NCBI RefSeq assembly: GCF_003425985.1
Contig: NZ_CP022985.1
Location: forward strand, 3,208,001-3,272,000
Source: Mariniflexile sp. TRM1-10
GTDB taxonomy: Bacteria > Bacteroidota > Bacteroidia > Flavobacteriales > Flavobacteriaceae
Direction: 5' to 3'
DNA: 64,000 nucleotides
Shown: in pieces, positions 1-64,000 of the stretch
How the letters are laid out: each line of letters opens with the position of its first letter
How positions within the stretch are numbered: the first letter of the stretch is position 1
Made by a program: the position numbers and the translations under genes
The notes under the pieces: generated by a model
What the model was told of the DNA's origin: nothing
The model's input: the letters and a program-made list of their open reading frames with translations, nothing else
The model's database searches: none

Positions 1-390
1 ATTGCAGAACAATTTACGACACATCCTGGGGCTTCGGCTTTTTTTAAAGGTGGCGTAGTAACCTATTCAACTGAATCTAAAATGAATGTTTTAGGTGTTT
101 CAAAAGCAGATATAGATGCCTTTTCGGTGGTAAGTGCTCAAGTGGCAGAGACTATGGCTAGTAATGCACTGCGATTATTCCAGTCAGATTTCGCTGTGGC
201 AACCACAGGAAATGCAGGGCCTACCAAAGGTGATTCAGAAGCAGAAGTAGGAACGGTTTTTATTGCCATTGCTACAAAAAATGGTGTGTATTCAGAAAAG
301 TTTATGCTAGGAAATCACCGTATAAAAGTGATAAGTAAGGCGGTAAATAAAGCTTTGGAAATGCTTCTGAAAGAAATTTTTAAAAATTGA
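1..390 (+). CDS. cinA: CinA-family protein, C-terminal amidase domain (5' end outside window)
   Basis: The reading frame is open from base 1, so the gene begins upstream; 129 residues are visible. They match the C-terminal PncC/CinA domain, which deamidates nicotinamide mononucleotide in NAD salvage. The fragment opens with [18 protein letters not shown] and contains the glycine-rich segment [16 protein letters not shown] that corresponds to the family's GxAGP...GT core. An internal ATG at 82 is not the start, because the conserved sequence continues upstream of it. The next genes are rpmB and rpmG, a neighbourhood common in Flavobacteriaceae. The identity of the domain is secure. The length and N-terminal domain of the whole protein cannot be judged here. 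Confidence 0.9.
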
Positions 391-401
391 TAAAAATTAG
401 G

Positions 402-431
402 TTGTCATAATACAAAGAATTTGTATATTTG
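402..431 (+). promoter_or_regulatory. Bacteroidota-type promoter of the rpmB operon
   Basis: A TTG at 402-404 is followed after 19 bases by TATATTTG at 424-431. This fits the Bacteroidota sigma-A consensus (-33 TTG, -7 TAnnTTTG). Transcription should start near 437, about 35 bases before the rpmB ATG. It is the clearest complete promoter in the window. Confidence 0.7.
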
Positions 432-473
432 CACCTCGATTTTAAGCAACAAAGAAATTTAAAGTTATAAATA

Positions 474-710
474 ATGTCAAGAGTTTGTGAACTTACAGGT
501 AAGAAGGCAATGGTTGGAAACAACGTGTCTCATGCAATGAATAAAACTAAACGCAAATTTAATGCGAATTTAGTGAAGAAACGTTTTTACATTCCAGAAG
601 AAGACAGCTGGATAACTTTGAAAGTTTCTACATCTGCTCTAAAAACTATCAACAAAATAGGTATTACTGCAGCAATTAAGGATGCAAAATCTAAAGGATT
701 TTTAAAATAA
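474..710 (+). CDS. rpmB: 50S ribosomal protein L28
   Basis: This 78-residue basic protein has the bL28 start MSRVCELTGKKAMVGNNVSH, the family's usual CxxxGK opening with conserved N-V-S-H. It then runs through the RKFNANLVKKRF segment to a Lys-rich tail. Length is normal for bL28 in this phylum. It is the first gene of a tight co-directional set (rpmB, rpmG, DUF4295 gene) behind a strong promoter and before a terminator at about 1100. That arrangement is conserved in Bacteroidota and implies co-transcription as a translation operon. Confidence 0.98.
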   Translation: MSRVCELTGKKAMVGNNVSHAMNKTKRKFNANLVKKRFYIPEEDSWITLKVSTSALKTINKIGITAAIKDAKSKGFLK

Positions 711-736
711 TAGCTGTATTTAATAAGTAAAAAGAA

Positions 737-919
737 ATGGCAAAGAAAGGCAATAGAATTCAGGTAATATTAGAATGTACAGAGCATAAAGAGTCTGGGT
801 TACCAGGAACTTCAAGATACGTTACTAAAAAGAATAAAAAGAATACGCCAGATAGAATGGAAATTAAAAAATTCAACCCTATCCTTAAGCGTATGACAGT
901 TCATAAAGAGATAAAATAA
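737..919 (+). CDS. rpmG: 50S ribosomal protein L33
   Basis: This 60-residue protein is bL33. It starts [18 protein letters not shown] and contains the conserved [21 protein letters not shown] stretch in the middle of the family profile. Only one Cys is present (ECTE), so this is the zinc-free form that lacks the paired CxxC motifs. It lies 26 bases after rpmB and 6 bases before the DUF4295 gene, in the same operon. Confidence 0.98.
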
Positions 920-925
920 TAAGTC

Positions 926-1078
926 ATGGCAAAGAAAACAGTAGCATCGTTACAAACATCTTCTAAAAGATTAACAAAAGCGATTAAAATGGTAAAATCA
1001 CCTAAAACAGGTGCTTACATGTTTGTTGAATCAATCATGTCTCCAGAATTTGCAGACGACTTTTTCAACAAAAAGTAA
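926..1078 (+). CDS. DUF4295 family small basic protein
   Basis: A 50-residue ORF starts at ATG 926 and ends at TAA 1076-1078. It reads MAKKTVASLQTSSKRLTKAI and continues to a conserved MVKSPKTGAYMF segment and an acidic-aromatic tail. I recognise it as DUF4295, a tiny protein found almost only in Bacteroidota and placed between rpmG and ftsY. Its function is unknown. Its constant linkage to L28 and L33, and its basic character, suggest a role at the ribosome, which is inference. It starts 6 bases after the rpmG stop and is the last gene before the terminator. Confidence 0.9.
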   Translation: MAKKTVASLQTSSKRLTKAIKMVKSPKTGAYMFVESIMSPEFADDFFNKK

Positions 1079-1099
1079 AAAAAGCTTTTTAAAATATAC

Positions 1100-1133
1100 A
1101 AAGCTGCTTTCTTCATTGGAAGCAGCTTTTTTA
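1100..1133 (+). terminator. Rho-independent terminator of the rpmB operon
   Basis: A perfect 10-bp stem (AAAGCTGCTT at 1100-1109 with AAGCAGCTTT at 1120-1129) closes a 10-base loop and runs into a T tract. It lies 22 bases after the DUF4295 stop codon. Confidence 0.85.
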
Positions 1134-1419
1134 TGTTTATATTTGAAAGTCAATTTTCTGCCATAATAGCAGTAAAAATTAGCGGTAAGAATATTGCAAT
1201 ACCAATTTGGGAGTCACCAAAGGGGGTGGGCTTCCATTCGTAAGTTAAAATTTTAAACTTATGAATATAAATACGTCGCTATATCTTTTTTTTGAAGAAT
1301 AGAAAAGAATGCTGCTTCAAATGCGGAGCATTCACAAATTCAAAAACGTTAAGTGGTGGGTAATTCCTAACAAAATACGTATCAACAAATAAACAAATCA
1401 ACGAATAAACGTTCAATAA
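1134..1419 (+). other. Intergenic stretch before ftsY
   Basis: About 290 bases carry no gene. An interrupted inverted repeat lies at about 1236-1266 (ATTCGTAAGTT facing AACTTATGAAT). Just before ftsY, a 14-base direct repeat of the form ATCAACRAATAAAC occurs at 1381-1394 and 1397-1410. The A-rich run up to the ATG is the usual Bacteroidota translation start context. No -7 box is convincing. Confidence 0.5.
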
Positions 1420-2373
1420 ATGAGTTTTTTTAAAAAAATATTTTCATCAGAAAAGAAAGAAACCCTTGATAAAGGTTTAGAGAAAACCAAAACGACTTTC
1501 TTTGGAAAATTAAGTAAAGCCGTCGCAGGTAAGTCTAAAGTAGATGATGAAGTTTTAGATAATCTTGAAGAAGTTTTAGTCTCTAGCGATGTTGGAGTTA
1601 ACACGACCCTGAAAATTATTGAGCGTATTGAAGCACGCGTTTCAAAAGATAAGTATTTAGGAACCGACGAACTTAATGTTATACTTCGTGAAGAGATTGC
1701 AGGTTTGTTAAGTGAAACAAACTCGGGCGAGGATTCCGAATTTACGATTCCTCAAGATAAAAAACCGTATGTCATCATGGTGGTTGGTGTTAATGGTGTT
1801 GGAAAAACTACCACCATTGGTAAAATGGCTTACCAATTTAAAAAACAAGGATATCGTGTGGTTTTAGGTGCTGCCGATACGTTTAGAGCTGCTGCCATAG
1901 ACCAACTTCAAGTTTGGGCTGATAGAGTAGGTGTGCCATTGATAAAACAATCTATGGGTTCCGATCCGGCTTCTGTAGCATTTGATACTTTGAAAAGTGC
2001 TGTCACTCAAAACGCCGATGTGGTAATTATAGATACTGCGGGTCGTTTGCACAATAAGGTAAACCTTATGAACGAGCTCACCAAAGTTAAACGAGTGATG
2101 CAAAAAGTAGTAGATGATACGCCTAACGATGTGCTATTGGTTTTGGATGGTTCAACTGGTCAAAATGCTTTTGAACAAGCAAAACAATTTACTGCAGCTA
2201 CAGAAGTAACATCTTTGGCGGTTACAAAACTAGATGGCACCGCAAAAGGTGGTGTGGTTATTGGAATTTCAGATCAGTTTAAAATTCCTGTGAAATATAT
2301 TGGTGTTGGAGAAGGTATTGAAGATTTGCAGGTATTTAATAAATTTGAGTTTGTCGATTCGTTTTTTAAATAA
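1420..2373 (+). CDS. ftsY: Signal recognition particle receptor FtsY
   Basis: This 317-residue SRP GTPase docks ribosome-nascent chain-SRP complexes at the inner membrane and releases them to SecYEG by reciprocal GTP hydrolysis with Ffh. The N domain spans roughly residues 20-100. The G domain carries the P-loop GVNGVGKTT near 123-131, the DTFRAAAIDQL motif near 153, DTAGR near 206 and TKLDGTAKGG near 270. The acidic A domain found in E. coli is absent, giving the short form normal for Bacteroidota. It is convergent with the serine hydrolase gene downstream; a dispersed palindrome lies just past its stop. Confidence 0.98.
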   Translation: MSFFKKIFSSEKKETLDKGLEKTKTTFFGKLSKAVAGKSKVDDEVLDNLEEVLVSSDVGVNTTLKIIERIEARVSKDKYLGTDELNVILREEIAGLLSETNSGEDSEFTIPQDKKPYVIMVVGVNGVGKTTTIGKMAYQFKKQGYRVVLGAADTFRAAAIDQLQVWADRVGVPLIKQSMGSDPASVAFDTLKSAVTQNADVVIIDTAGRLHNKVNLMNELTKVKRVMQKVVDDTPNDVLLVLDGSTGQNAFEQAKQFTAATEVTSLAVTKLDGTAKGGVVIGISDQFKIPVKYIGVGEGIEDLQVFNKFEFVDSFFK

Positions 2374-2381
2374 GTATCTTT

Positions 2382-2408
2382 GTCATTCCCGCGAAGGTGG
2401 GAATCCAC
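2382..2408. repeat. Dispersed palindrome, family A (TTCCCGCG..GGGAA type)
   Basis: The element reads GTCATTCCCGCGAAGGTGGGAATCC, with arms ATTCCC and GGGAAT around a GC-rich loop. Related hairpins occur at 14189-14208, 28506-28525 and 57813-57832. All are intergenic. This copy sits between the convergent ftsY and serine hydrolase genes and could act as a terminator or RNA-stability element. Confidence 0.7.
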
Positions 2409-2462
2409 TTTAGAATAATAATTTTTGTTTGTTACTTATGCTTTTATTGAAACAAAAGCTGT

Positions 2463-3536
2463 TTAATCAATCAAATCATTAATCTTTTCCCAAAGGTCAT
2501 TATCAAATTCTGTAGGACCAAGTTCGTCTTCATTTCCGCTATCGCCCATACGTACTATCACCAGTCCTTTACTCGGAATGATGTATAATTTTTGGTCGAA
2601 AGCACCTAAGCCCGCAATTAAATCATCGGGAGCATTCGGAATTAATTTCCCCGAGAATAAGGTTTCAGAACCTGGTATTTTATAGTTGCTCTTGCCATTT
2701 AACCAATACAAATACCCATAAGATTTGTTTAAATCTTGTGAAGTTGTAGTCATTGCATTAAAATAATTCTGATCCTCTAAAATGGTTATTTTGTCCCAAA
2801 CGCCTTTATTTAAGTTCAATAATCCAAAGCGCGCCATACTTCTGGCATTACTAAAATAAAGATTTAAATAGCTGCCTGTCTTAACCCAAGATCCTGTCAT
2901 TCCTATTTTGTTGCGTATTTTGGTGTTAAAGTAATCTTTAAAGTCTTGTTGTACGGCACCTGTAACAATATTATCTAGTAAGGTATAAGCGCCTTGGTGG
3001 TAATACCAATACGTACTTGGTTCGTTTTTATAAAGCAAACATTCTGGGTCTGTGCAAAAGTTTTGGGGTACGGTATAATCAAGTCCGGTCGTCATGGTTA
3101 AATGGTTACGTACCGTAATTTTTGCTTCTTGTTCTGGAGTAAGTGATGACCACCCAGTGCCCATATAATTTGAAGAAGGGTTATCAATCGACAAAAAGCC
3201 TTCTTCTTGTGCAATCCCAACGGTAAAAGCGGTTAAGGTTTTTGCGGCCGAATTCCAAGAGTGTAGACTGGATTGCCCAAAATCACCAAAATACTTTTCA
3301 ATAACTATTTTTCCATCTTTCAAAATAATAAAAGCATCCGTAGTATTTGCTTCCAAAAAATCATAAAGTGGTTGTTCTGCACCGGCATTCCAATCTAAAT
3401 CTGTAATAGATTTTGTTTCCCAAGAATTAGAATTTATAGGTGGGAAATAAAGGGCTTCGGACTCAGTAGGTTCATCTTTAGAGCAGTTTAAAAGAGACAA
3501 TACACTAATAAACAATAAAAAGTATAAACGTTTCAT
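2463..3536 (-). CDS. Serine hydrolase, class C beta-lactamase fold, predicted lipoprotein
   Basis: I chose ATG 3536, giving 357 residues, because the protein then begins MKRLYFLLFI and leads into lipobox LLNC at Cys18. A longer ORF would put ten residues before the signal peptide. The penicillin-binding/beta-lactamase fold is indicated by SAAK (S-x-x-K nucleophile, about residue 96) after a GxxxxxHSWNSA run. The C-terminal third has GLGAFDQKLYIIPSKGLVIVRMG, where the usual HTG/KTG triad reads GAFDQ, as in many esterase-type members. The substrate is unknown; candidates are peptidoglycan peptides or esters. It is a single gene, convergent with ftsY. Confidence 0.85.
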   Translation of the reverse strand: MKRLYFLLFISVLSLLNCSKDEPTESEALYFPPINSNSWETKSITDLDWNAGAEQPLYDFLEANTTDAFIILKDGKIVIEKYFGDFGQSSLHSWNSAAKTLTAFTVGIAQEEGFLSIDNPSSNYMGTGWSSLTPEQEAKITVRNHLTMTTGLDYTVPQNFCTDPECLLYKNEPSTYWYYHQGAYTLLDNIVTGAVQQDFKDYFNTKIRNKIGMTGSWVKTGSYLNLYFSNARSMARFGLLNLNKGVWDKITILEDQNYFNAMTTTSQDLNKSYGYLYWLNGKSNYKIPGSETLFSGKLIPNAPDDLIAGLGAFDQKLYIIPSKGLVIVRMGDSGNEDELGPTEFDNDLWEKINDLID

Positions 3537-3872
3537 AAAGTAGGTTTTAATAAATAAGACATTCAAAGATATAAAAGGTTTAATTATAAATGGTTAGAAA
3601 GTTAGATTGTTAGAAAGTTAGATGGTTAGACAGTTAGATTTTAGGCGATTAGAGAGATACTTTTGTAAAACGACAAGATACTTCTTTTGCGATTTGCTTT
3701 TTTACACTTCATGTCTCACGTCTCACGATTCACGAACCCAACACCCATTACCTGTACCATATGGGTTAAGAATTTTACTTTTAAGATTAATTCCTCATCC
3801 TTTTTAGAAATATCTTTAAAGAAATAAATATTTAAAAAAAAACTTATACTATTTTAAAAAAAACCTTATACT
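3537..3872. repeat. Intergenic repeats: 16-bp tandem units and a CACGTCTCACG element
   Basis: No gene is supported in this 336-base gap. Three tandem 16-bp units of GTTAGAAAGTTAGATT type lie at 3593-3640. A second element at about 3695-3750 contains CTTCATGTCTCACGTCTCACG and ends in AACACCCATTA. A related sequence occurs at 61281-61339 (CGCTTCACGTCTCACGGTC ... AGACCCATTA), so it is a dispersed family. The short ORF through it at 3622-3807 has repeat-derived composition. Confidence 0.65.
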
Positions 3873-4358
3873 ATGAAAACATTAGAAGATTTATTCGAAC
3901 ATCAATTACAAGATTTATATAGCGCAGAAAGTCAATTAGTAGATGCATTGCCTAAGATGGCAAAAGAAGCAAGTGATAGCGACTTAAAAAAAGCTTTTGA
4001 GAACCACCTTGATGAAACAAAAGAGCACAAAAAAAGAATTAAAGAGATTTGCGACGAATTGGATGTATCTGTTAGTGGTGAAACTTGTAAAGCTATGAAA
4101 GGCTTAATTAAAGAAACCGAAAGTTTTATTGAAGAAGTTAAAGATGCAGAAGTTAAAGATGCCGGACTTATTGCAGAAGCACAACGTGTAGAACATTACG
4201 AGATTTCTGGATATGGAACCGCTGTCCGCTATGCTAAAGAATTAGGACATAAAGATATTGCGAAAAAATTGCAGAAAATTCTAGATGAAGAATACAATGC
4301 AGATGGCAAATTGAATAAATTAGCTGAAAGCAGACTTAATAGAAAAGCTATTAGTTAA
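3873..4358 (+). CDS. YciF-like ferritin-superfamily protein (DUF892)
   Basis: These 161 residues form a predicted four-helix bundle of the DUF892/YciE-YciF family, opening MKTLEDLFEHQLQDLYSAES, the family's hallmark. Acidic and His residues that could bind a di-metal site recur in the helices (FENHLDETKEH near 47, EAQRVEHYEISGYG near 110, LDEEYNADGKL near 145). E. coli yciF is a general stress and osmotic response gene, though its biochemical role is not settled. It is monocistronic, with its own terminator just downstream, and opens a block of stress-type genes. Confidence 0.92.
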   Translation: MKTLEDLFEHQLQDLYSAESQLVDALPKMAKEASDSDLKKAFENHLDETKEHKKRIKEICDELDVSVSGETCKAMKGLIKETESFIEEVKDAEVKDAGLIAEAQRVEHYEISGYGTAVRYAKELGHKDIAKKLQKILDEEYNADGKLNKLAESRLNRKAIS

Positions 4359-4374
4359 TTTAATTAGTAGCTGT

Positions 4375-4434
4375 ACTGCCTATGAAATTAATTAGCTATT
4401 ATAAACTAATTAATATTTATAGGCAGTTTTTTTA
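4375..4434 (+). terminator. Terminator after the yciF-like gene
   Basis: A long hairpin pairs ACTGCCTATGAA.. at 4375 onward with ..TTATAGGCAGT ending near 4427. TTAATTAG and CTAATTAA extend the stem around a short loop. It is followed by seven T. Confidence 0.8.
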
Positions 4435-4533
4435 TGCATAAATTTAAAGCTTAATGCAGTATTTTATTTATTTTAAAATCCAAGAGTATTTTAGCAACTA
4501 AAATTATAAATCACTTTAATATCAAACAATACT

Positions 4534-5997
4534 ATGCCGGTTTCCGTAACTCGAAAAAACCTATATTTTAAACCAGACTCCAGTAGAGTCCTAGCTCGAT
4601 TTTTTAATAACGGCGATGCCAGAACTATTAATTTGGTAAACCGAATAATGACCTTAAGCGAAGCGGAAGTTAAACATGAACTTGAAATTACACTTAAAGA
4701 ATTTGTAGGCAGACATAGAAATATTTCAGATATTTATTTAAAACATGCAAGTAATTATAAGAACATCATAAATTCCATTGGGGTAGATTATGCGAAACTT
4801 TCTTTAGAACGGCGGCTTTTAATTGGTTCTTATAGCACCATGGAATACTCTATAGAGTCGGCAGCTTTATTCAATCCTTCCATAATTGAAGATTTTGATC
4901 AAACTTTTTTAGAAGAAGGAGAAAAAAGAGTTATTATATCTTTTAGGGCTACAGGAGAAGGGCACTTATCATCCATAGTTTTTAGAAAAGGCATACTGGA
5001 TGCCTCCAATAATTTAAGAATGGTAGCGGTTCATAAACATATAGATTTTCCGATAATTAAGAAGAAAAAATCGTATAACAAAACACGATTTATGAAAAAA
5101 ATGGAAGAAATGAATATTCCAAAAGAATATTCTTCCCCTATAATGGATGCCTTGCCAAAGCGATTTGAATATTACATGTTAAAGGAAGCTGTTAGAAATA
5201 TACTAACATTGGATATTGATGAACAACGACGAACGGCTCTTAAAGAAATGACATGGCTCGTAGATTCTTATTATGATATTGAATTTCATGAAGATTCCAA
5301 AATATCAGGACGCGTTATTTTTCCTATATCTTCTTCGGAAAGTCGTGGTATTGAAGACGCCAGATTTGTACGCTTTACGGATGATGATGGTTCTGAAAAA
5401 ATCTATGCTACTTATACTGCCTATGATGGTTTTACCATACTTCCGAAATTGATTTCCACAAGTGATTTTATAAATTTTAGAATTATGCCTATGCATGGCA
5501 ATGGGGCACAAAATAAAAACTTCGCACTTTTTCCTCGTAAAATCAAGGGTAAATATGCCATGTTGGCAAGAATTGATGGGGTAAATAATTATTTATTTTA
5601 TTCAAATAGAATTACATTATGGAACAATCCGATTAAAATTCAAGAACCAAAATACCCATGGGAGTTTACTCAAATAGGTAATTGTGGTTCACCCATTTAT
5701 ACCGATCATGGTTGGCTGGTTATTACACATGGTGTAGGACCTATGAGACGCTATTGCATTGGTGCTTCCTTGTTGGATTTAGAAGACCCAACTAAAGAAA
5801 TAGGGCGATTAAAAGAACCCCTTCTTTCTCCTTTGGAAGAAGAAAGAGATGGGTACGTGCCAAATGTTGTGTATTCTTGCGGTAGTTTAATACATAATAA
5901 CCATTTAATATTACCTTATGCGGTATCTGATTATGCGTCTTCGTACGTAACTGTTAATCTGGATGATTTGTTAACGACTCTTATAGCTGAAAGCTAG
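4534..5997 (+). CDS. Glycoside hydrolase family 130 protein (mannoside phosphorylase/mannosidase-like)
   Basis: This 487-residue protein has no signal peptide and is probably cytoplasmic. The five-bladed beta-propeller of GH130 is indicated by RGIEDARFVRF (about residue 270, matching the family's G-[IV]-ED-P-R motif), DHGWLVITHGVG near 395, LLDLEDP near 415, and GYVPNVVYSCG followed by LILPYAVSD near 445-470. GH130 enzymes phosphorolyse or hydrolyse beta-mannosides. This one carries an N-terminal helical extension of about 130 residues, as in the GT-linked subgroup rather than classical mannosyl-glucose phosphorylases. It converges on a GT4 gene 40 bases away, and the two probably act on the same glycan. 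The exact substrate cannot be read from sequence. Confidence 0.85.
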   Translation: MPVSVTRKNLYFKPDSSRVLARFFNNGDARTINLVNRIMTLSEAEVKHELEITLKEFVGRHRNISDIYLKHASNYKNIINSIGVDYAKLSLERRLLIGSYSTMEYSIESAALFNPSIIEDFDQTFLEEGEKRVIISFRATGEGHLSSIVFRKGILDASNNLRMVAVHKHIDFPIIKKKKSYNKTRFMKKMEEMNIPKEYSSPIMDALPKRFEYYMLKEAVRNILTLDIDEQRRTALKEMTWLVDSYYDIEFHEDSKISGRVIFPISSSESRGIEDARFVRFTDDDGSEKIYATYTAYDGFTILPKLISTSDFINFRIMPMHGNGAQNKNFALFPRKIKGKYAMLARIDGVNNYLFYSNRITLWNNPIKIQEPKYPWEFTQIGNCGSPIYTDHGWLVITHGVGPMRRYCIGASLLDLEDPTKEIGRLKEPLLSPLEEERDGYVPNVVYSCGSLIHNNHLILPYAVSDYASSYVTVNLDDLLTTLIAES

Positions 5998-6037
5998 GTT
6001 GTTTTTGCAAATCCTACAGAAGAAGTAACTCATGGAT

Positions 6038-8344
6038 TTAAACGATGTCCTCAAATGCACATCTGGACAATAAATAACTTACTGTAGACTCTGCTCCTTG
6101 GTTTAAATTCACATTATGTTCTTCCAAACCATCATGACAACCACCTGTACAAGGGTTGTAAACTATTTGTTTTAATTGGTTGTTACCAAGAAACCAACTA
6201 AATGCAATTTCCATTTTATCATCATAACCTTCAAATGGAAAAAAACGATTAAATTGTTTTAAGGCCAATATGGTATAAGCCACATCTATGGGTTGCTCAC
6301 CACCTATGTATGCCGATGATTTATCCTCAAATCCTTTTATTAGCCAATTTTGGTTTGAAATGACTCGAATAGAATCCTCTTTAAAGATTTTTGAAAGTAA
6401 AAAATCAAAAGATTCTTTTGCTATATGTTTAAATCTATTATTTCCGGTAGCTTTCCAAGCGTATAAAAGTGATTCTGGTAAAACGCTGTTCGCATAGGTA
6501 AGATAAGGTTCAAACCAATTCCAATCTTTTTCAGCATGGAAAGCGTACAATTCCGCAAGCTTATTTGCCAAATCATTTATAATGGTGTTTGTTTTTATAT
6601 CATTCTCTTTTAAGTTGAAGAAGCACAATCCTTTTATAACAAAGGCAAGTGCCCTAGGTGATTTAAAATGCTGAACTTTTTGGTTAAAATAGTTAATAGA
6701 CCATGTCATGTTTTGAAGTAATGTGATATCCAAATCAATACCTTCTTCCATGAGGTAATAAGCGTATCCTAAAGCCCAAATAGCTCTGCCATTTGAATCT
6801 TCTAAATTTACTTCATTATTTTGCTTTGTGAATTTTTTGCCCTCATTCACATAGTTCAAGAACAACCCATTATCTCGTTGACATTTTAAAATGAAATTGA
6901 TATATGTTCTTGCTAGTTTTAAAACTTTTGGATTTTGTGTTATCTTATAATAGTCACAAGCAGCAATAAGCGCTCTGGCATTATCATCTAAAGTATACCC
7001 CGAACCAATATCTGGGGTGTTGATTTTTGAAAATTGAATAATACCAACATCTGTGGTCATGGCTTCTAGATGTTTTAAATTTATTGGCGGTTTTTTGTAT
7101 TTTAATTTGAGCGGCTTTTTTATTTCTTCAGAAAAAATAAGAGCATGTGATATTGCAGAGTTTTCCCAAGAAGTAGACATTGCCGTGTGCAGTTCTTTCA
7201 TTTTCATCTTATGTCTTAAATCATCATTATTCAATAGGTCAATAACTTTATGCGCCAATTGTTTAGAGTCGCCGAAATCAAATAATACCTCAGTTCCATT
7301 CCCATTAGATAAAACTTCTCTAGCATGAGGAATAGGTGTAGATATAATAGGGCAGCCACAACTAACGGCATAGGAAAATGTACCGCTTACAGCCTGATTA
7401 GGATCTTTTGAAGTAAATAAATAACAATCTGAAAGTTGCAAATATTCCAGTAATTCTGGAAGAGGTACAAATTTATTTATGAACCTAACATGATCGTTTA
7501 ATTTTAATTCTTCAACTTTTTTACGTAAAAAATCCATGTAGGCATCGCCCTCTTCATTAAAAAGTGTGGGATGTGTTTTACCTACTATAAAAAACATGAT
7601 GTCATGATGTTCTTTTATAATTTCAGGCAAAGCTTCTAAAGTGGTTTCTATATTCTTTCCTGGTCCTAAAAAGCCAAAAGTTGAAATAACTTTTCTATTT
7701 GATACATGATGTTTTTCTTTGAGTATGGATTTGTCTTGGTGCTTAACCAAATGTGTCCCATGGGAAATTAGTTTTATTTTGTTTGAATCTACTCCGTAAG
7801 TGTTTCTTAGTAATTCGGCAGAAGATTTTGTCATAACCGTAACTGTATTTGCCAGAGCTACTAATTCTTTAACATGCTTTTCTAAAATTTCATTGGGGTT
7901 AGGTAATACCGTGTGAAATGTAATAATGATGGGCTTTGTTATGGCCTTCATAAAGTTTATTAAGGAATCTTCGTTGTTTTTAAACAATCCAAATTCATGT
8001 TGAATCATAACGATTTCTAAATCTGGTTCTGAGTTTATTTTATTAGCAAGCTTAGAAAAAGATTGTAAATCATTGATGTTTAGAACCATGTAAATATCTT
8101 CTGTTTGGTAAGTATGGACTTCGGGGCTGGAGTCTAAAGCACATATTTTTATGTCAAAGCAGTGTTCGAATTTGTTTTCTAAAGCATTTTTTAAATCGTT
8201 GGTATAGGTTGCAATACCACATTCTCTCGGGGGATACGTAGCAATAAGCAATATTTTTGGCAGGTTTTTAGGTTCTTTAATTTCGTTTCTTAAGCGTAAT
8301 CTTTTTTTGCTGACTTTTCTTTTAATATTTATATCTCGTTTCAT
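6038..8344 (-). CDS. GT4 glycosyltransferase fused to an alpha/alpha-toroid domain
   Basis: The protein has 768 residues. The N-terminal GT-B glycosyltransferase (about 28-420) starts PKILLIATYPPRECGIATYT and includes ISTFGFLGPGKN near 225 and the sugar-nucleotide region VSCGCPIISTPIPHAREVL near 335. The C-terminal ~330 residues look all-helical, with repeated WALGYAY, AFVIKGL and YTILAL helices and the closing NQGAESTVSYLL. This resembles the (alpha/alpha) toroids of polysaccharide-processing enzymes. There are no membrane segments. The pairing with GH130 suggests synthesis and turnover of one mannoside-type intracellular or surface glycan; this is inference from context. The two-domain architecture is visible directly. 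Confidence 0.85.
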   Translation of the reverse strand: MKRDINIKRKVSKKRLRLRNEIKEPKNLPKILLIATYPPRECGIATYTNDLKNALENKFEHCFDIKICALDSSPEVHTYQTEDIYMVLNINDLQSFSKLANKINSEPDLEIVMIQHEFGLFKNNEDSLINFMKAITKPIIITFHTVLPNPNEILEKHVKELVALANTVTVMTKSSAELLRNTYGVDSNKIKLISHGTHLVKHQDKSILKEKHHVSNRKVISTFGFLGPGKNIETTLEALPEIIKEHHDIMFFIVGKTHPTLFNEEGDAYMDFLRKKVEELKLNDHVRFINKFVPLPELLEYLQLSDCYLFTSKDPNQAVSGTFSYAVSCGCPIISTPIPHAREVLSNGNGTEVLFDFGDSKQLAHKVIDLLNNDDLRHKMKMKELHTAMSTSWENSAISHALIFSEEIKKPLKLKYKKPPINLKHLEAMTTDVGIIQFSKINTPDIGSGYTLDDNARALIAACDYYKITQNPKVLKLARTYINFILKCQRDNGLFLNYVNEGKKFTKQNNEVNLEDSNGRAIWALGYAYYLMEEGIDLDITLLQNMTWSINYFNQKVQHFKSPRALAFVIKGLCFFNLKENDIKTNTIINDLANKLAELYAFHAEKDWNWFEPYLTYANSVLPESLLYAWKATGNNRFKHIAKESFDFLLSKIFKEDSIRVISNQNWLIKGFEDKSSAYIGGEQPIDVAYTILALKQFNRFFPFEGYDDKMEIAFSWFLGNNQLKQIVYNPCTGGCHDGLEEHNVNLNQGAESTVSYLLSRCAFEDIV

Positions 8345-8579
8345 ACTTTTAAAATTTTGTTATTTTACATTGCTTTCACATCATTTACCATCCATTATGG
8401 CTAAGTTATTCTTTTGGAAAACTCATTATTAGCCTTAATAAGATATTTGTTAACCCAATCAAATTGGGATTAATAATGGAAATCTATAAAAGAAATGTTG
8501 ATATAATACAACATTGTCGATGCGTATGTACTATTAATGAATCACTCGTAAAACCAATAACCACGAGAACCAATGAACT
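8345..8579. other. Intergenic stretch without recognisable gene
   Basis: These 235 bases are AT-rich upstream sequence of the glycosyltransferase gene and sequence downstream of the membrane-protein gene. AACCCAATCAAATTGGGATTAA at about 8452-8473 is a short inverted repeat (CCCAAT/ATTGGG). It lies downstream of the membrane-protein gene on the minus strand and may be a weak terminator. Confidence 0.4.
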
Positions 8580-9119
8580 TTATTTTTTGGTTTTTTCTTC
8601 CTTACTGGTATCAGCTAAAGGATGGTCTTGCATACCGAGACCGATAATTTTTATAATATTAACTATAGAATTGTAAAGCATTAATATCACTACAATGAGG
8701 CCTGAGGCCAAAATACTTGAAATAGCCAACGACATGTAATAGATAAAATTAAACCAGTTGTTAGGTACAGCATCCGATTCCGTTATAGGGAGATTTAATA
8801 ATAAAAAAGACATAACGGAAGCAATAAAAACGGTTGTATCTAATTTAGCTATTTGAAGCACATGTAAATAATGATCTTTCTTAAGTTTTGATTTTGAATT
8901 AGAGCTAATGCTTAATACTGTTAATAATAATGCCAAAATAGTGGCCGATGCTAAAGCAATAGTATTACATAGGGTATTAATTCCCGCTAAGGATTTTTTA
9001 ATAAGTGCTTTCGCTTCATAACCACTCAACTCCCCTAAAAGTAAGGTTCCCAAAAAGATTATAAATAAAGAAATAACACCTCCTAAGATGGATCTTTTTG
9101 TATATCTAGTGGTTTTCAT
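8580..9119 (-). CDS. Small integral membrane protein of unknown function
   Basis: This 179-residue protein has four predicted transmembrane helices: about 13-30, 52-70, 95-110 and 125-150. The sequences are SILGGVISLFIIFLGTLLLG, IALASATILALLLTVL, TTVFIASVMSFLLL and YYMSLAISSILASGLIVVIL. A basic KSKLKKD loop follows the second helix and the tail is charged (TSKEEKTKK). I do not recognise the family. The neighbours are stress-type genes on both sides, and the gene downstream on its strand is the glycosyltransferase. It is probably a real gene, with good length and membrane-protein composition. No function is assigned. Confidence 0.75.
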   Translation of the reverse strand: MKTTRYTKRSILGGVISLFIIFLGTLLLGELSGYEAKALIKKSLAGINTLCNTIALASATILALLLTVLSISSNSKSKLKKDHYLHVLQIAKLDTTVFIASVMSFLLLNLPITESDAVPNNWFNFIYYMSLAISSILASGLIVVILMLYNSIVNIIKIIGLGMQDHPLADTSKEEKTKK

Positions 9120-9184
9120 TTTTTATAGTTTAAAGCTATGGTGCCATAAAATTTAAAGTTTGTTCACTGTAAAAAATCATTCTT

Positions 9185-9595
9185 TTATTGATTTGAATCT
9201 TCTATATGGCGTGTATTGGGTTCCATATATTTCACAAAATCGGAAGGTGATTTTATTTTTATGACTTTTTTCCCCATTAGCACTATGGGGAATGCTAAAG
9301 TTTCTGGATGGTTTTCTAAAATACGAAGCCAATCGTGTTGATCCAAATCAATATTTTTATTTCCATAGTGTTTTACAAAATCGGGGTGTTCTCTATTAAT
9401 TAACTTTTCTATGCCTACATTAAGAGCCTCGGCCATTTCAGCCCAATGACTTCCAGGAACTTTGGTTTTAGAAACATCAATACCCAGTACCTTTTTTTCA
9501 GAAGAAACCACATAAGCATAAGCCTGCTTTCCAATTGAAGTTTCACTGCTGTAATATATTCTAATTTCGTTATCGTTATTTGCTATGATGCCCAT
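9185..9595 (-). CDS. ArsC/Spx-like thioredoxin-fold protein lacking the catalytic cysteine
   Basis: I place the start at ATG 9595 (136 residues, MGIIANNDNEIRIYYSS); an ATG at 9619 would add eight residues. The layout follows arsenate reductase-family proteins: a first strand IRIYYSSETSIGKQAYAY, a middle DVSKTK helix, then WLRILENHPETLAFPIVLMGKKVI. That last segment corresponds to the region that ends LIQRPIV in true ArsC. Where ArsC has CxxxC/S, this protein has SSETSIGK, and there is no cysteine anywhere in it. It therefore cannot be a thiol arsenate reductase. It may be a regulatory or binding derivative, as other Flavobacteriaceae members of this group seem to be. Confidence 0.7.
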   Translation of the reverse strand: MGIIANNDNEIRIYYSSETSIGKQAYAYVVSSEKKVLGIDVSKTKVPGSHWAEMAEALNVGIEKLINREHPDFVKHYGNKNIDLDQHDWLRILENHPETLAFPIVLMGKKVIKIKSPSDFVKYMEPNTRHIEDSNQ

Positions 9596-9805
9596 AAGTA
9601 TATGTGATTGAGGTAACATACAAAGAAAAAAAATAACTTTTCAAAAGATTAACCCAATCGCATATTATAATAACCCATAAATAAAATTTAATGAAAATAT
9701 GTTGTTTTGAAGAAGGAACGCTATTGGATTAATTTTTAATTCAATTCAGTTTAAAGCTTTTCCATTTTAGTTTTTAATTTGAAAATATATCAAAGTGAAT
9801 GTATT

Positions 9806-10654
9806 ATGAAAAAGCCAAATAAGTTTCCGGAACAAAAACAGTCCCAACCGGGTGAAGAACATAGAATGGTTCCCAAGCCAGAATTGATACGCAAAAACTA
9901 CCAAGGATCAGGAAAATTAAAAGATAAAGTTGCTATTGTAACTGGTGGGGATAGTGGGATAGGTGCTAGCGCAGTGTTGCATTTTGCTCAAGAAGGCGCA
10001 GATATAGTACTGATTTATTTAAAAGAAACTAAAGATGCGAATGCCATCAAAGAGCAAGTTGAAAAAATAGGTAGAAAATGCATTCTTATTAAAAAGGATT
10101 TAACAGACGAAAAAAATTGTGTGTCTAGTGTAGAAGCATGTATTAAGGAGTTTGGGAAGCTAAACATTGTAGTAAACAATGCAGCCATGCAGTTTCCTCA
10201 AGATTCCTTAACAGATGTAAGTAAAAAACAATTGCAGAAGACCTTTGAGACTAATATCTATCCGTATTTTTATTTAACCAAAGCAGCGTTAAAATACTTA
10301 AATAGTGGTGATGTTATAATAAATACGAGTTCTGTAACAGCATATAGAGGAAGTAAACACCTTGTAGATTATGCGAGTACAAAAGGTGCTATAGTAAGTT
10401 TTACAAGGTCATTATCGGCTCAATTGGCCAAGAATGGAATTCGTGTCAATGGAGTTGCTCCAGGCCCTATTTGGACGCCGCTTATCCCAGCCAGTTTTGA
10501 TGATGTAACCGATTTTGGTCAAGATACTCCAATGGGTAGAGCAGGCCAACCCAGTGAGGTAGGACCTGCCTATGTTTTTTTAGCAAGCGAAGATGGCAGT
10601 TATATTACAGGGCAATTTATTCATATTAACGGTGGCGAAATTATTGGAGGTTAA
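9806..10654 (+). CDS. SDR-family oxidoreductase, general-stress YhdF/YhxD type
   Basis: I take ATG 9806 (282 residues, MKKPNKFPEQKQSQPGEEHR). A TTG at 9779 gives only an atypical extension. The N-terminal Pro/Gln-rich leader of about 40 residues is characteristic of the YhdF/YdaD group of stress-induced dehydrogenases. The Rossmann NAD(P) motif TGGDSGIG lies near 46-53 and NNAAMQ near 121. The catalytic Ser is in NTSSVTAY and the catalytic Tyr/Lys in YASTK. The tail GSYITGQFIHINGGEIIGG is the standard SDR ending. The substrate is unknown. The downstream peptidase-like gene follows closely. Confidence 0.92.
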   Translation: MKKPNKFPEQKQSQPGEEHRMVPKPELIRKNYQGSGKLKDKVAIVTGGDSGIGASAVLHFAQEGADIVLIYLKETKDANAIKEQVEKIGRKCILIKKDLTDEKNCVSSVEACIKEFGKLNIVVNNAAMQFPQDSLTDVSKKQLQKTFETNIYPYFYLTKAALKYLNSGDVIINTSSVTAYRGSKHLVDYASTKGAIVSFTRSLSAQLAKNGIRVNGVAPGPIWTPLIPASFDDVTDFGQDTPMGRAGQPSEVGPAYVFLASEDGSYITGQFIHINGGEIIGG

Positions 10655-10760
10655 AGGCGGTAACCGTGAAGATGAAGTTGTGTTATTTACTGAATCTCCA
10701 GTATTTTATTATAAATTTGACCATCCATGTTTTTTGTTTTTTTTATATAAATCCTTAAAT

Positions 10761-11345
10761 TTGTATGAGTTGCATACGAAACATACATATCCCGAATCTA
10801 TTGCCGAAGAAGTTAAAATAGCCTTGTCGCATTATCCAGAACTAGCGGAAGTACCCATAGAATTTAAGTTTAAAAGTAAAATCCGAAAATCTACTATGCA
10901 GGCACAGCCCGAATTTTGGAGTTTTTTTTGTAATAAATCCAATCGGAAATATAAGGTATTAATTACTACATCTTTTAAAATTGGAGATAGTATTTATTAT
11001 ACTAAAAATATCCCGTCAAACGTGCTTATTGGTTGGTTCGGACATGAATTAGGTCATATTATGGATTATCAAGATCGGAGCGGTTTAAATCTTATTGGAT
11101 TTGGCTTGGGCTATTTATTTTCAGAAAAAGCAATGAAACGTGCCGAACGTAGTGCCGATTTTTTTGCAGTTGCGCATGGCATGGAAACCTATATTTTAGC
11201 TACTAAAAATTTTATTTTAAATGAAGCTAATTTTTCAGAAATATATAAAAGGAGAATGAAACGATTTTATCTCTCACCAGAGGAAATTATGATTTTAGTT
11301 AAAGAGCGCGAGGAACAGGCAAAACTTTCTGGTCAAAAAGGATAA
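10761..11345 (+). CDS. Putative zinc metallopeptidase-like protein with HELGH motif
   Basis: The open frame extends back to an ATG at 10593, inside the SDR gene. I favour a start near TTG 10761 because the well-formed protein begins there (LYELHTKHTYPESIAEEVK); GTG 10680 is a third option. The core has the metal-binding HELGHIMDY (H-E-x-x-H) and a downstream helix AERSADFFAVAHGMETY that could supply the third ligand. It ends with LSPEEIMILVKERE. There is no signal peptide or transmembrane segment, so it is probably cytosolic. It abuts the convergent GH3 gene with no spacer between the two stop codons. The family appears conserved in Flavobacteriaceae, but its substrate is unknown to me. Confidence 0.72.
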   Translation: MYELHTKHTYPESIAEEVKIALSHYPELAEVPIEFKFKSKIRKSTMQAQPEFWSFFCNKSNRKYKVLITTSFKIGDSIYYTKNIPSNVLIGWFGHELGHIMDYQDRSGLNLIGFGLGYLFSEKAMKRAERSADFFAVAHGMETYILATKNFILNEANFSEIYKRRMKRFYLSPEEIMILVKEREEQAKLSGQKG

Positions 11346-12866
11346 TCAATTGTTTTCTACAAATAATTCCCATTCAGTAAATTTTTCTTCGGACATAACA
11401 CGCTCCATTTTAACTTGCCCACCTTTCTTTTTATTTACAGCATTCCATTCATAAAAAATAGCCGATGGAACGGTTTTTACTTTCACGCCTTTTAATGCTT
11501 TAGAACGTGCCACACCATAATTTTTATTAGCTTCTTTTAGATAATCATCTAATGATTTAGCTAATAAATCAGGCTTAATGTCTTCAACTGTGCCCAAATA
11601 CCAACTATGGTAAAATTCACCGTCATAGCGTTTTGCACATATCGTATATTCCTTTATTTCAATATCAAAGCTTTCTTCAAGATATTTAATGGCATCATCA
11701 AGTTTGTTAACAGAAAGCTGAGACCCTACGGTGTTTAAAAAAAATTTTGTTCGCCCCGTTATTTTAATTTCTGCTCTTTCAATGTCCGTAAATTCAATAG
11801 TATCTCCAATAACATAACGCCATGCACCCGCAACCGTGCTTATTACTAATACATACTCTTTGTTTAATTCCACATCATCAATGGTAAGGGCGGGAGCATG
11901 AGGTTTTAGTGAGCCCTCTTCAGTTATATAATCTGGTGAAAAAGGAACAAATTCAAAATAAATACTATGATTTGTTGCTAATTGCATAGCATCGGTTTCG
12001 GGTCTGGTTTGGAAAGCAATAAAACCTTCAGAAGCCAAATAGGTATCAATAACGGTAATGGGTCTACCCAGTAAGGCATTAAAACTTTTTTCATAAGGAC
12101 CAAATGCCACGCCACCAGAAGTATATACTTCTAAATTTGGCCAAATCTCATGAATGTTCTTTGCTTTGTTATAAAAAATAACTTCAGCCAACATAAGCTC
12201 AATCCATGGAGGAATGCCGCTTAAGGCACCTATGTCCCAATCTTTGGCGTGTTGCGCAATTTGATGAATACGCGTATCCCAATCTTTAATTTGGGCAATA
12301 TCTTCTCCGGGTTTGTAATAGCCTCTAAACCACGAGGGAATATTACGAGCACTTATACCGCTAATCTCACCTTCTAAATGTTCTTCTTTTTTGACTAAAT
12401 CTGTAGAGCTACCCAGCATTAATATGCTTTTTTCGAAGAAAGAAGCGGGCAAATTAAAATTACTTAAAGCCAATATTTGTGCAATTCCAGTGGATTTTAT
12501 GCTTTCAACCATGGCTTGGGTTACAGGAATGTATTTACTGGTTTTTCCGGTAGTACCAGAGCTAAGTGCATAATAGGATGGATTTTCAGGCCAAGTGACA
12601 TTGGTGTGTCCTTCATGGATTTTAGACCACCACTGTTCATGAATTGTATTGTAGTCAAAATATGGTATATTTTCAGCAAATTTTTTTTGAGCATCATTCG
12701 ACTCCAAGATAGCCTTAAAATCATAAAATTTACCAAAAGCTGTATTTTTGGCTGTCACTAATAAATGATTTAATACCTCTTTTTGTTTTTTTTGAGGGTT
12801 GGATGTTGGCGTTAATTTTTCCGTTAACTCTATAGCGCCTTTAATTATGTTTCCTATGATATTCAT
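11346..12866 (-). CDS. GH3 auxin-responsive-promoter family acyl-adenylating enzyme
   Basis: This 506-residue protein belongs to the bacterial GH3 branch of the ANL (firefly luciferase-like) superfamily. Landmarks are YALSSGTTGKTSKYIPVT (ATP-binding loop, about residues 97-114), LEVYTSGGVAFGPYEKSF near 238, IDTYLASEGFIAFQTRP near 265 (adenylate pocket), and YVLVISTVAGAWRYVIGDTIEF near 335 with the hinge Asp. Plant GH3 enzymes conjugate amino acids to carboxylic acid hormones. Bacterial members have unknown acyl substrates. The gene ends back to back with the HELGH protein gene. It probably shares minus-strand transcription with the PfpI gene upstream, although a hairpin separates them. Confidence 0.88.
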   Translation of the reverse strand: MNIIGNIIKGAIELTEKLTPTSNPQKKQKEVLNHLLVTAKNTAFGKFYDFKAILESNDAQKKFAENIPYFDYNTIHEQWWSKIHEGHTNVTWPENPSYYALSSGTTGKTSKYIPVTQAMVESIKSTGIAQILALSNFNLPASFFEKSILMLGSSTDLVKKEEHLEGEISGISARNIPSWFRGYYKPGEDIAQIKDWDTRIHQIAQHAKDWDIGALSGIPPWIELMLAEVIFYNKAKNIHEIWPNLEVYTSGGVAFGPYEKSFNALLGRPITVIDTYLASEGFIAFQTRPETDAMQLATNHSIYFEFVPFSPDYITEEGSLKPHAPALTIDDVELNKEYVLVISTVAGAWRYVIGDTIEFTDIERAEIKITGRTKFFLNTVGSQLSVNKLDDAIKYLEESFDIEIKEYTICAKRYDGEFYHSWYLGTVEDIKPDLLAKSLDDYLKEANKNYGVARSKALKGVKVKTVPSAIFYEWNAVNKKKGGQVKMERVMSEEKFTEWELFVENN

Positions 12867-12887
12867 AAAAGCTAATTTAACACCAAA

Positions 12888-12913
12888 TAAGAGGAGTCAA
12901 TTAGCTCCTCTTA
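12888..12913 (-). terminator. Hairpin between the pfpI-like and GH3 genes
   Basis: A perfect 9-bp stem, TAAGAGGAG with CTCCTCTTA, closes an 8-base loop. The T-run after it on the minus strand is weak (TTTGGTGTT), so it may attenuate rather than end transcription. Confidence 0.5.
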
Positions 12914-12941
12914 TCATATTAGTGTGACTGTCATTATAATT

Positions 12942-13505
12942 TTAAGCATTAAAAACTTGTTTTTCATGTCTACCTTCAACAACCTCTTCAATAATTTTAT
13001 TTATAAAAGCAGGCAAATCTTCAGGGCTTCTACTTGTTATCAATCCAGAATCTACAACGACCTCTTGGTATTTCCAATTTGCACGCGCATTAATAACATC
13101 ATCTTTTATGCTGTGATATGACGTGACTGTTCTGTTTTCTATAACTTTGGCACTAATTAACAGCCACGGCGCATGACAAATGGCGGCTACAGGTTTTCCT
13201 TCTTTAAAGAATTTCCTTATAAATGACAAAGCATCTTCATTAACCCGCAAGGAATCTGGATTCATGACACCTCCAGGCAATACGAGCGCATGATAGTCTG
13301 ATGCATTAGTGTTTTTTACTAATTTATCTACTTGTATGGTCTCTCCCCAATTTTTATTATCCCAACTTTTAATCTCACCTTCTTTTATAGAAATGATATC
13401 TACTCGGGCGCCTTGTTCTTTCAGGGCATTTAAGGGCTCGAATAATTCAGACTTCTCAAATCCATCCGTAGCTAATATGGCGATTTTTTTGTTTTGTAAT
13501 TTCAT
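12942..13505 (-). CDS. DJ-1/PfpI family protein, YhbO/general-stress-protein-18 type
   Basis: ATG 13505 gives 187 residues beginning MKLQNKKIAILATDGFEKSEL, the standard PfpI opening with the conserved Glu that buffers the nucleophile. The nucleophilic elbow is AAICHAPWLLISA (Cys near 117, with adjacent His). TSRSPEDLPAFINKIIEE closes the domain, as in YhbO and YraA. These proteins are stress-induced and have been described as proteases, glyoxalases or deglycases. Which activity applies here cannot be read from sequence. It is the last member of the stress-type block. Confidence 0.9.
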   Translation of the reverse strand: MKLQNKKIAILATDGFEKSELFEPLNALKEQGARVDIISIKEGEIKSWDNKNWGETIQVDKLVKNTNASDYHALVLPGGVMNPDSLRVNEDALSFIRKFFKEGKPVAAICHAPWLLISAKVIENRTVTSYHSIKDDVINARANWKYQEVVVDSGLITSRSPEDLPAFINKIIEEVVEGRHEKQVFNA

Positions 13506-13854
13506 GTTCAAAAATTTTTTATGATTACTATTTATTAAGTCTTGTTTGTTAAGCTGTTTAAATATATTAATAGTAATATAAAAGCACGTGCTTTATTGCG
13601 ATTTTGATTGACTTGATACCGTTGTTCGTTATGATTTGAAAGTAGAAAAACAAGGCAAAGTTTATGGCTTCGTAGCCCCGCTCAATTCCTGTATAATCTC
13701 AGAAAACAAATGGTAAGATTTAATGCGGTCATTGCCATCGTATATGTTCGTCACGACAATGAGTTCATATACCTGTATCTTCTATAAACATTTTGCTTTA
13801 CAGGTTCAGTTTTGCTTTTGTAAGTTTTACCTATCCAGTGCATTCATTTATTTG
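13506..13854. other. Intergenic stretch with a possible gene remnant
   Basis: No intact gene is visible in about 350 bases. On the plus strand, 13612-13716 is open for 34 codons and ends in a stop. It reads LDTVVRYDLKVEKQGKVYGF and then VAPLNSCIISENKW, which looks more like real protein than chance. There is no start codon and an in-frame stop lies just before it. It may be the 3' end of a deleted gene. I cannot name the family. Confidence 0.3.
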
Positions 13855-13862
13855 TATATTTG
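13855..13862 (+). promoter_or_regulatory. Promoter -7 box of the metal-efflux operon
   Basis: TATATTTG matches TAnnTTTG exactly. The DUF6660 ATG begins only six bases downstream, so the mRNA would be leaderless or nearly so. No well-spaced -33 TTG is obvious. Confidence 0.5.
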
Positions 13863-13867
13863 TGCAA

Positions 13868-14185
13868 ATGAAAATATTAGCATTTATATTATCGATCTAT
13901 ATCTTCGCGCTTAATTTAGCACCTTGTGAAGACAACGTTACGTTTGATAATGACGCTAACACAGAAGCTTCACAAGATATTGGGGACAATCATCAACATC
14001 AACACCAAGATGCAGACCTATGCTCGCCTTTCTGCCATTGCCACTGCTGCCCTATATATACTACAGACTTTGCTATTGCAGATTACACCATAGCAACAGT
14101 GACTATTTCTTCAGAAGTATTTTTTTATTGTAACGGATTAGAAAAAGATTTCAATTCGTCTATTTTACAACCACCACAAGTTTAA
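13868..14185 (+). CDS. DUF6660-type His/Cys-rich secreted peptide of the efflux operon
   Basis: The start at ATG 13868 gives 105 residues with the signal sequence MKILAFILSIYIFALNLAPC. An upstream extension in frame has no signal-like logic. The mature part carries DNHQHQHQDADLCSPFCHCHCCP (given here as two overlapping motifs, HQHQHQ and CSPFCHCHCC, near 53-75), a dense soft-metal ligand cluster. Similar small proteins (DUF6660) precede cusA-type genes in Bacteroidota. A periplasmic metal chaperone or sensor role, delivering Cu, Zn or Co to the pump, is likely but inferred. It is the first gene of the operon, 94 bases ahead of the pump gene with a palindrome in the gap. Confidence 0.8.
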   Translation: MKILAFILSIYIFALNLAPCEDNVTFDNDANTEASQDIGDNHQHQHQDADLCSPFCHCHCCPIYTTDFAIADYTIATVTISSEVFFYCNGLEKDFNSSILQPPQV

Positions 14186-14188
14186 TAA

Positions 14189-14208
14189 ATACCTGCGAAG
14201 GCAGGTAT
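14189..14208. repeat. Dispersed palindrome, family A
   Basis: ATACCTGCGAAGGCAGGTAT is a near-perfect hairpin with 8-bp arms. It sits between the DUF6660 gene and cusA. Inside a presumed operon it may cause partial termination or mRNA processing, lowering pump expression relative to the small peptide. Confidence 0.65.
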
Positions 14209-14279
14209 CTTATAAATTATTGTTGCCCATTTTAATTATGGACAAATTACCATTATTTATAATTCATTAAACTTTTTCT

Positions 14280-17200
14280 ATGATTAACAAAATCATTGAT
14301 TTTTCAATCAATAACAAATTCATCATTGGTTTGCTTACGCTTACCATAATTGGTACAGGTATTTGGAGTATCACCAAAGTACCTATAGATGCCGTTCCAG
14401 ATATTACAAACAACCAAGTACAGGTCATTACACAAGCGCCCAATTTAGGAACTGAAGACATTGAACAAATTGTAACCTACCCAGTAGAAGTAGCAATGAG
14501 CAACCTTCCTAATGTAATCGAAATTCGTTCCATTTCGCGTTTCGGTTTATCGGTAGTTACTATTGTCTTTGACGATGATATGGGTACCTATTTACCACGT
14601 CAATTAGTGGCAGAAAAACTAAACGAAGTCAAAGAGCAAATTCCTGCTGGTTTTGGCGTGCCCACCATGGGACCTATTACTACTGGTTTAGGCGAAATTT
14701 ATCAATACACCCTAAAAGTACAACCCGAGTTTAAAGACACTTACTCAATTACCGAATTGCGTACCATGCAAGATTGGATTGTACAACGCCAAATGGCGAT
14801 GGTAGAAGGTGTGGTTGAGGTAAATGCAATAGGTGGAAAAATAAAACAATATGAAGTTGCCGTAGATCCCAATGAGTTAAATTCCATAGGGTTAACCATA
14901 ACCGATATATTTGAAGCACTAGAAGCCAATAATCAAAATACAGGTGGTGCCTATATCGAAAAAAACCATCAAGCTAATTTTATTCGTGGCGAAGGTTTGG
15001 TGCGAAATCTGGATGATATTAAAAAGACGGTTGTAAAAACCACTAATAATATACCGATAACTATTGGCGATATTGCTAAAGTGCAGTATGGTTCAGCCAT
15101 TCGTTATGGTGCGTTAACACAAGATGGTGAAGGTGAGGTTGTCGGTGGTTTGATCATGATGCTAAAAGGTGCAAATTCCAACAATGTTATAGAAAACGTA
15201 AAACAACGAATTACCGAAATTCAAAAATCTTTACCCGAAGGTGTGGTGATTGAGCCGCTTTTAGATAGAAGTAAACTCATTGGCGAGACCACTTCTACCG
15301 TGGCGACCAATCTTATTGAAGGCGCATTAATAGTCATTTTTGTGCTCATATTTCTTTTAGGAAATTGGCGTGGTGGTCTAATTGTAGCATCTACTATTCC
15401 CTTGTCTTTATTATTCGCATTTATATTAATGAATGTATTTGATGTTTGGGCAAATCTCATGAGTTTAGGTGCCATAGACTTTGGTATCATTGTAGATGGT
15501 GCGGTCATTATTGTAGAAAGCACGGTGTTTATCATTGCTTCACAAGTATTGAAAAAGAAAAAACTATCCTCAAAAGAACGGGATAAAGTGTCTTCTGAAG
15601 CATCCAAAAAAATGATGAATACGGCATTTTTCGGTCAGCTAATCATATTAATCGTATTTCTGCCTATTTTGGCATTGCAAGGTATTGAAGGAAAGATGTT
15701 TAAACCTATGGCACTGACCTTTATTTTTGCCATGATGGGCGCCATGATTCTCTGCCTTACCTATGTGCCAATGATGTCTGCCTGGATATTAAGAGCTCCA
15801 AAAAACGATAAACAATCCTATGGCGATAGATTTGTGCATTGGGTAGAAACTAAATACCAACCCTTGTTGGAAAAAGCTTTATTAAAAGGAAAATGGGTTA
15901 TAGGTATTGCGGTTATTTTGTTTTCTATAACGGTTTTTATGTTCACCAAAATGGGAGGCGAATTTATACCGCAACTCGATGAAGGTGATATAGCCTTTCA
16001 TGCCATTTTAAAACCAGGGAGCTCACTTACCGAAACCATTGAAACTACGACAAAAATAGAACAAATTGTAAAAGCTAAGTTTCCAGAAGTGGAAAAGGTT
16101 GTAAGTCGTATTGGTGTTGCCGAAATACCAACAGACCCCATGCCTATGGATCTGGCCGATGTTTTCGTCATTCTGAAACCAAAAAGTGAGTGGACAACGG
16201 TTGCTTCAAAAGATGAATTGATAGAAAAAATAAAAGAAGCGGTTGAAATAATCCCTGGTGTTAACTATGAGTTTTCTCAACCTATTGAAATGCGTTTTAA
16301 TGAATTGCTTGAAGGCGTTAGAGAGGACATTGCCATAAAACTTTATGGAGAGGATATTGATGTGCTTTCGAAAAAAGCCGAAGAAATATCAAAAATAATT
16401 GCAGGTACAGAAGGTATTGGCGATATGAAAGCTGAAGCTACTACAGGCTTGCCACAAATGACCATTACATACAATCGGAATAAACTGGCACAATATGGTC
16501 TACAAATCAATACCCTAAATAAAACCGTGCAATCGGCTTTTGCAGGAGGCCATGCAGGGGTTATTTTTGAAGGTGAAAAACGCTTCGATTTAATGGTACG
16601 CTTAAGCGCACAGAATCGTGAAGATATATCAGATGTTCAAAACCTATACATTAGTTTGCCCTCTGGCACTCAAATTCCGCTTCGCGAAATTGCCGACATA
16701 TCCTATAAAGCAGGACCGATGCAAATTAGTAGGGACAATACTAACCGTAGAACCTATGTTGGGATTAATGTAAGAGGCCGTGATGTAAAATCATTGGTCA
16801 CCGAAATTAAATCAAAGTTAGATGCACAATTAGAACTACCATCAGGGTATTTTATCCGTTATGGTGGTGCTTTCGAAAATTTAGAGCGTGCCAGTAATCG
16901 TCTTCAAACCGTTGTTCCATTGGCATTATTACTTATTTTTATACTCATTTATTTTGCATTAAAATCGTTGCCACAAACCCTTATGATTTACATAGCCATA
17001 CCGATGGCAACCATAGGCGGTGTTTTTGCCTTATGGCTTCGGGACATGCCATTTAGTATTTCAGCAGGTGTTGGGTTTATTGTACTGTTTGGTGTGGCGG
17101 TTTTAAATGGTTTGGTCATGATTAGCGGTCTCAACGAATTAAAAGAAGAAGGTGTGACCAACCTTAAAGATCGCATTACAGAAGGAACTAAACGAAGAAT

Positions 17201-18611
17201 CAGACCCATTATGCTTACGGCTTTAACCGATGTGTTAGGGTTTTTGCCAATGGCAGTTTCAGCATCGGCAGGTGCAGAAGTACAACGTCCTTTAGCAACC
17301 GTAGTCATTGGTGGTTTGTTGACTTCTACGTTATTAACCCTTTTTGTGTTGCCTATATTATACCATTGGGTAGAGCGCAAATCTTTTACCCTAAAAATGA
17401 ACAAAAATATGGTAACAGCCACAGCCGTCATAGTATTAATGCTAGCTTTTCCTAAGCATGGCAACGCACAGCAAATAACCGATACGCTTCCAGAAATAAG
17501 CTTACAAGAAGCTGTGTCACTCTCAAAAAACAAGTATCCACTGTTAAAACAAAAACAGTTGGAAATTGAAAAACAAGAGCGGTTAAAAGCTACTGTTTAT
17601 GACTTTGGAACTACGCGAATTTTCACAAGCGGCGAAGAAATTAATAATGAAACAGGCGTTTATACCATCATTGGTATGGGACAATCAAATATAGATGTAT
17701 TTGGGATTGGAGCTAAAAAACACTTACAGGAACAGCGTATCCAATTGGCACAGAAAGCCTATCAACTGTCGGAATTAGAACTGGAATTGGAAGTTAAGAA
17801 GGCTTGGGCAAAATGCTACCAGATGAAAAGACAATACAACTTATATAAAGAGTTGGATTCTATTTACACCAATTTTGAGCAAGCAGTCACGTTGAACTAT
17901 GAGGTGGAAGCCATTTCCAAGTTAGAGTATTCGGCAGCTAAAAATCAAGCATTTCAAATTCAGAATAAAAAAGCACAAGCCTATAGTGATTATATGATTG
18001 CCTTACAGCAGTTGAATCTTTGGTTGGTTTCTGACGAATTTTACACCGTTTCAAATGAGTTTGAAGATTTAGAGACCGACATAAAGGAATTCAATGTCGA
18101 AACGCATCCATTATACAGCTTTTCACAAAACAAAGTAAATGAAGCCGAAGCCAATTATAAAGCGGCAAAAGCAGATAATTTACCCAAATTTAATCTGCAA
18201 GGTGGTTTGCAAAAAGTAGGAGGCAATTCAGGATTTTACAGTTATCAAGCAGGCATATCCGTTCCGTTTTTATCTGGTATAACTAAAGCAGAGATAAGAA
18301 CGGCAAAAATCGATAAGGAAATTGCGGCAACCCGATTACAGTTTCAAAAGCAAGAAATACAATCACAATTTGTACAGGCCAAAGAAAATTACAGTAAATG
18401 GAAAACCTCTTGGGAGTTCTATAAAAATGACGTATTACCAGTTACCAAAGACCAAAAAGTTGGAGCTCTATTGGCGTACCAAGAAGGTGAAATAGATTAT
18501 GCCACCTTTACCCAACTGGTGAAAGAAGCGATTCAGTCTGAATTGGAAGCTCAAGAAGCTTTAATAAATTATTTAAACAGTACATTTCAATTACACTACT
18601 TTAATCAATAA
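14280..18611 (+). CDS. cusA: CusA/CzcA-family metal efflux RND pump fused to a TolC-like outer-membrane factor
   Basis: This 1443-residue protein combines two parts. Residues 1-1030 are a heavy-metal RND transporter: MINKIIDFSINNKFIIG opening, VPIDAVPDITNNQVQV, TM4 segment LGAIDFGIIVDGAVIIVEST with the proton-relay Asp residues, and a second TM set ending LPILYHWVERK. From about 1038 a new signal-peptide-like sequence (KNMVTATAVIVLMLAFPKHGNA) leads into a TolC-type protein with the long coiled-coil helices of outer-membrane factors. The RND-OMF fusion is known in Bacteroidota CusA proteins and is one uninterrupted frame here. How one chain spans both membranes is unclear; proteolytic separation at the internal signal is possible. 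cusB follows after four bases. Confidence 0.93.
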   Translation: MINKIIDFSINNKFIIGLLTLTIIGTGIWSITKVPIDAVPDITNNQVQVITQAPNLGTEDIEQIVTYPVEVAMSNLPNVIEIRSISRFGLSVVTIVFDDDMGTYLPRQLVAEKLNEVKEQIPAGFGVPTMGPITTGLGEIYQYTLKVQPEFKDTYSITELRTMQDWIVQRQMAMVEGVVEVNAIGGKIKQYEVAVDPNELNSIGLTITDIFEALEANNQNTGGAYIEKNHQANFIRGEGLVRNLDDIKKTVVKTTNNIPITIGDIAKVQYGSAIRYGALTQDGEGEVVGGLIMMLKGANSNNVIENVKQRITEIQKSLPEGVVIEPLLDRSKLIGETTSTVATNLIEGALIVIFVLIFLLGNWRGGLIVASTIPLSLLFAFILMNVFDVWANLMSLGAIDFGIIVDGAVIIVESTVFIIASQVLKKKKLSSKERDKVSSEASKKMMNTAFFGQLIILIVFLPILALQGIEGKMFKPMALTFIFAMMGAMILCLTYVPMMSAWILRAPKNDKQSYGDRFVHWVETKYQPLLEKALLKGKWVIGIAVILFSITVFMFTKMGGEFIPQLDEGDIAFHAILKPGSSLTETIETTTKIEQIVKAKFPEVEKVVSRIGVAEIPTDPMPMDLADVFVILKPKSEWTTVASKDELIEKIKEAVEIIPGVNYEFSQPIEMRFNELLEGVREDIAIKLYGEDIDVLSKKAEEISKIIAGTEGIGDMKAEATTGLPQMTITYNRNKLAQYGLQINTLNKTVQSAFAGGHAGVIFEGEKRFDLMVRLSAQNREDISDVQNLYISLPSGTQIPLREIADISYKAGPMQISRDNTNRRTYVGINVRGRDVKSLVTEIKSKLDAQLELPSGYFIRYGGAFENLERASNRLQTVVPLALLLIFILIYFALKSLPQTLMIYIAIPMATIGGVFALWLRDMPFSISAGVGFIVLFGVAVLNGLVMISGLNELKEEGVTNLKDRITEGTKRRIRPIMLTALTDVLGFLPMAVSASAGAEVQRPLATVVIGGLLTSTLLTLFVLPILYHWVERKSFTLKMNKNMVTATAVIVLMLAFPKHGNAQQITDTLPEISLQEAVSLSKNKYPLLKQKQLEIEKQERLKATVYDFGTTRIFTSGEEINNETGVYTIIGMGQSNIDVFGIGAKKHLQEQRIQLAQKAYQLSELELELEVKKAWAKCYQMKRQYNLYKELDSIYTNFEQAVTLNYEVEAISKLEYSAAKNQAFQIQNKKAQAYSDYMIALQQLNLWLVSDEFYTVSNEFEDLETDIKEFNVETHPLYSFSQNKVNEAEANYKAAKADNLPKFNLQGGLQKVGGNSGFYSYQAGISVPFLSGITKAEIRTAKIDKEIAATRLQFQKQEIQSQFVQAKENYSKWKTSWEFYKNDVLPVTKDQKVGALLAYQEGEIDYATFTQLVKEAIQSELEAQEALINYLNSTFQLHYFNQ

Positions 18612-18615
18612 AACA

Positions 18616-19800
18616 ATGGAAAACAAAGCATATAAATATATAGCCTTCCTTTTTATATCACTATTAATAATAGCTTGTGGCAATAAGGAAAACCGTACTG
18701 ATAACGATGGGCATTCCCATAATGAAGAAGTTGAACATGTAGACGACGAAGTAATTCTTACAAACCAACAATTTGAAGCACTTAAAATGAAAATAGACAC
18801 ACTTGTATTACGCAATATGAGTGGTTATGTTGAGGCTAACGGCACGTTGGAAGTTCCACCACAAAATGAAGCTGCCATCACTACTGTTGTTGGTGCAAAT
18901 GTGGTGTCTATTACAGTTATTGAAGGCGACAAGGTTACTAAAGGCCAGATAGTGGCTTATTTGTCTCATCCTAATATTATACAAATGCAAACCGATTATT
19001 TAAATGCTTACAGCCATAGTAATTTTTTAAAGAAAAACTATGAACGTCAACAAAAATTATATGATGCAGGTGTGGGTTCCGGTGCTAATTTTCAAAAGGC
19101 AGAAGCAGAATATGACGCCTCAAAAGCCATGGTAAATGGACTGGCGGCACAACTTAAAATACTAAATATCAATACAGCGTCTGTCCAAAATGGTATTATA
19201 GCACAACGCATTGCATTACGCACCCCAATAGAGGGCTTTGTGCAAAAAGTAGGAGTAAAAACTGGGCAATATGTCGAACCACAAACCGAGTTGTTTGAGA
19301 TTGTAAATACACACCACATACACGCCGATGTTATGGTGTTTGAAAAGGATGTATATAAAGTAAAGGAAGGTCAAAAAGTAACGTTTACGGTACAGTCTGT
19401 ACCAGACACCGAACTTACGGCAGAAATCTATTCAGTTAGTAAAACCTTTGAAGAAAATCCGAAAGCGGTTCACGTACACGCTGAAATTGAAAACAAAACA
19501 GGCCATTTAATTCCTGGGATGTATATTCAGGGCCGCATTCAAATAGATAATATCCAAACCATAGCATTACCGGAAAGTGCCATTGTAAAAGATGGCGATC
19601 GATCTTATGTGTTTTCAGCAGAAAAAGAGAATGACGATTGGTCGTTCTCTCCTGTTGAGGTTATTCTGGGTGCTAAAGATGGTCATTGGGTTGCGATTCA
19701 ATTTTTAGAAGACCCAAAACCTCATACAACATTTGCCTACAATAATGCTTATTACCTTCTTGCGGAAATGAAAAAAGGTGAAGCGGAACATTCACATTAA
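18616..19800 (+). CDS. cusB: Periplasmic adaptor (membrane fusion) lipoprotein of the metal efflux pump, CusB-like
   Basis: This 394-residue protein has the signal ENKAYKYIAFLFISLLIIAC with a lipobox Cys at about residue 21. It is followed by His-rich NDGHSHNEEVEHVDDE, a likely metal site. The adaptor architecture is clear: a barrel-sandwich half VVSITVIEGDKVTKGQIVAYL, a coiled-coil hairpin (about 125-195), the second half TPIEGFVQKVGVKTGQYVE, and the beta-barrel and membrane-proximal domains to a His-ending tail. It links the pump to the outer-membrane factor. It is the last gene of the operon, with a terminator after it. Metal specificity (Cu/Ag versus Co/Zn/Cd) is not decidable by eye. Confidence 0.92.
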   Translation: MENKAYKYIAFLFISLLIIACGNKENRTDNDGHSHNEEVEHVDDEVILTNQQFEALKMKIDTLVLRNMSGYVEANGTLEVPPQNEAAITTVVGANVVSITVIEGDKVTKGQIVAYLSHPNIIQMQTDYLNAYSHSNFLKKNYERQQKLYDAGVGSGANFQKAEAEYDASKAMVNGLAAQLKILNINTASVQNGIIAQRIALRTPIEGFVQKVGVKTGQYVEPQTELFEIVNTHHIHADVMVFEKDVYKVKEGQKVTFTVQSVPDTELTAEIYSVSKTFEENPKAVHVHAEIENKTGHLIPGMYIQGRIQIDNIQTIALPESAIVKDGDRSYVFSAEKENDDWSFSPVEVILGAKDGHWVAIQFLEDPKPHTTFAYNNAYYLLAEMKKGEAEHSH

Positions 19801-19850
19801 CTATGGAAAGCTTTCGGTTTTAATCTTCGATTTCCATCTTCAGAGTATAT

Positions 19851-19897
19851 AAAAAATCCGTAATACAATTGATTATTATTTGTTTACGGATTTTTAT
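19851..19897 (+). terminator. Terminator of the metal-efflux operon
   Basis: AAAAATCCGTAA at 19852 pairs with TTACGGATTTTT near 19884-19895 around a 20-base AT-rich loop, with a T-rich tail. The A/T symmetry means it could also serve the convergent WYL gene. Confidence 0.8.
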
Positions 19898-19935
19898 TTA
19901 TGCGATATTGTACAGAAAATAGCTTAAACAGTCTC

Positions 19936-20943
19936 TTAATCTTCATAGAAATTGGCTGCTTTTTTTAATTTTTGTTGCATGCGTTCCCTAAGGCTTTTAG
20001 GTTTTAAAACTTCTATGGAATCACCAAATCCCAAAATCATACGTTCAAGTTCAAAATTGATTTGTACAAAAATATTAAAGATAATGCCATCATCTGTCTT
20101 TTTTATAATTCTCTGTGAACTATGAAAAGGTTTGGTTATAACATAAGGGGCATTGTGTCTATCCACCCAAAATTGAATGCGTTCAGCACGGGTATTTGAA
20201 ACCGTTACCCCAATAACATCTTTATAAAATGCGTCTCCATTAAAGTTATCATCTATATAAGGAATGGACGTATCATAGGCAATTTCAACAATTCTATCTA
20301 AAGCAAAAGTTGAAATTGGCTTTTTGGCAGACGTTTTACCAACTAGAAACCACCGATTATTAAACTCTTTTAAGATAAAAGGGTGAAAAACAATTTCCGA
20401 AGCTTCACGGGCTTTAAAGGATTGGTAGGTAATTCGCAAAACCATTTTTTTAAGAATGGCTTGATATAAAACATCCAAATGTTCTAATCCTTTTAGTTTT
20501 TCATTCTTATCCAAATGAATGATGGCAGACTGATGTGTTTTCTCGGTATAAACCTTATCCTCTAATCGCTGAATAATACCTCCTAATTCAGAAAAAAGTG
20601 AGAAATCTTTAAATTGTTTTAGCATCTCAACAGTTTCGGAAAGGACGTTCATATCATTTTCATTTAGAGGGATGTCAGTAATAGAGTAGCCTTCATCGTC
20701 ATATTTATAATATTTCTTATCATAAACAACTATGGGCGCATTATAACCTAATTTGTCGCTACGCATCATTTGAATGTCTAATTGTATAGTACGTTTGCTA
20801 ACATTTACATCCCTTCCTTCATACTCATATAGGGCGTCCGAGCATGCTTCAATTAAATCATCTAATGTCCATTGCCTATAGTGGTTCTGTAAACATTTAT
20901 CTATCGTTTTATAGCGTATTAATGCATTTTTATTGAGTGCCAT
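19936..20943 (-). CDS. WYL-domain transcriptional regulator
   Basis: This 335-residue protein has an N-terminal helix-turn-helix (about 1-70, with VSKRTIQLDIQMMRSD as the recognition region) and a WYL ligand-binding domain from about 140. That domain includes LDVLYQAILKKMVLRITYQS, HPFILKEFNNRWFLVGK and FALDRIVEI. A WCX-like C-terminal domain follows. WYL domains sense nucleic acids or nucleotides in several known regulators. The gene overlaps the HD hydrolase stop by one base (TAATG), so the two are translationally coupled, and it lies divergently from rtcB. A role in controlling RNA repair is therefore the natural hypothesis; it is inferred from context. Confidence 0.9.
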   Translation of the reverse strand: MALNKNALIRYKTIDKCLQNHYRQWTLDDLIEACSDALYEYEGRDVNVSKRTIQLDIQMMRSDKLGYNAPIVVYDKKYYKYDDEGYSITDIPLNENDMNVLSETVEMLKQFKDFSLFSELGGIIQRLEDKVYTEKTHQSAIIHLDKNEKLKGLEHLDVLYQAILKKMVLRITYQSFKAREASEIVFHPFILKEFNNRWFLVGKTSAKKPISTFALDRIVEIAYDTSIPYIDDNFNGDAFYKDVIGVTVSNTRAERIQFWVDRHNAPYVITKPFHSSQRIIKKTDDGIIFNIFVQINFELERMILGFGDSIEVLKPKSLRERMQQKLKKAANFYED

Positions 20944-21560
20944 TACAGTGTTTCAAGTTCTTTTTTTAGATTATTCCTAGCTTGTATCTCAAATAGATCG
21001 TAAAAGGTGTCAGTGTGGTAAATATTAGGTTTGTGTAAAAAATGGTTCAACACTTTTCTTCTTCCCTTTTTATACATGAAACTTGGAACAGACGCATATT
21101 CCTCCCTGATGTGCTGTGTGTATTGAAAATATGTTTCCCAAGGCTGACCAAGAATGGCAATATCAAAATCAACCATCCATTTTTCATCTTTATTTTTACT
21201 AGGTATGTGGTCTTTCGTTACCATAATAAGATGAAATATGCGCTCAATAGATTTATCATCTAACGCCGTCTTTAATAAATACTTTGTGGCTAACTCAGCA
21301 CTGTGTAATTCATTTTTTTTACTCCAAATACTATAGACAATATCATGGTAGAAAATGGCATAGGCCACTTCGTTAGGATATTGCAATTGATCTTTATAAG
21401 TATCGAAGTACTTGAATAGCTCCCATAGATGATCGAGGTTGTGATACTTTCTAAAAGGCTGCTTATAATTTTCTAAAAGTTCCTCCCAGTGCTCTTTTAT
21501 TTGGGTGTCATCATCAAACCAATGACCAAGTACTCGATAGAACCTCTCTTTTAAATCCAT
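20943..21560 (-). CDS. HD-domain metal-dependent phosphohydrolase-like protein
   Basis: This 205-residue protein has the histidines and Asp of an HD hydrolase: YHNLDHLWELF near 39-49, FYHDIVYS near 69 (the HD pair) and a later Asp in MVDFDIAILGQPWETY near 129. It resembles the family often labelled 'predicted metal-dependent HD superfamily phosphohydrolase'. It is the first gene of the minus-strand pair with the WYL regulator. HD enzymes commonly cleave phosphomonoesters or phosphodiesters, for example 2',3'-cyclic phosphates, which would suit an RNA-repair locus beside rtcB. That link is inference. Confidence 0.85.
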   Translation of the reverse strand: MDLKERFYRVLGHWFDDDTQIKEHWEELLENYKQPFRKYHNLDHLWELFKYFDTYKDQLQYPNEVAYAIFYHDIVYSIWSKKNELHSAELATKYLLKTALDDKSIERIFHLIMVTKDHIPSKNKDEKWMVDFDIAILGQPWETYFQYTQHIREEYASVPSFMYKKGRRKVLNHFLHKPNIYHTDTFYDLFEIQARNNLKKELETL

Positions 21561-21649
21561 CTGAATAATTTTTAGAAATTTAGCAATTATTATTTACTAC
21601 GCAAAATGATTGCGCACATTGATTAAATATTTGCTTCGGAATCATAAAT

Positions 21650-21707
21650 AAGTCATTATAAAAGTGACTTAAAAGTAGTACGCCGTCGAACAGGGAGTCG
21701 ACGGCGT
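21650..21707 (+). promoter_or_regulatory. Operator-like repeat and GC-rich hairpin in the rtcB leader
   Basis: The 163-base gap between HD and rtcB holds two structures. An inverted repeat AAGTCA-N9-TGACTT lies at 21650-21670 and is a candidate operator. A perfect 10-bp stem ACGCCGTCGA (21680-21689) with TCGACGGCGT (21698-21707) closes an 8-base loop. This stem is strikingly GC-rich for the region, has no T-run after it, and ends 16 bases before the rtcB ATG. It could block translation or be a substrate for RNA end processing. Confidence 0.55.
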
Positions 21708-21711
21708 TTAA

Positions 21712-23194
<1,483 letters not shown>

Positions 23195-23477
23195 CAGACA
23201 GGGGCGGATAAAGTGAACCATTTTCGGCGGATGAAAACGGGTATAGCTATATTATTATAAATCCTTTTTATGACTTAGGCTAGAATTGTTCTTAATAGTG
23301 TAATAACCTCCATTTTTTAGTGATTTATTTTGACTGCTTTTTAAATAAGTACATTTTTAAACAATTCTATTTTATAGGGAACGTACACTCCAAAAAATGG
23401 TTTAAAAATTGTACGGTTAGGGTCACAAAAGTAAAGAAGGCTTTCAAGAAAATGAAGGTCTTTTTTATATAATAAAA
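23195..23477. mobile_element. Possible relic of an IS element (two end-like inverted sequences)
   Basis: TGAACCATTTTCGG at 23214-23227 faces CCAAAAAATGGTTTA at 23390-23404, an imperfect inverted repeat. The left side, with CGGCGGATGAAAACGGG, resembles IS21-type ends as I remember them. No transposase remains. It begins right where the nucleotidyltransferase reading frame is broken, which supports an insertion and internal deletion. Identification is tentative. Confidence 0.35.
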
Positions 23478-23630
23478 TCAATCTAATGCATTTTTTGTTA
23501 CAAACCATCTCCACCCAATAATTGCCATTTGTAGTTTGGTTGCTTTAGCTAAATCTAATTGTTTTTTAGAGTAACTGGGGAGTATCAGTTTATTAACCTT
23601 TGCTAAAAATTTGAATACTTGCTTTTTCAT
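23478..23630 (-). CDS. Conserved 50-residue small protein (sometimes labelled SsrA-binding protein)
   Basis: This short ORF starts at CAT 23628-23630 and ends at TCA 23478-23480. It encodes MKKQVFKFLAKVNKLILPSY, then SKKQLDLAKATKLQMAIIGW and RWFVTKNALD. The basic amphipathic composition and the strongly patterned LAKATKLQMAIIGWRWFVTKNALD ending match a small protein that I recall from many Flavobacteriaceae, often misnamed SsrA-binding protein. It is much shorter than SmpB and lacks its barrel. Its function is unknown. It stands alone between the IS-like relic and a long AT-rich gap. Confidence 0.75.
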   Translation of the reverse strand: MKKQVFKFLAKVNKLILPSYSKKQLDLAKATKLQMAIIGWRWFVTKNALD

Positions 23631-24257
23631 TTTAAAATACTTCTTAGAAAACAAAAATAATAAAACTTATTCTAGACTAAGTTTTACGTTTGTTGGCTTA
23701 TATAATCGAAAGTATAATAACGATTATAAGTTTGGCAAGTGTTATCATCATTTTAGGTTTTTAAGGTTAGTAAATAGTTTATTACATCAATGTTTTTTGA
23801 AGGTACATTTTTACTAAAATATAAACCTGAAATTTTACCAAAATCTATGAATTTGCATACAAATATGTAAGCCTAAAAATGATATATCTATTAATATTTT
23901 ATATAGTGCCTTGGTTAATGTTATAAAATGTAACTATATATTATATTTTTAATTTCATTTTAAAACATTTATAGGCCTTTTTTGAAACTTTTTTTATTGA
24001 GCAAGGGGTTGTTTGTTATAAAAATGGCATGATTTATCCATTTTGATCTTTTTTAGGTTTAATAATTTTATGAACGGTATATTAGTACATAATAAAGATC
24101 CAAATATATTCAGATGTCAGTCTGAGCCTTTCGACTGCGCTCAAGATAAACTAAAGTCGAAGACATTGGAAATTTCAATTTTTCTCATGTACTAAAGAAC
24201 AATTTATTGAGTTTAGTTAAAGTTTTACAGAGAGATTTAAAAATAGTTTAAGAGCTA
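23631..24257. other. Long AT-rich intergenic region with one dispersed repeat
   Basis: About 630 bases have no supported gene; a 68-codon ORF across 23611-23817 has no protein-like character. At 24116-24152 lies GTCAGTCTGAGCCTTTCGACT followed by GCGCTCAAGATAAACT, a member of the family whose core is TCGACTGCGCTC. Related cores occur inside icmF and mnmD and at 49517-49538. The rest is low-complexity A/T sequence. Confidence 0.6.
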
Positions 24258-24265
24258 TATATTTG
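24258..24265 (+). promoter_or_regulatory. -7 box of the secreted nuclease gene
   Basis: TATATTTG matches TAnnTTTG and lies 16 bases before the ATG at 24282. No clear -33 TTG was found at the right spacing. Confidence 0.45.
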
Positions 24266-24281
24266 TAAAAAAAAAGTTTCT

Positions 24282-26246
24282 ATGAAGGTAAGTCTCCTCT
24301 TATTTATTGTTTTTTTGATACCACGATTAGGTTTTAGCCAAATAGTAATAAATGAATTAGATTGCGACACACCCGGCATTGATGATGTAGAGTTTGTGGA
24401 ATTATTATCCGAAACCCCAAATTTTTCATTGGATGGATTTGTGTTGGTTTTTTTTAATGGTTCAACTAACGGGCAACATACAAGTTATTTCGCTTTAGAC
24501 TTGGATGGTTATGAAACCGATGTTAATGGGTTGCTATTAATTGGGAGTATAAACCTGTCACCGTTTCCCCAATATGTTATAGCACCAAATAGTATTCAAA
24601 ATGGCGTAGATGCCGTAGCTATTTATAAGGCTGATGATTTAGATTTTGAAGAACCAGTAAAGGCCTATGTAGATGATACACTTATCGACGTTTTAATTTA
24701 CAGAACAACACAATCAGATGGAAACGAATTTGTTTCTATTTTTTCAGCATTCAACCCAAGTATTCAAATAATTAGTGAAGGTGCAACCAATAACACCAAC
24801 TCAATCCAAAGGAATAACGATGGCACTTATACCGTAAAATCGCCAACACCAAGGCAATTAAATGATGGCAGTGGTGTGGTTTTAAATGGCATTTTAATGA
24901 CGATAGTACAAACGAGTTATAATGAAGGTGAGACGTTAGATATTGTATTGACGTCAGAACAAACCCTAACCTCAGATATTAGTTTTACCATTACCTTAAA
25001 TAACGGAACTTTTAATACCTCTGATTTTACAGGGAATACCTCTATAACCATTCTAAATGGGACCAGTACATCTTCAACAAGTATAACGTTAATTGATGAT
25101 GATTTTGACGAAGGAGACGAAGAAATGCTTATTAAATTGTTGGGCCTGGTATCACCAAATTACTCATTAAATAATAATTTACGAATTCGGGTTGTTGATA
25201 ATGATTTTCAAGTGGCTCCTTTTGGAACGCCTATAAATCCGACTTATGGTATGGTAACAAGTACACAGCCGGCAGGCTATTATAATAGTTTAGATGGACA
25301 ATTTGGTAGTGCTTTGCATCAAGCCCTGCAAGATATTATAGCCGAAGAAGGCGTGGTAAAAGCACAAACTTATGCAGATATAATTGATATTTTAAAAGAA
25401 GCCGATCAAAACCCATCACATAGCAATCAGGTTTGGTTGGTATATAAAGAAATGGGTCGTGCTAAGCTGGATTACCAAACGACCTCCAACAGTATTGGTA
25501 AATGGAACAAAGAACATATATTTCCACGTTCGCGAGGTGGATTTAATAGTATCGATTTAGACGAAATTGCCGATGGTAAAAGTGTATTTTGGAATACAAC
25601 AGCCGATTCTTTACGTCACGGAAACTCCGATGCGCATGCGTTGCGAGCAGCCGATGGACCAGAGAATAGCAGTAGGGGTAACCAGTTTTATGGCGAGTAT
25701 AATGGCCCTTCGGGCACTTTGGGTAAATTTAAAGGCGATGTGGCTCGAAGTGTTTTTTATATGGCAGTGCGATATAATGGATTGGAAATTGTCAATGGCT
25801 ATCCCGAAGGTATCAAAGGGCAGTTTGGAGATTTAACAACGCTTTTGGATTGGCATAGAAACGACCCGCCAGACGATTTTGAAATGAATAGAAATAACGT
25901 CGTTTATACTTGGCAGTACAATCGAAATCCGTTTATTGACCAGCCAGATTTGGTTGAATATTTGTGGGGAAATAGGGTTGGGCAAGTGTGGAGCCAATCA
26001 TTAGCTACTGATGCAAAAGGTTTTTCATCCATTAAAATATTTCCAAACCCTACTATGGGTACCGTTTTTATAAATGGTATAAAAAACGATACCGTTATAG
26101 ACGTGTTTTCGTTAGACGGAAGAAAGCTTAAAACGCATGTAATCAATCAAAATACTTCATTAGAGCTACATGTGTCGCGTGGTATTTATTTGCTTAAAGT
26201 ATCTTCTAACGGCAAAATACACACACAGAAAGTAGTCGTTAATTAA
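24282..26246 (+). CDS. Secreted endonuclease I-family nuclease with lamin-tail and Calx-beta-like domains and T9SS tail
   Basis: This 654-residue protein has the signal peptide MKVSLLLFIVFLIPRLGFSQ. Residues 20-195 resemble a lamin-tail domain (IVINELDCDTPGIDDVEFVEL opening, shown here as INELD..DDVEFVEL). Residues ~205-310 look Calx-beta-like (YNEGETLDIVLTSEQ, DDDFDEGDEE). The nuclease domain spans about 320-565 with the beta-beta-alpha-metal motif KWNKEHIFPRSRGG near 407 and DSLRHGNSDAHALRAAD. The last ~75 residues (IKIFPNPTMGTVFINGIK ... GIYLLKVSSNGK) are a type IX secretion sorting domain, so the enzyme is exported or displayed. It probably degrades extracellular DNA/RNA for nutrients. 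Confidence 0.92.
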   Translation: MKVSLLLFIVFLIPRLGFSQIVINELDCDTPGIDDVEFVELLSETPNFSLDGFVLVFFNGSTNGQHTSYFALDLDGYETDVNGLLLIGSINLSPFPQYVIAPNSIQNGVDAVAIYKADDLDFEEPVKAYVDDTLIDVLIYRTTQSDGNEFVSIFSAFNPSIQIISEGATNNTNSIQRNNDGTYTVKSPTPRQLNDGSGVVLNGILMTIVQTSYNEGETLDIVLTSEQTLTSDISFTITLNNGTFNTSDFTGNTSITILNGTSTSSTSITLIDDDFDEGDEEMLIKLLGLVSPNYSLNNNLRIRVVDNDFQVAPFGTPINPTYGMVTSTQPAGYYNSLDGQFGSALHQALQDIIAEEGVVKAQTYADIIDILKEADQNPSHSNQVWLVYKEMGRAKLDYQTTSNSIGKWNKEHIFPRSRGGFNSIDLDEIADGKSVFWNTTADSLRHGNSDAHALRAADGPENSSRGNQFYGEYNGPSGTLGKFKGDVARSVFYMAVRYNGLEIVNGYPEGIKGQFGDLTTLLDWHRNDPPDDFEMNRNNVVYTWQYNRNPFIDQPDLVEYLWGNRVGQVWSQSLATDAKGFSSIKIFPNPTMGTVFINGIKNDTVIDVFSLDGRKLKTHVINQNTSLELHVSRGIYLLKVSSNGKIHTQKVVVN

Positions 26247-26287
26247 AAACACTTCACAGAGTTTAAAAAATACTGTGAAGTGTTTTG
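26246..26287. terminator. Bidirectional terminator between the nuclease and M56 genes
   Basis: A perfect 14-bp stem pairs AAAACACTTCACAG at 26246-26259 with CTGTGAAGTGTTTT at 26273-26286. A/T ends suit both the plus-strand nuclease gene and the convergent M56 peptidase gene. Confidence 0.85.
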
Positions 26288-26309
26288 TAAATTAGGGTAG
26301 GTAGGTTTT

Positions 26310-28127
26310 TTACTTCTTTTTGGTTGTTATTTCAATCACACCATGTTTGCCTTTTTCGCCGTATTTTTTTATGGCATGATCACCTTTTAAAACATTAACT
26401 GAGGCTATTTTGTCTGGATGTATTTTTTCAAATACTTCTTCTTTTTCTTCTTTTCCATCTATTATATATAAAGCTTCACCACTTAGTTTAATAGTGTGTT
26501 TCGTAGTGTGTTTTGATGAATTTTTTCTTTTGGAAATTGAATCAAAAGGTTTTTTAACTATAAGGTGATCTTCCCGTTTATCTTTCTTTGTTGTAATTAA
26601 AATAACACCCTCTTTTCCTTTATCACCAAACAATCTGGTAGCATTTTCACCTTTCAATACATCTATTTTCTTAATGTGGTTAGGGTCTAATACATTCATA
26701 TCTTCTTTAGATATTTCTTTGCCGTCAACAATAAATAGCGGTTGTTGTTCTTGGTTGGTATTGTAATTGGTATGAGTGTTATTTGTTATAATAATAACTT
26801 CATCTTTTGCTTCTTCTCTATAAGTTTTAACTGCTTCTTTCTTTTTGTTAAAATGAATTGAGTCATTTGTGTATTCAACAACAGATATGCTGTCTGAAGA
26901 AATATTGTTTCGAACAGATACCTTCCATGGAGATGTTTTATTGGTTTCTTTGGAATCTTCAATCTCACTTGTTTCTTTATCAAGTATACTTACTCCAATG
27001 GTTTTTTCTGTTTTAAAAAAGTAAAAAGGTTTTATAGGTTCATTCTTAGTATTGTAGGCATTCCAGGTAGCACTACTACCTCTTTCATTTTGAAATTTGG
27101 TAGTGATACTAACAATTTCTTCCTTTTCATTTCTTTTTAAGTTCGTATAAGCAAAATCTATACTGTCTTTTTTAAGCTCACTTTTTGTTTTTTCTAAATC
27201 ATTGTCGGTTAAATCTTTATTAAAAATAATTTTTATATCCTTGGAATTATCGGGGTTTAAAGCTCTGTTATTTACTTCTTGGATATAAACTTCTTCGGTA
27301 TTAAAGCTCATTAAAAATAAGGCTAAGGCAGGAATAACTAAAGCATACTTCAGTTGATTGATCTTTTTTGATTTTGATTTGTGTAACATAACGATTCGTT
27401 TTTTGATTAATGAATTATAAAAAGGATTACTTAAAGCCATTTGATGAGATGGCATACTTGTTTTAAGTAAGGTGTATTGATAGCTTTTTTTGCAGTCGGT
27501 TTTGGTTGCAGTAACCGCATCGGCTATAAATTCTAAATTTTGTTTTAAATCTTTATTGTATAGCCAGATAAATGGATTAAACCAAAGTAGAACACAACTT
27601 ATGTGCGTTATCAATATATCGAATGAATGACTTTGTTTTGCGTGTACTTTTTCGTGGGTAATTATTTGTTCAAGCTCCGTTTTGCTAAATGGTATTGGGT
27701 TATAGACTATCCAATTAAAAAACGAAAATGGCGATACATTATTAGTCGTTTTTATAAATCGATAACCATCAATTTTTTCACCTTTGTTTTTAATAAACAC
27801 AAGAGCCAAAGATGTAAACTGAACAATAAACCGAATAGAAAAACACACAACCCCCAGGCCGTAAATTAATGGTAAATACTCTAATAAATTAAAAGGTTTT
27901 TCTACGTTTTCGGTTGTAATAGATGTTTTGAAAATATAACCGGAAAAGTCTAAAGGGGGTGCCTCTACATAGATGGGTATGACTATAAAAGGCAATAAAA
28001 AGGCAGCAACTAATCCTATTAACAAAAACCATCTATTTAACTCAAAAAAGGTTTCGCGTTGTAATAATATTTTATAAATTATATAAAATAGGGCTATAAT
28101 AGCACTGGCTTTTATTAAATATTCCAT
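26310..28127 (-). CDS. BlaR1-like M56 membrane peptidase with two C-terminal TonB-plug-like repeats
   Basis: This 605-residue protein has four N-terminal transmembrane helices (YLIKASAIIALFYIIYKILL and so on). The M56 zinc motif is ITHEKVHAKQSHSFD (H-E-x-x-H, near 167), with downstream NLEFIADAVT supplying the third ligand. A final helix near 265-280 leads to a periplasmic region. Instead of the penicillin-sensor domain of true BlaR1, the C-terminus holds two related repeats: FIVDGKEISKEDMNVL..IDVLKGENATRLFGDKG..VILITTKK and YIIDGKEEKEEVFEKI..NVLKGDHAIKKYGEKG..VIEITTKK. These resemble SusC/TonB receptor plug segments. Together with the BlaI gene three bases upstream it forms a signal-cleavage regulatory pair. 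The inducer is unknown. Confidence 0.88.
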   Translation of the reverse strand: MEYLIKASAIIALFYIIYKILLQRETFFELNRWFLLIGLVAAFLLPFIVIPIYVEAPPLDFSGYIFKTSITTENVEKPFNLLEYLPLIYGLGVVCFSIRFIVQFTSLALVFIKNKGEKIDGYRFIKTTNNVSPFSFFNWIVYNPIPFSKTELEQIITHEKVHAKQSHSFDILITHISCVLLWFNPFIWLYNKDLKQNLEFIADAVTATKTDCKKSYQYTLLKTSMPSHQMALSNPFYNSLIKKRIVMLHKSKSKKINQLKYALVIPALALFLMSFNTEEVYIQEVNNRALNPDNSKDIKIIFNKDLTDNDLEKTKSELKKDSIDFAYTNLKRNEKEEIVSITTKFQNERGSSATWNAYNTKNEPIKPFYFFKTEKTIGVSILDKETSEIEDSKETNKTSPWKVSVRNNISSDSISVVEYTNDSIHFNKKKEAVKTYREEAKDEVIIITNNTHTNYNTNQEQQPLFIVDGKEISKEDMNVLDPNHIKKIDVLKGENATRLFGDKGKEGVILITTKKDKREDHLIVKKPFDSISKRKNSSKHTTKHTIKLSGEALYIIDGKEEKEEVFEKIHPDKIASVNVLKGDHAIKKYGEKGKHGVIEITTKKK

Positions 28128-28129
28128 AA

Positions 28130-28489
28130 TTATTTATCCTTTTCGATTAAAGCAATAATCTCTTTTAAGTCTTCAACGCTAATCTTTTCTTCTTTAGCAA
28201 AAAAGGATACCATATTTTTATACGAATTATTAAAATAGTTATCAATAGCCACTATCATAAAGCGTTTTTTATAGTCCTCCTTACTTACAATAGGGTAGTA
28301 TTGGTGGGTCTTTCCGTAGGCATTATAACTAACATAGCCTTTGTCTTCTAAGTTTCTAATAATGGTTGAAAGGGTGTTATAATGTGGTTTGTCATCTTTA
28401 ATTTCAGCTAAAACATCTTTTACAAAAGCCTTTTCAAGCTTCCATAAAATATGCATAATTTCCTCTTCTTTATTTGTTAACTTTTCCAT
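28130..28489 (-). CDS. blaI: BlaI/MecI/CopY-family transcriptional repressor
   Basis: This 119-residue winged-helix repressor starts MEKLTNKEEEIMHILWKLEK, the family signature. The recognition helix is KPHYNTLSTIIRNLEDKGYVSY (about 33-54, corresponding to Y-N/T-T-V-x-T-x-x-x-R-L). The C-terminal dimerisation helices contain FFAKEEKISVEDLKEIIALIE. In BlaR/BlaI systems the M56 peptidase triggers cleavage of this repressor. Stop and start with the M56 gene are separated by only two bases. A cluster of A/T palindromes 75-120 bases upstream is a probable operator, so the pair is likely autoregulated. Confidence 0.93.
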   Translation of the reverse strand: MEKLTNKEEEIMHILWKLEKAFVKDVLAEIKDDKPHYNTLSTIIRNLEDKGYVSYNAYGKTHQYYPIVSKEDYKKRFMIVAIDNYFNNSYKNMVSFFAKEEKISVEDLKEIIALIEKDK

Positions 28490-28505
28490 TGAATAATGAT
28501 TTTTT

Positions 28506-28525
28506 ATTCCCGTGTAGGCGGGAAT
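28506..28525. repeat. Dispersed palindrome, family A, in the blaI leader
   Basis: ATTCCCGTGTAGGCGGGAAT has 7-bp perfect arms (ATTCCCG/CGGGAAT) and a 6-base loop. It sits between the blaI start at 28489 and the operator-like cluster, so it would be transcribed in the 5' untranslated leader. Confidence 0.7.
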
Positions 28526-28563
28526 CTTCGTAATTATACTTTTTATTGATGCAATACAAACAT

Positions 28564-28610
28564 ATAACTATTTTTATAGTTATACAACTATGTATTTAGT
28601 TATTTAACTA
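28564..28610. promoter_or_regulatory. Candidate BlaI operator cluster
   Basis: Three adjacent palindromes occur in 47 bases. They are ATAACTA-N6-TAGTTAT (28564-28583), TACA-ACTA-TGTA (28583-28594, resembling the TACA/TGTA half-sites of BlaI/MecI operators) and TAGTTA-TT-TAACTA (28597-28610). All share the AACTA/TAGTT half-site. They lie upstream of blaI and about 130 bases from the divergent antiporter gene. Confidence 0.6.
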
Positions 28611-28735
28611 AAATTTAAGTTTTCATTCGTTGTTAAATAGAACTAGGAAGTCTAATTTTAGCTCAGGATAAAAACTTTTAACTTTTAACTTCAAACTTTT
28701 AACTTTCATTTATCTTCGCAAAAAAAAATAATAGA

Positions 28736-29683
28736 ATGAGTATAATTTGGGTTGTTTTAGGATTTGCATTATTAGTAGTAGGCGGGGAATATCTTGTTAG
28801 GTCGTCGGTAGCTTTATCATTTAAGTTTAATATATCTAAAATGGTAATTGGTATGACAGTGGTATCGTTTGCAACTTCAGCCCCCGAATTATTAGTAAGT
28901 CTACAAGCAGCCTTATCGGGTTCGCCAGCTATTGCCATTACCAATGTAGTGGGGTCTAATATTGCTAATATAGGTTTGGTCTTAGGTGTTACCGCTATGG
29001 TAGGAACTATTGTTGTGGATAAAGCTTTTTACCGTCTTAATTGGCCTATAATGATGGTGTTCTCCATTGTGCTATACTATTTCCTTAAAAATGACAATAT
29101 ACTTTCAGCTTTTGAGGGTATGGTGCTTTTTATGGGCTTGGTTCTATTTTTAATAATTTTAATAAGAAGTACCAAAAAAGATACTGTTGTAGAAGAGGTT
29201 GATGAAACATTAGCTGTGGTTTCCAATTTTAAAATAGGTACATGGTTGACCATTGGTGCCGTATCATTATATTTTGGTAGTGAGTGGTTGGTAGAAGGTG
29301 CTAAAGCAATAGCTTTATCTATTGGGGTTAGTGAAGCAGTTATAGGGGTGTCTTTAATAGCTATAGGTACAAGTGTTCCAGAGTTAGCGGCATCTATAAT
29401 TGCAGCTGCTAAACAAGAAAAGGCTATTTCTTTGGGGAATTTAATTGGGTCCAATATTTTTAATATCGCTTCAGTTTTAGGCTTAACGGCTATTATTAAG
29501 CCGATACCTGTTACGGAATCATCAATCCTTACAAGTGATATTTTCTGGATGCTAGGTTTCGCTTTTGTATTATTACCGTTAGTGCTTTTGCCTAAGAAAT
29601 TTGAAATTAACCGAGCTAAAGGATTCTTTTTAGTCTTTGTTTATGGTATTTTTATGTTTTTACTGTTTACTGCTGGAAAGTAA
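28736..29683 (+). CDS. Calcium/sodium antiporter, CaCA superfamily (YrbG-like)
   Basis: This 315-residue membrane protein has about ten transmembrane helices in two homologous halves. Each half has the alpha-repeat signature of K-independent Na/Ca exchangers: SFATSAPELLVSLQAALSG with VVGSNIANIGLVLG in the first (about 44-85), and AIGTSVPELAASIIAAAKQ with NLIGSNIFNIASVLG in the second (about 206-250). The acidic residues in SAPE and SVPE are the cation ligands. A Glu/Asp-rich loop (TVVEEVDETLA) joins the halves. It exports Ca2+ in exchange for Na+ or H+. It is a single gene followed by a strong shared terminator. Confidence 0.93.
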   Translation: MSIIWVVLGFALLVVGGEYLVRSSVALSFKFNISKMVIGMTVVSFATSAPELLVSLQAALSGSPAIAITNVVGSNIANIGLVLGVTAMVGTIVVDKAFYRLNWPIMMVFSIVLYYFLKNDNILSAFEGMVLFMGLVLFLIILIRSTKKDTVVEEVDETLAVVSNFKIGTWLTIGAVSLYFGSEWLVEGAKAIALSIGVSEAVIGVSLIAIGTSVPELAASIIAAAKQEKAISLGNLIGSNIFNIASVLGLTAIIKPIPVTESSILTSDIFWMLGFAFVLLPLVLLPKKFEINRAKGFFLVFVYGIFMFLLFTAGK

Positions 29684-29702
29684 TTTACTAGTTATTACTA
29701 AT

Positions 29703-29735
29703 AAAAAAGGGTTTGCAATTTGCAAACCCTTTTTT
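29703..29735. terminator. Bidirectional terminator between the antiporter and GSII genes
   Basis: A perfect 15-bp stem AAAAAAGGGTTTGCA / TGCAAACCCTTTTTT with a 3-base loop. Its A and T flanks allow termination on both strands for these convergent genes. Confidence 0.9.
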
Positions 29736-29759
29736 ATTATGAACAAAATGTATTTAAAA

Positions 29760-30782
29760 TTAAACCTTAGCAGATTTAACAGTTTTAATAATTCTAGCTG
29801 CAATTTTGTATGGATCACCATTAGAAGCTGGACGTCTGTCTTCTAACCAACCTTTCCAACCTTTATTTACAGTAATTAAAGGGATACGGATAGATGCACC
29901 TCTATCAGAAATTCCATAAGAGAAATCAGTAATAGAAGCTGTTTCGTGTTTACCAGTTAAACGTTGGTCGTTAAACTCACCATATACTTCAATGTGTTCT
30001 TTTACAACTGGGCGGAACGCTTCACATATTTTTTCGTAAACTTCTCTAGAACCACAAGTTCTTAAAGTAGAGTTAGAAAAGTTTGCGTGCATACCAGAAC
30101 CATTCCAATCCATATCTTTTCCAAGTGGTTTTGGGTGGTATTCAATATAGAAACCATATTTTTCAGTTAATCTGTCTAGTAAATATCTAGCAATCCATAA
30201 TTCATCACCAGCTAATTTTGCACCTTTAGCAAACAATTGGAATTCCCATTGTCCACAAGCAACTTCTTGGTTAATTCCTTCAAAATTTAAACCAGCTTGA
30301 ATACATAAATCTGCATGCTCTTCAACTAAATCTCTACCATGTGTGTTTTTTCCACCAACAGAGCAGTAATACATACCTTGTGGTGCAGGATAACCACCAA
30401 CAGGGAAACCAAGTGGTAACTGTGTTGCAGTATCCATTATAAAATATTCTTGCTCAAAACCAAACCAGAAATCATCATTGTCATCATCAATAGTAGATCT
30501 ACCATTAGATTCATGAGGTGTTCCATCGGCATTCATAACTTCAGTCATTACTAAATATCCATTAACACGCTCTGGATCTGGATAAATTGCTACAGGCACT
30601 AATAAACAGTCTGAAGATCCACCTTCTGCTTGTCTTGTAGAAGATCCATCAAAAGACCAGTTTCCTATTTCTTCAAGAGTTCCTTTAAAGTTTTCATGCT
30701 CTTCTACTTTGGTTTTACTTCTCATGTTTTGAGTTGGGTAATAACCGTCTAACCAAATGTATTCTAATTTAATTTTTGCCAT
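29760..30782 (-). CDS. glnA: Glutamine synthetase, type II (eukaryote-like, GSII)
   Basis: This 340-residue enzyme makes glutamine from glutamate, ammonia and ATP. The compact GSII form is indicated by KLEYIWLDGYYPTQNMRSKT, GNWSFDGSSTRQAEGGSSDC, then WFGFEQEYFI (metal Glu pair), GGYPAPQGMYYCSVG, EHADLCIQAGLNFEGINQEV and the ATP-site region NGSGMHANFS, ending with RGASIRIP and ASNGDPYKIAARI. This type is rare in bacteria outside Bacteroidota and some actinobacteria. It is transcribed divergently from the unrelated GSIII gene 262 bases away. No adenylylation motif of GSI-beta is present. Confidence 0.95.
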   Translation of the reverse strand: MAKIKLEYIWLDGYYPTQNMRSKTKVEEHENFKGTLEEIGNWSFDGSSTRQAEGGSSDCLLVPVAIYPDPERVNGYLVMTEVMNADGTPHESNGRSTIDDDNDDFWFGFEQEYFIMDTATQLPLGFPVGGYPAPQGMYYCSVGGKNTHGRDLVEEHADLCIQAGLNFEGINQEVACGQWEFQLFAKGAKLAGDELWIARYLLDRLTEKYGFYIEYHPKPLGKDMDWNGSGMHANFSNSTLRTCGSREVYEKICEAFRPVVKEHIEVYGEFNDQRLTGKHETASITDFSYGISDRGASIRIPLITVNKGWKGWLEDRRPASNGDPYKIAARIIKTVKSAKV

Positions 30783-31044
30783 AATTTTTTAAAATGAGAA
30801 ATTAATAATGTTTCAACAAATATATATTTTTATTAAGATACTTTATATCTAAGGGGGTGTTAAAGTAAAAACCTAAGTTATTTTTATTTATACCCTATTT
30901 TTTTAAGGCTTCTATTAAAAAAAGTATATTTTTTTATATAAATAATGAAAAATTCTTAACACAAAGAAAACATATTGTTTATGCTATATTTACGATATTA
31001 TTACTTTTGTAAAAAAAATCAATAACTTAAATTAATAAGAGCCA
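30783..31044. promoter_or_regulatory. Divergent promoter region of the two glutamine synthetase genes
   Basis: This is a 262-base AT-rich gap. For the plus-strand GSIII gene, TACTTTTG at 31002-31009 fits TAnnTTTG, with TTG at 30975-30977 somewhat far upstream, predicting a start near 31015. TTTTTATTAAGATACTTTATATCTAAG around 30829-30855 includes the inverted repeat AGATA/TATCT. No known NtrC or GlnR site is visible. Shared control of both genes is plausible. Confidence 0.45.
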
Positions 31045-33231
31045 ATGTCTACTTTAAGATTTCATGCTATTAAAGAATCGCTTGCCAATAAGCCTGTGTT
31101 GGTTGAAGAGAAAGAGCGTCGTTCCGATTTGTTTGGAAAAAACGTTTTTAATGAAAATACCATGCGCCAATATTTAACCAAAGATGCCTTTATTGGTGTT
31201 ATGAATGCTATTCAATTTGGTAAAAAAATTGATAGAAATATCGCAGACCAAGTGTCGTCTTCCATGAAAGATTGGGCATTATCAAAAGGGGTGACGCATT
31301 ACACGCATTGGTTTCAACCATTAACTGGAACAACTGCCGAAAAACATGACGCTTTTTTTGAAACCATAGGTAATGGTATGGCCATTGAAAAATTCGGAGG
31401 TGACCAATTGGTGCAACAAGAACCTGATGCTTCCAGTTTTCCAAGTGGCGGTATTAGAAATACATTTGAAGCTAGAGGCTATACCGCTTGGGATCCTACA
31501 TCGCCTGCATTTATATATGGGACAACACTTTGTATTCCAACGATATTTGTGGCATACACAGGTGAAGCATTAGATTATAAAACGCCACTATTAAGAGCCT
31601 TAAATGCGGTGGATAATGCAGCCACCGATGTCTGTAAGTATTTTGATAAAAATGTAAAAAAGGTAACCTCGTCTTTAGGTTGGGAGCAGGAATATTTTTT
31701 AATCGATAAAATGTTGGCAGCCAGTAGACCAGACATTACCTTGACAGGGAGAACCTTATTAGGACATTCTTCCGCAAAAGGCCAACAGTTAGACGACCAT
31801 TATTTTGGATCTATCCCAAACAGAGCATTGAACTTTATGCGCGAACTGGAAACGGAATGCATGCTTTTAGGGATTCCTGTTAAAACACGTCACAATGAAG
31901 TAGCACCAAACCAATTTGAATTAGCGCCAATTTTTGAGGAAGCTAATTTGGCGGTAGACCATAATTCCTTATTGATGGATATTATGGGCAGGGTTGCTTC
32001 ACGTCATAATTTTAAAGTGTTGTTACACGAAAAGCCATTTGCCGGCATTAACGGTTCGGGTAAGCATAATAATTGGTCGCTTTCAACCGATACGGGAGTC
32101 AATTTATTAGCGCCAGGAAAAACCCCGATGAGCAATCTCCAGTTTTTAACCTTTTTTATTAATACTATAAAAGCGGTTCACGAAAACGAAGCATTGTTAA
32201 GGGCATCTATAGCATCGGCAAGTAACGACCACAGGCTGGGTGCAAACGAAGCGCCTCCTGCAATTATTTCAGTCTTTATTGGTGAGCAATTAACCAAGGT
32301 TTTAGAAGAACTGGAAGGCGTAACAAAAGGAAAGCTTTCACCAGAGGAAAAAACAGAGCTTAAACTTAATGTTGTTGGTAAAATACCAGACGTTTTACTG
32401 GATAATACAGATAGAAACCGAACATCGCCTTTTGCTTTCACAGGGAATAAGTTTGAATTTAGAGCTGTTGGGTCTTTAGCAAATTGCGGCAATCCAATGA
32501 CGGTTTTGAATACGATTGTGGCCAAGCAATTAATAGATTTTAAGAAAGAAGTAGATGCTTTAATTGATAAAAAAGAATTAAAAAAAGATGAGGCCGTTTT
32601 TAATGTGTTGAGAGAATATATAAAATCTACAAAAGCGATTTTGTTTGAAGGAAATGGCTATGGAAAAGAATGGGAAGATGAAGCTAAAAAACGTGGCTTA
32701 AGCAATAATAAAAATACCCCGGAAGCTTTAAAAGCTAAAATCTCAAAAAAATCAATCGCATTATTTGAAGACATGAATGTGATGAGTAAAATAGAATCTG
32801 AAGCACGTTATGAAATAGAAATGGAAGCCTACATTATGCACATTCAAATTGAAGGACGTGTGTTAGGTGATATTGCTCGCAACCACATCGTGCCAACCGC
32901 AGTTAAATATCAAAATATTTTAATTGAGAATGTAAAAGGCTTAAAAGAAATTTTTGAAGACAACTACAAAAAAGTATCACAAGAACAAATTAATTTAATT
33001 CAAGTCATTTCAAGCCATATTGAAGCTATCAATGCGAACGTTACCAAAATGACCGATGAGCGCAGGAAAGCCAATACCATAGAAAACATAGAAGATAAAG
33101 CCTTGGCGTATTGCTACCAAGTAAAGCCTTTGTTTGATGATATCCGTAAGCACTGTGACAAGTTGGAATTATTGGTAGACGATGAAATTTGGCCACTAAC
33201 AAAATACCGTGAGCTTTTATTTACCCGATAA
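31045..33231 (+). CDS. glnN: Glutamine synthetase, type III (GSIII)
   Basis: This 728-residue enzyme belongs to the large GSIII class typical of Bacteroidota and cyanobacteria. Motifs: THYTHWFQPLTGTTAEKHDAF, GYTAWDPTSPAFIYG, WEQEYFLIDK (metal Glu), HNEVAPNQFELAPIFEEANLA, LLHEKPFAGINGSGKHNNWSL (catalytic and ATP site; shown as separate parts) and NRTSPFAFTGNKFEFRAVGS. The C-terminal ~150 residues are helical and unique to GSIII. It forms dodecamers with a ring arrangement unlike GSI. Placed head to head with GSII, it gives this genome two unrelated glutamine synthetases under adjacent promoters. Confidence 0.96.
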   Translation: MSTLRFHAIKESLANKPVLVEEKERRSDLFGKNVFNENTMRQYLTKDAFIGVMNAIQFGKKIDRNIADQVSSSMKDWALSKGVTHYTHWFQPLTGTTAEKHDAFFETIGNGMAIEKFGGDQLVQQEPDASSFPSGGIRNTFEARGYTAWDPTSPAFIYGTTLCIPTIFVAYTGEALDYKTPLLRALNAVDNAATDVCKYFDKNVKKVTSSLGWEQEYFLIDKMLAASRPDITLTGRTLLGHSSAKGQQLDDHYFGSIPNRALNFMRELETECMLLGIPVKTRHNEVAPNQFELAPIFEEANLAVDHNSLLMDIMGRVASRHNFKVLLHEKPFAGINGSGKHNNWSLSTDTGVNLLAPGKTPMSNLQFLTFFINTIKAVHENEALLRASIASASNDHRLGANEAPPAIISVFIGEQLTKVLEELEGVTKGKLSPEEKTELKLNVVGKIPDVLLDNTDRNRTSPFAFTGNKFEFRAVGSLANCGNPMTVLNTIVAKQLIDFKKEVDALIDKKELKKDEAVFNVLREYIKSTKAILFEGNGYGKEWEDEAKKRGLSNNKNTPEALKAKISKKSIALFEDMNVMSKIESEARYEIEMEAYIMHIQIEGRVLGDIARNHIVPTAVKYQNILIENVKGLKEIFEDNYKKVSQEQINLIQVISSHIEAINANVTKMTDERRKANTIENIEDKALAYCYQVKPLFDDIRKHCDKLELLVDDEIWPLTKYRELLFTR

Positions 33232-33243
33232 AATGTAATTTTC

Positions 33244-33273
33244 AAAATCCCACTGTAAAAAGCGGGATTTTTT
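33244..33273 (+). terminator. Terminator of the GSIII gene
   Basis: AAAATCCC at 33244-33251 pairs with GGGATTTT at 33264-33271 and is followed by T residues, 13 bases after the stop codon. Confidence 0.8.
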
Positions 33274-33285
33274 AATTCAAAAAAT

Positions 33286-33293
33286 TAACTTTG
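33286..33293 (+). promoter_or_regulatory. -7 box of the purM gene
   Basis: TAACTTTG matches TAnnTTTG and is followed by CACC, a frequent initiation context in this phylum. It lies 17 bases before the ATG, immediately after the GSIII terminator. Confidence 0.5.
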
Positions 33294-33310
33294 CACCTCA
33301 ATATCATACT

Positions 33311-34489
33311 ATGAGTCAAGAAGTTTCTAAACGCTATGCGCAACGTGGCGTTTCTGCATCAAAAGAAGATGTTCACAACGCTATAAAGAACATCGATAAA
33401 GGATTGTTTCCTAAAGCATTCTGTAAAATAGTTCCGGATTATTTGACAAATGACGACGATTATTGTTTGATTATGCATGCAGATGGTGCAGGAACAAAAT
33501 CTTCCCTTGCTTATATGTATTGGAAAGAAACTGGTGATATTTCTGTTTGGAAAGGCATTGCACAAGATGCGTTAATTATGAATATTGACGATTTATTATG
33601 TGTTGGTGCGACCGATAATATCATGCTGTCATCAACCATCGGGAGAAATAAAAATTTAATCCCAGGCGAAGTGCTTTCAGCGATAATTAATGGTACTGAA
33701 GAATTGATTTCCGAATTAAGGAATTTCGGTGTGACCATTCATTCCACAGGTGGCGAAACAGCTGATGTGGGTGATTTAGTGCGCACCATCATAGTCGATT
33801 CCACCGTAACTGCACGTATGAAGCGCAGCGACGTTATTGATAACGCCAATATTAAAGCAGGCGATGTCATTGTAGGGTTAGAGAGTTATGGGCAAGCAAC
33901 TTACGAAAAAGCCTATAATGGCGGTATGGGTAGCAACGGATTGACCTCTGCACGTCATGATGTTTTTAACACCTATTTAGCACATAAATACCCTGAAAGT
34001 TTTGATGCGTCGGTTCCGGAAGATTTGGTGTACTCAGGAAATGTGAAATTAACAGATGCTGTTAAAGATTCTCCAATAGATGCTGGTAAACTTGTTTTAT
34101 CTCCAACACGGACCTATGCGCCAATCATCAAAAAAATAGTATCGGAATTTAAAAGCGATAAACTTCACGGTATGGTGCATTGCTCAGGTGGGGCGCAAAC
34201 CAAAATTCTTCATTTTATTGATGAATTTCATATTATTAAAGACAATATGTTTCCTATTCCACCGCTGTTTAAGTTAATACAAGAACAATCGAAAACCGAT
34301 TGGAAGGAAATGTATCAAGTGTTTAACTGTGGGCATAGAATGGAGTTGTATGTGTCGCCGGAAATTGCAGAAAGCATCATTAATATATCAAAAGCATTTA
34401 ATGTTGATGCTAAAATTATTGGTCGTGTTGAAGCATCAAAAACTAAAAAGCTTACAATAAAAAGTGAGTTTGGGGAGTTTACATATTAG
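33311..34489 (+). CDS. purM: Phosphoribosylformylglycinamidine cyclo-ligase (AIR synthetase)
   Basis: This 392-residue enzyme of the PurM/SelD ATPase fold forms AIR from FGAM and ATP in purine synthesis. It starts MSQEVSKRYAQRGVSASKED, where RYAQRGVSA is the usual opening. The substrate loop is IMHADGAGTKSSLAYMYW (DGxGTK near 54-59). MNIDDLLCVGAT (about 88-99), HSTGGETADV near 139, VGLESYGQATYEK and MVHCSGGAQTKIL are further family signatures. It is the longer Bacteroidota form with insertions relative to E. coli PurM (345 residues). It stands apart from other pur genes here. Confidence 0.93.
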   Translation: MSQEVSKRYAQRGVSASKEDVHNAIKNIDKGLFPKAFCKIVPDYLTNDDDYCLIMHADGAGTKSSLAYMYWKETGDISVWKGIAQDALIMNIDDLLCVGATDNIMLSSTIGRNKNLIPGEVLSAIINGTEELISELRNFGVTIHSTGGETADVGDLVRTIIVDSTVTARMKRSDVIDNANIKAGDVIVGLESYGQATYEKAYNGGMGSNGLTSARHDVFNTYLAHKYPESFDASVPEDLVYSGNVKLTDAVKDSPIDAGKLVLSPTRTYAPIIKKIVSEFKSDKLHGMVHCSGGAQTKILHFIDEFHIIKDNMFPIPPLFKLIQEQSKTDWKEMYQVFNCGHRMELYVSPEIAESIINISKAFNVDAKIIGRVEASKTKKLTIKSEFGEFTY

Positions 34490-34560
34490 ATTTCCGTCTT
34501 TTTCGCTAAAACGGAATGATTATTGATAAAAATGTAATTTATCAAAACCAACTTTACATT

Positions 34561-35520
34561 ATGAAGCACGTTTTATTAGTAGCTGTTTGTTTCTTTTTTC
34601 AGCTTGTACAATCTCAACCAGACACTTTATTTTTAAGAACAAAAGCAGCAAAATATGATGGCCCCGTATGGGTCCAAAAAAATAAAGCTTCAGTAAGTTT
34701 AAGCGAAGTCGCCTTTGTTAACTGGAATTCCGGAGGTACTAATTCTATTTCTGGTCTTTTAGGAATGGAATCTTCGGCCAATTATACCGATAAGTATTTT
34801 TCATGGCGAAACGATGTTGTAATTAATTATGGTGTTAATAAACAACAAGACAGAGAGCTGAGAAAAACCGAGGATTTGTTTGAGCTGAATTCAGATATTG
34901 GTTTCAAGCCAGATAGTATTTCAAATTGGTACTATTCAGCAAAACTTAATTTTAGAACCCAATTGGCAAACGGTTATAGATATCCGGATAAAGACATGCC
35001 GATTTCAAGATTGATGGCTCCGGGGTATTTGTTTTTTGGGGGTGGAATGGAATATGGTAAAAATATAGAGCAATTGTCATTTTACTTTTCGCCACTAACA
35101 TTAAAAGCAACATTTGTATTAGATGAAAATTTGGCAAATGAAGGAAAGTTTGGTGTTACGCCTGCTGTTTTAGATAGTGAAGGTAATGTTATTGTTCCAG
35201 GGAAACGTGTTAGAAAAGAAGTAGGTGTTTTGGTAAATAATAGCTACGAAATGGAAGTCGCCACAAACATTAAGGTAAAGCAGCAGGTAAGTCTTTATTC
35301 CGATTACATAAATAACTTTGGAAATGTAGATGTTGATTGGAGAATTGACTTCGATTTTAAAGTGAATCATTTTATAAAAGCAACACTTGGTTCTCATTTA
35401 AGATATGACGATGATATTAAAACTATCATACCATCGGAGATTGAAGGAGAGACCGATGAGGCTGGGGCCAAAGTGCAATGGAAACAGTTTCTAGGTATTG
35501 GTTTTGCAGTTGATTTTTAA
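34561..35520 (+). CDS. DUF3078 family predicted outer-membrane protein
   Basis: The start at ATG 34561 gives 319 residues with the signal peptide MKHVLLVAVCFFFQLVQSQ; the upstream ATG at 34516 would bury it. The mature protein alternates hydrophobic and polar residues in beta strands (KASVSLSEVAFVNWNSGGT, then SISGLLGMESSANYTDKYFSW, WRNDVVINYG and so on). It ends with an aromatic FLGIGFAVDF, typical of a beta-barrel inserted by BAM. DUF3078 proteins are widespread in Bacteroidota and often lie near purM; their function is unknown. Confidence 0.85.
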   Translation: MKHVLLVAVCFFFQLVQSQPDTLFLRTKAAKYDGPVWVQKNKASVSLSEVAFVNWNSGGTNSISGLLGMESSANYTDKYFSWRNDVVINYGVNKQQDRELRKTEDLFELNSDIGFKPDSISNWYYSAKLNFRTQLANGYRYPDKDMPISRLMAPGYLFFGGGMEYGKNIEQLSFYFSPLTLKATFVLDENLANEGKFGVTPAVLDSEGNVIVPGKRVRKEVGVLVNNSYEMEVATNIKVKQQVSLYSDYINNFGNVDVDWRIDFDFKVNHFIKATLGSHLRYDDDIKTIIPSEIEGETDEAGAKVQWKQFLGIGFAVDF

Positions 35521-35714
35521 ATTGTTTGTTTAATGCTGACTTTGAAAATTTGTTAACTTTTTAATGTTAATAAATAATTAAATAATTGATAATCAGTTAT
35601 TTAATATAAATGCTTTGTAAACTTTATGACATTTATCATGTTTTAAGTTTTATTTTTTTTGTTACTTTATGGCTGTTATTAGTAATAACATTTAATCTCC
35701 ATAAATAAAACAAA

Positions 35715-38267
35715 ATGAATCAAGAAGTCGCCAAAACCCCACCCAAAACGTATTCGCAAGATGAAGCTTTCAATGCTTCCTTAAGTTATTTCAATCAAGA
35801 TGATCTTGCTGCACGTGTATGGTTAAATAAATATGCCCTAAAAGATTCTGAAGGGAATATTTATGAGTTAACCCCAAACGACATGCATCAACGTATTGCT
35901 AAAGAATTAGCAAGAGTTGAAAAAAAATATGCAAACCCGCTATCTGAAGAGGCCATTTTCGATTTAATTAAGGACTTTAAATACATCGTTCCCCAAGGTA
36001 GCCCCATGGCAGGAATTGGTAATCCATATCAAATCGCATCACTTTCAAATTGTTTTGTTATTGGAAATGTGGGGGATTCCGATTCTTATGGAGCCGTCAT
36101 GAAAATTGACCAGGAACAGGTGCAACTTATGAAACGTCGTGGAGGTGTTGGTCACGATTTGTCACATATACGTCCTAAAGGTTCTCCGGTAAACAATTCA
36201 GCATTGACATCTACGGGCATTGTTCCTTTTATGGAACGCTATTCAAATTCAACTAGGGAAGTTGCACAAGATGGTAGGCGAGGTGCGCTTATGCTGTCGG
36301 TTTCCATTAATCATCCAGATTCAGAAGATTTTATAAACGCCAAGTTAGAGCAGGGCAAAGTTACGGGCGCCAATGTATCGGTTAGAATAGACGATGCTTT
36401 TATGGAAGCGGTTAAGAATGATACTGAATATACCCAAAAATATCCAATCTTTAGTAGTCAGCCAAAAGTGTCAAAAACCATTGATGCTAATTCCTTATGG
36501 AAAAAAATTGTACATAATGCTTGGAAATCTGCCGAACCCGGTATTTTGTTTTGGGACACGATCATTAATGAATCTGTGCCCGATTGTTATGCCGATTTAG
36601 GTTATAAAACGGTCTCTACAAACCCATGTGGTGAAATTCCGCTGTGCCCTTATGATTCTTGTAGATTGTTAGCCATTAACTTATTTTCTTATGTCGAAAA
36701 TCCATTTACAAAAGAGGCTAGTTTTGATTTCGATTTATTTAAAAAACACATAGCGGCAGCACAACGTATTATGGATGATATTATCGATTTGGAATTGGAG
36801 AAAATTGATAATATCCTTCTTAAAATAGATGAAGATCCAGAGTCGGACGAGGTAAAAGCAATCGAGCGTAACTTATGGATTAACATAAAAAAGAAAGCCC
36901 AAGAAGGTAGAAGAACCGGTATTGGCATCACTGCTGAAGGTGATATGTTAGCCGCTTTAGGAATTAAATATGGAAGTGAAGCAGGTAACGCCTTTTCATT
37001 AGAAGTTCATAAAACCATTGCCATTGAAGCATATAGAGGTTCGGTACATTTGGCTAAGCAGCGCGGTGCGTTTTTGGTTTTTGATGTAGAACGCGAAAAA
37101 AACAATCCGTTTATTCAACGTTTAAAAGATGCCGACAGTCAACTGTATTATGAAATGTTGGAATATGGCAGACGCAACATAGCCTTGTTGACCATTGCTC
37201 CAACGGGAACCACTAGTTTAATGACGCAAACCACATCAGGTATCGAACCTGTATTTTTGCCCGTTTATAAACGAAGAAGAAAAGTAAATCCAAACGATAA
37301 AGAAGCACGTATAGATTTTGTTGATGAAGTAGGTGATTCTTGGGAAGAATATGTGGTATTCCACCATCGTTTCAAGCAATGGATGGAAATAAACGGCATG
37401 GATACTTCTAAAAATTATTCCCAAAAAGAGATTGATAAATTAATTAAAAAATCACCTTATCATAAGGCAACATCCAACGATGTGGATTGGTTAAGCAAGG
37501 TAAGTATGCAGGGCGCTATACAAAAATGGGTAGACCACTCCATAAGTGTCACCATTAATTTGCCTAACGATGCAACTGAAGATTTAGTTGGTGCCTTGTA
37601 TTTAAAAGCATGGGAAGTAGGTTGCAAAGGCGTAACCGTTTATAGGGATGGTTCGCGTTCGGGTGTGCTAATTGCTAATGATGAGAAAGAAGACAAGCAG
37701 CAAGAATCCTTAACGCCTTTTCCTGTAAAACGTCCGCAAATCTTAGAAGCTGATGTCGTTCGCTTTCAAAATAGCAAAGAAAAATGGATTGCCTTTATAG
37801 GGTTGATAGAAGGCAGGCCTTATGAGATTTTCACTGGTTTAGCCGATGATGAAGATGGTATTTTAATACCACGTTGGGTAAACGAAGGCTTAATAATTAA
37901 AAATAGAAATGAAGATGGTACGTCTCGTTATGATTTTCAGTATAAAAACATAAGAGGCTATAAAACCACTATAGAAGGCTTATCGCATAAGTTTAACCCA
38001 GAGTTCTGGAACTATGCCAAGCTTATTTCAAGCACCCTGCGTCACGGGATGCCCATCGATAAAATTGTCGATTTAATCAATAGTTTACAACTAGATAGCG
38101 AATCTATTAACACGTGGAAAAATGGGGTAGTGCGTGCTTTAAAACGTTATGTTGAAGATGGCACCCAAGTAAAAGGACAAACCTGCGATACTTGTAAATC
38201 GGAGAATTTAATATACCAAGAAGGCTGCTTAACCTGTAAGGATTGCGGGTCTTCTAAGTGTGGATAA
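35715..38267 (+). CDS. nrdJ: Adenosylcobalamin-dependent (class II) ribonucleoside-diphosphate reductase
   Basis: This 850-residue enzyme reduces ribonucleotides to deoxyribonucleotides with a radical from coenzyme B12. LSNCFVIGN (Cys113, first redox cysteine), KRRGGVGHDLSHIRP, STNPCGEIPLCPYDSC (radical Cys and Glu, N-x-C-x-E near 299), TIAPTGTTSLMTQTTSGIEP and TVYRDGSRSGVL are class II landmarks. The C-terminal zinc-ribbon/thiol tail CDTC...CLTCKDCGSSKCG hands electrons to the active site. No NrdAB is in the window. The oxygen-insensitive enzyme would require B12 uptake or synthesis. No cobalamin riboswitch is seen upstream. A terminator follows. Confidence 0.95.
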   Translation: MNQEVAKTPPKTYSQDEAFNASLSYFNQDDLAARVWLNKYALKDSEGNIYELTPNDMHQRIAKELARVEKKYANPLSEEAIFDLIKDFKYIVPQGSPMAGIGNPYQIASLSNCFVIGNVGDSDSYGAVMKIDQEQVQLMKRRGGVGHDLSHIRPKGSPVNNSALTSTGIVPFMERYSNSTREVAQDGRRGALMLSVSINHPDSEDFINAKLEQGKVTGANVSVRIDDAFMEAVKNDTEYTQKYPIFSSQPKVSKTIDANSLWKKIVHNAWKSAEPGILFWDTIINESVPDCYADLGYKTVSTNPCGEIPLCPYDSCRLLAINLFSYVENPFTKEASFDFDLFKKHIAAAQRIMDDIIDLELEKIDNILLKIDEDPESDEVKAIERNLWINIKKKAQEGRRTGIGITAEGDMLAALGIKYGSEAGNAFSLEVHKTIAIEAYRGSVHLAKQRGAFLVFDVEREKNNPFIQRLKDADSQLYYEMLEYGRRNIALLTIAPTGTTSLMTQTTSGIEPVFLPVYKRRRKVNPNDKEARIDFVDEVGDSWEEYVVFHHRFKQWMEINGMDTSKNYSQKEIDKLIKKSPYHKATSNDVDWLSKVSMQGAIQKWVDHSISVTINLPNDATEDLVGALYLKAWEVGCKGVTVYRDGSRSGVLIANDEKEDKQQESLTPFPVKRPQILEADVVRFQNSKEKWIAFIGLIEGRPYEIFTGLADDEDGILIPRWVNEGLIIKNRNEDGTSRYDFQYKNIRGYKTTIEGLSHKFNPEFWNYAKLISSTLRHGMPIDKIVDLINSLQLDSESINTWKNGVVRALKRYVEDGTQVKGQTCDTCKSENLIYQEGCLTCKDCGSSKCG

Positions 38268-38286
38268 TATTTTTAATAATGATTAG

Positions 38287-38323
38287 AAAAAGGAAGTTGA
38301 TTTATGATTGGCTTCCTTTTTGG
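38287..38323 (+). terminator. Terminator of nrdJ
   Basis: AAAAAGGAAG at 38287-38296 pairs perfectly with CTTCCTTTTT at 38312-38321 around a 15-base loop. Confidence 0.85.
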
Positions 38324-38459
38324 TTTTTGAATATTGGCATGTTTGTTTAAAGATATAGTGTATCGACTCGTTTTCGCAGCTTAAGTAACTAATCAGTAAT
38401 ATAAACCGAATAGGGGATCTGCGAGTACTTCCGTAAACAGAATTGTATTAGTAATTAAT

Positions 38460-39455
38460 TTATAAGGAATTATCCGCAGTTATTTTTTCGATATTATTGT
38501 ATTCAATCCAAGATTTTAGTCTTCCTACATAGAACATTTTAAGATAATTTTCAGATAAAAAGATATTCGACCAGTCAAACCTTTGTGCTTGGACACCAAG
38601 ATAAAAAACAAAAACAGCTAATCCTGCTTTAGGAATTAATTTCAATTCATTGTCGGATAAAAGTCTAATGCTTTGATAGCCTTCCAAAAAATGTTTCATT
38701 TTCAGTTCATATTCTTTCTTGTCGGGTTCAATGTGAAATAATTGCTTGCAAAAATAGCCAACGTCTAAAATTTGTGCGCCATTTCCACAAAAATCAAAGT
38801 CGAAAATTGTAATTTCTTTTTCATTTGTCACCGCCATATTATCATACCAAACATCCATATGAACAACTCCCTTTTGAATGTTTTCAAAATCAGTTTTTTG
38901 AAAGAACCCACCAATCTCTCTGATGAATTCCATTTCTGGCAATTTCTCTGAAAAGAATTTTTTTAAATGTTCATAAGGTAACTCTAAAAGTGATTCGTAG
39001 TTATAAGAAATTCGGTCGATGGTTCTGTTTGAAGTAAGGTTGTGAATTTTAGCCGTTAGTGAGCCAATTGAAAAACAAGTCTCTTTATCAGTAAATCTAA
39101 CTTTGTCTCCTTGCGCAAACGAAAAAAGTACGACGTATCTAATTCCTTCTGGTGCATTTATTATTTGAATGAATTCTCCGTTTTTATCTTGAATGGGAAA
39201 AGAAACACTTAAATTATTCTCTCTTAATAAATTTAAAAGTTCTATTTCTTCAATAATTTCAGATTTTGACCTCCAATTATGACTGTAAACTCTTAAAACA
39301 TATTTTGTTTCGTTGTCGGAAAGAAAATAAGTGTGATTCATTCCGGTTCTAAATAGTTCACAATTGAAATTCCCATTCAATGGATAGTTATCTTTTGTAA
39401 ATGCACCTAATTCTTTTGCAGAAAGAATAGAATTTGTAACTGGGAATGTTGTCAT
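38460..39455 (-). CDS. Phosphotransferase of the aminoglycoside/choline/homoserine kinase-like superfamily
   Basis: This 331-residue protein has the APH fold: YVLRVYSHNW (ATP Lys analogue region, near 53), IEEIELLNLL, the catalytic loop VVHMDVWYDNMAVT (H-x-D-x-x-x-x-N, near 197-206) and IFDFDFCGNG (metal DFD, near 216). This pattern is intact, so it should be an active kinase. Members phosphorylate small molecules such as homoserine, hydroxylysine, choline or aminoglycosides. The overall look is closest to the homoserine-kinase-type-II/SrkA-like group. The substrate is unknown and the neighbours do not help. Confidence 0.82.
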   Translation of the reverse strand: MTTFPVTNSILSAKELGAFTKDNYPLNGNFNCELFRTGMNHTYFLSDNETKYVLRVYSHNWRSKSEIIEEIELLNLLRENNLSVSFPIQDKNGEFIQIINAPEGIRYVVLFSFAQGDKVRFTDKETCFSIGSLTAKIHNLTSNRTIDRISYNYESLLELPYEHLKKFFSEKLPEMEFIREIGGFFQKTDFENIQKGVVHMDVWYDNMAVTNEKEITIFDFDFCGNGAQILDVGYFCKQLFHIEPDKKEYELKMKHFLEGYQSIRLLSDNELKLIPKAGLAVFVFYLGVQAQRFDWSNIFLSENYLKMFYVGRLKSWIEYNNIEKITADNSL

Positions 39456-39547
39456 TCTTTAATTATTAAATTGATTGTTCATTGATAAAATCAGTTTTTA
39501 CAGAAACCCGTAGTTCCCCGCTAACATAAGCATTTTACTGTGCCATT

Positions 39548-39571
39548 AAAAAGCTAACATTGGCTTTTTTT
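39548..39571 (-). terminator. Short terminator-like hairpin downstream of the ABC pair
   Basis: AAAAAGC at 39548-39554 pairs with GCTTTTT at 39563-39569 with an 8-base loop. It lies past the end of the minus-strand ABC gene and could also end the transcript of a plus-strand RNA. Confidence 0.5.
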
Positions 39572-39669
39572 ACGTTAATAAGGACTTAATTTACTCTCAT
39601 AGCTTACTCTCTTTACTTTTTTATGCCGTCACGAGTGAGACGCCCGCGATAGTGGTGAAAGATTATTTT

Positions 39670-40332
39670 TTAATCGATAGACCCCATACTTACATACTTA
39701 TAATCCTCAAGTTCTTTTAGGTTTTCAATATATTTCGAACAACCATTTTTTATAAGGTAAATGGAGTTCGAGGCACCAACGATATGTTGATACATATGGT
39801 CTGTTATTATAATCGCTTTTTGATGGTTTTCAATCTCAATTAAAGAGGTTATTTTTTCAATATATAAAGGCGCTATATGGGAAAAGGGTTCATCTAGCAA
39901 CACGATTTTACTTGAGGATTTTAATATTAAATAGACTTCAACAACGCGACGTTCGCCACCAGAAAGTCTATTGAACTTTAAGTTTTCAAATAAAGCGAAT
40001 GATGGAAAGCTATTGATAAAATCAATCCAATCTACGTTAAAGAGTTTGAAAGCTGTTTTTGTCTTTAGACTATTTGGTATAAAATGATGTTGAGGTAAAT
40101 AAGATACTAATTTGGTTTGATAAAGCGGTTTTAAAATGGGTTTGCTGTTTATTCTTATTAATTTGTATTTGGGGTTTAATGTCCCAAAAATAATTTTTAA
40201 TAAGCAGCTTTTTCCGCAACCGTTACCTCCTAAAATACCTGTTGTTTTTCCCGTTTCAGCTTTTAAATAAATACCATTTAAAATGCGTTTTTCTTTAAAA
40301 TACAGTTCTACGTTATCTATCTCCAAAATCAT
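39670..40332 (-). CDS. ABC transporter ATP-binding protein, short form
   Basis: This 220-residue single nucleotide-binding domain has Walker A GGNGCGKSC (residues 35-43), Q-loop YLPQHHFIPN near 75, signature RLSGGERRVVEVYL near 123 (LSGGE) and Walker B SKIVLLDEPFSH with the catalytic Glu near 147. H-loop IITDHMYQ follows. The ATG overlaps the end of the upstream 96-residue membrane protein by four bases, so the two are translationally coupled. It is likely a small ABC system whose membrane part is that protein or encoded elsewhere. The substrate is unknown. Confidence 0.88.
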   Translation of the reverse strand: MILEIDNVELYFKEKRILNGIYLKAETGKTTGILGGNGCGKSCLLKIIFGTLNPKYKLIRINSKPILKPLYQTKLVSYLPQHHFIPNSLKTKTAFKLFNVDWIDFINSFPSFALFENLKFNRLSGGERRVVEVYLILKSSSKIVLLDEPFSHIAPLYIEKITSLIEIENHQKAIIITDHMYQHIVGASNSIYLIKNGCSKYIENLKELEDYKYVSMGSID

Positions 40333-40619
40333 ATAAATGCCTTTATAGTTGAAAGTAGGGAAATGGTTAAAAAAGCATCGATGATAAAAAATATAAAAAA
40401 TAATTTGAAGGTAGAAATGCCTAAATTTTTATAGAATATTAGTTTTTGTTTGAAAGAAGATTCATTAATAAAATATGCCAAGAATAGAATCAAGAAAATT
40501 TTTGCTATAATTACTAAGGACATATAATTACCCAAAAGTACGAACAGGAATATACTTAATCCAAACGACCAAAATAAAAAGGGCTTGTAGAAGTGAAATA
40601 TGGGAGTTAATTGTTGCAT
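40329..40619 (-). CDS. Small membrane protein coupled to the ABC ATPase
   Basis: This 96-residue protein has three hydrophobic helices: FLFWSFGLSIFLFVLLGNYM, LVIIAKIFLILFLAYFI and TFKLFFIFFIIDAFLTISLL. It shares a 4-base overlap with the ABC ATPase gene downstream. Three helices are too few for a normal ABC permease. It could be a partner subunit, or a homo-oligomerising minimal membrane component. I do not recognise the family. The pair appears to be an operon on its own. Confidence 0.7.
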   Translation of the reverse strand: MQQLTPIFHFYKPFLFWSFGLSIFLFVLLGNYMSLVIIAKIFLILFLAYFINESSFKQKLIFYKNLGISTFKLFFIFFIIDAFLTISLLSTIKAFI

Positions 40620-40708
40620 AGCATATAGATAACGACTTAAAATTAAGAATATTTTCAGTATTCAATTATAAGATAAAAGTTATAATATATAGAATTCATA
40701 AATTATCG

Positions 40709-40716
40709 TATTTTTG
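40709..40716 (+). promoter_or_regulatory. -7 box of prfA
   Basis: TATTTTTG fits TAnnTTTG and is followed by CCCC; the prfA ATG is 21 bases downstream. Confidence 0.45.
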
Positions 40717-40737
40717 CCCCACAATTTAAATAGGTAG

Positions 40738-41814
40738 ATGTTAGACAAGTTACAAATAGTAAAACAACGTTTTGATGAGGTGAGTGATTTAATCATTCAA
40801 CCCGATATCATGACTGATCAAAAGCGTTACATTGCATTAAACAAAGAATATAAAGACCTTAAAGTACTTATTGGCAAACGTGATGAGTACATTGAGGTGA
40901 CCAATAATTTAGCTGAAGCTGAAGCTATTCTTTCTGAAGGTGGCGATCCCGAAATGGTTGACATGGCTAAAATGCAGTATGAAGAAGCCAAAGACCGCAT
41001 TCCTAAACTGGAAGACGAAATAAAATTCCTTTTAATACCTAAAGACCCCGAAGATACTAAAAATGCCGTGGTAGAATTACGCGCCGGAACTGGTGGTGAT
41101 GAAGCAAGTATTTTTGCGGGTGATTTGTTTAGAATGTACACCAAATACTGTGAAAGTAAAGGTTGGAAAGTAGATACGGTAGATTTTAGCGAAGGCACCA
41201 ACGGTGGTTTTAAAGAAATACAATTTGAAGTAACGGGCGAAGATGTATATGGCACTTTAAAATTTGAAGCAGGCGTACACCGTGTACAACGTGTGCCACA
41301 AACCGAAACCCAAGGGCGTGTACATACCAGCGCTGCAACTGTTATGGTGTTTCCAGAAGCCGAGGAATTTGATGTGGAGATTAATCCAAAGGAAGTTAGA
41401 ATTGATTTTTTCTGTTCATCGGGTCCTGGTGGTCAGTCGGTAAATACAACCTATTCGGCAGTGCGTTTAACGCATTTACCAACCGGATTGGTGGCGCAGT
41501 GTCAAGATCAAAAATCGCAACATAAAAATAAAGAAAAAGCATTTAGGGTATTACGTTCGCGTTTATATGAAATGGAGCTGGCCAAGAAAAATGAAGCAGA
41601 CGCTGTAAAACGTGGTTCTATGGTATCTTCAGGCGATAGAAGTGCCAAGATTAGAACCTATAATTACCCGCAAGGGCGTGTAACCGACCATAGAATTGGC
41701 TTAACACTTTACGATTTATCGAATATTGTAAATGGTGACATCCAAAGAATTATTGACGAATTACAATTAGCCGAGAACACTGAAAAGTTAAAAGCTAATA
41801 GTGATGTGATTTAG
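40738..41814 (+). CDS. prfA: Peptide chain release factor 1
   Basis: This 358-residue RF1 recognises UAA and UAG stop codons and triggers peptide release. The GGQ catalytic motif is [20 protein letters not shown] near residue 228 (given as GPGGQSVN). HLPTG just after it and [19 protein letters not shown] near 118 are conserved. The PxT-type anticodon tripeptide region precedes GGQ, in [30 protein letters not shown] supports RF1 rather than RF2, which would have a frameshift site and an SPF motif. It is upstream of pyrF, separated by repeats. Confidence 0.96.
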
Positions 41815-41913
41815 TCCCTATCTGACTCTTTCCCAAAGGGAAAGACACTCAGAAGAATAAAATAAGTAGTAGCAAGCACATAACAGTTTCCTCCTTTGGA
41901 GGATTAAGGAGGA
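41815..41913 (+). repeat. Two palindromic repeats between prfA and pyrF
   Basis: CTCTTTCCCAAAGGGAAAGAC at 41826-41846 is a dispersed palindrome; the same 15-base core TTCCCAAAGGGAAAG recurs inside icmF at 45511-45530. TTTCCTCCTTTGGAGGATTAAGGAGGA at about 41887-41913 (given here by its core CCTCCTTTGGAGG) is a second element that abuts the pyrF ATG. It brings an AGGAGG one base from the start codon, too close to act as a normal Shine-Dalgarno sequence. Confidence 0.7.
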
Positions 41914-42732
41914 ATGACAACAAACCAATTAACAACCCAAATCAAACAAAAGAAATCCTTTCTATGCATAGGTCTGGATGTTGATTTGGATAAAATCCCA
42001 CCGCACTTATTACAAGAAGAAGACCCTATTTTTGCTTTCAATAAAGCGATTATAGATGCAACCCATCAATTGTGCGTTGCTTATAAACCAAACACGGCAT
42101 TTTATGAAGCCTATGGTTTAAAAGGATGGAAAGCCTTGGAAAAAACCATCAATTATATAAACGAAAACCATCCAGATATTTTCACCATTGCCGATGCTAA
42201 ACGTGGCGATATTGGCAATACCAGTACCATGTACGCTAAAGCTTTTTTTGAGGATCTAGCATTCGATTCGGTTACGGTGGCGCCATATATGGGAAAAGAT
42301 TCCGTGGAGCCTTTTTTAGCGTTTGAAAACAAGCATACTATTTTATTGGCTTTAACCTCAAACGAGGGGGCATTCAATTTTCAAACGAAAACGGTTGATG
42401 GAAAGGAATTATACAAACAAGTTTTAGAAACCTCAAGAACTTGGAAAAATGCTGAAAATTTAATGTATGTAGTTGGTGCTACTAAGGCAGAATATTTAGC
42501 AGCTATTAGAAACATTATTCCAGATAGTTTTTTATTGGTGCCCGGAGTTGGGGCGCAAGGTGGTAATTTACAAGACGTTTGCAAATATGGGATGAATGCC
42601 CAGGTTGGTTTGCTAATCAATTCTTCAAGAGGTATTATTTATGCATCCAACAACGAAGATTTTGCGCAAGTCGCAGCAGCTAAAGCATTAGAACTTCAGC
42701 AAGAAATGCAAACTATTTTATCTAAACAGTAA
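41914..42732 (+). CDS. pyrF: Orotidine 5'-phosphate decarboxylase, class II
   Basis: This 272-residue enzyme completes UMP synthesis by decarboxylating [17 protein letters not shown] opens the barrel and [15 protein letters not shown] (near 88-100) contains the catalytic D-x-K-x-x-[43 protein letters not shown] and [11 protein letters not shown] close the phosphate site. Length and motifs are those of the longer class II type in Bacteroidota. The start is set by [20 protein letters not shown], directly after a repeat. Confidence 0.95.
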
Positions 42733-42998
42733 TCATCCGTTTACGGAATTCGGGTAATCAACTTTATGGGTGTCTTCTACAAAGTTTGATATTTTTTTTT
42801 CAAATTCCTTTAGACTAATTAGCTTGTTTAGGTTGGGTTTAATTCTGCCAACTTTACAAAAATGTGGACTCATACTTCTTTTTTATATAAAGTACGGAAG
42901 TTTATGGGTTTTAGACGTAACTAAAAAGTTAAAGAATTAATAAAAAAGTGGAAATAAACAAATTTCTTGAAACGAACAACCCTTGGGAATTCTTTAGA
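42733..42998. other. Intergenic stretch after pyrF
   Basis: This gap of 266 bases holds a 46-codon minus-strand ORF at 42733-42873 (MSPHFCKVGRIKPNLNKLIS...) which I could not support as a gene. At 42981-43002 a dispersed repeat CCTTGGGAATTCTTTAGATTAA supplies the stop codon of the next gene. Matching copies lie at 58400-58423 and, inverted, at 49361-49384. Confidence 0.5.
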
Positions 42999-43190
42999 TT
43001 AAGATTTTACTTGATTTCTTGAAAAATATCGAAGGGTATTTAACTTGTTAAGTAATCTCATGGCACGGAATTCGGCAAGATCACTAAGCTCTGAATCTGT
43101 TTGACGGAAATTGTATGCCTGCTCCATCAGCTCTTTATATCGCTCATCGAGTTTTTTTTGACGATTTTTTATGATATCATTGGTACTCAT
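42999..43190 (-). CDS. Small conserved helical protein of unknown function
   Basis: This 63-residue charged protein (MSTNDIIKNRQKKLDERYKE, then LMEQAYNFRQTDSELSDLAE and LLNKLNTLRYF) is predicted to form two helices. Its pattern recalls other short flavobacterial proteins with a KYKxLxEEAxxLSxTxRxxSD layout, but I cannot name it with certainty. The stop codon lies within the dispersed repeat ending at 43002. It is a single minus-strand gene downstream of the DUF4197 gene. Confidence 0.6.
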   Translation of the reverse strand: MSTNDIIKNRQKKLDERYKELMEQAYNFRQTDSELSDLAEFRAMRLLNKLNTLRYFSRNQVKS

Positions 43191-43311
43191 ATATACTACT
43201 GAATAACAGTTAATTAAATATACATTTTTTATTCATAAATGAGAAAAAATATTTAATTTATTTTTCAACCACTAGAAAAAAATCAATAAACAAGGCTGTT
43301 TTTTATGCCTT

Positions 43312-44016
43312 TTAATCTTGCAGTGCAAACACTTTCTTTAATAAAACGGTCGTTCTAGACGATATATTGTTGCGAATTTCTTTCTCTTCAACAGCAATCA
43401 TGGTATAAACACCTTTTAGAGCTTCATTAGTAACATAATCTGTTAAGTCAGGATTAACATCCGCAGTAAAAGGAATGCTGTTATACTTATTTATAAGATT
43501 GGTCCAAATTTTATCGGCACCCACTTTACTAAACGAATTTTTTATTACAGGATTGAACTTTGCGTATAAAGCGGTTTGGGTTTTACTGTTTAAATATTGG
43601 GTTGCTGCATCGTCTTTACCTAATAATATGTTTTTGGCGTCGGCAAAAGTTATGCCTTTCACGGCGTCAACAAAGATGGGGGTTGCTTCTTTAACGGCAT
43701 CTTCGGCAGCTCTGTTTAGTGCTTTTAAGCCTTCATCGGCTAATTTGCTTAAGCCAATATCTCTAAGACCCTTATCGACTTTTTGTAATTCTTCGGGTAA
43801 TAAAATCTTAACCAAGTCATTTTTATAAAACCCATCGGTTTGAGTCAGCTTTGTAACTTGTTTTTCAATACCAAAATCCAAGGCTTGTCTTAAACCCGCG
43901 GCAATTTCATCATTTCCTATACCTACACCTTGTGGTAATTGATTAACAACTTGTTGTAATTCTGCACAGGCAGTAATATTTAAAACTAAAAGGACTACTA
44001 AAATTTTACGAATCAT
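43312..44016 (-). CDS. DUF4197 family lipoprotein
   Basis: This 234-residue protein has signal MIRKILVVLLVLNITAC with the lipobox Cys at residue 17. The mature part is helical and contains NDEIAAGLRQALDFGIEKQV, DAVKGITFADAKNILLG and TDYVTNEALKGVYTMIAVEE, the DUF4197 signature segments. It should be a periplasm-facing lipoprotein of unknown role, and is common in Bacteroidota and proteobacteria. It is probably co-transcribed with purU upstream on the same strand; the gap is 43 bases. Confidence 0.88.
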   Translation of the reverse strand: MIRKILVVLLVLNITACAELQQVVNQLPQGVGIGNDEIAAGLRQALDFGIEKQVTKLTQTDGFYKNDLVKILLPEELQKVDKGLRDIGLSKLADEGLKALNRAAEDAVKEATPIFVDAVKGITFADAKNILLGKDDAATQYLNSKTQTALYAKFNPVIKNSFSKVGADKIWTNLINKYNSIPFTADVNPDLTDYVTNEALKGVYTMIAVEEKEIRNNISSRTTVLLKKVFALQD

Positions 44017-44059
44017 GGTTTTTTAATTTGGGGTTTGTAAGGATGGTAAATATAGGTAA

Positions 44060-44914
44060 TTACGAGAAAATAACAGTCTTATTATTATAAACCATGACTT
44101 TCCTGTTAGTGTGCAGTTTAACTGCGTTGGCCAATACTATTTTTTCCAAATCGCGCCCTTTGGCGATTAAGTCTTCAATAGAATGTGAATGCGACACACG
44201 GGTAACGCCTTGGTCGATAATAGGGCCCGCATCTAATTCTTCGGTCACATAATGGCTAGTAGCACCAATAATTTTTACACCGCGTTTAAATGCCGAATGG
44301 TATGGTTTTGCACCCACAAAAGCAGGTAAAAATGAATGGTGAATGTTGATTATTTTATTAGGATATCTAGCAATTATTTTTTCAGGAATAATTTGCATGT
44401 ACCTTGCTAAAACAATAAAATCAATTTGATATTTTTCTAATATTTCCAATTGCTTTTGCTCCGCTTCTTCCTTTGTGTCTTTGGTAACAGGAATATGGAA
44501 AAAAGGAATTTTAAAACTATCGGCAATCGGTTTTAAATCTAAATGATTACTAATTATAAAAGGGATTTCCAAATTGAGTTCTCCGGAATTGTAACGCCCC
44601 AATAAATCATATAAACAATGATCGTATTTAGAAATAAACAAGGCCATTTTAGGTTTTCTTGCCGAAGAGTAAATACGCCATTTCATTCCAAAAGTATCAG
44701 CTAATGTATTTTTAAATGCCTCTCTAAAACCATCAGCAGTAAAAGATTCATGAATAAATTCACTTTCTAAACGCATAAAAAAGATGTTTTGTTCTCTATC
44801 AACATGCTGGTCTATGTAAACAATATTACCTTGTTTTTCGGCAATAAAATTAGTTACGGAAGCAATGATATTCGGACGGTCTTTACAATGAATTAAAATA
44901 GTAATCTTTTGCAT
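44060..44914 (-). CDS. purU: Formyltetrahydrofolate deformylase
   Basis: This 284-residue enzyme hydrolyses 10-formyl-THF to formate and THF, balancing one-carbon pools and supplying formate for PurT. The N-terminal ACT domain (about 1-75, ITILIHCKDRPNIIASVTNF) precedes a formyltransferase fold. The catalytic Asn-His pair is in IINIHHSFLPAFVGAKPYHSAF and the Asp in GATSHYVTEELDAGPIIDQ (near 240). The length fits PurU and excludes PurN. It is transcribed away from icmF. Confidence 0.94.
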   Translation of the reverse strand: MQKITILIHCKDRPNIIASVTNFIAEKQGNIVYIDQHVDREQNIFFMRLESEFIHESFTADGFREAFKNTLADTFGMKWRIYSSARKPKMALFISKYDHCLYDLLGRYNSGELNLEIPFIISNHLDLKPIADSFKIPFFHIPVTKDTKEEAEQKQLEILEKYQIDFIVLARYMQIIPEKIIARYPNKIINIHHSFLPAFVGAKPYHSAFKRGVKIIGATSHYVTEELDAGPIIDQGVTRVSHSHSIEDLIAKGRDLEKIVLANAVKLHTNRKVMVYNNKTVIFS

Positions 44915-45025
44915 TTGGTTTAAAATAATTTAAGTCCAAAATTAACCTAAAAATTAGATACGTATAATGAGTGATTATAATTTTAGATAATCGTCTGTAA
45001 ATGGTGTGTTTTTTTGAATATTTCG

Positions 45026-45033
45026 TAAATTTG
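45026..45033 (+). promoter_or_regulatory. -7 box of icmF
   Basis: TAAATTTG matches TAnnTTTG 26 bases before the icmF ATG. No well-spaced -33 element was identified. Confidence 0.4.
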
Positions 45034-45059
45034 AACCGTATATATCAATATTTTTAAAA

Positions 45060-48000
45060 ATGATGCAGATAGCAGCTTATAACCCCAAGCATAAAATTAG
45101 AATTGTAACAGCGGCATCTTTATTTGATGGACACGATGCATCCATAAATATTATGCGTCGTATTATTCAGGCGACAGGTGTGGAAGTGATTCATTTAGGG
45201 CATGATAGAAGCGTGGAGGAAGTGGTAAATACGGCCATTCAAGAGGATGTTAATGCTATTTGCTTAACCTCATATCAAGGCGGACACATGGAGTATTTTA
45301 AATACATGTTTGATTTGTTAAAGGAAAAGGGTGCAGAGCATATAAAAATTTTTGGTGGTGGTGGTGGTGTTATCTTGCCTTCCGAGATTAAAGAGCTAAT
45401 GGCATATGGCATAGCTCGAATTTATTCACCAGATGATGGTCGTGAGTTGGGCTTACAAGGTATGATTAACGATTTGGTGAAGCAATCGGATAGTGCTATC
45501 CCATCCCTAATCCTTCCCAAAGGGAAAGGAATGGAAACATCTTTAAAAAATAAAGAGGTCAATACCATTGCGAGATTAATCAGTTTAGCTGAAAATAGAC
45601 ATCAAGAGTTTACGGAAATTTTTAAACCAACAGGTTCCTCTTCTTCGGAGAAGTTAGGTGGAGTCGTATTAGGAATAACCGGAACTGGAGGTGCAGGAAA
45701 ATCTAGTTTGGTAGATGAATTGGTAAGACGATTTTTAGTTGATTTCCCTGAAAAAACGGTTGGAATTGTTTCGGTAGACCCTTCAAAACGAAAAACAGGT
45801 GGAGCGCTTTTAGGCGATAGGATTCGTATGAATGCCATAAACCATCCACGCGTTTATATGCGTAGTTTGGCGACACGTCAATCTAATTTGGCTTTGTCAA
45901 AATATGTACATGAGGCTATTGAAGTACTGAAAGCTGCCGAATATGATTTAATTGTTTTAGAAACTTCTGGAATTGGACAATCGGATACCGAAATCATAGA
46001 GCATAGCGATGTGTCATTATATGTTATGACGCCAGAATTTGGTGCTGCAACTCAGTTGGAAAAAATTGATATGCTTGATTTTGCCGATTTAGTAGCTATA
46101 AATAAATTTGATAAGCGCGGAGCTTTAGATGCGTTGCGTGATGTGAAAAAACAGTACATGCGTAATCACAATCTTTGGGATGTGCCTCAAGAACAGTTAC
46201 CGGTTTTTGGTACGATTGCTTCGCAATTTAACGACCCAGGAATGAATACGCTTTACAAAGCGGTTATGGATAAGTTGGTTGAAAAAACGTCGGCAGATTT
46301 ACAGTCAACCTTCACCATTTCAAATGAAATGAGTGAAAAGATTTTTGTTATTCCCCCGTCAAGAACGCGTTATTTATCTGAAATCGCCGAGAACAATCGG
46401 GCGTATGATGCTAAAGCAAACGAACAAGTTGAAGTCGCACAAAGGCTTTACGGTATTTATAAAACTATTTGTTCAGTAGTCAATGTCCCGTCGAGCGCAG
46501 TCGAGACGTCTTTCTTAGATAAATTGGGTTTAAATTATGATGGGGTTCTGAAACAAGTTCAGGATGACAATGATAAAAACTTTTTAGCTCTATTGTTTAA
46601 GGAATTCAACCGAGTAAAACTAAATCTCGATCCCTATAATTGGGAAATTATCATTGGTTGGGATGAAAAAGTAAATACATATAAGCAACCTGTTTACACA
46701 TTTAAAGTTCGTGAAAGAGACATAAAAATAGACACCCATTCAGAGTCGCTTTCGCATTTACAAATCCCCAAAGTAGCCTTACCTAAATATCAAGCTTGGG
46801 GCGATATTTTAAAATGGGTATTGCAAGAAAATGTACCAGGAGCGTTCCCATATACTTCAGGTTTATATTCTTTTAAAAGAATGGGAGAGGACCCTGCGCG
46901 CATGTTTGCAGGCGAAGGGAGTCCAGAGCGTACCAATAAGCGTTTTCATTATGTAAGTGCGGGTTTGCCAGCAAAACGTTTGTCTACCGCTTTTGATAGT
47001 GTGACGCTTTATGGAAGTGACCCCGATTTACGTCCCGATATCTATGGAAAAATAGGTAACGCCGGGGTAAGTATTTGTTGTTTGGATGATGCTAAGAAAT
47101 TGTATTCTGGTTTTAATTTGTTTGATGCCATGACGTCGGTTAGTATGACTATTAATGGGCCTGCTCCGATGCTTTTAGGGTATTTTATGAATGCAGCCAT
47201 AGATCAGCAATGTGAAATTTACATCAGTGAAAATGGACTGGAAGCAGAGGTTGAAACCAAAATAGCGAAACTTTATAAAGGTAAGGTACGCCCTAAATAT
47301 CATGGTGAATTGCCCTCAGGAAATAATGGTTTGGGCTTGATGCTTTTAGGAGTTACAGGAGATCAAGTGTTGCCAAAAGAGGTTTACGAAAATATAAAAA
47401 CAAAAACGATTACGCAAGTTCGCGGTACAGTGCAAGCCGACATTTTAAAAGAAGACCAAGCTCAAAATACCTGTATTTTCTCCACGGAGTTTGCACTGCG
47501 CTTAATGGGCGATGTGCAGGAGTATTTTATTGAAAACAATGTTCGTAATTTCTATTCGGTGTCTATTTCTGGGTACCACATTGCCGAAGCGGGTGCCAAC
47601 CCTATTACACAATTGGCTTTAACCTTATCTAATGGTTTCACTTACGTGGAATATTATTTAAGTCGTGGCATGGATATTAATAAATTTGGACCCAATTTAT
47701 CGTTCTTTTTCTCGAATGGCATCGATCCCGAATATGCTGTAATAGGTCGTGTAGCCCGAAAAATTTGGGCTAAAGCCATGAAGCTTAAGTATGGTGCTAA
47801 CGAACGTGCTCAAATGCTTAAATACCATATTCAAACCTCTGGTAGAAGTTTACATGCACAGGAAATCGATTTTAACGATATTCGCACTACGCTACAAGCT
47901 TTGTATGCCATATATGATAATTGTAACTCGCTACATACCAATGCGTATGACGAAGCCATTACCACACCAACCGAAGAATCGGTACGTCGAGCAATGGCTA

Positions 48001-48515
48001 TTCAGCTAATAATAAATAAAGAATTAGGATTAGCAAAAAACGAAAACCCCATTCAAGGCTCGTTTATTATTGAGGAATTAACCGATTTGGTAGAAGAAGC
48101 CGTTCTTTTGGAATTCGATAGAATTACCGAACGCGGCGGTGTTTTGGGTGCTATGGAAACCATGTACCAACGCAGTAAAATACAAGAAGAAAGCTTGTAT
48201 TATGAAACATTGAAACACAACGGTGCGTTTCCAATAATTGGCGTGAATACCTTTTTAAGTAGTAAAGGATCACCAACGATTTTACCTGTGGAAGTTATTC
48301 GTGCTACCGAAGAAGAAAAGCAATTTCAAATAAAAACATTAGAAAACCTTCACCGTGCTCATGATACTGAGGCTCTTTTAAAAGACCTTCAGCAAAAAGC
48401 AATTCATAACGAAAATATTTTTGAAGCTTTAATGGAAGTTTGTAAAGTATGCTCATTAGGACAAATCACAAATGCTTTATTTGAAGTGGGTGGGCAGTAT
48501 AGAAGGAATATGTAA
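45060..48515 (+). CDS. icmF: Fused isobutyryl-CoA/methylmalonyl-CoA mutase (IcmF type)
   Basis: This 1151-residue protein has the three-part IcmF order. The first is an N-terminal B12-binding domain (about 10-145, base-off motif [11 protein letters not shown]). The second is a G-protein chaperone (about 210-420, P-loop [43 protein letters not shown] and [13 protein letters not shown]). The third is the catalytic TIM-barrel mutase (about 560-1150, with [29 protein letters not shown]-like PITQL). It interconverts isobutyryl- and n-butyryl-CoA or related acyl-CoAs using adenosylcobalamin. It is longer than usual (about 1,070-1,100). Repeat-derived insertions at about residues 147-163 and 476-506, both in linkers between domains, account for the excess. 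Confidence 0.92.
45511..45530 (+). repeat. Palindromic repeat inserted in frame in icmF (linker 1)
   Basis: TCCTTCCCAAAGGGAAAGGA is a palindrome inside the coding frame, read as LILPKGKG. The core TTCCCAAAGGGAAAG recurs after prfA at 41826-41846. It falls between the B12 and G-protein domains, where a linker can tolerate extra residues. Confidence 0.7.
46486..46569 (+). repeat. Two palindromic repeats inserted in frame in icmF (linker 2)
   Basis: TCGAGCGCAGTCGAGA at about 46491-46506 belongs to the family seen at 24131-24143 and 60446-60459. CTGAAACAAGTTCAGGATGAC at 46549-46569 (core CTGAA-ACAAG-TTCAG) is a repeat very common in flavobacterial intergenic regions. They are read as SSAVETS and LKQVQDD, between the G-protein and mutase domains. 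Confidence 0.75.
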
Positions 48516-48552
48516 ACCAGCGCCAAATAATTTCAATTAAAAGAGAAAATTC

Positions 48553-48583
48553 TTTGCAACAAATGCATCTTTTTAAATGTTTG
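48553..48583 (+). promoter_or_regulatory. Candidate promoter for the Cys-rich ORF and sigZ
   Basis: TTTG at 48553-48556, 19 bases, then AATGTTTG at 48576-48583, one mismatch from TAnnTTTG. The predicted start lies near 48589, about 29 bases before the ORF. No comparable promoter is visible between the ORF and sigZ. Confidence 0.4.
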
Positions 48584-48617
48584 TTCGTCTATTATATGAA
48601 CTTTAAAAATAGATATT

Positions 48618-48719
48618 ATGAAAAATAAAGAATGCACTTGTAATTGCGAAAGCTGTAAAAGCGGTCCATGTGAAAATTGTACATGCGAAAACTGTACATG
48701 TAGTAATTGTAACTGTTAA
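48618..48719 (+). CDS. 33-residue cysteine-rich peptide (metallothionein-like or Cys-codon leader)
   Basis: ATG 48618 to TAA 48717-48719 encodes a peptide with 11 cysteines in 33 residues: MKNKECTCNCESCKSGPC, then ENCTCENCTCSNCNC. The repeating CxC and CxxC pattern is that of metallothioneins, and ENCTC is tandemly repeated. The short spacing to a promoter and the presence of start and stop support translation. Alternatively, the 11 Cys codons immediately before a terminator hairpin and sigZ could be a leader peptide that senses charged tRNA-Cys. The codons used are TGT and TGC. A short duplication of the ORF end (AACTGTTAA) follows. I know of no named family. Confidence 0.7.
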   Translation: MKNKECTCNCESCKSGPCENCTCENCTCSNCNC

Positions 48720-48759
48720 ATGATTGCAACTGTTAAGTTTAATTTAAATTGAATATAAG

Positions 48760-48808
48760 CAGTGTTTATTTTAGTAATTTTAAGCTAAAGTAAGCACTGT
48801 TTTTATAA
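48760..48808 (+). terminator. Terminator/attenuator hairpin between the Cys-rich ORF and sigZ
   Basis: CAGTGTTTATTTTAG at 48760-48774 pairs with CTAAAGTAAGCACTG at 48785-48799 over 15 positions, two as G-U pairs in RNA, followed by TTTTTATAATT. It ends nine bases before the sigZ ATG. If sigZ shares the upstream promoter, read-through here must be regulated or inefficient. Confidence 0.75.
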
Positions 48809-48816
48809 TTGTAGTT

Positions 48817-49356
48817 ATGCAAACCCAAGACATTTGGAACACCTATTCAAACGATATCAAACACTTTATATTAAGTAAGGTGAAAGATGTGGTTGTTACA
48901 GACGATTTGCTTCAGGAAACCTTTATAAAAGTACACACCAAGCTTGATACTTTAAAAGATAGTAATAAATTAAAGTCGTGGTTGTTTGCAATTGCTAGAT
49001 ATACGGTTCTAGATTATTTCAGAAATAATAATATAACTTACGAAATGTCTGAAGCAGATATGGTTTTTGACGACCAAAAGTTAGAGCATACTAAAGAAGA
49101 CTGTTTAAAAGGTATTATTAAAAGCTTGCCCAAGAAATATAGAGATCCTTTGTTTTTATCTGATATTAAAGGAATAAAACAAGCTCAAATATCAGAACAG
49201 TTGCATTTGCCGTTACCTACCATAAAGTCCCAAATACAGCGCGGTAGAAAATTAATCGCGCAAGGCTTTATAGTTTGCTGCGATTTTAAAGTGAATGATG
49301 CAGGCTATCTAGTTGGAGAGATTAAAGAAAAAGAAGACTGTAAAATGTGCCATTAA
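48817..49356 (+). CDS. sigZ: RNA polymerase sigma factor SigZ-like (ECF) with Cys-rich tail
   Basis: This 179-residue ECF-type sigma factor has region 2 at VTDDLLQETFIKVHTKLDTL...SWLFAIARYTVLDYFRN (about 27-75). Region 4 is GIIKSLPKKYRDPLFLSDIKGIKQAQISEQLHLPLPTIKSQIQRGRKLI (about 104-150, shown in part). The C-terminus carries VCCDFKVNDAGYLVGEIKEK and CKMCH, four cysteines and a final His. This motif is typical of SigZ-like proteins and suggests metal or redox sensing. No anti-sigma factor gene lies nearby. The Cys-rich ORF and attenuator upstream reinforce the idea of thiol or metal responsiveness; this is inference. Confidence 0.9.
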   Translation: MQTQDIWNTYSNDIKHFILSKVKDVVVTDDLLQETFIKVHTKLDTLKDSNKLKSWLFAIARYTVLDYFRNNNITYEMSEADMVFDDQKLEHTKEDCLKGIIKSLPKKYRDPLFLSDIKGIKQAQISEQLHLPLPTIKSQIQRGRKLIAQGFIVCCDFKVNDAGYLVGEIKEKEDCKMCH

Positions 49357-49842
49357 TAATTTAATCTAAATAATTCCCTGAAGGCTCAGCCTCGGGGTAT
49401 CCCAATTCACCTCTCCTATGGAGAGTTCAGAACTGTCCGAAAAGGCGGTTTAGGATGAGGTGAAAAACAAAATTTCCGTTTTTGACACTGAAGGTCAAAA
49501 TCAAACAGGTGAAACCTGTACTGAGCCTAGTCGAAGTATGTCTCTATGGCTCTGCATCCTTTAGGTAGTCTGTTTCAATAAATTTTTATTTCCATCAAAT
49601 TGAGTCCTATATATTGGATGCTCTAATTCAATATTAATAGCTAATTAATATGGCGATGAACAAACTTTTTAATAGCGTTCTTCATCGCCTTTTTTTGCAA
49701 ATTAAAACCACTCATGGACGTATGTAAACCCTTGAACTAATATTCTTTAAGAAATTTTTCGATTATCAATTCCCAGTGTAATTTTATCCTGTTTAAGTTA
49801 ATTACTAGACACAATTTACCCAAATAATTAAAATTTATACCT
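49357..49842. other. Repeat-rich intergenic region with an orphan terminator
   Basis: This gap contains four elements. An inverted copy of the CCTTC..GGGAATTATTTAGATTAA repeat sits at 49361-49384, right after the sigZ stop. A palindromic CACCTCTCCTATGGAGAG...GGATGAGGTG element spans 49409-49464. TGTACTGAGCCTAGTCGAAGTA lies at 49517-49538. A strong hairpin GGCGATGAA/TTCATCGCC followed by seven T lies at 49652-49696, with no gene immediately upstream of it. The terminator may end a read-through sigZ transcript or mark a small RNA. Confidence 0.6.
49652..49696 (+). terminator. Orphan rho-independent terminator
   Basis: GGCGATGAA at 49652-49660 pairs with TTCATCGCC at 49681-49689 around a 20-base loop and runs into TTTTTTT. 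The nearest upstream gene (sigZ) ended almost 300 bases earlier. Confidence 0.75.
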
Positions 49843-49983
49843 ATGGAAACGACACTTAAATACAAATTCAAGAGACAATCCGAAAATCATTTAGATTGGT
49901 TAATAAACATTATCAAATCTGAAAGATACTTTGAAACAGAAGCTACTTTAATAAGTAATAACAACACACGGTTTTTAGATTAA
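49843..49983 (+). CDS. Small 46-residue protein of unknown function
   Basis: ATG 49843 to TAA 49981-49983 encodes METTLKYKFKRQSENHLDWL, then INIIKSERYFETEATLISNN and NTRFLD. The frame has normal protein composition, an A-rich start context (TTATACCTATGG) and a perfect terminator stem that begins right at its stop codon. I do not recognise it. A stand-alone small gene is the best reading; function is open. Confidence 0.5.
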   Translation: METTLKYKFKRQSENHLDWLINIIKSERYFETEATLISNNNTRFLD

Positions 49984-50010
49984 AAAAACAAGACTCTCAG
50001 TTGTTTTTTT
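49982..50010 (+). terminator. Terminator of the 46-residue ORF
   Basis: AAAAAAACAA at 49982-49991 pairs perfectly with TTGTTTTTTT at 50001-50010. A second T-run hairpin AATCC...GGATTTTTTTT follows within 40 bases. Confidence 0.7.
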
Positions 50011-50053
50011 AGAATCCTTGTATTAAAATAATATAGGGATTTTTTTTATCTTG

Positions 50054-50449
50054 TTACAAAGTTAACATCCAACTGCGTTGCAATTGTTTAAACTTTTTTA
50101 ATTCGTTACGTAAAATAGGCAAGAAGTCTTTTCCGTTACTGTTAGAATGTTCTAAGCGATAGGAATTTTTATAAAGCATATTTGTAAGACGTCTTAAAGA
50201 TGCAATATGTTTATGCTTTCTATCTGTATAGCGTTCCATTTCGGCATTAACAATTTCTGGAGCTAATGAAACCGATTGTTGAACGATGTCACCCGAAAAA
50301 TAAATGTTAGTATCCTCTGTACCATCACTTTTTAAAGCAGACAAATCATGATTTAAATACATAGAAATACTTTGGGATAAGGTAAATATCTCAATAGCTT
50401 TTTTATATATCGGTAATTCCGATAGATTTGATGGGGTATTAGATAGCAT
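50054..50449 (-). CDS. Four-helix-bundle-like protein of unknown function
   Basis: ATG 50449 gives 131 residues; a TTG nine codons upstream is less likely. The protein is helical: LPIYKKAIEIFTLSQSISMY, then VQQSVSLAPEIVNAEMERY and HIASLRRLTNMLYKNSYRLE. The LPIYKKAIEIF...SQSI opening resembles the four-helix-bundle (S23-type) proteins of Bacteroidota, but the rest diverges. No catalytic residues are evident. It is convergent with the 46-residue ORF and divergent from the Lrp regulator gene. Confidence 0.65.
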   Translation of the reverse strand: MLSNTPSNLSELPIYKKAIEIFTLSQSISMYLNHDLSALKSDGTEDTNIYFSGDIVQQSVSLAPEIVNAEMERYTDRKHKHIASLRRLTNMLYKNSYRLEHSNSNGKDFLPILRNELKKFKQLQRSWMLTL

Positions 50450-50525
50450 ATTTTTTTTTCTAAGCAACTTTATCAAAATTACTCACAAGAATTAACAAAC
50501 AGCTTTTCATTTTAAAGTAAAAATG

Positions 50526-50533
50526 TATATTTG
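50526..50533 (+). promoter_or_regulatory. -7 box of the Lrp-family gene
   Basis: TATATTTG matches TAnnTTTG, 40 bases before the Lrp-family ATG, in the divergent gap. Confidence 0.45.
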
Positions 50534-50572
50534 CTTTAGATATTAATTTATTGTAGTTAAATTTCTTTTAAA

Positions 50573-51016
50573 ATGAATTTAGATAATCTTAACTGGAAGA
50601 TTTTGAGGTGTTTGCAGGAAAACGCGCGACAATCCAATGCCGAAATTGGTAGGCAAGTGGGGATTAGCTCACCAGCGGTTTCAGAGCGTATAAAAAGAAT
50701 GGAAGATGCAGGTATTATATTAGGTTATAAAACCGTGGTGTCACCATTAGATATGGGATATCAGCTAAAAGCCATTATAACTTTACATGCGTTTATTGGT
50801 AAGTTGAAACCTTTTTTAGAGAAAGTTAAAACCTTCGACGAAGTTTTAAACTGCTACAGAATTACCGGTAACGAAAATATAGTCATGGAAGTGCTTTTAA
50901 AAAACCAAAAGCACTTGGAAACCTTTATAGATCAGCTTATTATTTATGGTGAAACCAAGACACAAATAGTACTATCTCATGTAACACGCTACAAAGAAGT
51001 GAAGCCTGCTAAATAG
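50573..51016 (+). CDS. Lrp/AsnC-family transcriptional regulator
   Basis: This 147-residue protein has an N-terminal helix-turn-helix (MNLDNLNWKILRCLQENARQ...AEIGRQVGISSPAVSERIKRMEDAGIILGYK; about 1-50). A C-terminal RAM/ACT-like effector domain (LKAIITLHAFIGKLKPFLEK and NCYRITGNENIVMEVLLKN) follows. These regulators bind amino acids or related ligands and form octamers. The neighbours are a convergent VOC/MFS operon, which may be a target, but nothing in the sequence proves it. Confidence 0.93.
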   Translation: MNLDNLNWKILRCLQENARQSNAEIGRQVGISSPAVSERIKRMEDAGIILGYKTVVSPLDMGYQLKAIITLHAFIGKLKPFLEKVKTFDEVLNCYRITGNENIVMEVLLKNQKHLETFIDQLIIYGETKTQIVLSHVTRYKEVKPAK

Positions 51017-51027
51017 GTTTTAATATG

Positions 51028-51405
51028 CTATTTTACGCGCCAAGGCGGATTTTTTCTGTTGTTTCCAGCATGATAGATTATAATTCTGTTGCCATCTAAA
51101 TCATTTAAATGTGCTTCCCGCCAAAGCCAAGGTTTGTCTTCTGGCTCGCTTAAAAAAATGATTCCTTTTTGTTTTAAAAGTAAAATAGTTTCATCAATAT
51201 TTTCATTTTCAAAATAAATCGATATGCCAACACCCCTTGGTAGTTCGTCTACTTTATGAATAGATAATGTACTATCCCCATCCGGGCATTCAAACCTTAC
51301 ATACCTTGGAAGTGCATTTACAATGAGATGCAGTCCCAAAATTTTGTAAAATGTTACAGCCTTTTCAACATCTAAAGAAGGAATGGTTATTTGGTTTAAA
51401 TTCAT
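51028..51405 (-). CDS. VOC-family (glyoxalase/bleomycin-resistance-like) protein
   Basis: This 125-residue protein has a vicinal-oxygen-chelate fold. MNLNQITIPSLDVEKAVTFYK opens it, with LGLHLIVNALPRYVRFECPDGDSTLSIH next, and it ends with HLNDLDGNRIIIYHAG, where the Glu/His metal ligand usually lies. Members chelate metals and act on or bind glyoxals, fosfomycin or bleomycin. The gene overlaps the MFS stop codon by one base (TAATG), so it is coupled to the transporter. That pairing fits a detoxification or drug-resistance operon. Confidence 0.87.
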   Translation of the reverse strand: MNLNQITIPSLDVEKAVTFYKILGLHLIVNALPRYVRFECPDGDSTLSIHKVDELPRGVGISIYFENENIDETILLLKQKGIIFLSEPEDKPWLWREAHLNDLDGNRIIIYHAGNNRKNPPWRVK

Positions 51406-52613
51406 TATAGCAATCGTTTTAAGTTTAAATTTCGGTTTAGGACAAATAAAATGATGGCGCTAATAAGTGCAATTATAGATACTATATACCAGGTATTATC
51501 AAACCCAAGGGCAGCGGTCATTTGCAAACCAGCGTTATGACCAAAAATATGTGCAATTGAAAACGATATGGAATACAGTGCCATATATTCCCCTTGATTT
51601 CCTTTTTTAGCTCTTTCAACCGCAAAGGCATTAGAGAACGGGAAAGCAATCATTTCGCCTATGGTCATTAAAAGCATGCCAACAACTAAAACTCCAGACC
51701 AAGTGGTAAAATTTAATATAAGCAAACTTAAACCCGTTAAAATAGCACCAAAAAACATCAATCCTAGTTTTGTGTAGGTAGTATTTTCCAACCACTTGAT
51801 TAAAGGCATTTCAAATATGAAAATAAGAAAGCCGTTTAGCCCTAAAATAAGCCCAATTTGAAGTTCACTTAGTGTATGAACATCTTTATAGTAAATAGTT
51901 ATGGTTGAAAAATATTGTAAGAACACTATCCCAAATAATGCCATGGCTACAAGGAAAATCATAAACGCATAATCGCCATATGCCGAAGCGGGATTATTAT
52001 TTTCAATAACATCCAAAACTTTTGCTTTTTTAGGGTGCAATACTTTGATCATCAAAAAGGTAGCAATAATACATGTAATGCCGTCAACCCAAAACAAACC
52101 AGCATACCCAAGTCCTGTAATAATGAGTCCGCCAATGGCAGGCCCTGCCGAAAACCCTAAGTTTATAGCTAAGCGTATAAGTGTTAGCGATCGTATTTTG
52201 TTTTCGGGTTTGCTATAAGCGTTTAGCGCCACAAACATAGCAGGTCTAAAAGCATCAGCAACAAGCATGACTATAAAAATACCAATACAAATAGATGCAA
52301 ACGTATTTAAGTATTGCAAAGCGATAAATAAAACACCAGTCGATAGTAGGCTTCTAACCATTACTTTATAATATCCAATTTTATCGGTTAATTTACCTCC
52401 AATCCAAGAACCAGCTACCGAACCTAATCCGAAAGCACTCATAACCCAACCTACGTGGCTTACCGTAAAATGCAGGTCTTCCTTTAGGTATAATGATAAA
52501 AATGGAATCACCATAGTGCCCGCCCTATTTATAAGTGTTATGAGAGCAAGCCACCATATTTCTTCCGATAAGCCTCTAAAGGTGTTTAAATAGTTATTAA
52601 AAAGTGTTTTCAT
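51405..52613 (-). CDS. MFS transporter, drug:H+ antiporter-like
   Basis: This 402-residue protein has 12 predicted helices. The MFS loop motif between TM2 and TM3 is GSWIGGKLTDKIGYYK near 69 (G-x-x-x-D-x-x-G-x-x), and the TM5 region is LAINLGFSAGPAIGGLI near 148, the antiporter motif C pattern. The proteins are close to the MdtH-type DHA1 group. The substrate is unknown. The leader upstream contains a mini-ORF, a terminator and an antiterminator arm, so the gene is probably induced by ribosome stalling. VOC follows in the same operon. Confidence 0.9.
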   Translation of the reverse strand: MKTLFNNYLNTFRGLSEEIWWLALITLINRAGTMVIPFLSLYLKEDLHFTVSHVGWVMSAFGLGSVAGSWIGGKLTDKIGYYKVMVRSLLSTGVLFIALQYLNTFASICIGIFIVMLVADAFRPAMFVALNAYSKPENKIRSLTLIRLAINLGFSAGPAIGGLIITGLGYAGLFWVDGITCIIATFLMIKVLHPKKAKVLDVIENNNPASAYGDYAFMIFLVAMALFGIVFLQYFSTITIYYKDVHTLSELQIGLILGLNGFLIFIFEMPLIKWLENTTYTKLGLMFFGAILTGLSLLILNFTTWSGVLVVGMLLMTIGEMIAFPFSNAFAVERAKKGNQGEYMALYSISFSIAHIFGHNAGLQMTAALGFDNTWYIVSIIALISAIILFVLNRNLNLKRLL

Positions 52614-52650
52614 TGGTTAGTTTTTAATCATGTTAATTTTTTTGATTAAA

Positions 52651-52665
52651 AGTCGATTATCGACT
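52651..52665. promoter_or_regulatory. Palindrome AGTCGA-TTA-TCGACT upstream of the MFS gene
   Basis: A perfect 6-bp inverted repeat with 3-base spacer lies 38 bases from the MFS start, just past the terminator T-run. It could be a protein operator or an extra RNA hairpin in the leader. Confidence 0.5.
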
Positions 52666-52666
52666 A

Positions 52667-52700
52667 AAAATAAAAAGTCCGACTGTGAAGTCGGACTTTT
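52667..52700 (-). terminator. Leader terminator (attenuator) of the MFS operon
   Basis: On the minus strand AAAAGTCCGACT (52700-52689) pairs with AGTCGGACTTTTT (from 52684) around TCAC, followed by ATTTTT. This is a canonical intrinsic terminator lying between the leader ORF and the MFS start codon. Confidence 0.85.
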
Positions 52701-52726
52701 ACATATTGTAATAATTTATAATCGTA

Positions 52727-52807
52727 TCACCTAAATATATAAAAAGCCCGACCTCTTTTACGAGAAGTAGTGAATAGCATCTTACAAATGGTGACGTTGT
52801 TACGCAT
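52727..52807 (-). CDS. 26-residue leader peptide of the MFS operon
   Basis: ATG at 52805-52807 and TGA at 52727-52729 enclose 26 codons: MRNNVTICKMLF, TTSRKRGR, AFYIFR. It is not a normal protein. The terminator begins 27 bases after its stop. Codons 19-23 (GGT CGG GCT TTT TAT, at 52739-52753) include the arm that can pair with the terminator's left side. The R-K-R and R-G-R runs are +X+ motifs of the sort known to cause macrolide-dependent ribosome stalling (ErmDL-like). Expression control by stalling is an inference; the ORF and the competing structures are in the sequence. Confidence 0.6.
   Translation of the reverse strand: MRNNVTICKMLFTTSRKRGRAFYIFR
52742..52753 (-). promoter_or_regulatory. 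Antiterminator arm inside the leader ORF
   Basis: The minus-strand sequence GTCGGGCTTTTT lies in the leader ORF and can pair over about 12 positions (one G-U) with AAAAGTCCGAC, the left arm of the terminator. The two structures are mutually exclusive, the hallmark of attenuation. Confidence 0.6.
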
Positions 52808-52826
52808 TTTTATTTTTTATGAGTTA

Positions 52827-52834
52827 CAAACTTA
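52827..52834 (-). promoter_or_regulatory. -7 box of the MFS leader transcript
   Basis: On the minus strand, TAAGTTTG fits TAnnTTTG and predicts transcription start near 52820, about a dozen bases before the leader ORF ATG. No good -33 was found. Confidence 0.4.
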
Positions 52835-52880
52835 TAGAAAATAATCATAAGTTGTACTTTTGAATTTAAATTATATTTGA

Positions 52881-53486
52881 ATGAAACCACTAATAGCCCT
52901 ATTGGTATTTTTAACTTTTTTTACAAGTTGTGCCCAAGAGAAAAAAATGATTAAAGGAGACACCGAGTTTCAGCGCGAACTAAACGCCGAATATAAGGAT
53001 GCCACAACATCGCCTTTAAAAGATAAAGACAGAAAGCATTTTGAAGGTTTAGATTTTTTTAAGTTCGATGCCGCTTATGTCGTTAATGCTAAGTTTGAAA
53101 GATTTCCAAATGAAAAACCTTTTGAAATGAAAACTTCAACGGAAAGACGCCCCATTTATGTAAAGTATGGTGAGCTTTCATTTGAATTAAAAGGAAAACG
53201 TCATAAGCTAAATATCTATCAAAATTTAGGATTAATTGAAAAGGAAGGTTACGAAGATTATTTATTTCTGCCTTTTTCAGATGAAACCAACGGATTGGAA
53301 AGTTATGGTGGCGGTCGTTATATAGATGCCCGAATACCTAAAGGCGATACTATGGAAATTGATTTTAATAAGGCCTACAACCCATATTGTGCTTATAACG
53401 ACAAGTATTCTTGCCCCATTGTACCACGTGAGAATTATTTAAAAACCAGAATAGAAGCAGGGGTAAAGGCTTTTGGGAAGCATTGA
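52881..53486 (+). CDS. DUF1684 family lipoprotein
   Basis: This 201-residue protein has the lipoprotein signal MKPLIALLVFLTFFTSC. DUF1684 is indicated by SPLKDKDRKHFEGLDFFKFD, then the core KLNIYQNLGLIEKEGYEDYLFLPFSDETNGLESYGGGRYID (in part) and a conserved tail IDFNKAYNPYCAYNDKYSCPIVPRENYL with paired Cys. It is a periplasm-facing lipoprotein. Its biochemical role is unknown. It stands alone, with TACTTTTG at 52855-52862 as a possible -7 box. Confidence 0.88.
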   Translation: MKPLIALLVFLTFFTSCAQEKKMIKGDTEFQRELNAEYKDATTSPLKDKDRKHFEGLDFFKFDAAYVVNAKFERFPNEKPFEMKTSTERRPIYVKYGELSFELKGKRHKLNIYQNLGLIEKEGYEDYLFLPFSDETNGLESYGGGRYIDARIPKGDTMEIDFNKAYNPYCAYNDKYSCPIVPRENYLKTRIEAGVKAFGKH

Positions 53487-53738
53487 TTAAATACAAGAAC
53501 CTTTAGACAGTCTCTTAGTTTAGCTTAGAATAGTATGTTTTTATGCTTTGTTATTGGCTATATTATTTATAATCCTTACATTCAGAATGGAATGTAAATA
53601 AGTTTTCAGCATTTTTTTCTAACAATCTAACCTTCTAAAAAAACAAGTAAGATACTTTTACCAAGTAAATATTATTTCTTTTTTATAGGACTGATGGTGC
53701 ATTTGTTTCAAGTTTTTATTTAAGTACAAATAACCCAT

Positions 53739-54779
53739 CTATTCTTCAATATCTTTATCTTTTATAGCAATATAAATTTCGGCAACTAAGTCGGCAGGGT
53801 TTGGTGTACTAGTAGGTTCTGTTAAATAAGTTTCAATCATTGGACCATTTTCGGCCAATTCAAAACCGTTTTTTTGAATATATGCCATAGCGGTTTCCCA
53901 AGCGTCTCTTAAATGGCTGTAATTTCCTTTTAGTGTTGTTTTAACAGCTTTAAAACTATCAAATTTGCCAGTAAGAATATCATCTCCTTCGGCAGTTATA
54001 ACTTGTTCTGTCGTAGGAACGCAACATGAAAATATAACAGCGTTGTTGTCATCGTCCCATTTTAAATAATTTATAAATGGTGTACCAGCTACAGTTATGT
54101 GGTTTTTTAAAGCATAGTTTTCAACTTTAGGAAGCATTTCTTGAATTTTGCTTTCTAATTCGCTTATTTTACAAGAGGCGGTATTGTACAAGTAATAACC
54201 ACCACTATGGTTTGTAATGCCATTGACGGTTATGCTGTATTTTTTCATTTCAGCAACAACAATGCTGTCTAGTTTTTCTAGACTTCGTTCGTAATGTAGG
54301 CCAATTTGTTTTTCCATCCCCCCTGTAAAAACGGTGCGGGCCTTAAAACCAAAAGGTAAATCCTTACTGGAAATTGTCCAAGTAACATTGGTACTGCCAT
54401 TGGCATTTGGTTTAAAATCCCAAATAATTTCAGAAGTAGGAAACTCTGCCATTTGCATCTGCTGTTTAATGTATTTATTGGCAACAGCTTCAATTGTTTT
54501 TATTGTTCCCATACCATCTTTGTCTTCCCAAGTATAGCTTCCTCCAACATCTTTGGTTTGCTTGGGTAGTGTAATCTTCTTGTTAGGATTTGCCTCCACC
54601 CAAGATGACCAATCTTTCCAATTTTTAAAATCAATGACATTGTTATAAATAACAGCAGCAGGTGCCTTTATGGTTCGTGTTCTGCTAACTTCAAAAGTGT
54701 TGGGTTGCACAGAAATGTATATGGAGGTGCCTATAATGGCTATCAATAATAAAAATGCGATGTACTTAAAAGCCTTCAT
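53739..54779 (-). CDS. SRPBCC-family protein with C-terminal GyrI/AraC effector-binding-like domain
   Basis: I place the start at ATG 54779 (346 residues, MKAFKYIAFLLLIAIIGTSI), giving one N-terminal membrane anchor; the longer ORF adds 13 residues before it. An SRPBCC (START-like) domain follows at about 30-170 (SRTRTIKAPAAVIYNNVIDF, WKDWSSWVEANP). The second half (about 185-345: YYLYNTASCKISELESKIQE, LRDAWETAMAYIQKNGFELA, ...IETYLTEPTSTPNPADLVAEIYIAIK) looks like the GyrI-like ligand-binding domain. Both parts bind small hydrophobic ligands elsewhere. It is a single gene of unknown specific function. Confidence 0.85.
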   Translation of the reverse strand: MKAFKYIAFLLLIAIIGTSIYISVQPNTFEVSRTRTIKAPAAVIYNNVIDFKNWKDWSSWVEANPNKKITLPKQTKDVGGSYTWEDKDGMGTIKTIEAVANKYIKQQMQMAEFPTSEIIWDFKPNANGSTNVTWTISSKDLPFGFKARTVFTGGMEKQIGLHYERSLEKLDSIVVAEMKKYSITVNGITNHSGGYYLYNTASCKISELESKIQEMLPKVENYALKNHITVAGTPFINYLKWDDDNNAVIFSCCVPTTEQVITAEGDDILTGKFDSFKAVKTTLKGNYSHLRDAWETAMAYIQKNGFELAENGPMIETYLTEPTSTPNPADLVAEIYIAIKDKDIEE

Positions 54780-54959
54780 TTTACTTTTTTTGAAAAGATA
54801 AGAATCAAAGATAAACAATTTAAAATTCTCGTTAATAAATTATTACATTTGTACTTTAAAAAATAAATATTTAATAATTAAAAAGACTTAAATAAATGTA
54901 ATCAATAATTAAGACGGAATATCTATAACTTTTTTTATAAAAATAACAAATACAAACAA

Positions 54960-56996
54960 ATGAAATTAAAATCAATTCTAGGTTTTGTGCTCATGGGTGC
55001 ACTGGTATTTTCTTGTGGAAATGAAAAATCCAAAGAGAATAAGGAAGAATTAAAAGTAAAAGACACGGCGTTTAATTACCATGTCGATCAGTTTGCCGAT
55101 ATTAAAGTGTTACGCTATCAAATTCCAGGTTGGGAGAATTTAACCTTGAAAGAACAAAAATTGGTGTATTACTTAACGCAGGCAGGTTTGTCTGGACGCG
55201 ATATTATTTGGGATCAAAATTATAAACACAATCTTAAAATTAGAAAGGCTCTAGAAAGTATTTATACTAATTATACAGGTGATAAAACCACTGAAGATTG
55301 GAATGCTTTTGAGGTTTATCTAAAGCGTGTTTGGTTTAGTAATGGCATTCATCACCACTATTCAAAAGATAAAATAAAACCAGGGTTTTCATCGGACTAT
55401 TTAAAACAATTACTAGCCGAAACCCATACGGTTTTAGAGGGTGAAGCTTTTGAGGTTATTTTTAATGATGTTGATGCTAAAAAAGTGAATCAAGCCAAAG
55501 GAGTTGATAATGTAGCGCTTTCGGCAGTTAATTTTTATGGAGATGGTGTTACAAATAAAGATGTTGAAACCTTTTACGCTTCTAAAAAATCGCCAGACCC
55601 AAGCAAGCCATTGTCATTTGGCTTAAACTCGCAATTGATAAAAGAAAACGGTGTGCTAAAAGAGCGCGTTTATAAATCGGGAGGTTTATATGGGGCTGCT
55701 ATTGATGAAATAATTAAATGGTTGGAATTAGCCAAAGGTGTTTCAGAAAACGAGGCACAAGCTAATGCTTTAGGTTTGTTAATCTCTTATTATAAAACAG
55801 GCGATTTACAAACTTGGGACGATTACAATGTAGCGTGGACGGCAGCTACCGAAGGCAATATAGATTATATAAATAGTTTTATTGAAGTGTATAATGACCC
55901 ATTAGGTTACCGAGGATCGTATGAAACTATTGTACAAATTAAGGATTTCGATATGTCTAAAAAAATGGAAGTACTTTCTGAAAACGCCCAATGGTTTGAA
56001 GACAACTCGCCATTAATGGAGGCTCATAAAAAGAAAAATGTGGTAGGCGTCTCCTATAAAACCGTCAATGTGGCTGGTGAAGCAGGGGATGCATCACCAA
56101 GTACACCTATTGGAGTTAATTTACCCAATGCCAACTGGATTCGTGCCGAGGTTGGAAGTAAATCGGTGTCTTTAGGGAACATTGTAGATGCTAGTAATAA
56201 TGCTGGGAGTTCAGACAGGCTGAAGGAATTTGTAAATGATGAAGAGGAATTAGAATTGGAAGATACCTATAGTAAATTAGCCGATAAATTGCATACGGCT
56301 TTACACGAAGTGGTAGGGCATGCATCGGGGCAATTAAATCCAGGCGTTGGAGAAACTAAAGAAACATTAAAGAATTATGCGTCAACCCTTGAAGAAGGTC
56401 GTGCTGATTTGGTAGCTCTCTATTATTTATATGATAGTAAAATTCAAGAATTAGGGTTGACAGACAACTGGGAGAAAACAGGCAAAGCAGCATACAATGA
56501 TTATATTAGAAATGGCCTTTTAATGCAATTAATCCGTTTAAATTTAGGTGATGATGTTGAAGAAGCTCATATGAGAAACCGTCAATGGGTTTCCGCTTGG
56601 GTTTTTGAAAAAGGAAAAGCCAATAATGTGATTGAAAAGATTATTCGCAACGGAAAAACTTATTATAATATAACCGATTATTCAAAATTGCGAGCACTTT
56701 TTGGGGAGTTATTACGCGAAACACAACGTATAAAATCTGAAGGCGATTTTAAAGCTGCCGAGGCTTTAGTGGAAGGTTATGGTGTAAAAGTAGATCAAAA
56801 AATCCACGCCGAAGTATTAGATCGTAATAAGCAATTCAAGTCTGCACCATATACTGGTTATGTGAATCCTATATTGGTTGCAAAAACAAACGAAGCAGGT
56901 GAAATAATTGAGGTTAACGTCATGCAACCACAAACATTCGTAGAACAAATGCTTGATTATAGTAAAAAATATAATTTCTTACCAGAGGTAAACTAA
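54960..56996 (+). CDS. Dipeptidyl-peptidase III-like M49 metallopeptidase, lipoprotein
   Basis: This 678-residue protein has lipobox ALVFSC (Cys at about 19). It contains the unusual M49 zinc motif HEVVGHASGQL near 447 (H-E-x-x-G-H) and the second motif EEGRADLVALYYLYD near 477 (E-E-x-R-A-D), the defining pair of dipeptidyl-peptidase III. Bacteroidota members are often misannotated as dihydrofolate reductase. It should cleave dipeptides from peptide N-termini in the periplasm or at the outer membrane. It is monocistronic and followed by a repeat element. Confidence 0.93.
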   Translation: MKLKSILGFVLMGALVFSCGNEKSKENKEELKVKDTAFNYHVDQFADIKVLRYQIPGWENLTLKEQKLVYYLTQAGLSGRDIIWDQNYKHNLKIRKALESIYTNYTGDKTTEDWNAFEVYLKRVWFSNGIHHHYSKDKIKPGFSSDYLKQLLAETHTVLEGEAFEVIFNDVDAKKVNQAKGVDNVALSAVNFYGDGVTNKDVETFYASKKSPDPSKPLSFGLNSQLIKENGVLKERVYKSGGLYGAAIDEIIKWLELAKGVSENEAQANALGLLISYYKTGDLQTWDDYNVAWTAATEGNIDYINSFIEVYNDPLGYRGSYETIVQIKDFDMSKKMEVLSENAQWFEDNSPLMEAHKKKNVVGVSYKTVNVAGEAGDASPSTPIGVNLPNANWIRAEVGSKSVSLGNIVDASNNAGSSDRLKEFVNDEEELELEDTYSKLADKLHTALHEVVGHASGQLNPGVGETKETLKNYASTLEEGRADLVALYYLYDSKIQELGLTDNWEKTGKAAYNDYIRNGLLMQLIRLNLGDDVEEAHMRNRQWVSAWVFEKGKANNVIEKIIRNGKTYYNITDYSKLRALFGELLRETQRIKSEGDFKAAEALVEGYGVKVDQKIHAEVLDRNKQFKSAPYTGYVNPILVAKTNEAGEIIEVNVMQPQTFVEQMLDYSKKYNFLPEVN

Positions 56997-57157
56997 GAAC
57001 TCATTTAAACTTTTTTGATTGAAGCGAAAATCAGTCATTTTATGCTCGGTTGAAGGCTTTTATGAGTTGCATAGCAGGGCTACGGAAGGAAGAAAAGACA
57101 AAAAGCGAGTGCAAAAGGACGATTTTTTAGCCAATTGTGAAAAGTTTAAAAGAGTTC
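56997..57157. repeat. MITE-like repeat, copy 1 (~160 bp)
   Basis: Its ends are inverted: GAACTC-x-TTTAAACTTTT at the left against AAAAGTTTAAA-x-GAGTTC at the right. The interior has GCATAGCAGGGCTACGG. It begins at the base after the M49 stop codon. Copy 2 lies at 57359-57521 with the same plan, so this is a mobile or amplifying palindromic element. Confidence 0.65.
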
Positions 57158-57191
57158 TAAGACTAATTTTTTAGGATAGCTAATAAAATAT

Positions 57192-57223
57192 AAACAGAAT
57201 CTTGATCAAGGTTCTGTTTTTTT
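57192..57223 (+). terminator. Terminator between the two MITE-like copies
   Basis: AAACAGAAtCTTGATCAAGgTTCTGTTTTTTT forms a hairpin with paired AAACAGAA/TTCTGTTT and a CTTGATCAAG top. It can end plus-strand transcription from the M49 gene. It overlaps the 3' end of the small minus-strand ORF. Confidence 0.75.
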
Positions 57224-57292
57224 ATTGACACTAAACACCAAAAGAATAAGATTTACAACTATAAGAGCACTGATAATAAGAATAATATTCAT
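57206..57292 (-). CDS. 28-residue single-transmembrane peptide
   Basis: ATG at 57290-57292 and TGA at 57206-57208 encode MNIILIISALIVVNLILLVF, then SVNKKTEP: one strongly hydrophobic helix with a short basic tail. The stop codon sits in the terminator hairpin. It lies between the two MITE-like copies. Size and shape are those of small membrane stress proteins or type I toxins, or simply of many small flavobacterial TM peptides. Expression is not proven. Confidence 0.4.
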   Translation of the reverse strand: MNIILIISALIVVNLILLVFSVNKKTEP

Positions 57293-57588
57293 GATTTTAG
57301 TTATGTTAGTTACTTTTTAGATGCACGATTTGAAAAAAGGTTGCGTCAAATTATTAAACTGAAGTGATTTAAATTTTTTGTTTGTAAGCGAAAAATTCGG
57401 CTTTAGCTTCATAATGAAGTCTTTTTTATGTCGCATAGCAGTGCTACGGGACTTAAAAAAGCCAAAATTAGGGAGCAAAATGTGAATTTTGCAGGTAAAA
57501 GAAAAAGTTTAAATAACTTCACTAACTATAAAACATGATAAAAGTGTTTTTTCCTAGTACGAAATATGATTTTTTTAATAAAATTTTA
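57293..57588. repeat. MITE-like repeat copy 2 (57359-57521) and flanking spacer
   Basis: TGAAGT-x-ATTTAAA-x-TTTTT at the left faces AAAAAGTTTAAAT-x-ACTTCA at the right. The interior GCATAGCAGTGCTACGG matches copy 1 in 16 of 17 positions. AAGCGAAAA follows the left end in both. No gene is present in this 296-base gap. Confidence 0.65.
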
Positions 57589-57774
57589 TTACTTAAAAAT
57601 AAACTTGATTGCAGCAATCAATGCTATAAAACTTATAAAGGCAATCAATATCCAAATACTGCCAGCATAAAAGCGTTTATGTAGTTTTAAATCTTTTCGG
57701 TAAGTGTAGCCAATAATGATGGCGAACACAATAAAAAATAAAACACCAAAAATGATTTGACCTTTACTAAACAT
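57589..57774 (-). CDS. Small membrane protein of unknown function
   Basis: ATG 57774 gives 61 residues; a TTG six codons upstream is an alternative. Two transmembrane helices are visible (GQIIFGVLFFIVFAIIIGYT and SIWILIAFISFIALIAAIKF), separated by a basic YRKDLKLHKRF loop. I recognise it only as a common type of small flavobacterial inner-membrane protein. Its start is 82 bases from the divergent pyrophosphohydrolase gene, with a palindrome between them. Confidence 0.7.
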   Translation of the reverse strand: MFSKGQIIFGVLFFIVFAIIIGYTYRKDLKLHKRFYAGSIWILIAFISFIALIAAIKFIFK

Positions 57775-57812
57775 ATGACTAATTTTATGCAAATTTAATC
57801 AATAATGATGAG

Positions 57813-57832
57813 ATTCCCATCTTTACGGGAAT
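57813..57832. repeat. Dispersed palindrome, family A
   Basis: ATTCCCATCTTTACGGGAAT pairs ATTCCC with GGGAAT. It lies in the divergent gap before the MazG-like gene and is the fourth copy in the window. Confidence 0.65.
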
Positions 57833-57855
57833 GACTAAATTAATATTTATTATTT

Positions 57856-58242
57856 ATGAAAAATAAGATTGAAGCAGTAAAAGCATTCCATACGGCATTT
57901 AAAATTGGACACAGAGAAACCCCTAAAGCCGATTTAGGTGCTGATAAAAACAAGTTGCGTTTTAATTTAATGAAGGAAGAAAACGAAGAGTATTTAGAAG
58001 CTGCCAATAATAACGATTTGGTTGAAGTTGCCGATGCCTTGGGCGATATGCTTTACATTTTATGCGGTACCATTATAGAACATGGTATGCAGTATAAAAT
58101 TGAAGAAGTTTTTGACGAAATACAGCGGAGTAACATGAGTAAATTGGGTGCAGACGGACAGCCTATTTATAGAGAAGATGGCAAAGTGTTAAAAGGTCCT
58201 AATTACTTCAAACCTAACATCGCTTCTATTATAGATAAATAA
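57856..58242 (+). CDS. MazG-like nucleoside-triphosphate/phosphoribosyl-ATP pyrophosphohydrolase
   Basis: This 128-residue all-alpha NTP pyrophosphatase has the metal-binding pattern KEENEEYLEAANNNDLVEVADALGDMLYIL (about 40-70; the E-E-x-x-E and E-x-x-D-A-x-x-D sites). RSNMSKLGADGQPIYREDGKV and FKPNI near the end are typical of the MazG-like group related to phage and Bacteroidota proteins. It should hydrolyse non-canonical or excess NTPs to NMP and pyrophosphate. It stands alone, downstream of a palindrome. Confidence 0.9.
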   Translation: MKNKIEAVKAFHTAFKIGHRETPKADLGADKNKLRFNLMKEENEEYLEAANNNDLVEVADALGDMLYILCGTIIEHGMQYKIEEVFDEIQRSNMSKLGADGQPIYREDGKVLKGPNYFKPNIASIIDK

Positions 58243-58545
58243 TTATAAAATCAAACCATTAGTGCCCGATTAAAGAAACAAGGCTTTGCTAAAAGAAAAT
58301 AGACTATAGACTAAATGACAACAAATTGATATTCAAATGTCTATTTGTATGTCTGTTTTAAATAAAAAGTTTCTTGAAAACAGACTAAAGGAGACAGTGC
58401 CTTCGGGGAATTATTTAGATTAATTATTACAAAAAGCAAGGCCACGAATCAGTAGTCTCTTTAAAAAGCATTATCACTGTGTTTGCAGAGAATTGTAAAA
58501 GTTGTATCGGACAACAATGAAATCAAATAGCAAATTTAGGATCAT
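58243..58545. other. Intergenic stretch before the ilvE terminator
   Basis: This ~300-base gap has no gene. At 58400-58423 lies CCTTCGGGGAATTATTTAGATTAA, a copy of the repeat also found at 42981-43002 and (inverted) 49361-49384. TTTCTTGAAA precedes both direct copies. The rest is low-complexity. Confidence 0.5.
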
Positions 58546-58578
58546 AAAAAAAGAGAAGCGCTTGGCTTCTCTTTTTTT
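58546..58578. terminator. Terminator of ilvE (bidirectional shape)
   Basis: AAAAAGAGAAGC pairs with GCTTCTCTTTTT around GCTTG, flanked by A and T runs on both sides. Confidence 0.85.
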
Positions 58579-58597
58579 ACATATTTTAAGTTAAATA

Positions 58598-59665
58598 TTA
58601 ATCAACTTTATAACGCCACCCAAATGGGTCTTCGGCTTTATTGGTTTGGATATCCGTTATGCGTTTCTTTAAATAACTGGCATAGGTTTCATCCAATTCA
58701 GGTAAATCGAAATCCTCGTTTTTATAGCCAAATCCCGATATTGGTGAAATAACGGCTGCAGTACCTGCTCCAAACATTTCTTTTAAAGTTCCGTTTTTAG
58801 CCGCTTCAACAACTTCGTGCACCGATAGTTTTCTTACTTCAACAGCGATTCCTTCAGCTTTGGCGAGTTCAATAATACTCTTTCTGGTAATACCATCTAA
58901 AATACGGTCGCTTGTTGGGCCAGTAATAAGGGTATCGTTTATACGCACAAATATGTTCATAGCACCCGCTTCTTCAATATATTCATGGGTTGTATCATCG
59001 GTCCAAATAACCTGCTGATAGCCTTTTTCAACTGCTAATTGCGTTGGGTAAAACTGTCCTGCATAGTTACCACCGGCTTTAGCAAAACCAACACCTCCAT
59101 TAGCAGAACGTGAATAAGTTTGTTCAATTAAAACTTTTACTTTTCCAGAAAAATAAGCTCCAGAAGGTGCAGTACAAATTAAAAATTTATATTCGTTTGC
59201 AGGCGATGCATGAAACCCGTTTCCAGAGGCAAACACAAACGGACGTATGTACAAAGAACTTCCATCGTTTGTTGGAATCCAATCTTTGTCAACCTCTAAA
59301 AGCGCTTTTAAACCATCCATAAAATAGCTTTCTGGCAATTCTGGAATAGCTAAACGTTTTGACGAAATATTTAATCGTTTAAAATTTTCTAACGGACGAA
59401 ATAACCAGACATCTCCATGAGCGTCTTTATATGCTTTCATACCTTCAAAAACCGATTGCCCATAGTGGAAAATCTTAGCAGAAGGGTCTAAAGTAATGGC
59501 TTGGTAAGGAACCACTTTTGGTGCCTGCCACTTACCATCTTTAAAATTGCACTCAAGCATATGATCAGAAAAAACACTTCCAAAAGCCAAATTATCAAAA
59601 TCTACCTCATTCAGTTTGGTAGTTTTAGCTTTTATAATCTCGATGTCATTGATTATAGGGTTCAT
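58598..59665 (-). CDS. ilvE: Branched-chain amino acid aminotransferase
   Basis: This 355-residue PLP enzyme interconverts Leu, Ile and Val with their 2-keto acids. FHYGQSVFEGMKAYKDAHGDV opens the fold, and RPLENFKRLNISSKRLAIPE and LYIRPFVFASGNGFH follow. The cofactor Lys is in GFAKAGGNYAGQF (near 197). EEAGAMNIFVRIND, GITRKSIIELA and FGAGTAAVISPISGFGYK are further class IV aminotransferase motifs. The long (BCAT type II-like) form is usual in Bacteroidota. It is transcribed toward its own terminator; TAAATTTG (59694-59687, minus strand) is a good -7 box. Confidence 0.95.
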   Translation of the reverse strand: MNPIINDIEIIKAKTTKLNEVDFDNLAFGSVFSDHMLECNFKDGKWQAPKVVPYQAITLDPSAKIFHYGQSVFEGMKAYKDAHGDVWLFRPLENFKRLNISSKRLAIPELPESYFMDGLKALLEVDKDWIPTNDGSSLYIRPFVFASGNGFHASPANEYKFLICTAPSGAYFSGKVKVLIEQTYSRSANGGVGFAKAGGNYAGQFYPTQLAVEKGYQQVIWTDDTTHEYIEEAGAMNIFVRINDTLITGPTSDRILDGITRKSIIELAKAEGIAVEVRKLSVHEVVEAAKNGTLKEMFGAGTAAVISPISGFGYKNEDFDLPELDETYASYLKKRITDIQTNKAEDPFGWRYKVD

Positions 59666-59686
59666 AAATCTTGTTATTTTATGTTA

Positions 59687-59694
59687 CAAATTTA
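59687..59694 (-). promoter_or_regulatory. -7 box of ilvE
   Basis: On the minus strand, TAAATTTG matches TAnnTTTG and lies 21 bases before the ilvE ATG. Confidence 0.45.
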
Positions 59695-59759
59695 AGTAAA
59701 AACGTTTTTAAAAAAGCGGTATATTTACAACAAATCATTCAAAAGTTAAATTTTATTAC

Positions 59760-60224
59760 ATGAAGCCCCTAGTTATTCTCAGTTTTTGTTTGTTTTTGGT
59801 TTATTCATGTAAAGATAAAGATGCATACCAGTCGTTTGGTAAAGAAATCACCGTAGTAGAAACTATGGAGTTATCGGTCATGGCATCGCATTATAAGTCA
59901 TTGCAAGCTGGAGATAGCATACATGCTAAAATAAAAGCAAGAGTGATGGATGTTTGTCAAGCAAAAGGTTGCTGGATGATTTTAAATTTAGAAAATGGCA
60001 ATGAAGTGATGGTGAAATTTAAAGATTACGGATTTTTTGTACCAAAAGACATTGCTGGAAAAGAAGTTATTGTAAATGGAAACGCTTTTGTTAACGAAGT
60101 TTCAGTAGAAGAGCAACGCCATTATGCCGAAGATGCAGGAAAAGCCGCTGGCGACATAGCAAGTATAACCCAACCAAAACGAACATTTTCTTTTGAAGCC
60201 GATGGCGTTTTAATACAACAATAA
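59760..60224 (+). CDS. DUF4920 family lipoprotein
   Basis: This 154-residue protein has signal MKPLVILSFCLFLVYSC with a lipobox Cys at 17. SLQAGDSIHAKIKARVMDVC and QAKGCWMILNL (C-x-x-x-G-C-W), then FFVPKDIAGKEVIVNG and HYAEDAGK are the DUF4920 signature. Paired cysteines and a conserved His suggest metal binding; the role is unknown. mnmD begins three bases after its stop codon, so the two form an operon. Confidence 0.88.
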   Translation: MKPLVILSFCLFLVYSCKDKDAYQSFGKEITVVETMELSVMASHYKSLQAGDSIHAKIKARVMDVCQAKGCWMILNLENGNEVMVKFKDYGFFVPKDIAGKEVIVNGNAFVNEVSVEEQRHYAEDAGKAAGDIASITQPKRTFSFEADGVLIQQ

Positions 60225-60226
60225 GT

Positions 60227-61003
60227 GTGGAAAGAGAAGTCGTTATTACCGCCGATGGTTCATCAACCATTCATTTACCGGAATGGGACGAACAGTACCA
60301 CTCCAAACACGGTGCCATACAAGAGGCCTACCATGTGTTTATAAAACATGGGTTACAGCATTTTTACAATGAAAAAAATACCTCTAATGAAGTCACTTCG
60401 GGAGCAGTCGGGGTTGTTTCAGAATTAAACACGTATGGTTCCCACGAGCGCAGTCGAGAAGTCAATAATAAAATATCTATATTAGAAATAGGTTTCGGTA
60501 CGGGTTTAAACGCTTTTATAACCCTTTTGGAAGCTGAAAAAATAGGTATTGGTATTGATTATGTTGGAGTTGAAGGTTATCCGGTTTTAACCGATGAAAT
60601 GATGCAGCTAAATTACCCCGCTCAATTAAAAGCAGAAGATAAAGAGCCGCTTTTTAAAATGATGCATGAGGTGTCTTGGGAAGAAAAGCATTTGTTTTCA
60701 AATAATTTTTCCCTAACGAAACAAAACCGCTTTTTTTCAGAAATAACCGAAAAAGATTTATACGATCTTATTTATTTTGATGCCTTTGGTGCGCGTGTAC
60801 AACCCGAGTTGTGGACAGAAACCATCTTCAAAAAAATGTATGATGCCTTAAAAGAAAACGGTGTGTTAGTAACCTATGCCGCTAAAGGAAGTGTACGTCG
60901 TGCCATGCAAGCCGTAGGTTTTAAAGTTGAAAAACTCCCTGGCCCACCCGGAAAACGTGAAATGCTTCGAGCAACGAAGCATTCAACGACTCCACTCAAA
61001 TAG
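60227..61003 (+). CDS. mnmD: tRNA mnm5s2U34 biosynthesis methyltransferase MnmD
   Basis: This GTG-started 258-residue protein is the stand-alone methyltransferase (MnmD), completing mnm5s2U in the tRNA wobble base. It opens REVVITADGSSTIHLPEWDE, followed by EAYHVFIKHGLQHFY. SAM motif I is ILEIGFGTGLNAF near 85, and LYDLIYFDAFGARVQPELWT near 183 is the family's DAF motif. Length exceeds the usual ~220-230 residues: an extra stretch at about 52-80 (..NEVTSGAVGVVSELNTYG..SHERSREV) precedes motif I. Its DNA contains GAGCGCAGTCGAGA, a dispersed repeat core. Confidence 0.9.
   Translation: MEREVVITADGSSTIHLPEWDEQYHSKHGAIQEAYHVFIKHGLQHFYNEKNTSNEVTSGAVGVVSELNTYGSHERSREVNNKISILEIGFGTGLNAFITLLEAEKIGIGIDYVGVEGYPVLTDEMMQLNYPAQLKAEDKEPLFKMMHEVSWEEKHLFSNNFSLTKQNRFFSEITEKDLYDLIYFDAFGARVQPELWTETIFKKMYDALKENGVLVTYAAKGSVRRAMQAVGFKVEKLPGPPGKREMLRATKHSTTPLK
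60446..60459 (+). repeat. GAGCGCAGTCGAGA repeat core inside mnmD
   Basis: The same core as in icmF (46491-46504) and at 24131-24143. It is read in frame as part of HERSREV, just before the SAM-binding motif, in a segment that appears to be an insertion. Confidence 0.65.
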
Positions 61004-61035
61004 TTTTTGGAGTTAAATGCTCAGAGCCACAAAAT

Positions 61036-61242
61036 AGTCGCAGTGAACAGTCACAGTGAGCAGTTGCAGTAAGAGTTGCAGTAAGCAGTCGCAGTAAGCA
61101 GTTGCAGTAAGCAGTCGCAGTAAGCAGTCGCAGTAAGCAGTCGCAGTAAGCAGTCGCAGTAAGCAGTTGCAGTGAACGGTTGCAGTAAACAGTCGCAGTA
61201 AGCAGTTGCAGTGAACAGTTGCAGTAAGCAGTTGCAGTGAAC
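61036..61242. repeat. Minisatellite: 16 tandem 13-bp units
   Basis: Unit AGTYGCAGTRARC occurs 16 times with little divergence (variants AGTCGCAGTAAGC, AGTTGCAGTGAAC; unit 3 lacks one base). It lies after mnmD in a 418-base gene-free gap. There are no spacers, so it is not a CRISPR array. Downstream at 61281-61339 lies the CTTCACGTCTCACG repeat also seen at 3695-3750. Confidence 0.9.
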
Positions 61243-61421
61243 GGTTTAACTTCCCTGAATTAGAGTTGATTGATTCACTTTTTGCGCTTCACGTCTCACG
61301 GTCAAGGTCAAGTTCAACCCCAGAACCCAAGACCCATTAACCACCAACCATTTTTGTTAAACCTAATACAAAACCATAGTCAATAGTCATTTCGTTTCGT
61401 AACTTTAATAAAAAATCGAAA

Positions 61422-62327
61422 ATGCGAGTTTTAATTACAGGGGCGACAGGACTTATTGGGCAAGAGATTGTAAAACTTTGCCTCGCTAACGACATTGCGG
61501 TAAATTACTTAACGACTAGTAAATCTAAAATAAATCAATCTGAGAAAACACAAGGTTTTTATTGGAACCCTAAACAACAAGAAATTGATCTGGATTGTTT
61601 TAAGGATGTTGATGCTATCATTCATTTAGCAGGAGCAACCATATCAAAGCGTTGGACATCCACTTATAAAAAAGAAATTATTTCAAGTCGAAAAGAAACG
61701 ACCCAGCTGTTAGTCCATAGTTTAAAAACGATCGATCATACTGTAAAACAAGTCATTTCGGCAAGTGCCATTGGAGTATATCCAGATTCATTGATTAATT
61801 ATTATGATGAAACTTTCAAAAATTTTGATGATTCATTTTTAAGTCATGTGGTACAAGTTTGGGAAGATGAAGTAGATGCTTTTTCTAAACTTAACATTAC
61901 AGTGTCTAAAATTAGAATTGGTTTAGTGTTATCCAATAAAGGTGGCGTACTTATGGAAATGGCTAAGCCTATAAAATTTGGATTAGGAGCCGCTTTTGGT
62001 ACAGGAGAACAATGGCAATCGTGGATACATATTACCGATTTGGGACAACTATTTTTATATGTGTTAAAGTATCGATTAGAAGGCGTTTATAATGGCGTAG
62101 CACCAAGCCATGTAACAAACCAAGAATTCACTAAAACCATCGCCATGACATTAGAGAAACCATTCTTTTTACCTAACATCCCTAGGTTTTTTATGAAACT
62201 GATTTTAGGCGATATGCACACATTGCTATTTGATAGCCAACGGGTAAGCTCTAAAAAAATAGAAGACAAAGGTTTTTATTTTGAATACCACCATTTGCAA
62301 CCTGCTTTGGAGAATTTGTTGAAATAA
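61422..62327 (+). CDS. TIGR01777 family epimerase (YfcH-like, extended SDR)
   Basis: This 301-residue protein has the Rossmann start RVLITGATGLIGQEIVKLC. TIGR01777 signatures follow: FYWNPKQQEIDLDCFKDVDA, IIHLAGATISKRWTSTYKKE, SSRKETTQLL, ISASAIGVYP (near 117) and WEDEVDAFSKL. Later come RIGLVLSNKGGVLMEMAKPIKFGLGAAFGTGEQWQSWIHITDLGQL and GVYNGVAPSHVTNQEF, also family hallmarks. It is a nucleoside-diphosphate-sugar epimerase-like protein of unknown substrate. Confidence 0.92.
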   Translation: MRVLITGATGLIGQEIVKLCLANDIAVNYLTTSKSKINQSEKTQGFYWNPKQQEIDLDCFKDVDAIIHLAGATISKRWTSTYKKEIISSRKETTQLLVHSLKTIDHTVKQVISASAIGVYPDSLINYYDETFKNFDDSFLSHVVQVWEDEVDAFSKLNITVSKIRIGLVLSNKGGVLMEMAKPIKFGLGAAFGTGEQWQSWIHITDLGQLFLYVLKYRLEGVYNGVAPSHVTNQEFTKTIAMTLEKPFFLPNIPRFFMKLILGDMHTLLFDSQRVSSKKIEDKGFYFEYHHLQPALENLLK

Positions 62328-62346
62328 AAACCAAGTTAGTAATTGT

Positions 62347-63990
62347 CTATTTAAGTTTAAAGGTTAAAAATTGTTTCTGTTTTTCATTTGAACCAAAAAT
62401 AACCATTTGAGAATTATACGATGAGCTTCCATTTACAGGATAAAATATTATGTCATTATATTTATTTAAGTGAATAGCATCACATGATATTTTTCCATCG
62501 CCATCAATTTTTACGGCATAAAGGTTTGAGTTTTTTTCTGTGATATTGCCAAAATTCCCGTGTTCAAAGTTTAAATTATTTTCAATAGGCTTAATGTTTT
62601 TACGCTCATTAAAAAACATGTATGTTTTGTCATTATTAACAAAAGCAGAACAAGACACTAATTTATCGTTATTAGAATATCCTAGTTGATGTTTATTGAT
62701 GTTTTTTGCCCAAATCAAGTCTCCAAATTCATTTAGGCGAATAGTAACAATATCGTTAAAATTATAAGAAACAGAACTTGTGGCTCCCATTCCTGCCATG
62801 CTATAATGCATGCTAGATTCAATAAAAAATTCTTCAGCTACAATTATATATCCGCTATCTTTTAAAGGTTCTATGTTTTTTATTAAATACTGTCCTGTTC
62901 CTTTATAGCCTTTAGTATCATATTTGTTTTCAATGAATTCTGAAGAGAGCTTCTGAAAATTAGATTTTATAATTTTCATTGATAATTTGTCTATTGAAAA
63001 AAATGCTGTACCTGTTATTTTGTATTTGTCCTCGTATTTACCTGTTATAATATCTTTCCCTATTATAATATCAATTAAATTCAAGTCATTTTTTTCCGAG
63101 AATAAACCAATACAATATACTTGGTCTTCATTTAATTTTAAATTAATGGTATTTACCAAATTATTTTCAAGATTTAAAAGTGTAGATTCTGTTTTGTCTT
63201 TTGTTACTTTAAAAACTTCAAAATGATAATTAATATTATCTTTTATTTCATTCTTTCGTTTATTATGGAACACTTTTCCTAAAATATAAACTTCACCATT
63301 ATTATCAATTTTTACATTTTCAATATCAAATAATTTATCTTTTTCAGTATGTGTAAATTCCTTTTCCCAAACGGTTTCAAGTTTACTGTTGAGCACATGA
63401 AGTTTGTGTTTTTCATCATCTTTTGAATCGGAGTCTATATGAAAAACAATGTATTCACCATTCGGTGAAAATTCCATATTACCTTGATAATTGTTGTCTA
63501 TTTTGTCGTTTAAAGCAGAATAAATAAATCCCGGAAATCGTTTTACATCAACTGAGAATATTTTTTTTCTTTCAAACTCATTCCTATTATCTAATGAAAT
63601 ATGCACAAAGCAATCAATAGTTTTTTCTCTTTTATTTTGAACGTATTCTAAAACGTGTAGTTTGTTTTGATTTATGGATATACCCGAGAGCACACCTTTT
63701 TTATCAGTTTCTATTTTATAATTGTTGTAAGAAAGTGAGTTTTGTAAACTGTCCCAATGCTGTATTATAAAACCTTTTGAATTGCTATGGTTATACTGCA
63801 TAGATACAAATTCATCATAGTATCTTATGGTATAAATACCACCTTCATTATCTTCAATGGACTTTATAAGTTTTGTTTTTACAAAAGGCTCAATGAAAAC
63901 TCTACTTTTTATAACGGAATAATCTTTATTCTGCCCATTGCATATTATGGTAATGGTTAGCGAAAAGATGAATAGTAAATTTTTTTTCAT
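62347..63990 (-). CDS. Secreted protein of unknown function, beta-rich
   Basis: This 547-residue protein has signal peptide MKKNLLFIFSLTITIICNGQ. The mature part is rich in short beta strands with Asp/Asn turns (GEYIVFHIDSDSKD, KLHVLNSKLETVWEKEF, YILGKVF, GYIIVAEEFFIE, YAVKIDGDGKI). This suggests a beta-propeller such as those in outer-membrane or periplasmic sensing proteins. No enzyme motif is visible. I cannot name the family. Its start is 10 bases from the window edge. Confidence 0.7.
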   Translation of the reverse strand: MKKNLLFIFSLTITIICNGQNKDYSVIKSRVFIEPFVKTKLIKSIEDNEGGIYTIRYYDEFVSMQYNHSNSKGFIIQHWDSLQNSLSYNNYKIETDKKGVLSGISINQNKLHVLEYVQNKREKTIDCFVHISLDNRNEFERKKIFSVDVKRFPGFIYSALNDKIDNNYQGNMEFSPNGEYIVFHIDSDSKDDEKHKLHVLNSKLETVWEKEFTHTEKDKLFDIENVKIDNNGEVYILGKVFHNKRKNEIKDNINYHFEVFKVTKDKTESTLLNLENNLVNTINLKLNEDQVYCIGLFSEKNDLNLIDIIIGKDIITGKYEDKYKITGTAFFSIDKLSMKIIKSNFQKLSSEFIENKYDTKGYKGTGQYLIKNIEPLKDSGYIIVAEEFFIESSMHYSMAGMGATSSVSYNFNDIVTIRLNEFGDLIWAKNINKHQLGYSNNDKLVSCSAFVNNDKTYMFFNERKNIKPIENNLNFEHGNFGNITEKNSNLYAVKIDGDGKISCDAIHLNKYNDIIFYPVNGSSSYNSQMVIFGSNEKQKQFLTFKLK

Positions 63991-64000
63991 TCAATTGTTT

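Follow-up and report, generated by a model that had tools for sequence, protein, structure and literature searches.

An MFS gene resembling those of drug exporters is, in Mariniflexile sp. TRM1-10, very probably preceded by a ribosome-mediated transcription attenuator, as judged from sequence comparison and RNA folding and leaving aside what makes the ribosome stall. Given such an attenuator, an antibiotic is a fairly probable signal, and attenuator and antibiotic signal taken together have a slightly better than even chance of being the right account. The locus lies in the window, by which we mean the whole stretch of 64,000 nucleotides analysed here, from a genome consisting of one 4.86-Mb contig. 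A first-pass annotation, made from the letters of the window, had proposed a leader-peptide attenuator at this place; its observation is confirmed as real and beyond chance, and its interpretation is partly supported.

As that annotation had described, the minus strand of the window carries, in order, a promoter box, a 26-codon leader ORF, a terminator, the MFS gene and a VOC gene. The box, TAAGTTTG (52827–52834, minus strand), starts 27 nt ahead of the ORF and is named a Bacteroidota-type -7 box by a TAnnTTTG-like consensus, which we take to describe such promoters. The leader ORF (52727–52807, minus strand) runs from an ATG at 52807 to a TGA at 52729–52727 and encodes the peptide MRNNVTICKMLFTTSRKRGRAFYIFR. 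After a spacer of 26 nt follows the intrinsic terminator (52673–52700, minus strand), which reads AAAAGTCCGACT-TCAC-AGTCGGACTTTT from 52700 to 52673, a 12-bp stem with a TCAC loop, and then a T-rich tail. The antiterminator strand, GGTCGGGCTTTT (codons 19–22; 52742–52753, minus strand), pairs with the terminator left arm over 12 bp without a gap. The length of about 12 bp proposed earlier thus stands, while the letters then quoted for the strand, GTCGGGCTTTTT, lie at 52752–52741, one base off. The two alternative structures are close in energy, with -16.1 kcal/mol for the antiterminator duplex and -15.9 kcal/mol for the terminator hairpin. Two further elements, which together with the N-terminal segment of the peptide are additions to the first-pass annotation, concern the folding of the ORF on itself. 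In P1, codons 3–8 pair with the stop region; in the window, its 5' strand is GTCACC (codons 5–6; 52790–52795, minus strand) and its 3' strand GGTGAT, spanning the stop codon (52726–52731, minus strand). P2 is a small hairpin within the ORF (ACTTCT/AGAGGT; 52751–52768, minus strand) that overlaps the start of the antiterminator strand.

Orthologous loci were gathered in two sets, one from 60 relatives, 38 of which had a match at E 0.001 and gave 30 loci, and one from named genomes, which gave 80 loci; some genomes occur in both sets. Using a script with fixed rules (ATG start, 20–36 codons, ORF end 15–45 nt before the terminator arm), we found the leader layout upstream of the MFS orthologue in 91 of the 110 loci. 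Among the 19 loci dropped by the script, eight carry a leader by eye (L013, L033 and L105 with GTG, L086 with TTG, and L069, L079, L099 and L100 with ATG), four have leaders that appear by eye to be broken or shortened (L017, L083, L090 and L101), and in the remaining seven the leader was not found (L019, L022, L023, L026, L027, L029 and L030). L013 and L105, besides their GTG start, have a common other core, VSYK, and terminators of different sequence, and perhaps represent a divergent leader subtype. A TAnnTTTG-like box lies 25–30 nt ahead of the leader start in 85 of the 91 loci. Removal of four identical leaders left 87, of which the 71 with a pairing score of 15 or more were used to examine the reading frame: in 64 of them the leader stays in frame with this core of the antiterminator, and the distance from ATG to core varies mainly in steps of three (55, 58, 61 nt). 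Of the alternative frames, one is open in 12 and the other in 6 of the 87 leaders, frame 0 being open by selection of the leaders. The peptide itself is under weak purifying selection (pN/pS 0.51–0.81). An N-terminal extension was trimmed in L009 for the pN/pS estimate and for a 40-row alignment, and in L084 for the latter, which was made without L014, L028, L058 and L109. The conserved start, frame and stop argue that the leader ORF is translated.

In most leaders, ORF codons from about 18 to 22 pair with the terminator left arm, and the mean antiterminator score over the 87 leaders is 18.3, compared with 11.3 in dinucleotide-shuffled ORFs. For a permutation test, leaders were placed in 20 clusters of uneven size (49, 12, 4 and smaller) and strands were permuted between clusters 1000 times. 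In this test, which is not a phylogenetic one, P1 scored 15.6 against 12.6 permuted (sd 0.54) and the antiterminator 14.3 against 12.7 (sd 0.52), with 0 of 1000 permutations as good in either case. Two control pairings gave null results in the same test (983/1000 and 886/1000). Compensatory changes, which the first-pass annotation had proposed to look for in homologues, were counted column by column in the 48 of the 87 leaders used in alignment A2. The terminator covaries (21 two-sided cells, 0/500 shuffles) and P1 beats the shuffles by cells paired (0/500), not by score (141/500), while the antiterminator is not above shuffles column by column (score 48/500; cells paired 123/500). Its most variable pair is U-G in 22 leaders, C-G in 16 and U-A in 10, with no C-A. 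An initial scan of P1 against shuffles had placed 39 of the 87 leaders at p 0.1 or less; for P2, the mean z is -1.39 and 43 of 87 leaders reach this level, the hairpin being weak in the window leader taken alone (p 0.27). A longer antiterminator, extended by pairing between the stop region and the linker, appeared in single folds only; it was unsupported by permutation (316/2000) or by energy (mean z 0.13; 7/87 at p 0.1) and was rejected. Overall, the comparison of sequences supports the leader, its frame, P1, the antiterminator and the terminator.

Folding was then computed with a ribosome assumed to cover 13 nt back and 15 nt forward of the P-site, and P1 and the antiterminator were counted as formed at 5 bp or more. 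When the RNA extends to 9 nt beyond the stop codon, 80 of the 87 leaders form P1, compared with 24.7 after dinucleotide shuffling and 22.2 after codon-order shuffling. A ribosome at codons 2, 4, 6, 8, 10, 12 and 14 leaves P1 in 37, 0, 0, 0, 7, 45 and 65 leaders, respectively. In RNA ending at the terminator left arm, tested at even codons, the antiterminator forms in 69% of the 87 ribosome-free leaders and in 92–95% with the ribosome at codons 2–12; this falls to 79% at codon 14, 26% at codon 16 and 0% at codons 18–24, and the pairing comes back at the very end of the longer ORFs, at codon 26 (54% of 54 leaders) and codon 28 (91% of 11), which tells somewhat against the model. These predictions otherwise agree with both halves of the switch in the first-pass annotation, in which full translation would allow termination and an earlier stall would free the antiterminator. 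In this model, the position of the ribosome decides the leader fold, and the predicted window for a productive stall is about codons 4–10, since P1 is lost there while the antiterminator forms. At equilibrium, full-length RNA prefers the terminator in all 87 leaders without a ribosome and in 70 of 87 with one at codon 8, so that the switch has to work kinetically. When RNA is cut at the terminator arm and carries no ribosome, equilibrium favours the antiterminator in 60 of 87 leaders, which makes the state without translation uncertain. In the window, part of the antiterminator strand is also paired within the ribosome-free ORF fold.

From folding we infer a logic of three states. RNA polymerase would make a short leader RNA bearing the 26-codon ORF. 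Ribosomes translating through the ORF would cover codons 19–22, and formation of the terminator would keep the MFS-VOC operon off. An ORF free of ribosomes would fold on itself through P1 and P2 before the polymerase reaches the terminator arm, and the terminator would be left free. An early stall, at about codons 4–10, would cover the 5' strand of P1 and let codons 19–22 pair with the terminator left arm; with the antiterminator formed, transcription would continue into the pump gene. The agent of such a stall would be an antibiotic that targets the ribosome and is exported by the pump, and the leader peptide would sense it through its N-terminal residues.

The product of the putatively controlled gene (51405–52613, minus strand; ATG at 52613) is a 402-aa protein that matches PF07690 and is 98% identical to a Mariniflexile MFS. 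All seven distinct PDB sequences that it matched are NorA. Its predicted structure (mean pLDDT 85.5) has NorA as best fold match (TM 0.79), with VMAT, MdfA and LmrP within the top 50, and it contains GFSAGPAIGG, which we take to be antiporter motif C. By NorA-like sequence and fold, it thus resembles drug exporters. The VOC/glyoxalase-family gene (51028–51405, minus strand; 125 aa) is coupled to it, as the earlier reading held, by a stop/start overlap, TAATG, and follows the MFS gene in 52 of the 110 loci, a lower bound like the other neighbour counts given here, flank lengths differing between loci. A divergent DUF1684 gene (52881–53486, plus strand) has a same-orientation homologue in 89 of 110 loci, and its control could possibly be shared with that of the leader operon. 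Further along the window lie an Lrp/AsnC-type regulator (50573–51016, plus strand; homologues in 59 of 110 loci) and a 140-aa protein without a Pfam match (50054–50476, minus strand; homologues in 53 of 110 loci). By eye, a 179-aa protein (48817–49356, plus strand) resembles a sigma factor of RNA polymerase and adjoins a 1151-aa fused mutase-like protein (45060–48515, plus strand).

A covariance model built from the 48 leaders was searched in 299 family genomes and matched 163 of them at E 0.01, some of these matches being plain terminators; at E 1e-60, the MFS itself was detected in 174 of the 299 genomes. Among the best 111 model matches listed, 91 are followed closely by a listed MFS. Seventeen of the remaining 20 were fetched along with three weaker matches; the unfetched ones are G014, whose leader precedes the MFS of L028, and two matches on the strand opposite a listed leader. 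The 20 fetched regions comprise 10 with a leader and a more divergent MFS of the same family (judged by eye, two being cut by contig ends), one with a leader and no MFS, and nine with a terminator only. No leader was found before other gene families among the best 111 matches inspected, in which real leaders, as far as sequence tells, precede the NorA-like MFS family, bar one probable relic. The latter, L143 (G152:C4:24900-27400), has an intact-looking leader (224–358) and a terminator with no MFS after them; by eye, the ORFs that come next resemble two neighbours of the operon in the window, the 140-aa protein and the AsnC regulator, and its leader is likely a relic after loss of the pump gene. 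Neither a terminator, as judged by the script, nor a leader was found in L169 or in 19 loci of the large genus g147, whose MFS proteins are 48–51% identical; in this check, the ORF of L162 was masked by a filter. Outside the family, L021, from another family of the same order, is among the 91 leader loci, and plasmid pAT3 of Aureibacter tunicatorum (Cytophagales; L188) carries a 25-codon leader from position 510, with a 7-bp P1 by eye and a terminator at 617–643. This presence on a plasmid in another Bacteroidota order possibly reflects horizontal transfer. The script did not find a leader in the Persicobacter locus (L189).

What the leader senses was weighed against several alternatives. The first-pass annotation had taken macrolides as the signal, because the window leader contains RKR and RGR at codons 16–20, the +X+ pattern at which macrolides stall ribosomes in leaders of the ErmDL type. 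Such patterns occur at chance frequency, in 20 of 45 representative leaders against 19.4 expected in shuffles and in 47 of 97 leaders against 45.4 overall, and they stand on the wrong side of the switch. In the window, P-sites at codons 16, 17, 18 and 19 leave 4, 2, 0 and 0 of the 12 antiterminator pairs, so that a stall at 17–19 would switch the operon off; moreover, the last arginine (CGG, codon 20) lies in the antiterminator strand and is TGG (Trp) in 32 of 48 relatives. A macrolide leader of the ErmDL or Mef(E)L type was therefore rejected, and macrolide sensing at these codons is very improbable. We give slightly less credence still to a ligand-binding RNA in which the ORF is incidental: P1 and P2 do form a sizeable fold, whereas the ORF is conserved in its frame, its start codon and the place of its stop, the strands of the pairings differ between leader clusters, and no family of Rfam 15 matched the window at gathering score. 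As for an ordinary terminator behind a chance ORF, plain terminators did give weak false matches to the covariance model, as in the nine terminator-only regions fetched; the frame, permutation and shuffle tests are all contrary to this reading, and in 22 loci sampled from other families the script detected two terminator-like stems and no leader, which leaves this reading next to no probability.

Two further readings retain the attenuator and replace its signal. Small-molecule-sensing arrest peptides are established, and the nascent leader peptide and ribosome could, like TnaC or SpeFL, sense an endogenous metabolite that the MFS exports. The gene is chromosomal in many genera, and among the 50 plasmid records matched in a search none is closely related, each falling short of 60% identity and the best standing at 54% and 51%. 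The resemblance of the MFS to drug exporters and the neighbourhood of the gene, in which VOC often follows and no biosynthetic gene was seen adjoining at the locus, stand against this, and we regard it as unlikely. Limitation of an amino acid or tRNA, read at regulatory codons near 4–10, would suit the trp-like layout, and Lys and Thr each occur within residues 5–12 in 84% of the 45 representatives, with Lys-Lys in 9 of 97 leaders. Against it, no residue is invariant among the 45 representatives, adjacent identical residues occur at positions 5–12 in only 17 of 97 leaders and are of five kinds, no common codon run for one amino acid was seen in the 97 leaders, and the gene is of the exporter type rather than biosynthetic; this reading is decidedly improbable. 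The antibiotic reading would place the sensing in N-terminal residues, inside the productive window of codons 4–10. The pattern [TIVN][YC]x(0-2)[KQ], which was picked after the data had been seen, occurs at residues 4–13 in 25 of 45 representatives, compared with 5.3 in shuffles (maximum 14), and the constraint of P1 on the same codons may account for part of it; the N-terminal motif thus appears weakly conserved. A more specific proposal, tentative and somewhat short of an even chance, is that the leader of about 25 residues is a new class of drug-dependent arrest peptide, which would stall antibiotic-bound Bacteroidota ribosomes through N-terminal [TIVN]-[YC]-x(0-2)-[KQ] and so drive the terminator switch for one NorA-like pump across many Flavobacteriaceae genera, and also on the Cytophagales plasmid. 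The leader is a candidate for the antibiotic-sensing group of attenuators.

Several known leaders offer comparisons. According to the excerpted description of BmrB, ahead of bmrCD in Bacillus subtilis, a leader ORF, a terminator, an anti-terminator and a predicted anti-anti-terminator precede a multidrug exporter, leader translation is required, and lincomycin, erythromycin and chloramphenicol induce (PMC4191407). The present leader is alike in having an ORF, terminator, anti-terminator and predicted anti-anti-terminator ahead of an exporter-type gene; BmrB, compared here by its description, differs in serving an ABC transporter in Bacillota and in having its terminator inside the leader coding region (PMC4191407), compared with 26 nt after the stop in the window. 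Mef(E)L, of mef(E)/mel in Streptococcus, is likewise described, in excerpt, as leader-peptide transcription attenuation before an MFS efflux gene, with an 8-residue leader, MTASMRLR, in a 327-nt leader region on mobile elements (PMC4335068), whereas the family described here has about 25 codons, +X+ at chance level and a mostly chromosomal location. Within Bacteroidota, the tetQ leader of Bacteroides also controls a resistance gene; it is listed as translation attenuation of a ribosome-protection gene (PMC5418344), in contrast to the termination of transcription ahead of an efflux-type gene proposed here. In the same family, attenuation by leader peptides has been proposed for Flavobacterium psychrophilum, where the excerpts concern amino-acid biosynthesis operons (PMC9723704) instead of an exporter gene whose leaders have no common regulatory codon run. 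The toiL uORF of Escherichia coli is a short upstream ORF at which, as excerpted, stalling senses several classes of ribosome inhibitors, with control exerted on a toxin-antitoxin operon at the levels of translation and of Rho termination (PMC12121999), unlike the intrinsic terminator here. By analogy, the mode of action would be akin to that of BmrB and Mef(E)L, a stalled ribosome on the leader letting transcription into the exporter gene.

Among the literature matches listed, no earlier description of a leader-MFS attenuator of this kind was found, and the conserved system is apparently undescribed, as the first-pass annotation had supposed. If the antibiotic reading is true, it would apply to a phylum, Bacteroidota, for which the sources, as excerpted, mention only the attenuation of tetQ translation, leaders of amino-acid operons and short ORFs, unexplained, within long 5' UTRs of B. 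thetaiotaomicron. It would also provide a candidate new arrest peptide, a route to the substrate of the pump and a ready assay for natural compounds met by these bacteria, and it would mean that in one family many environmental bacteria sense antibiotics by the stalling of ribosomes and so control an intrinsic efflux pump.
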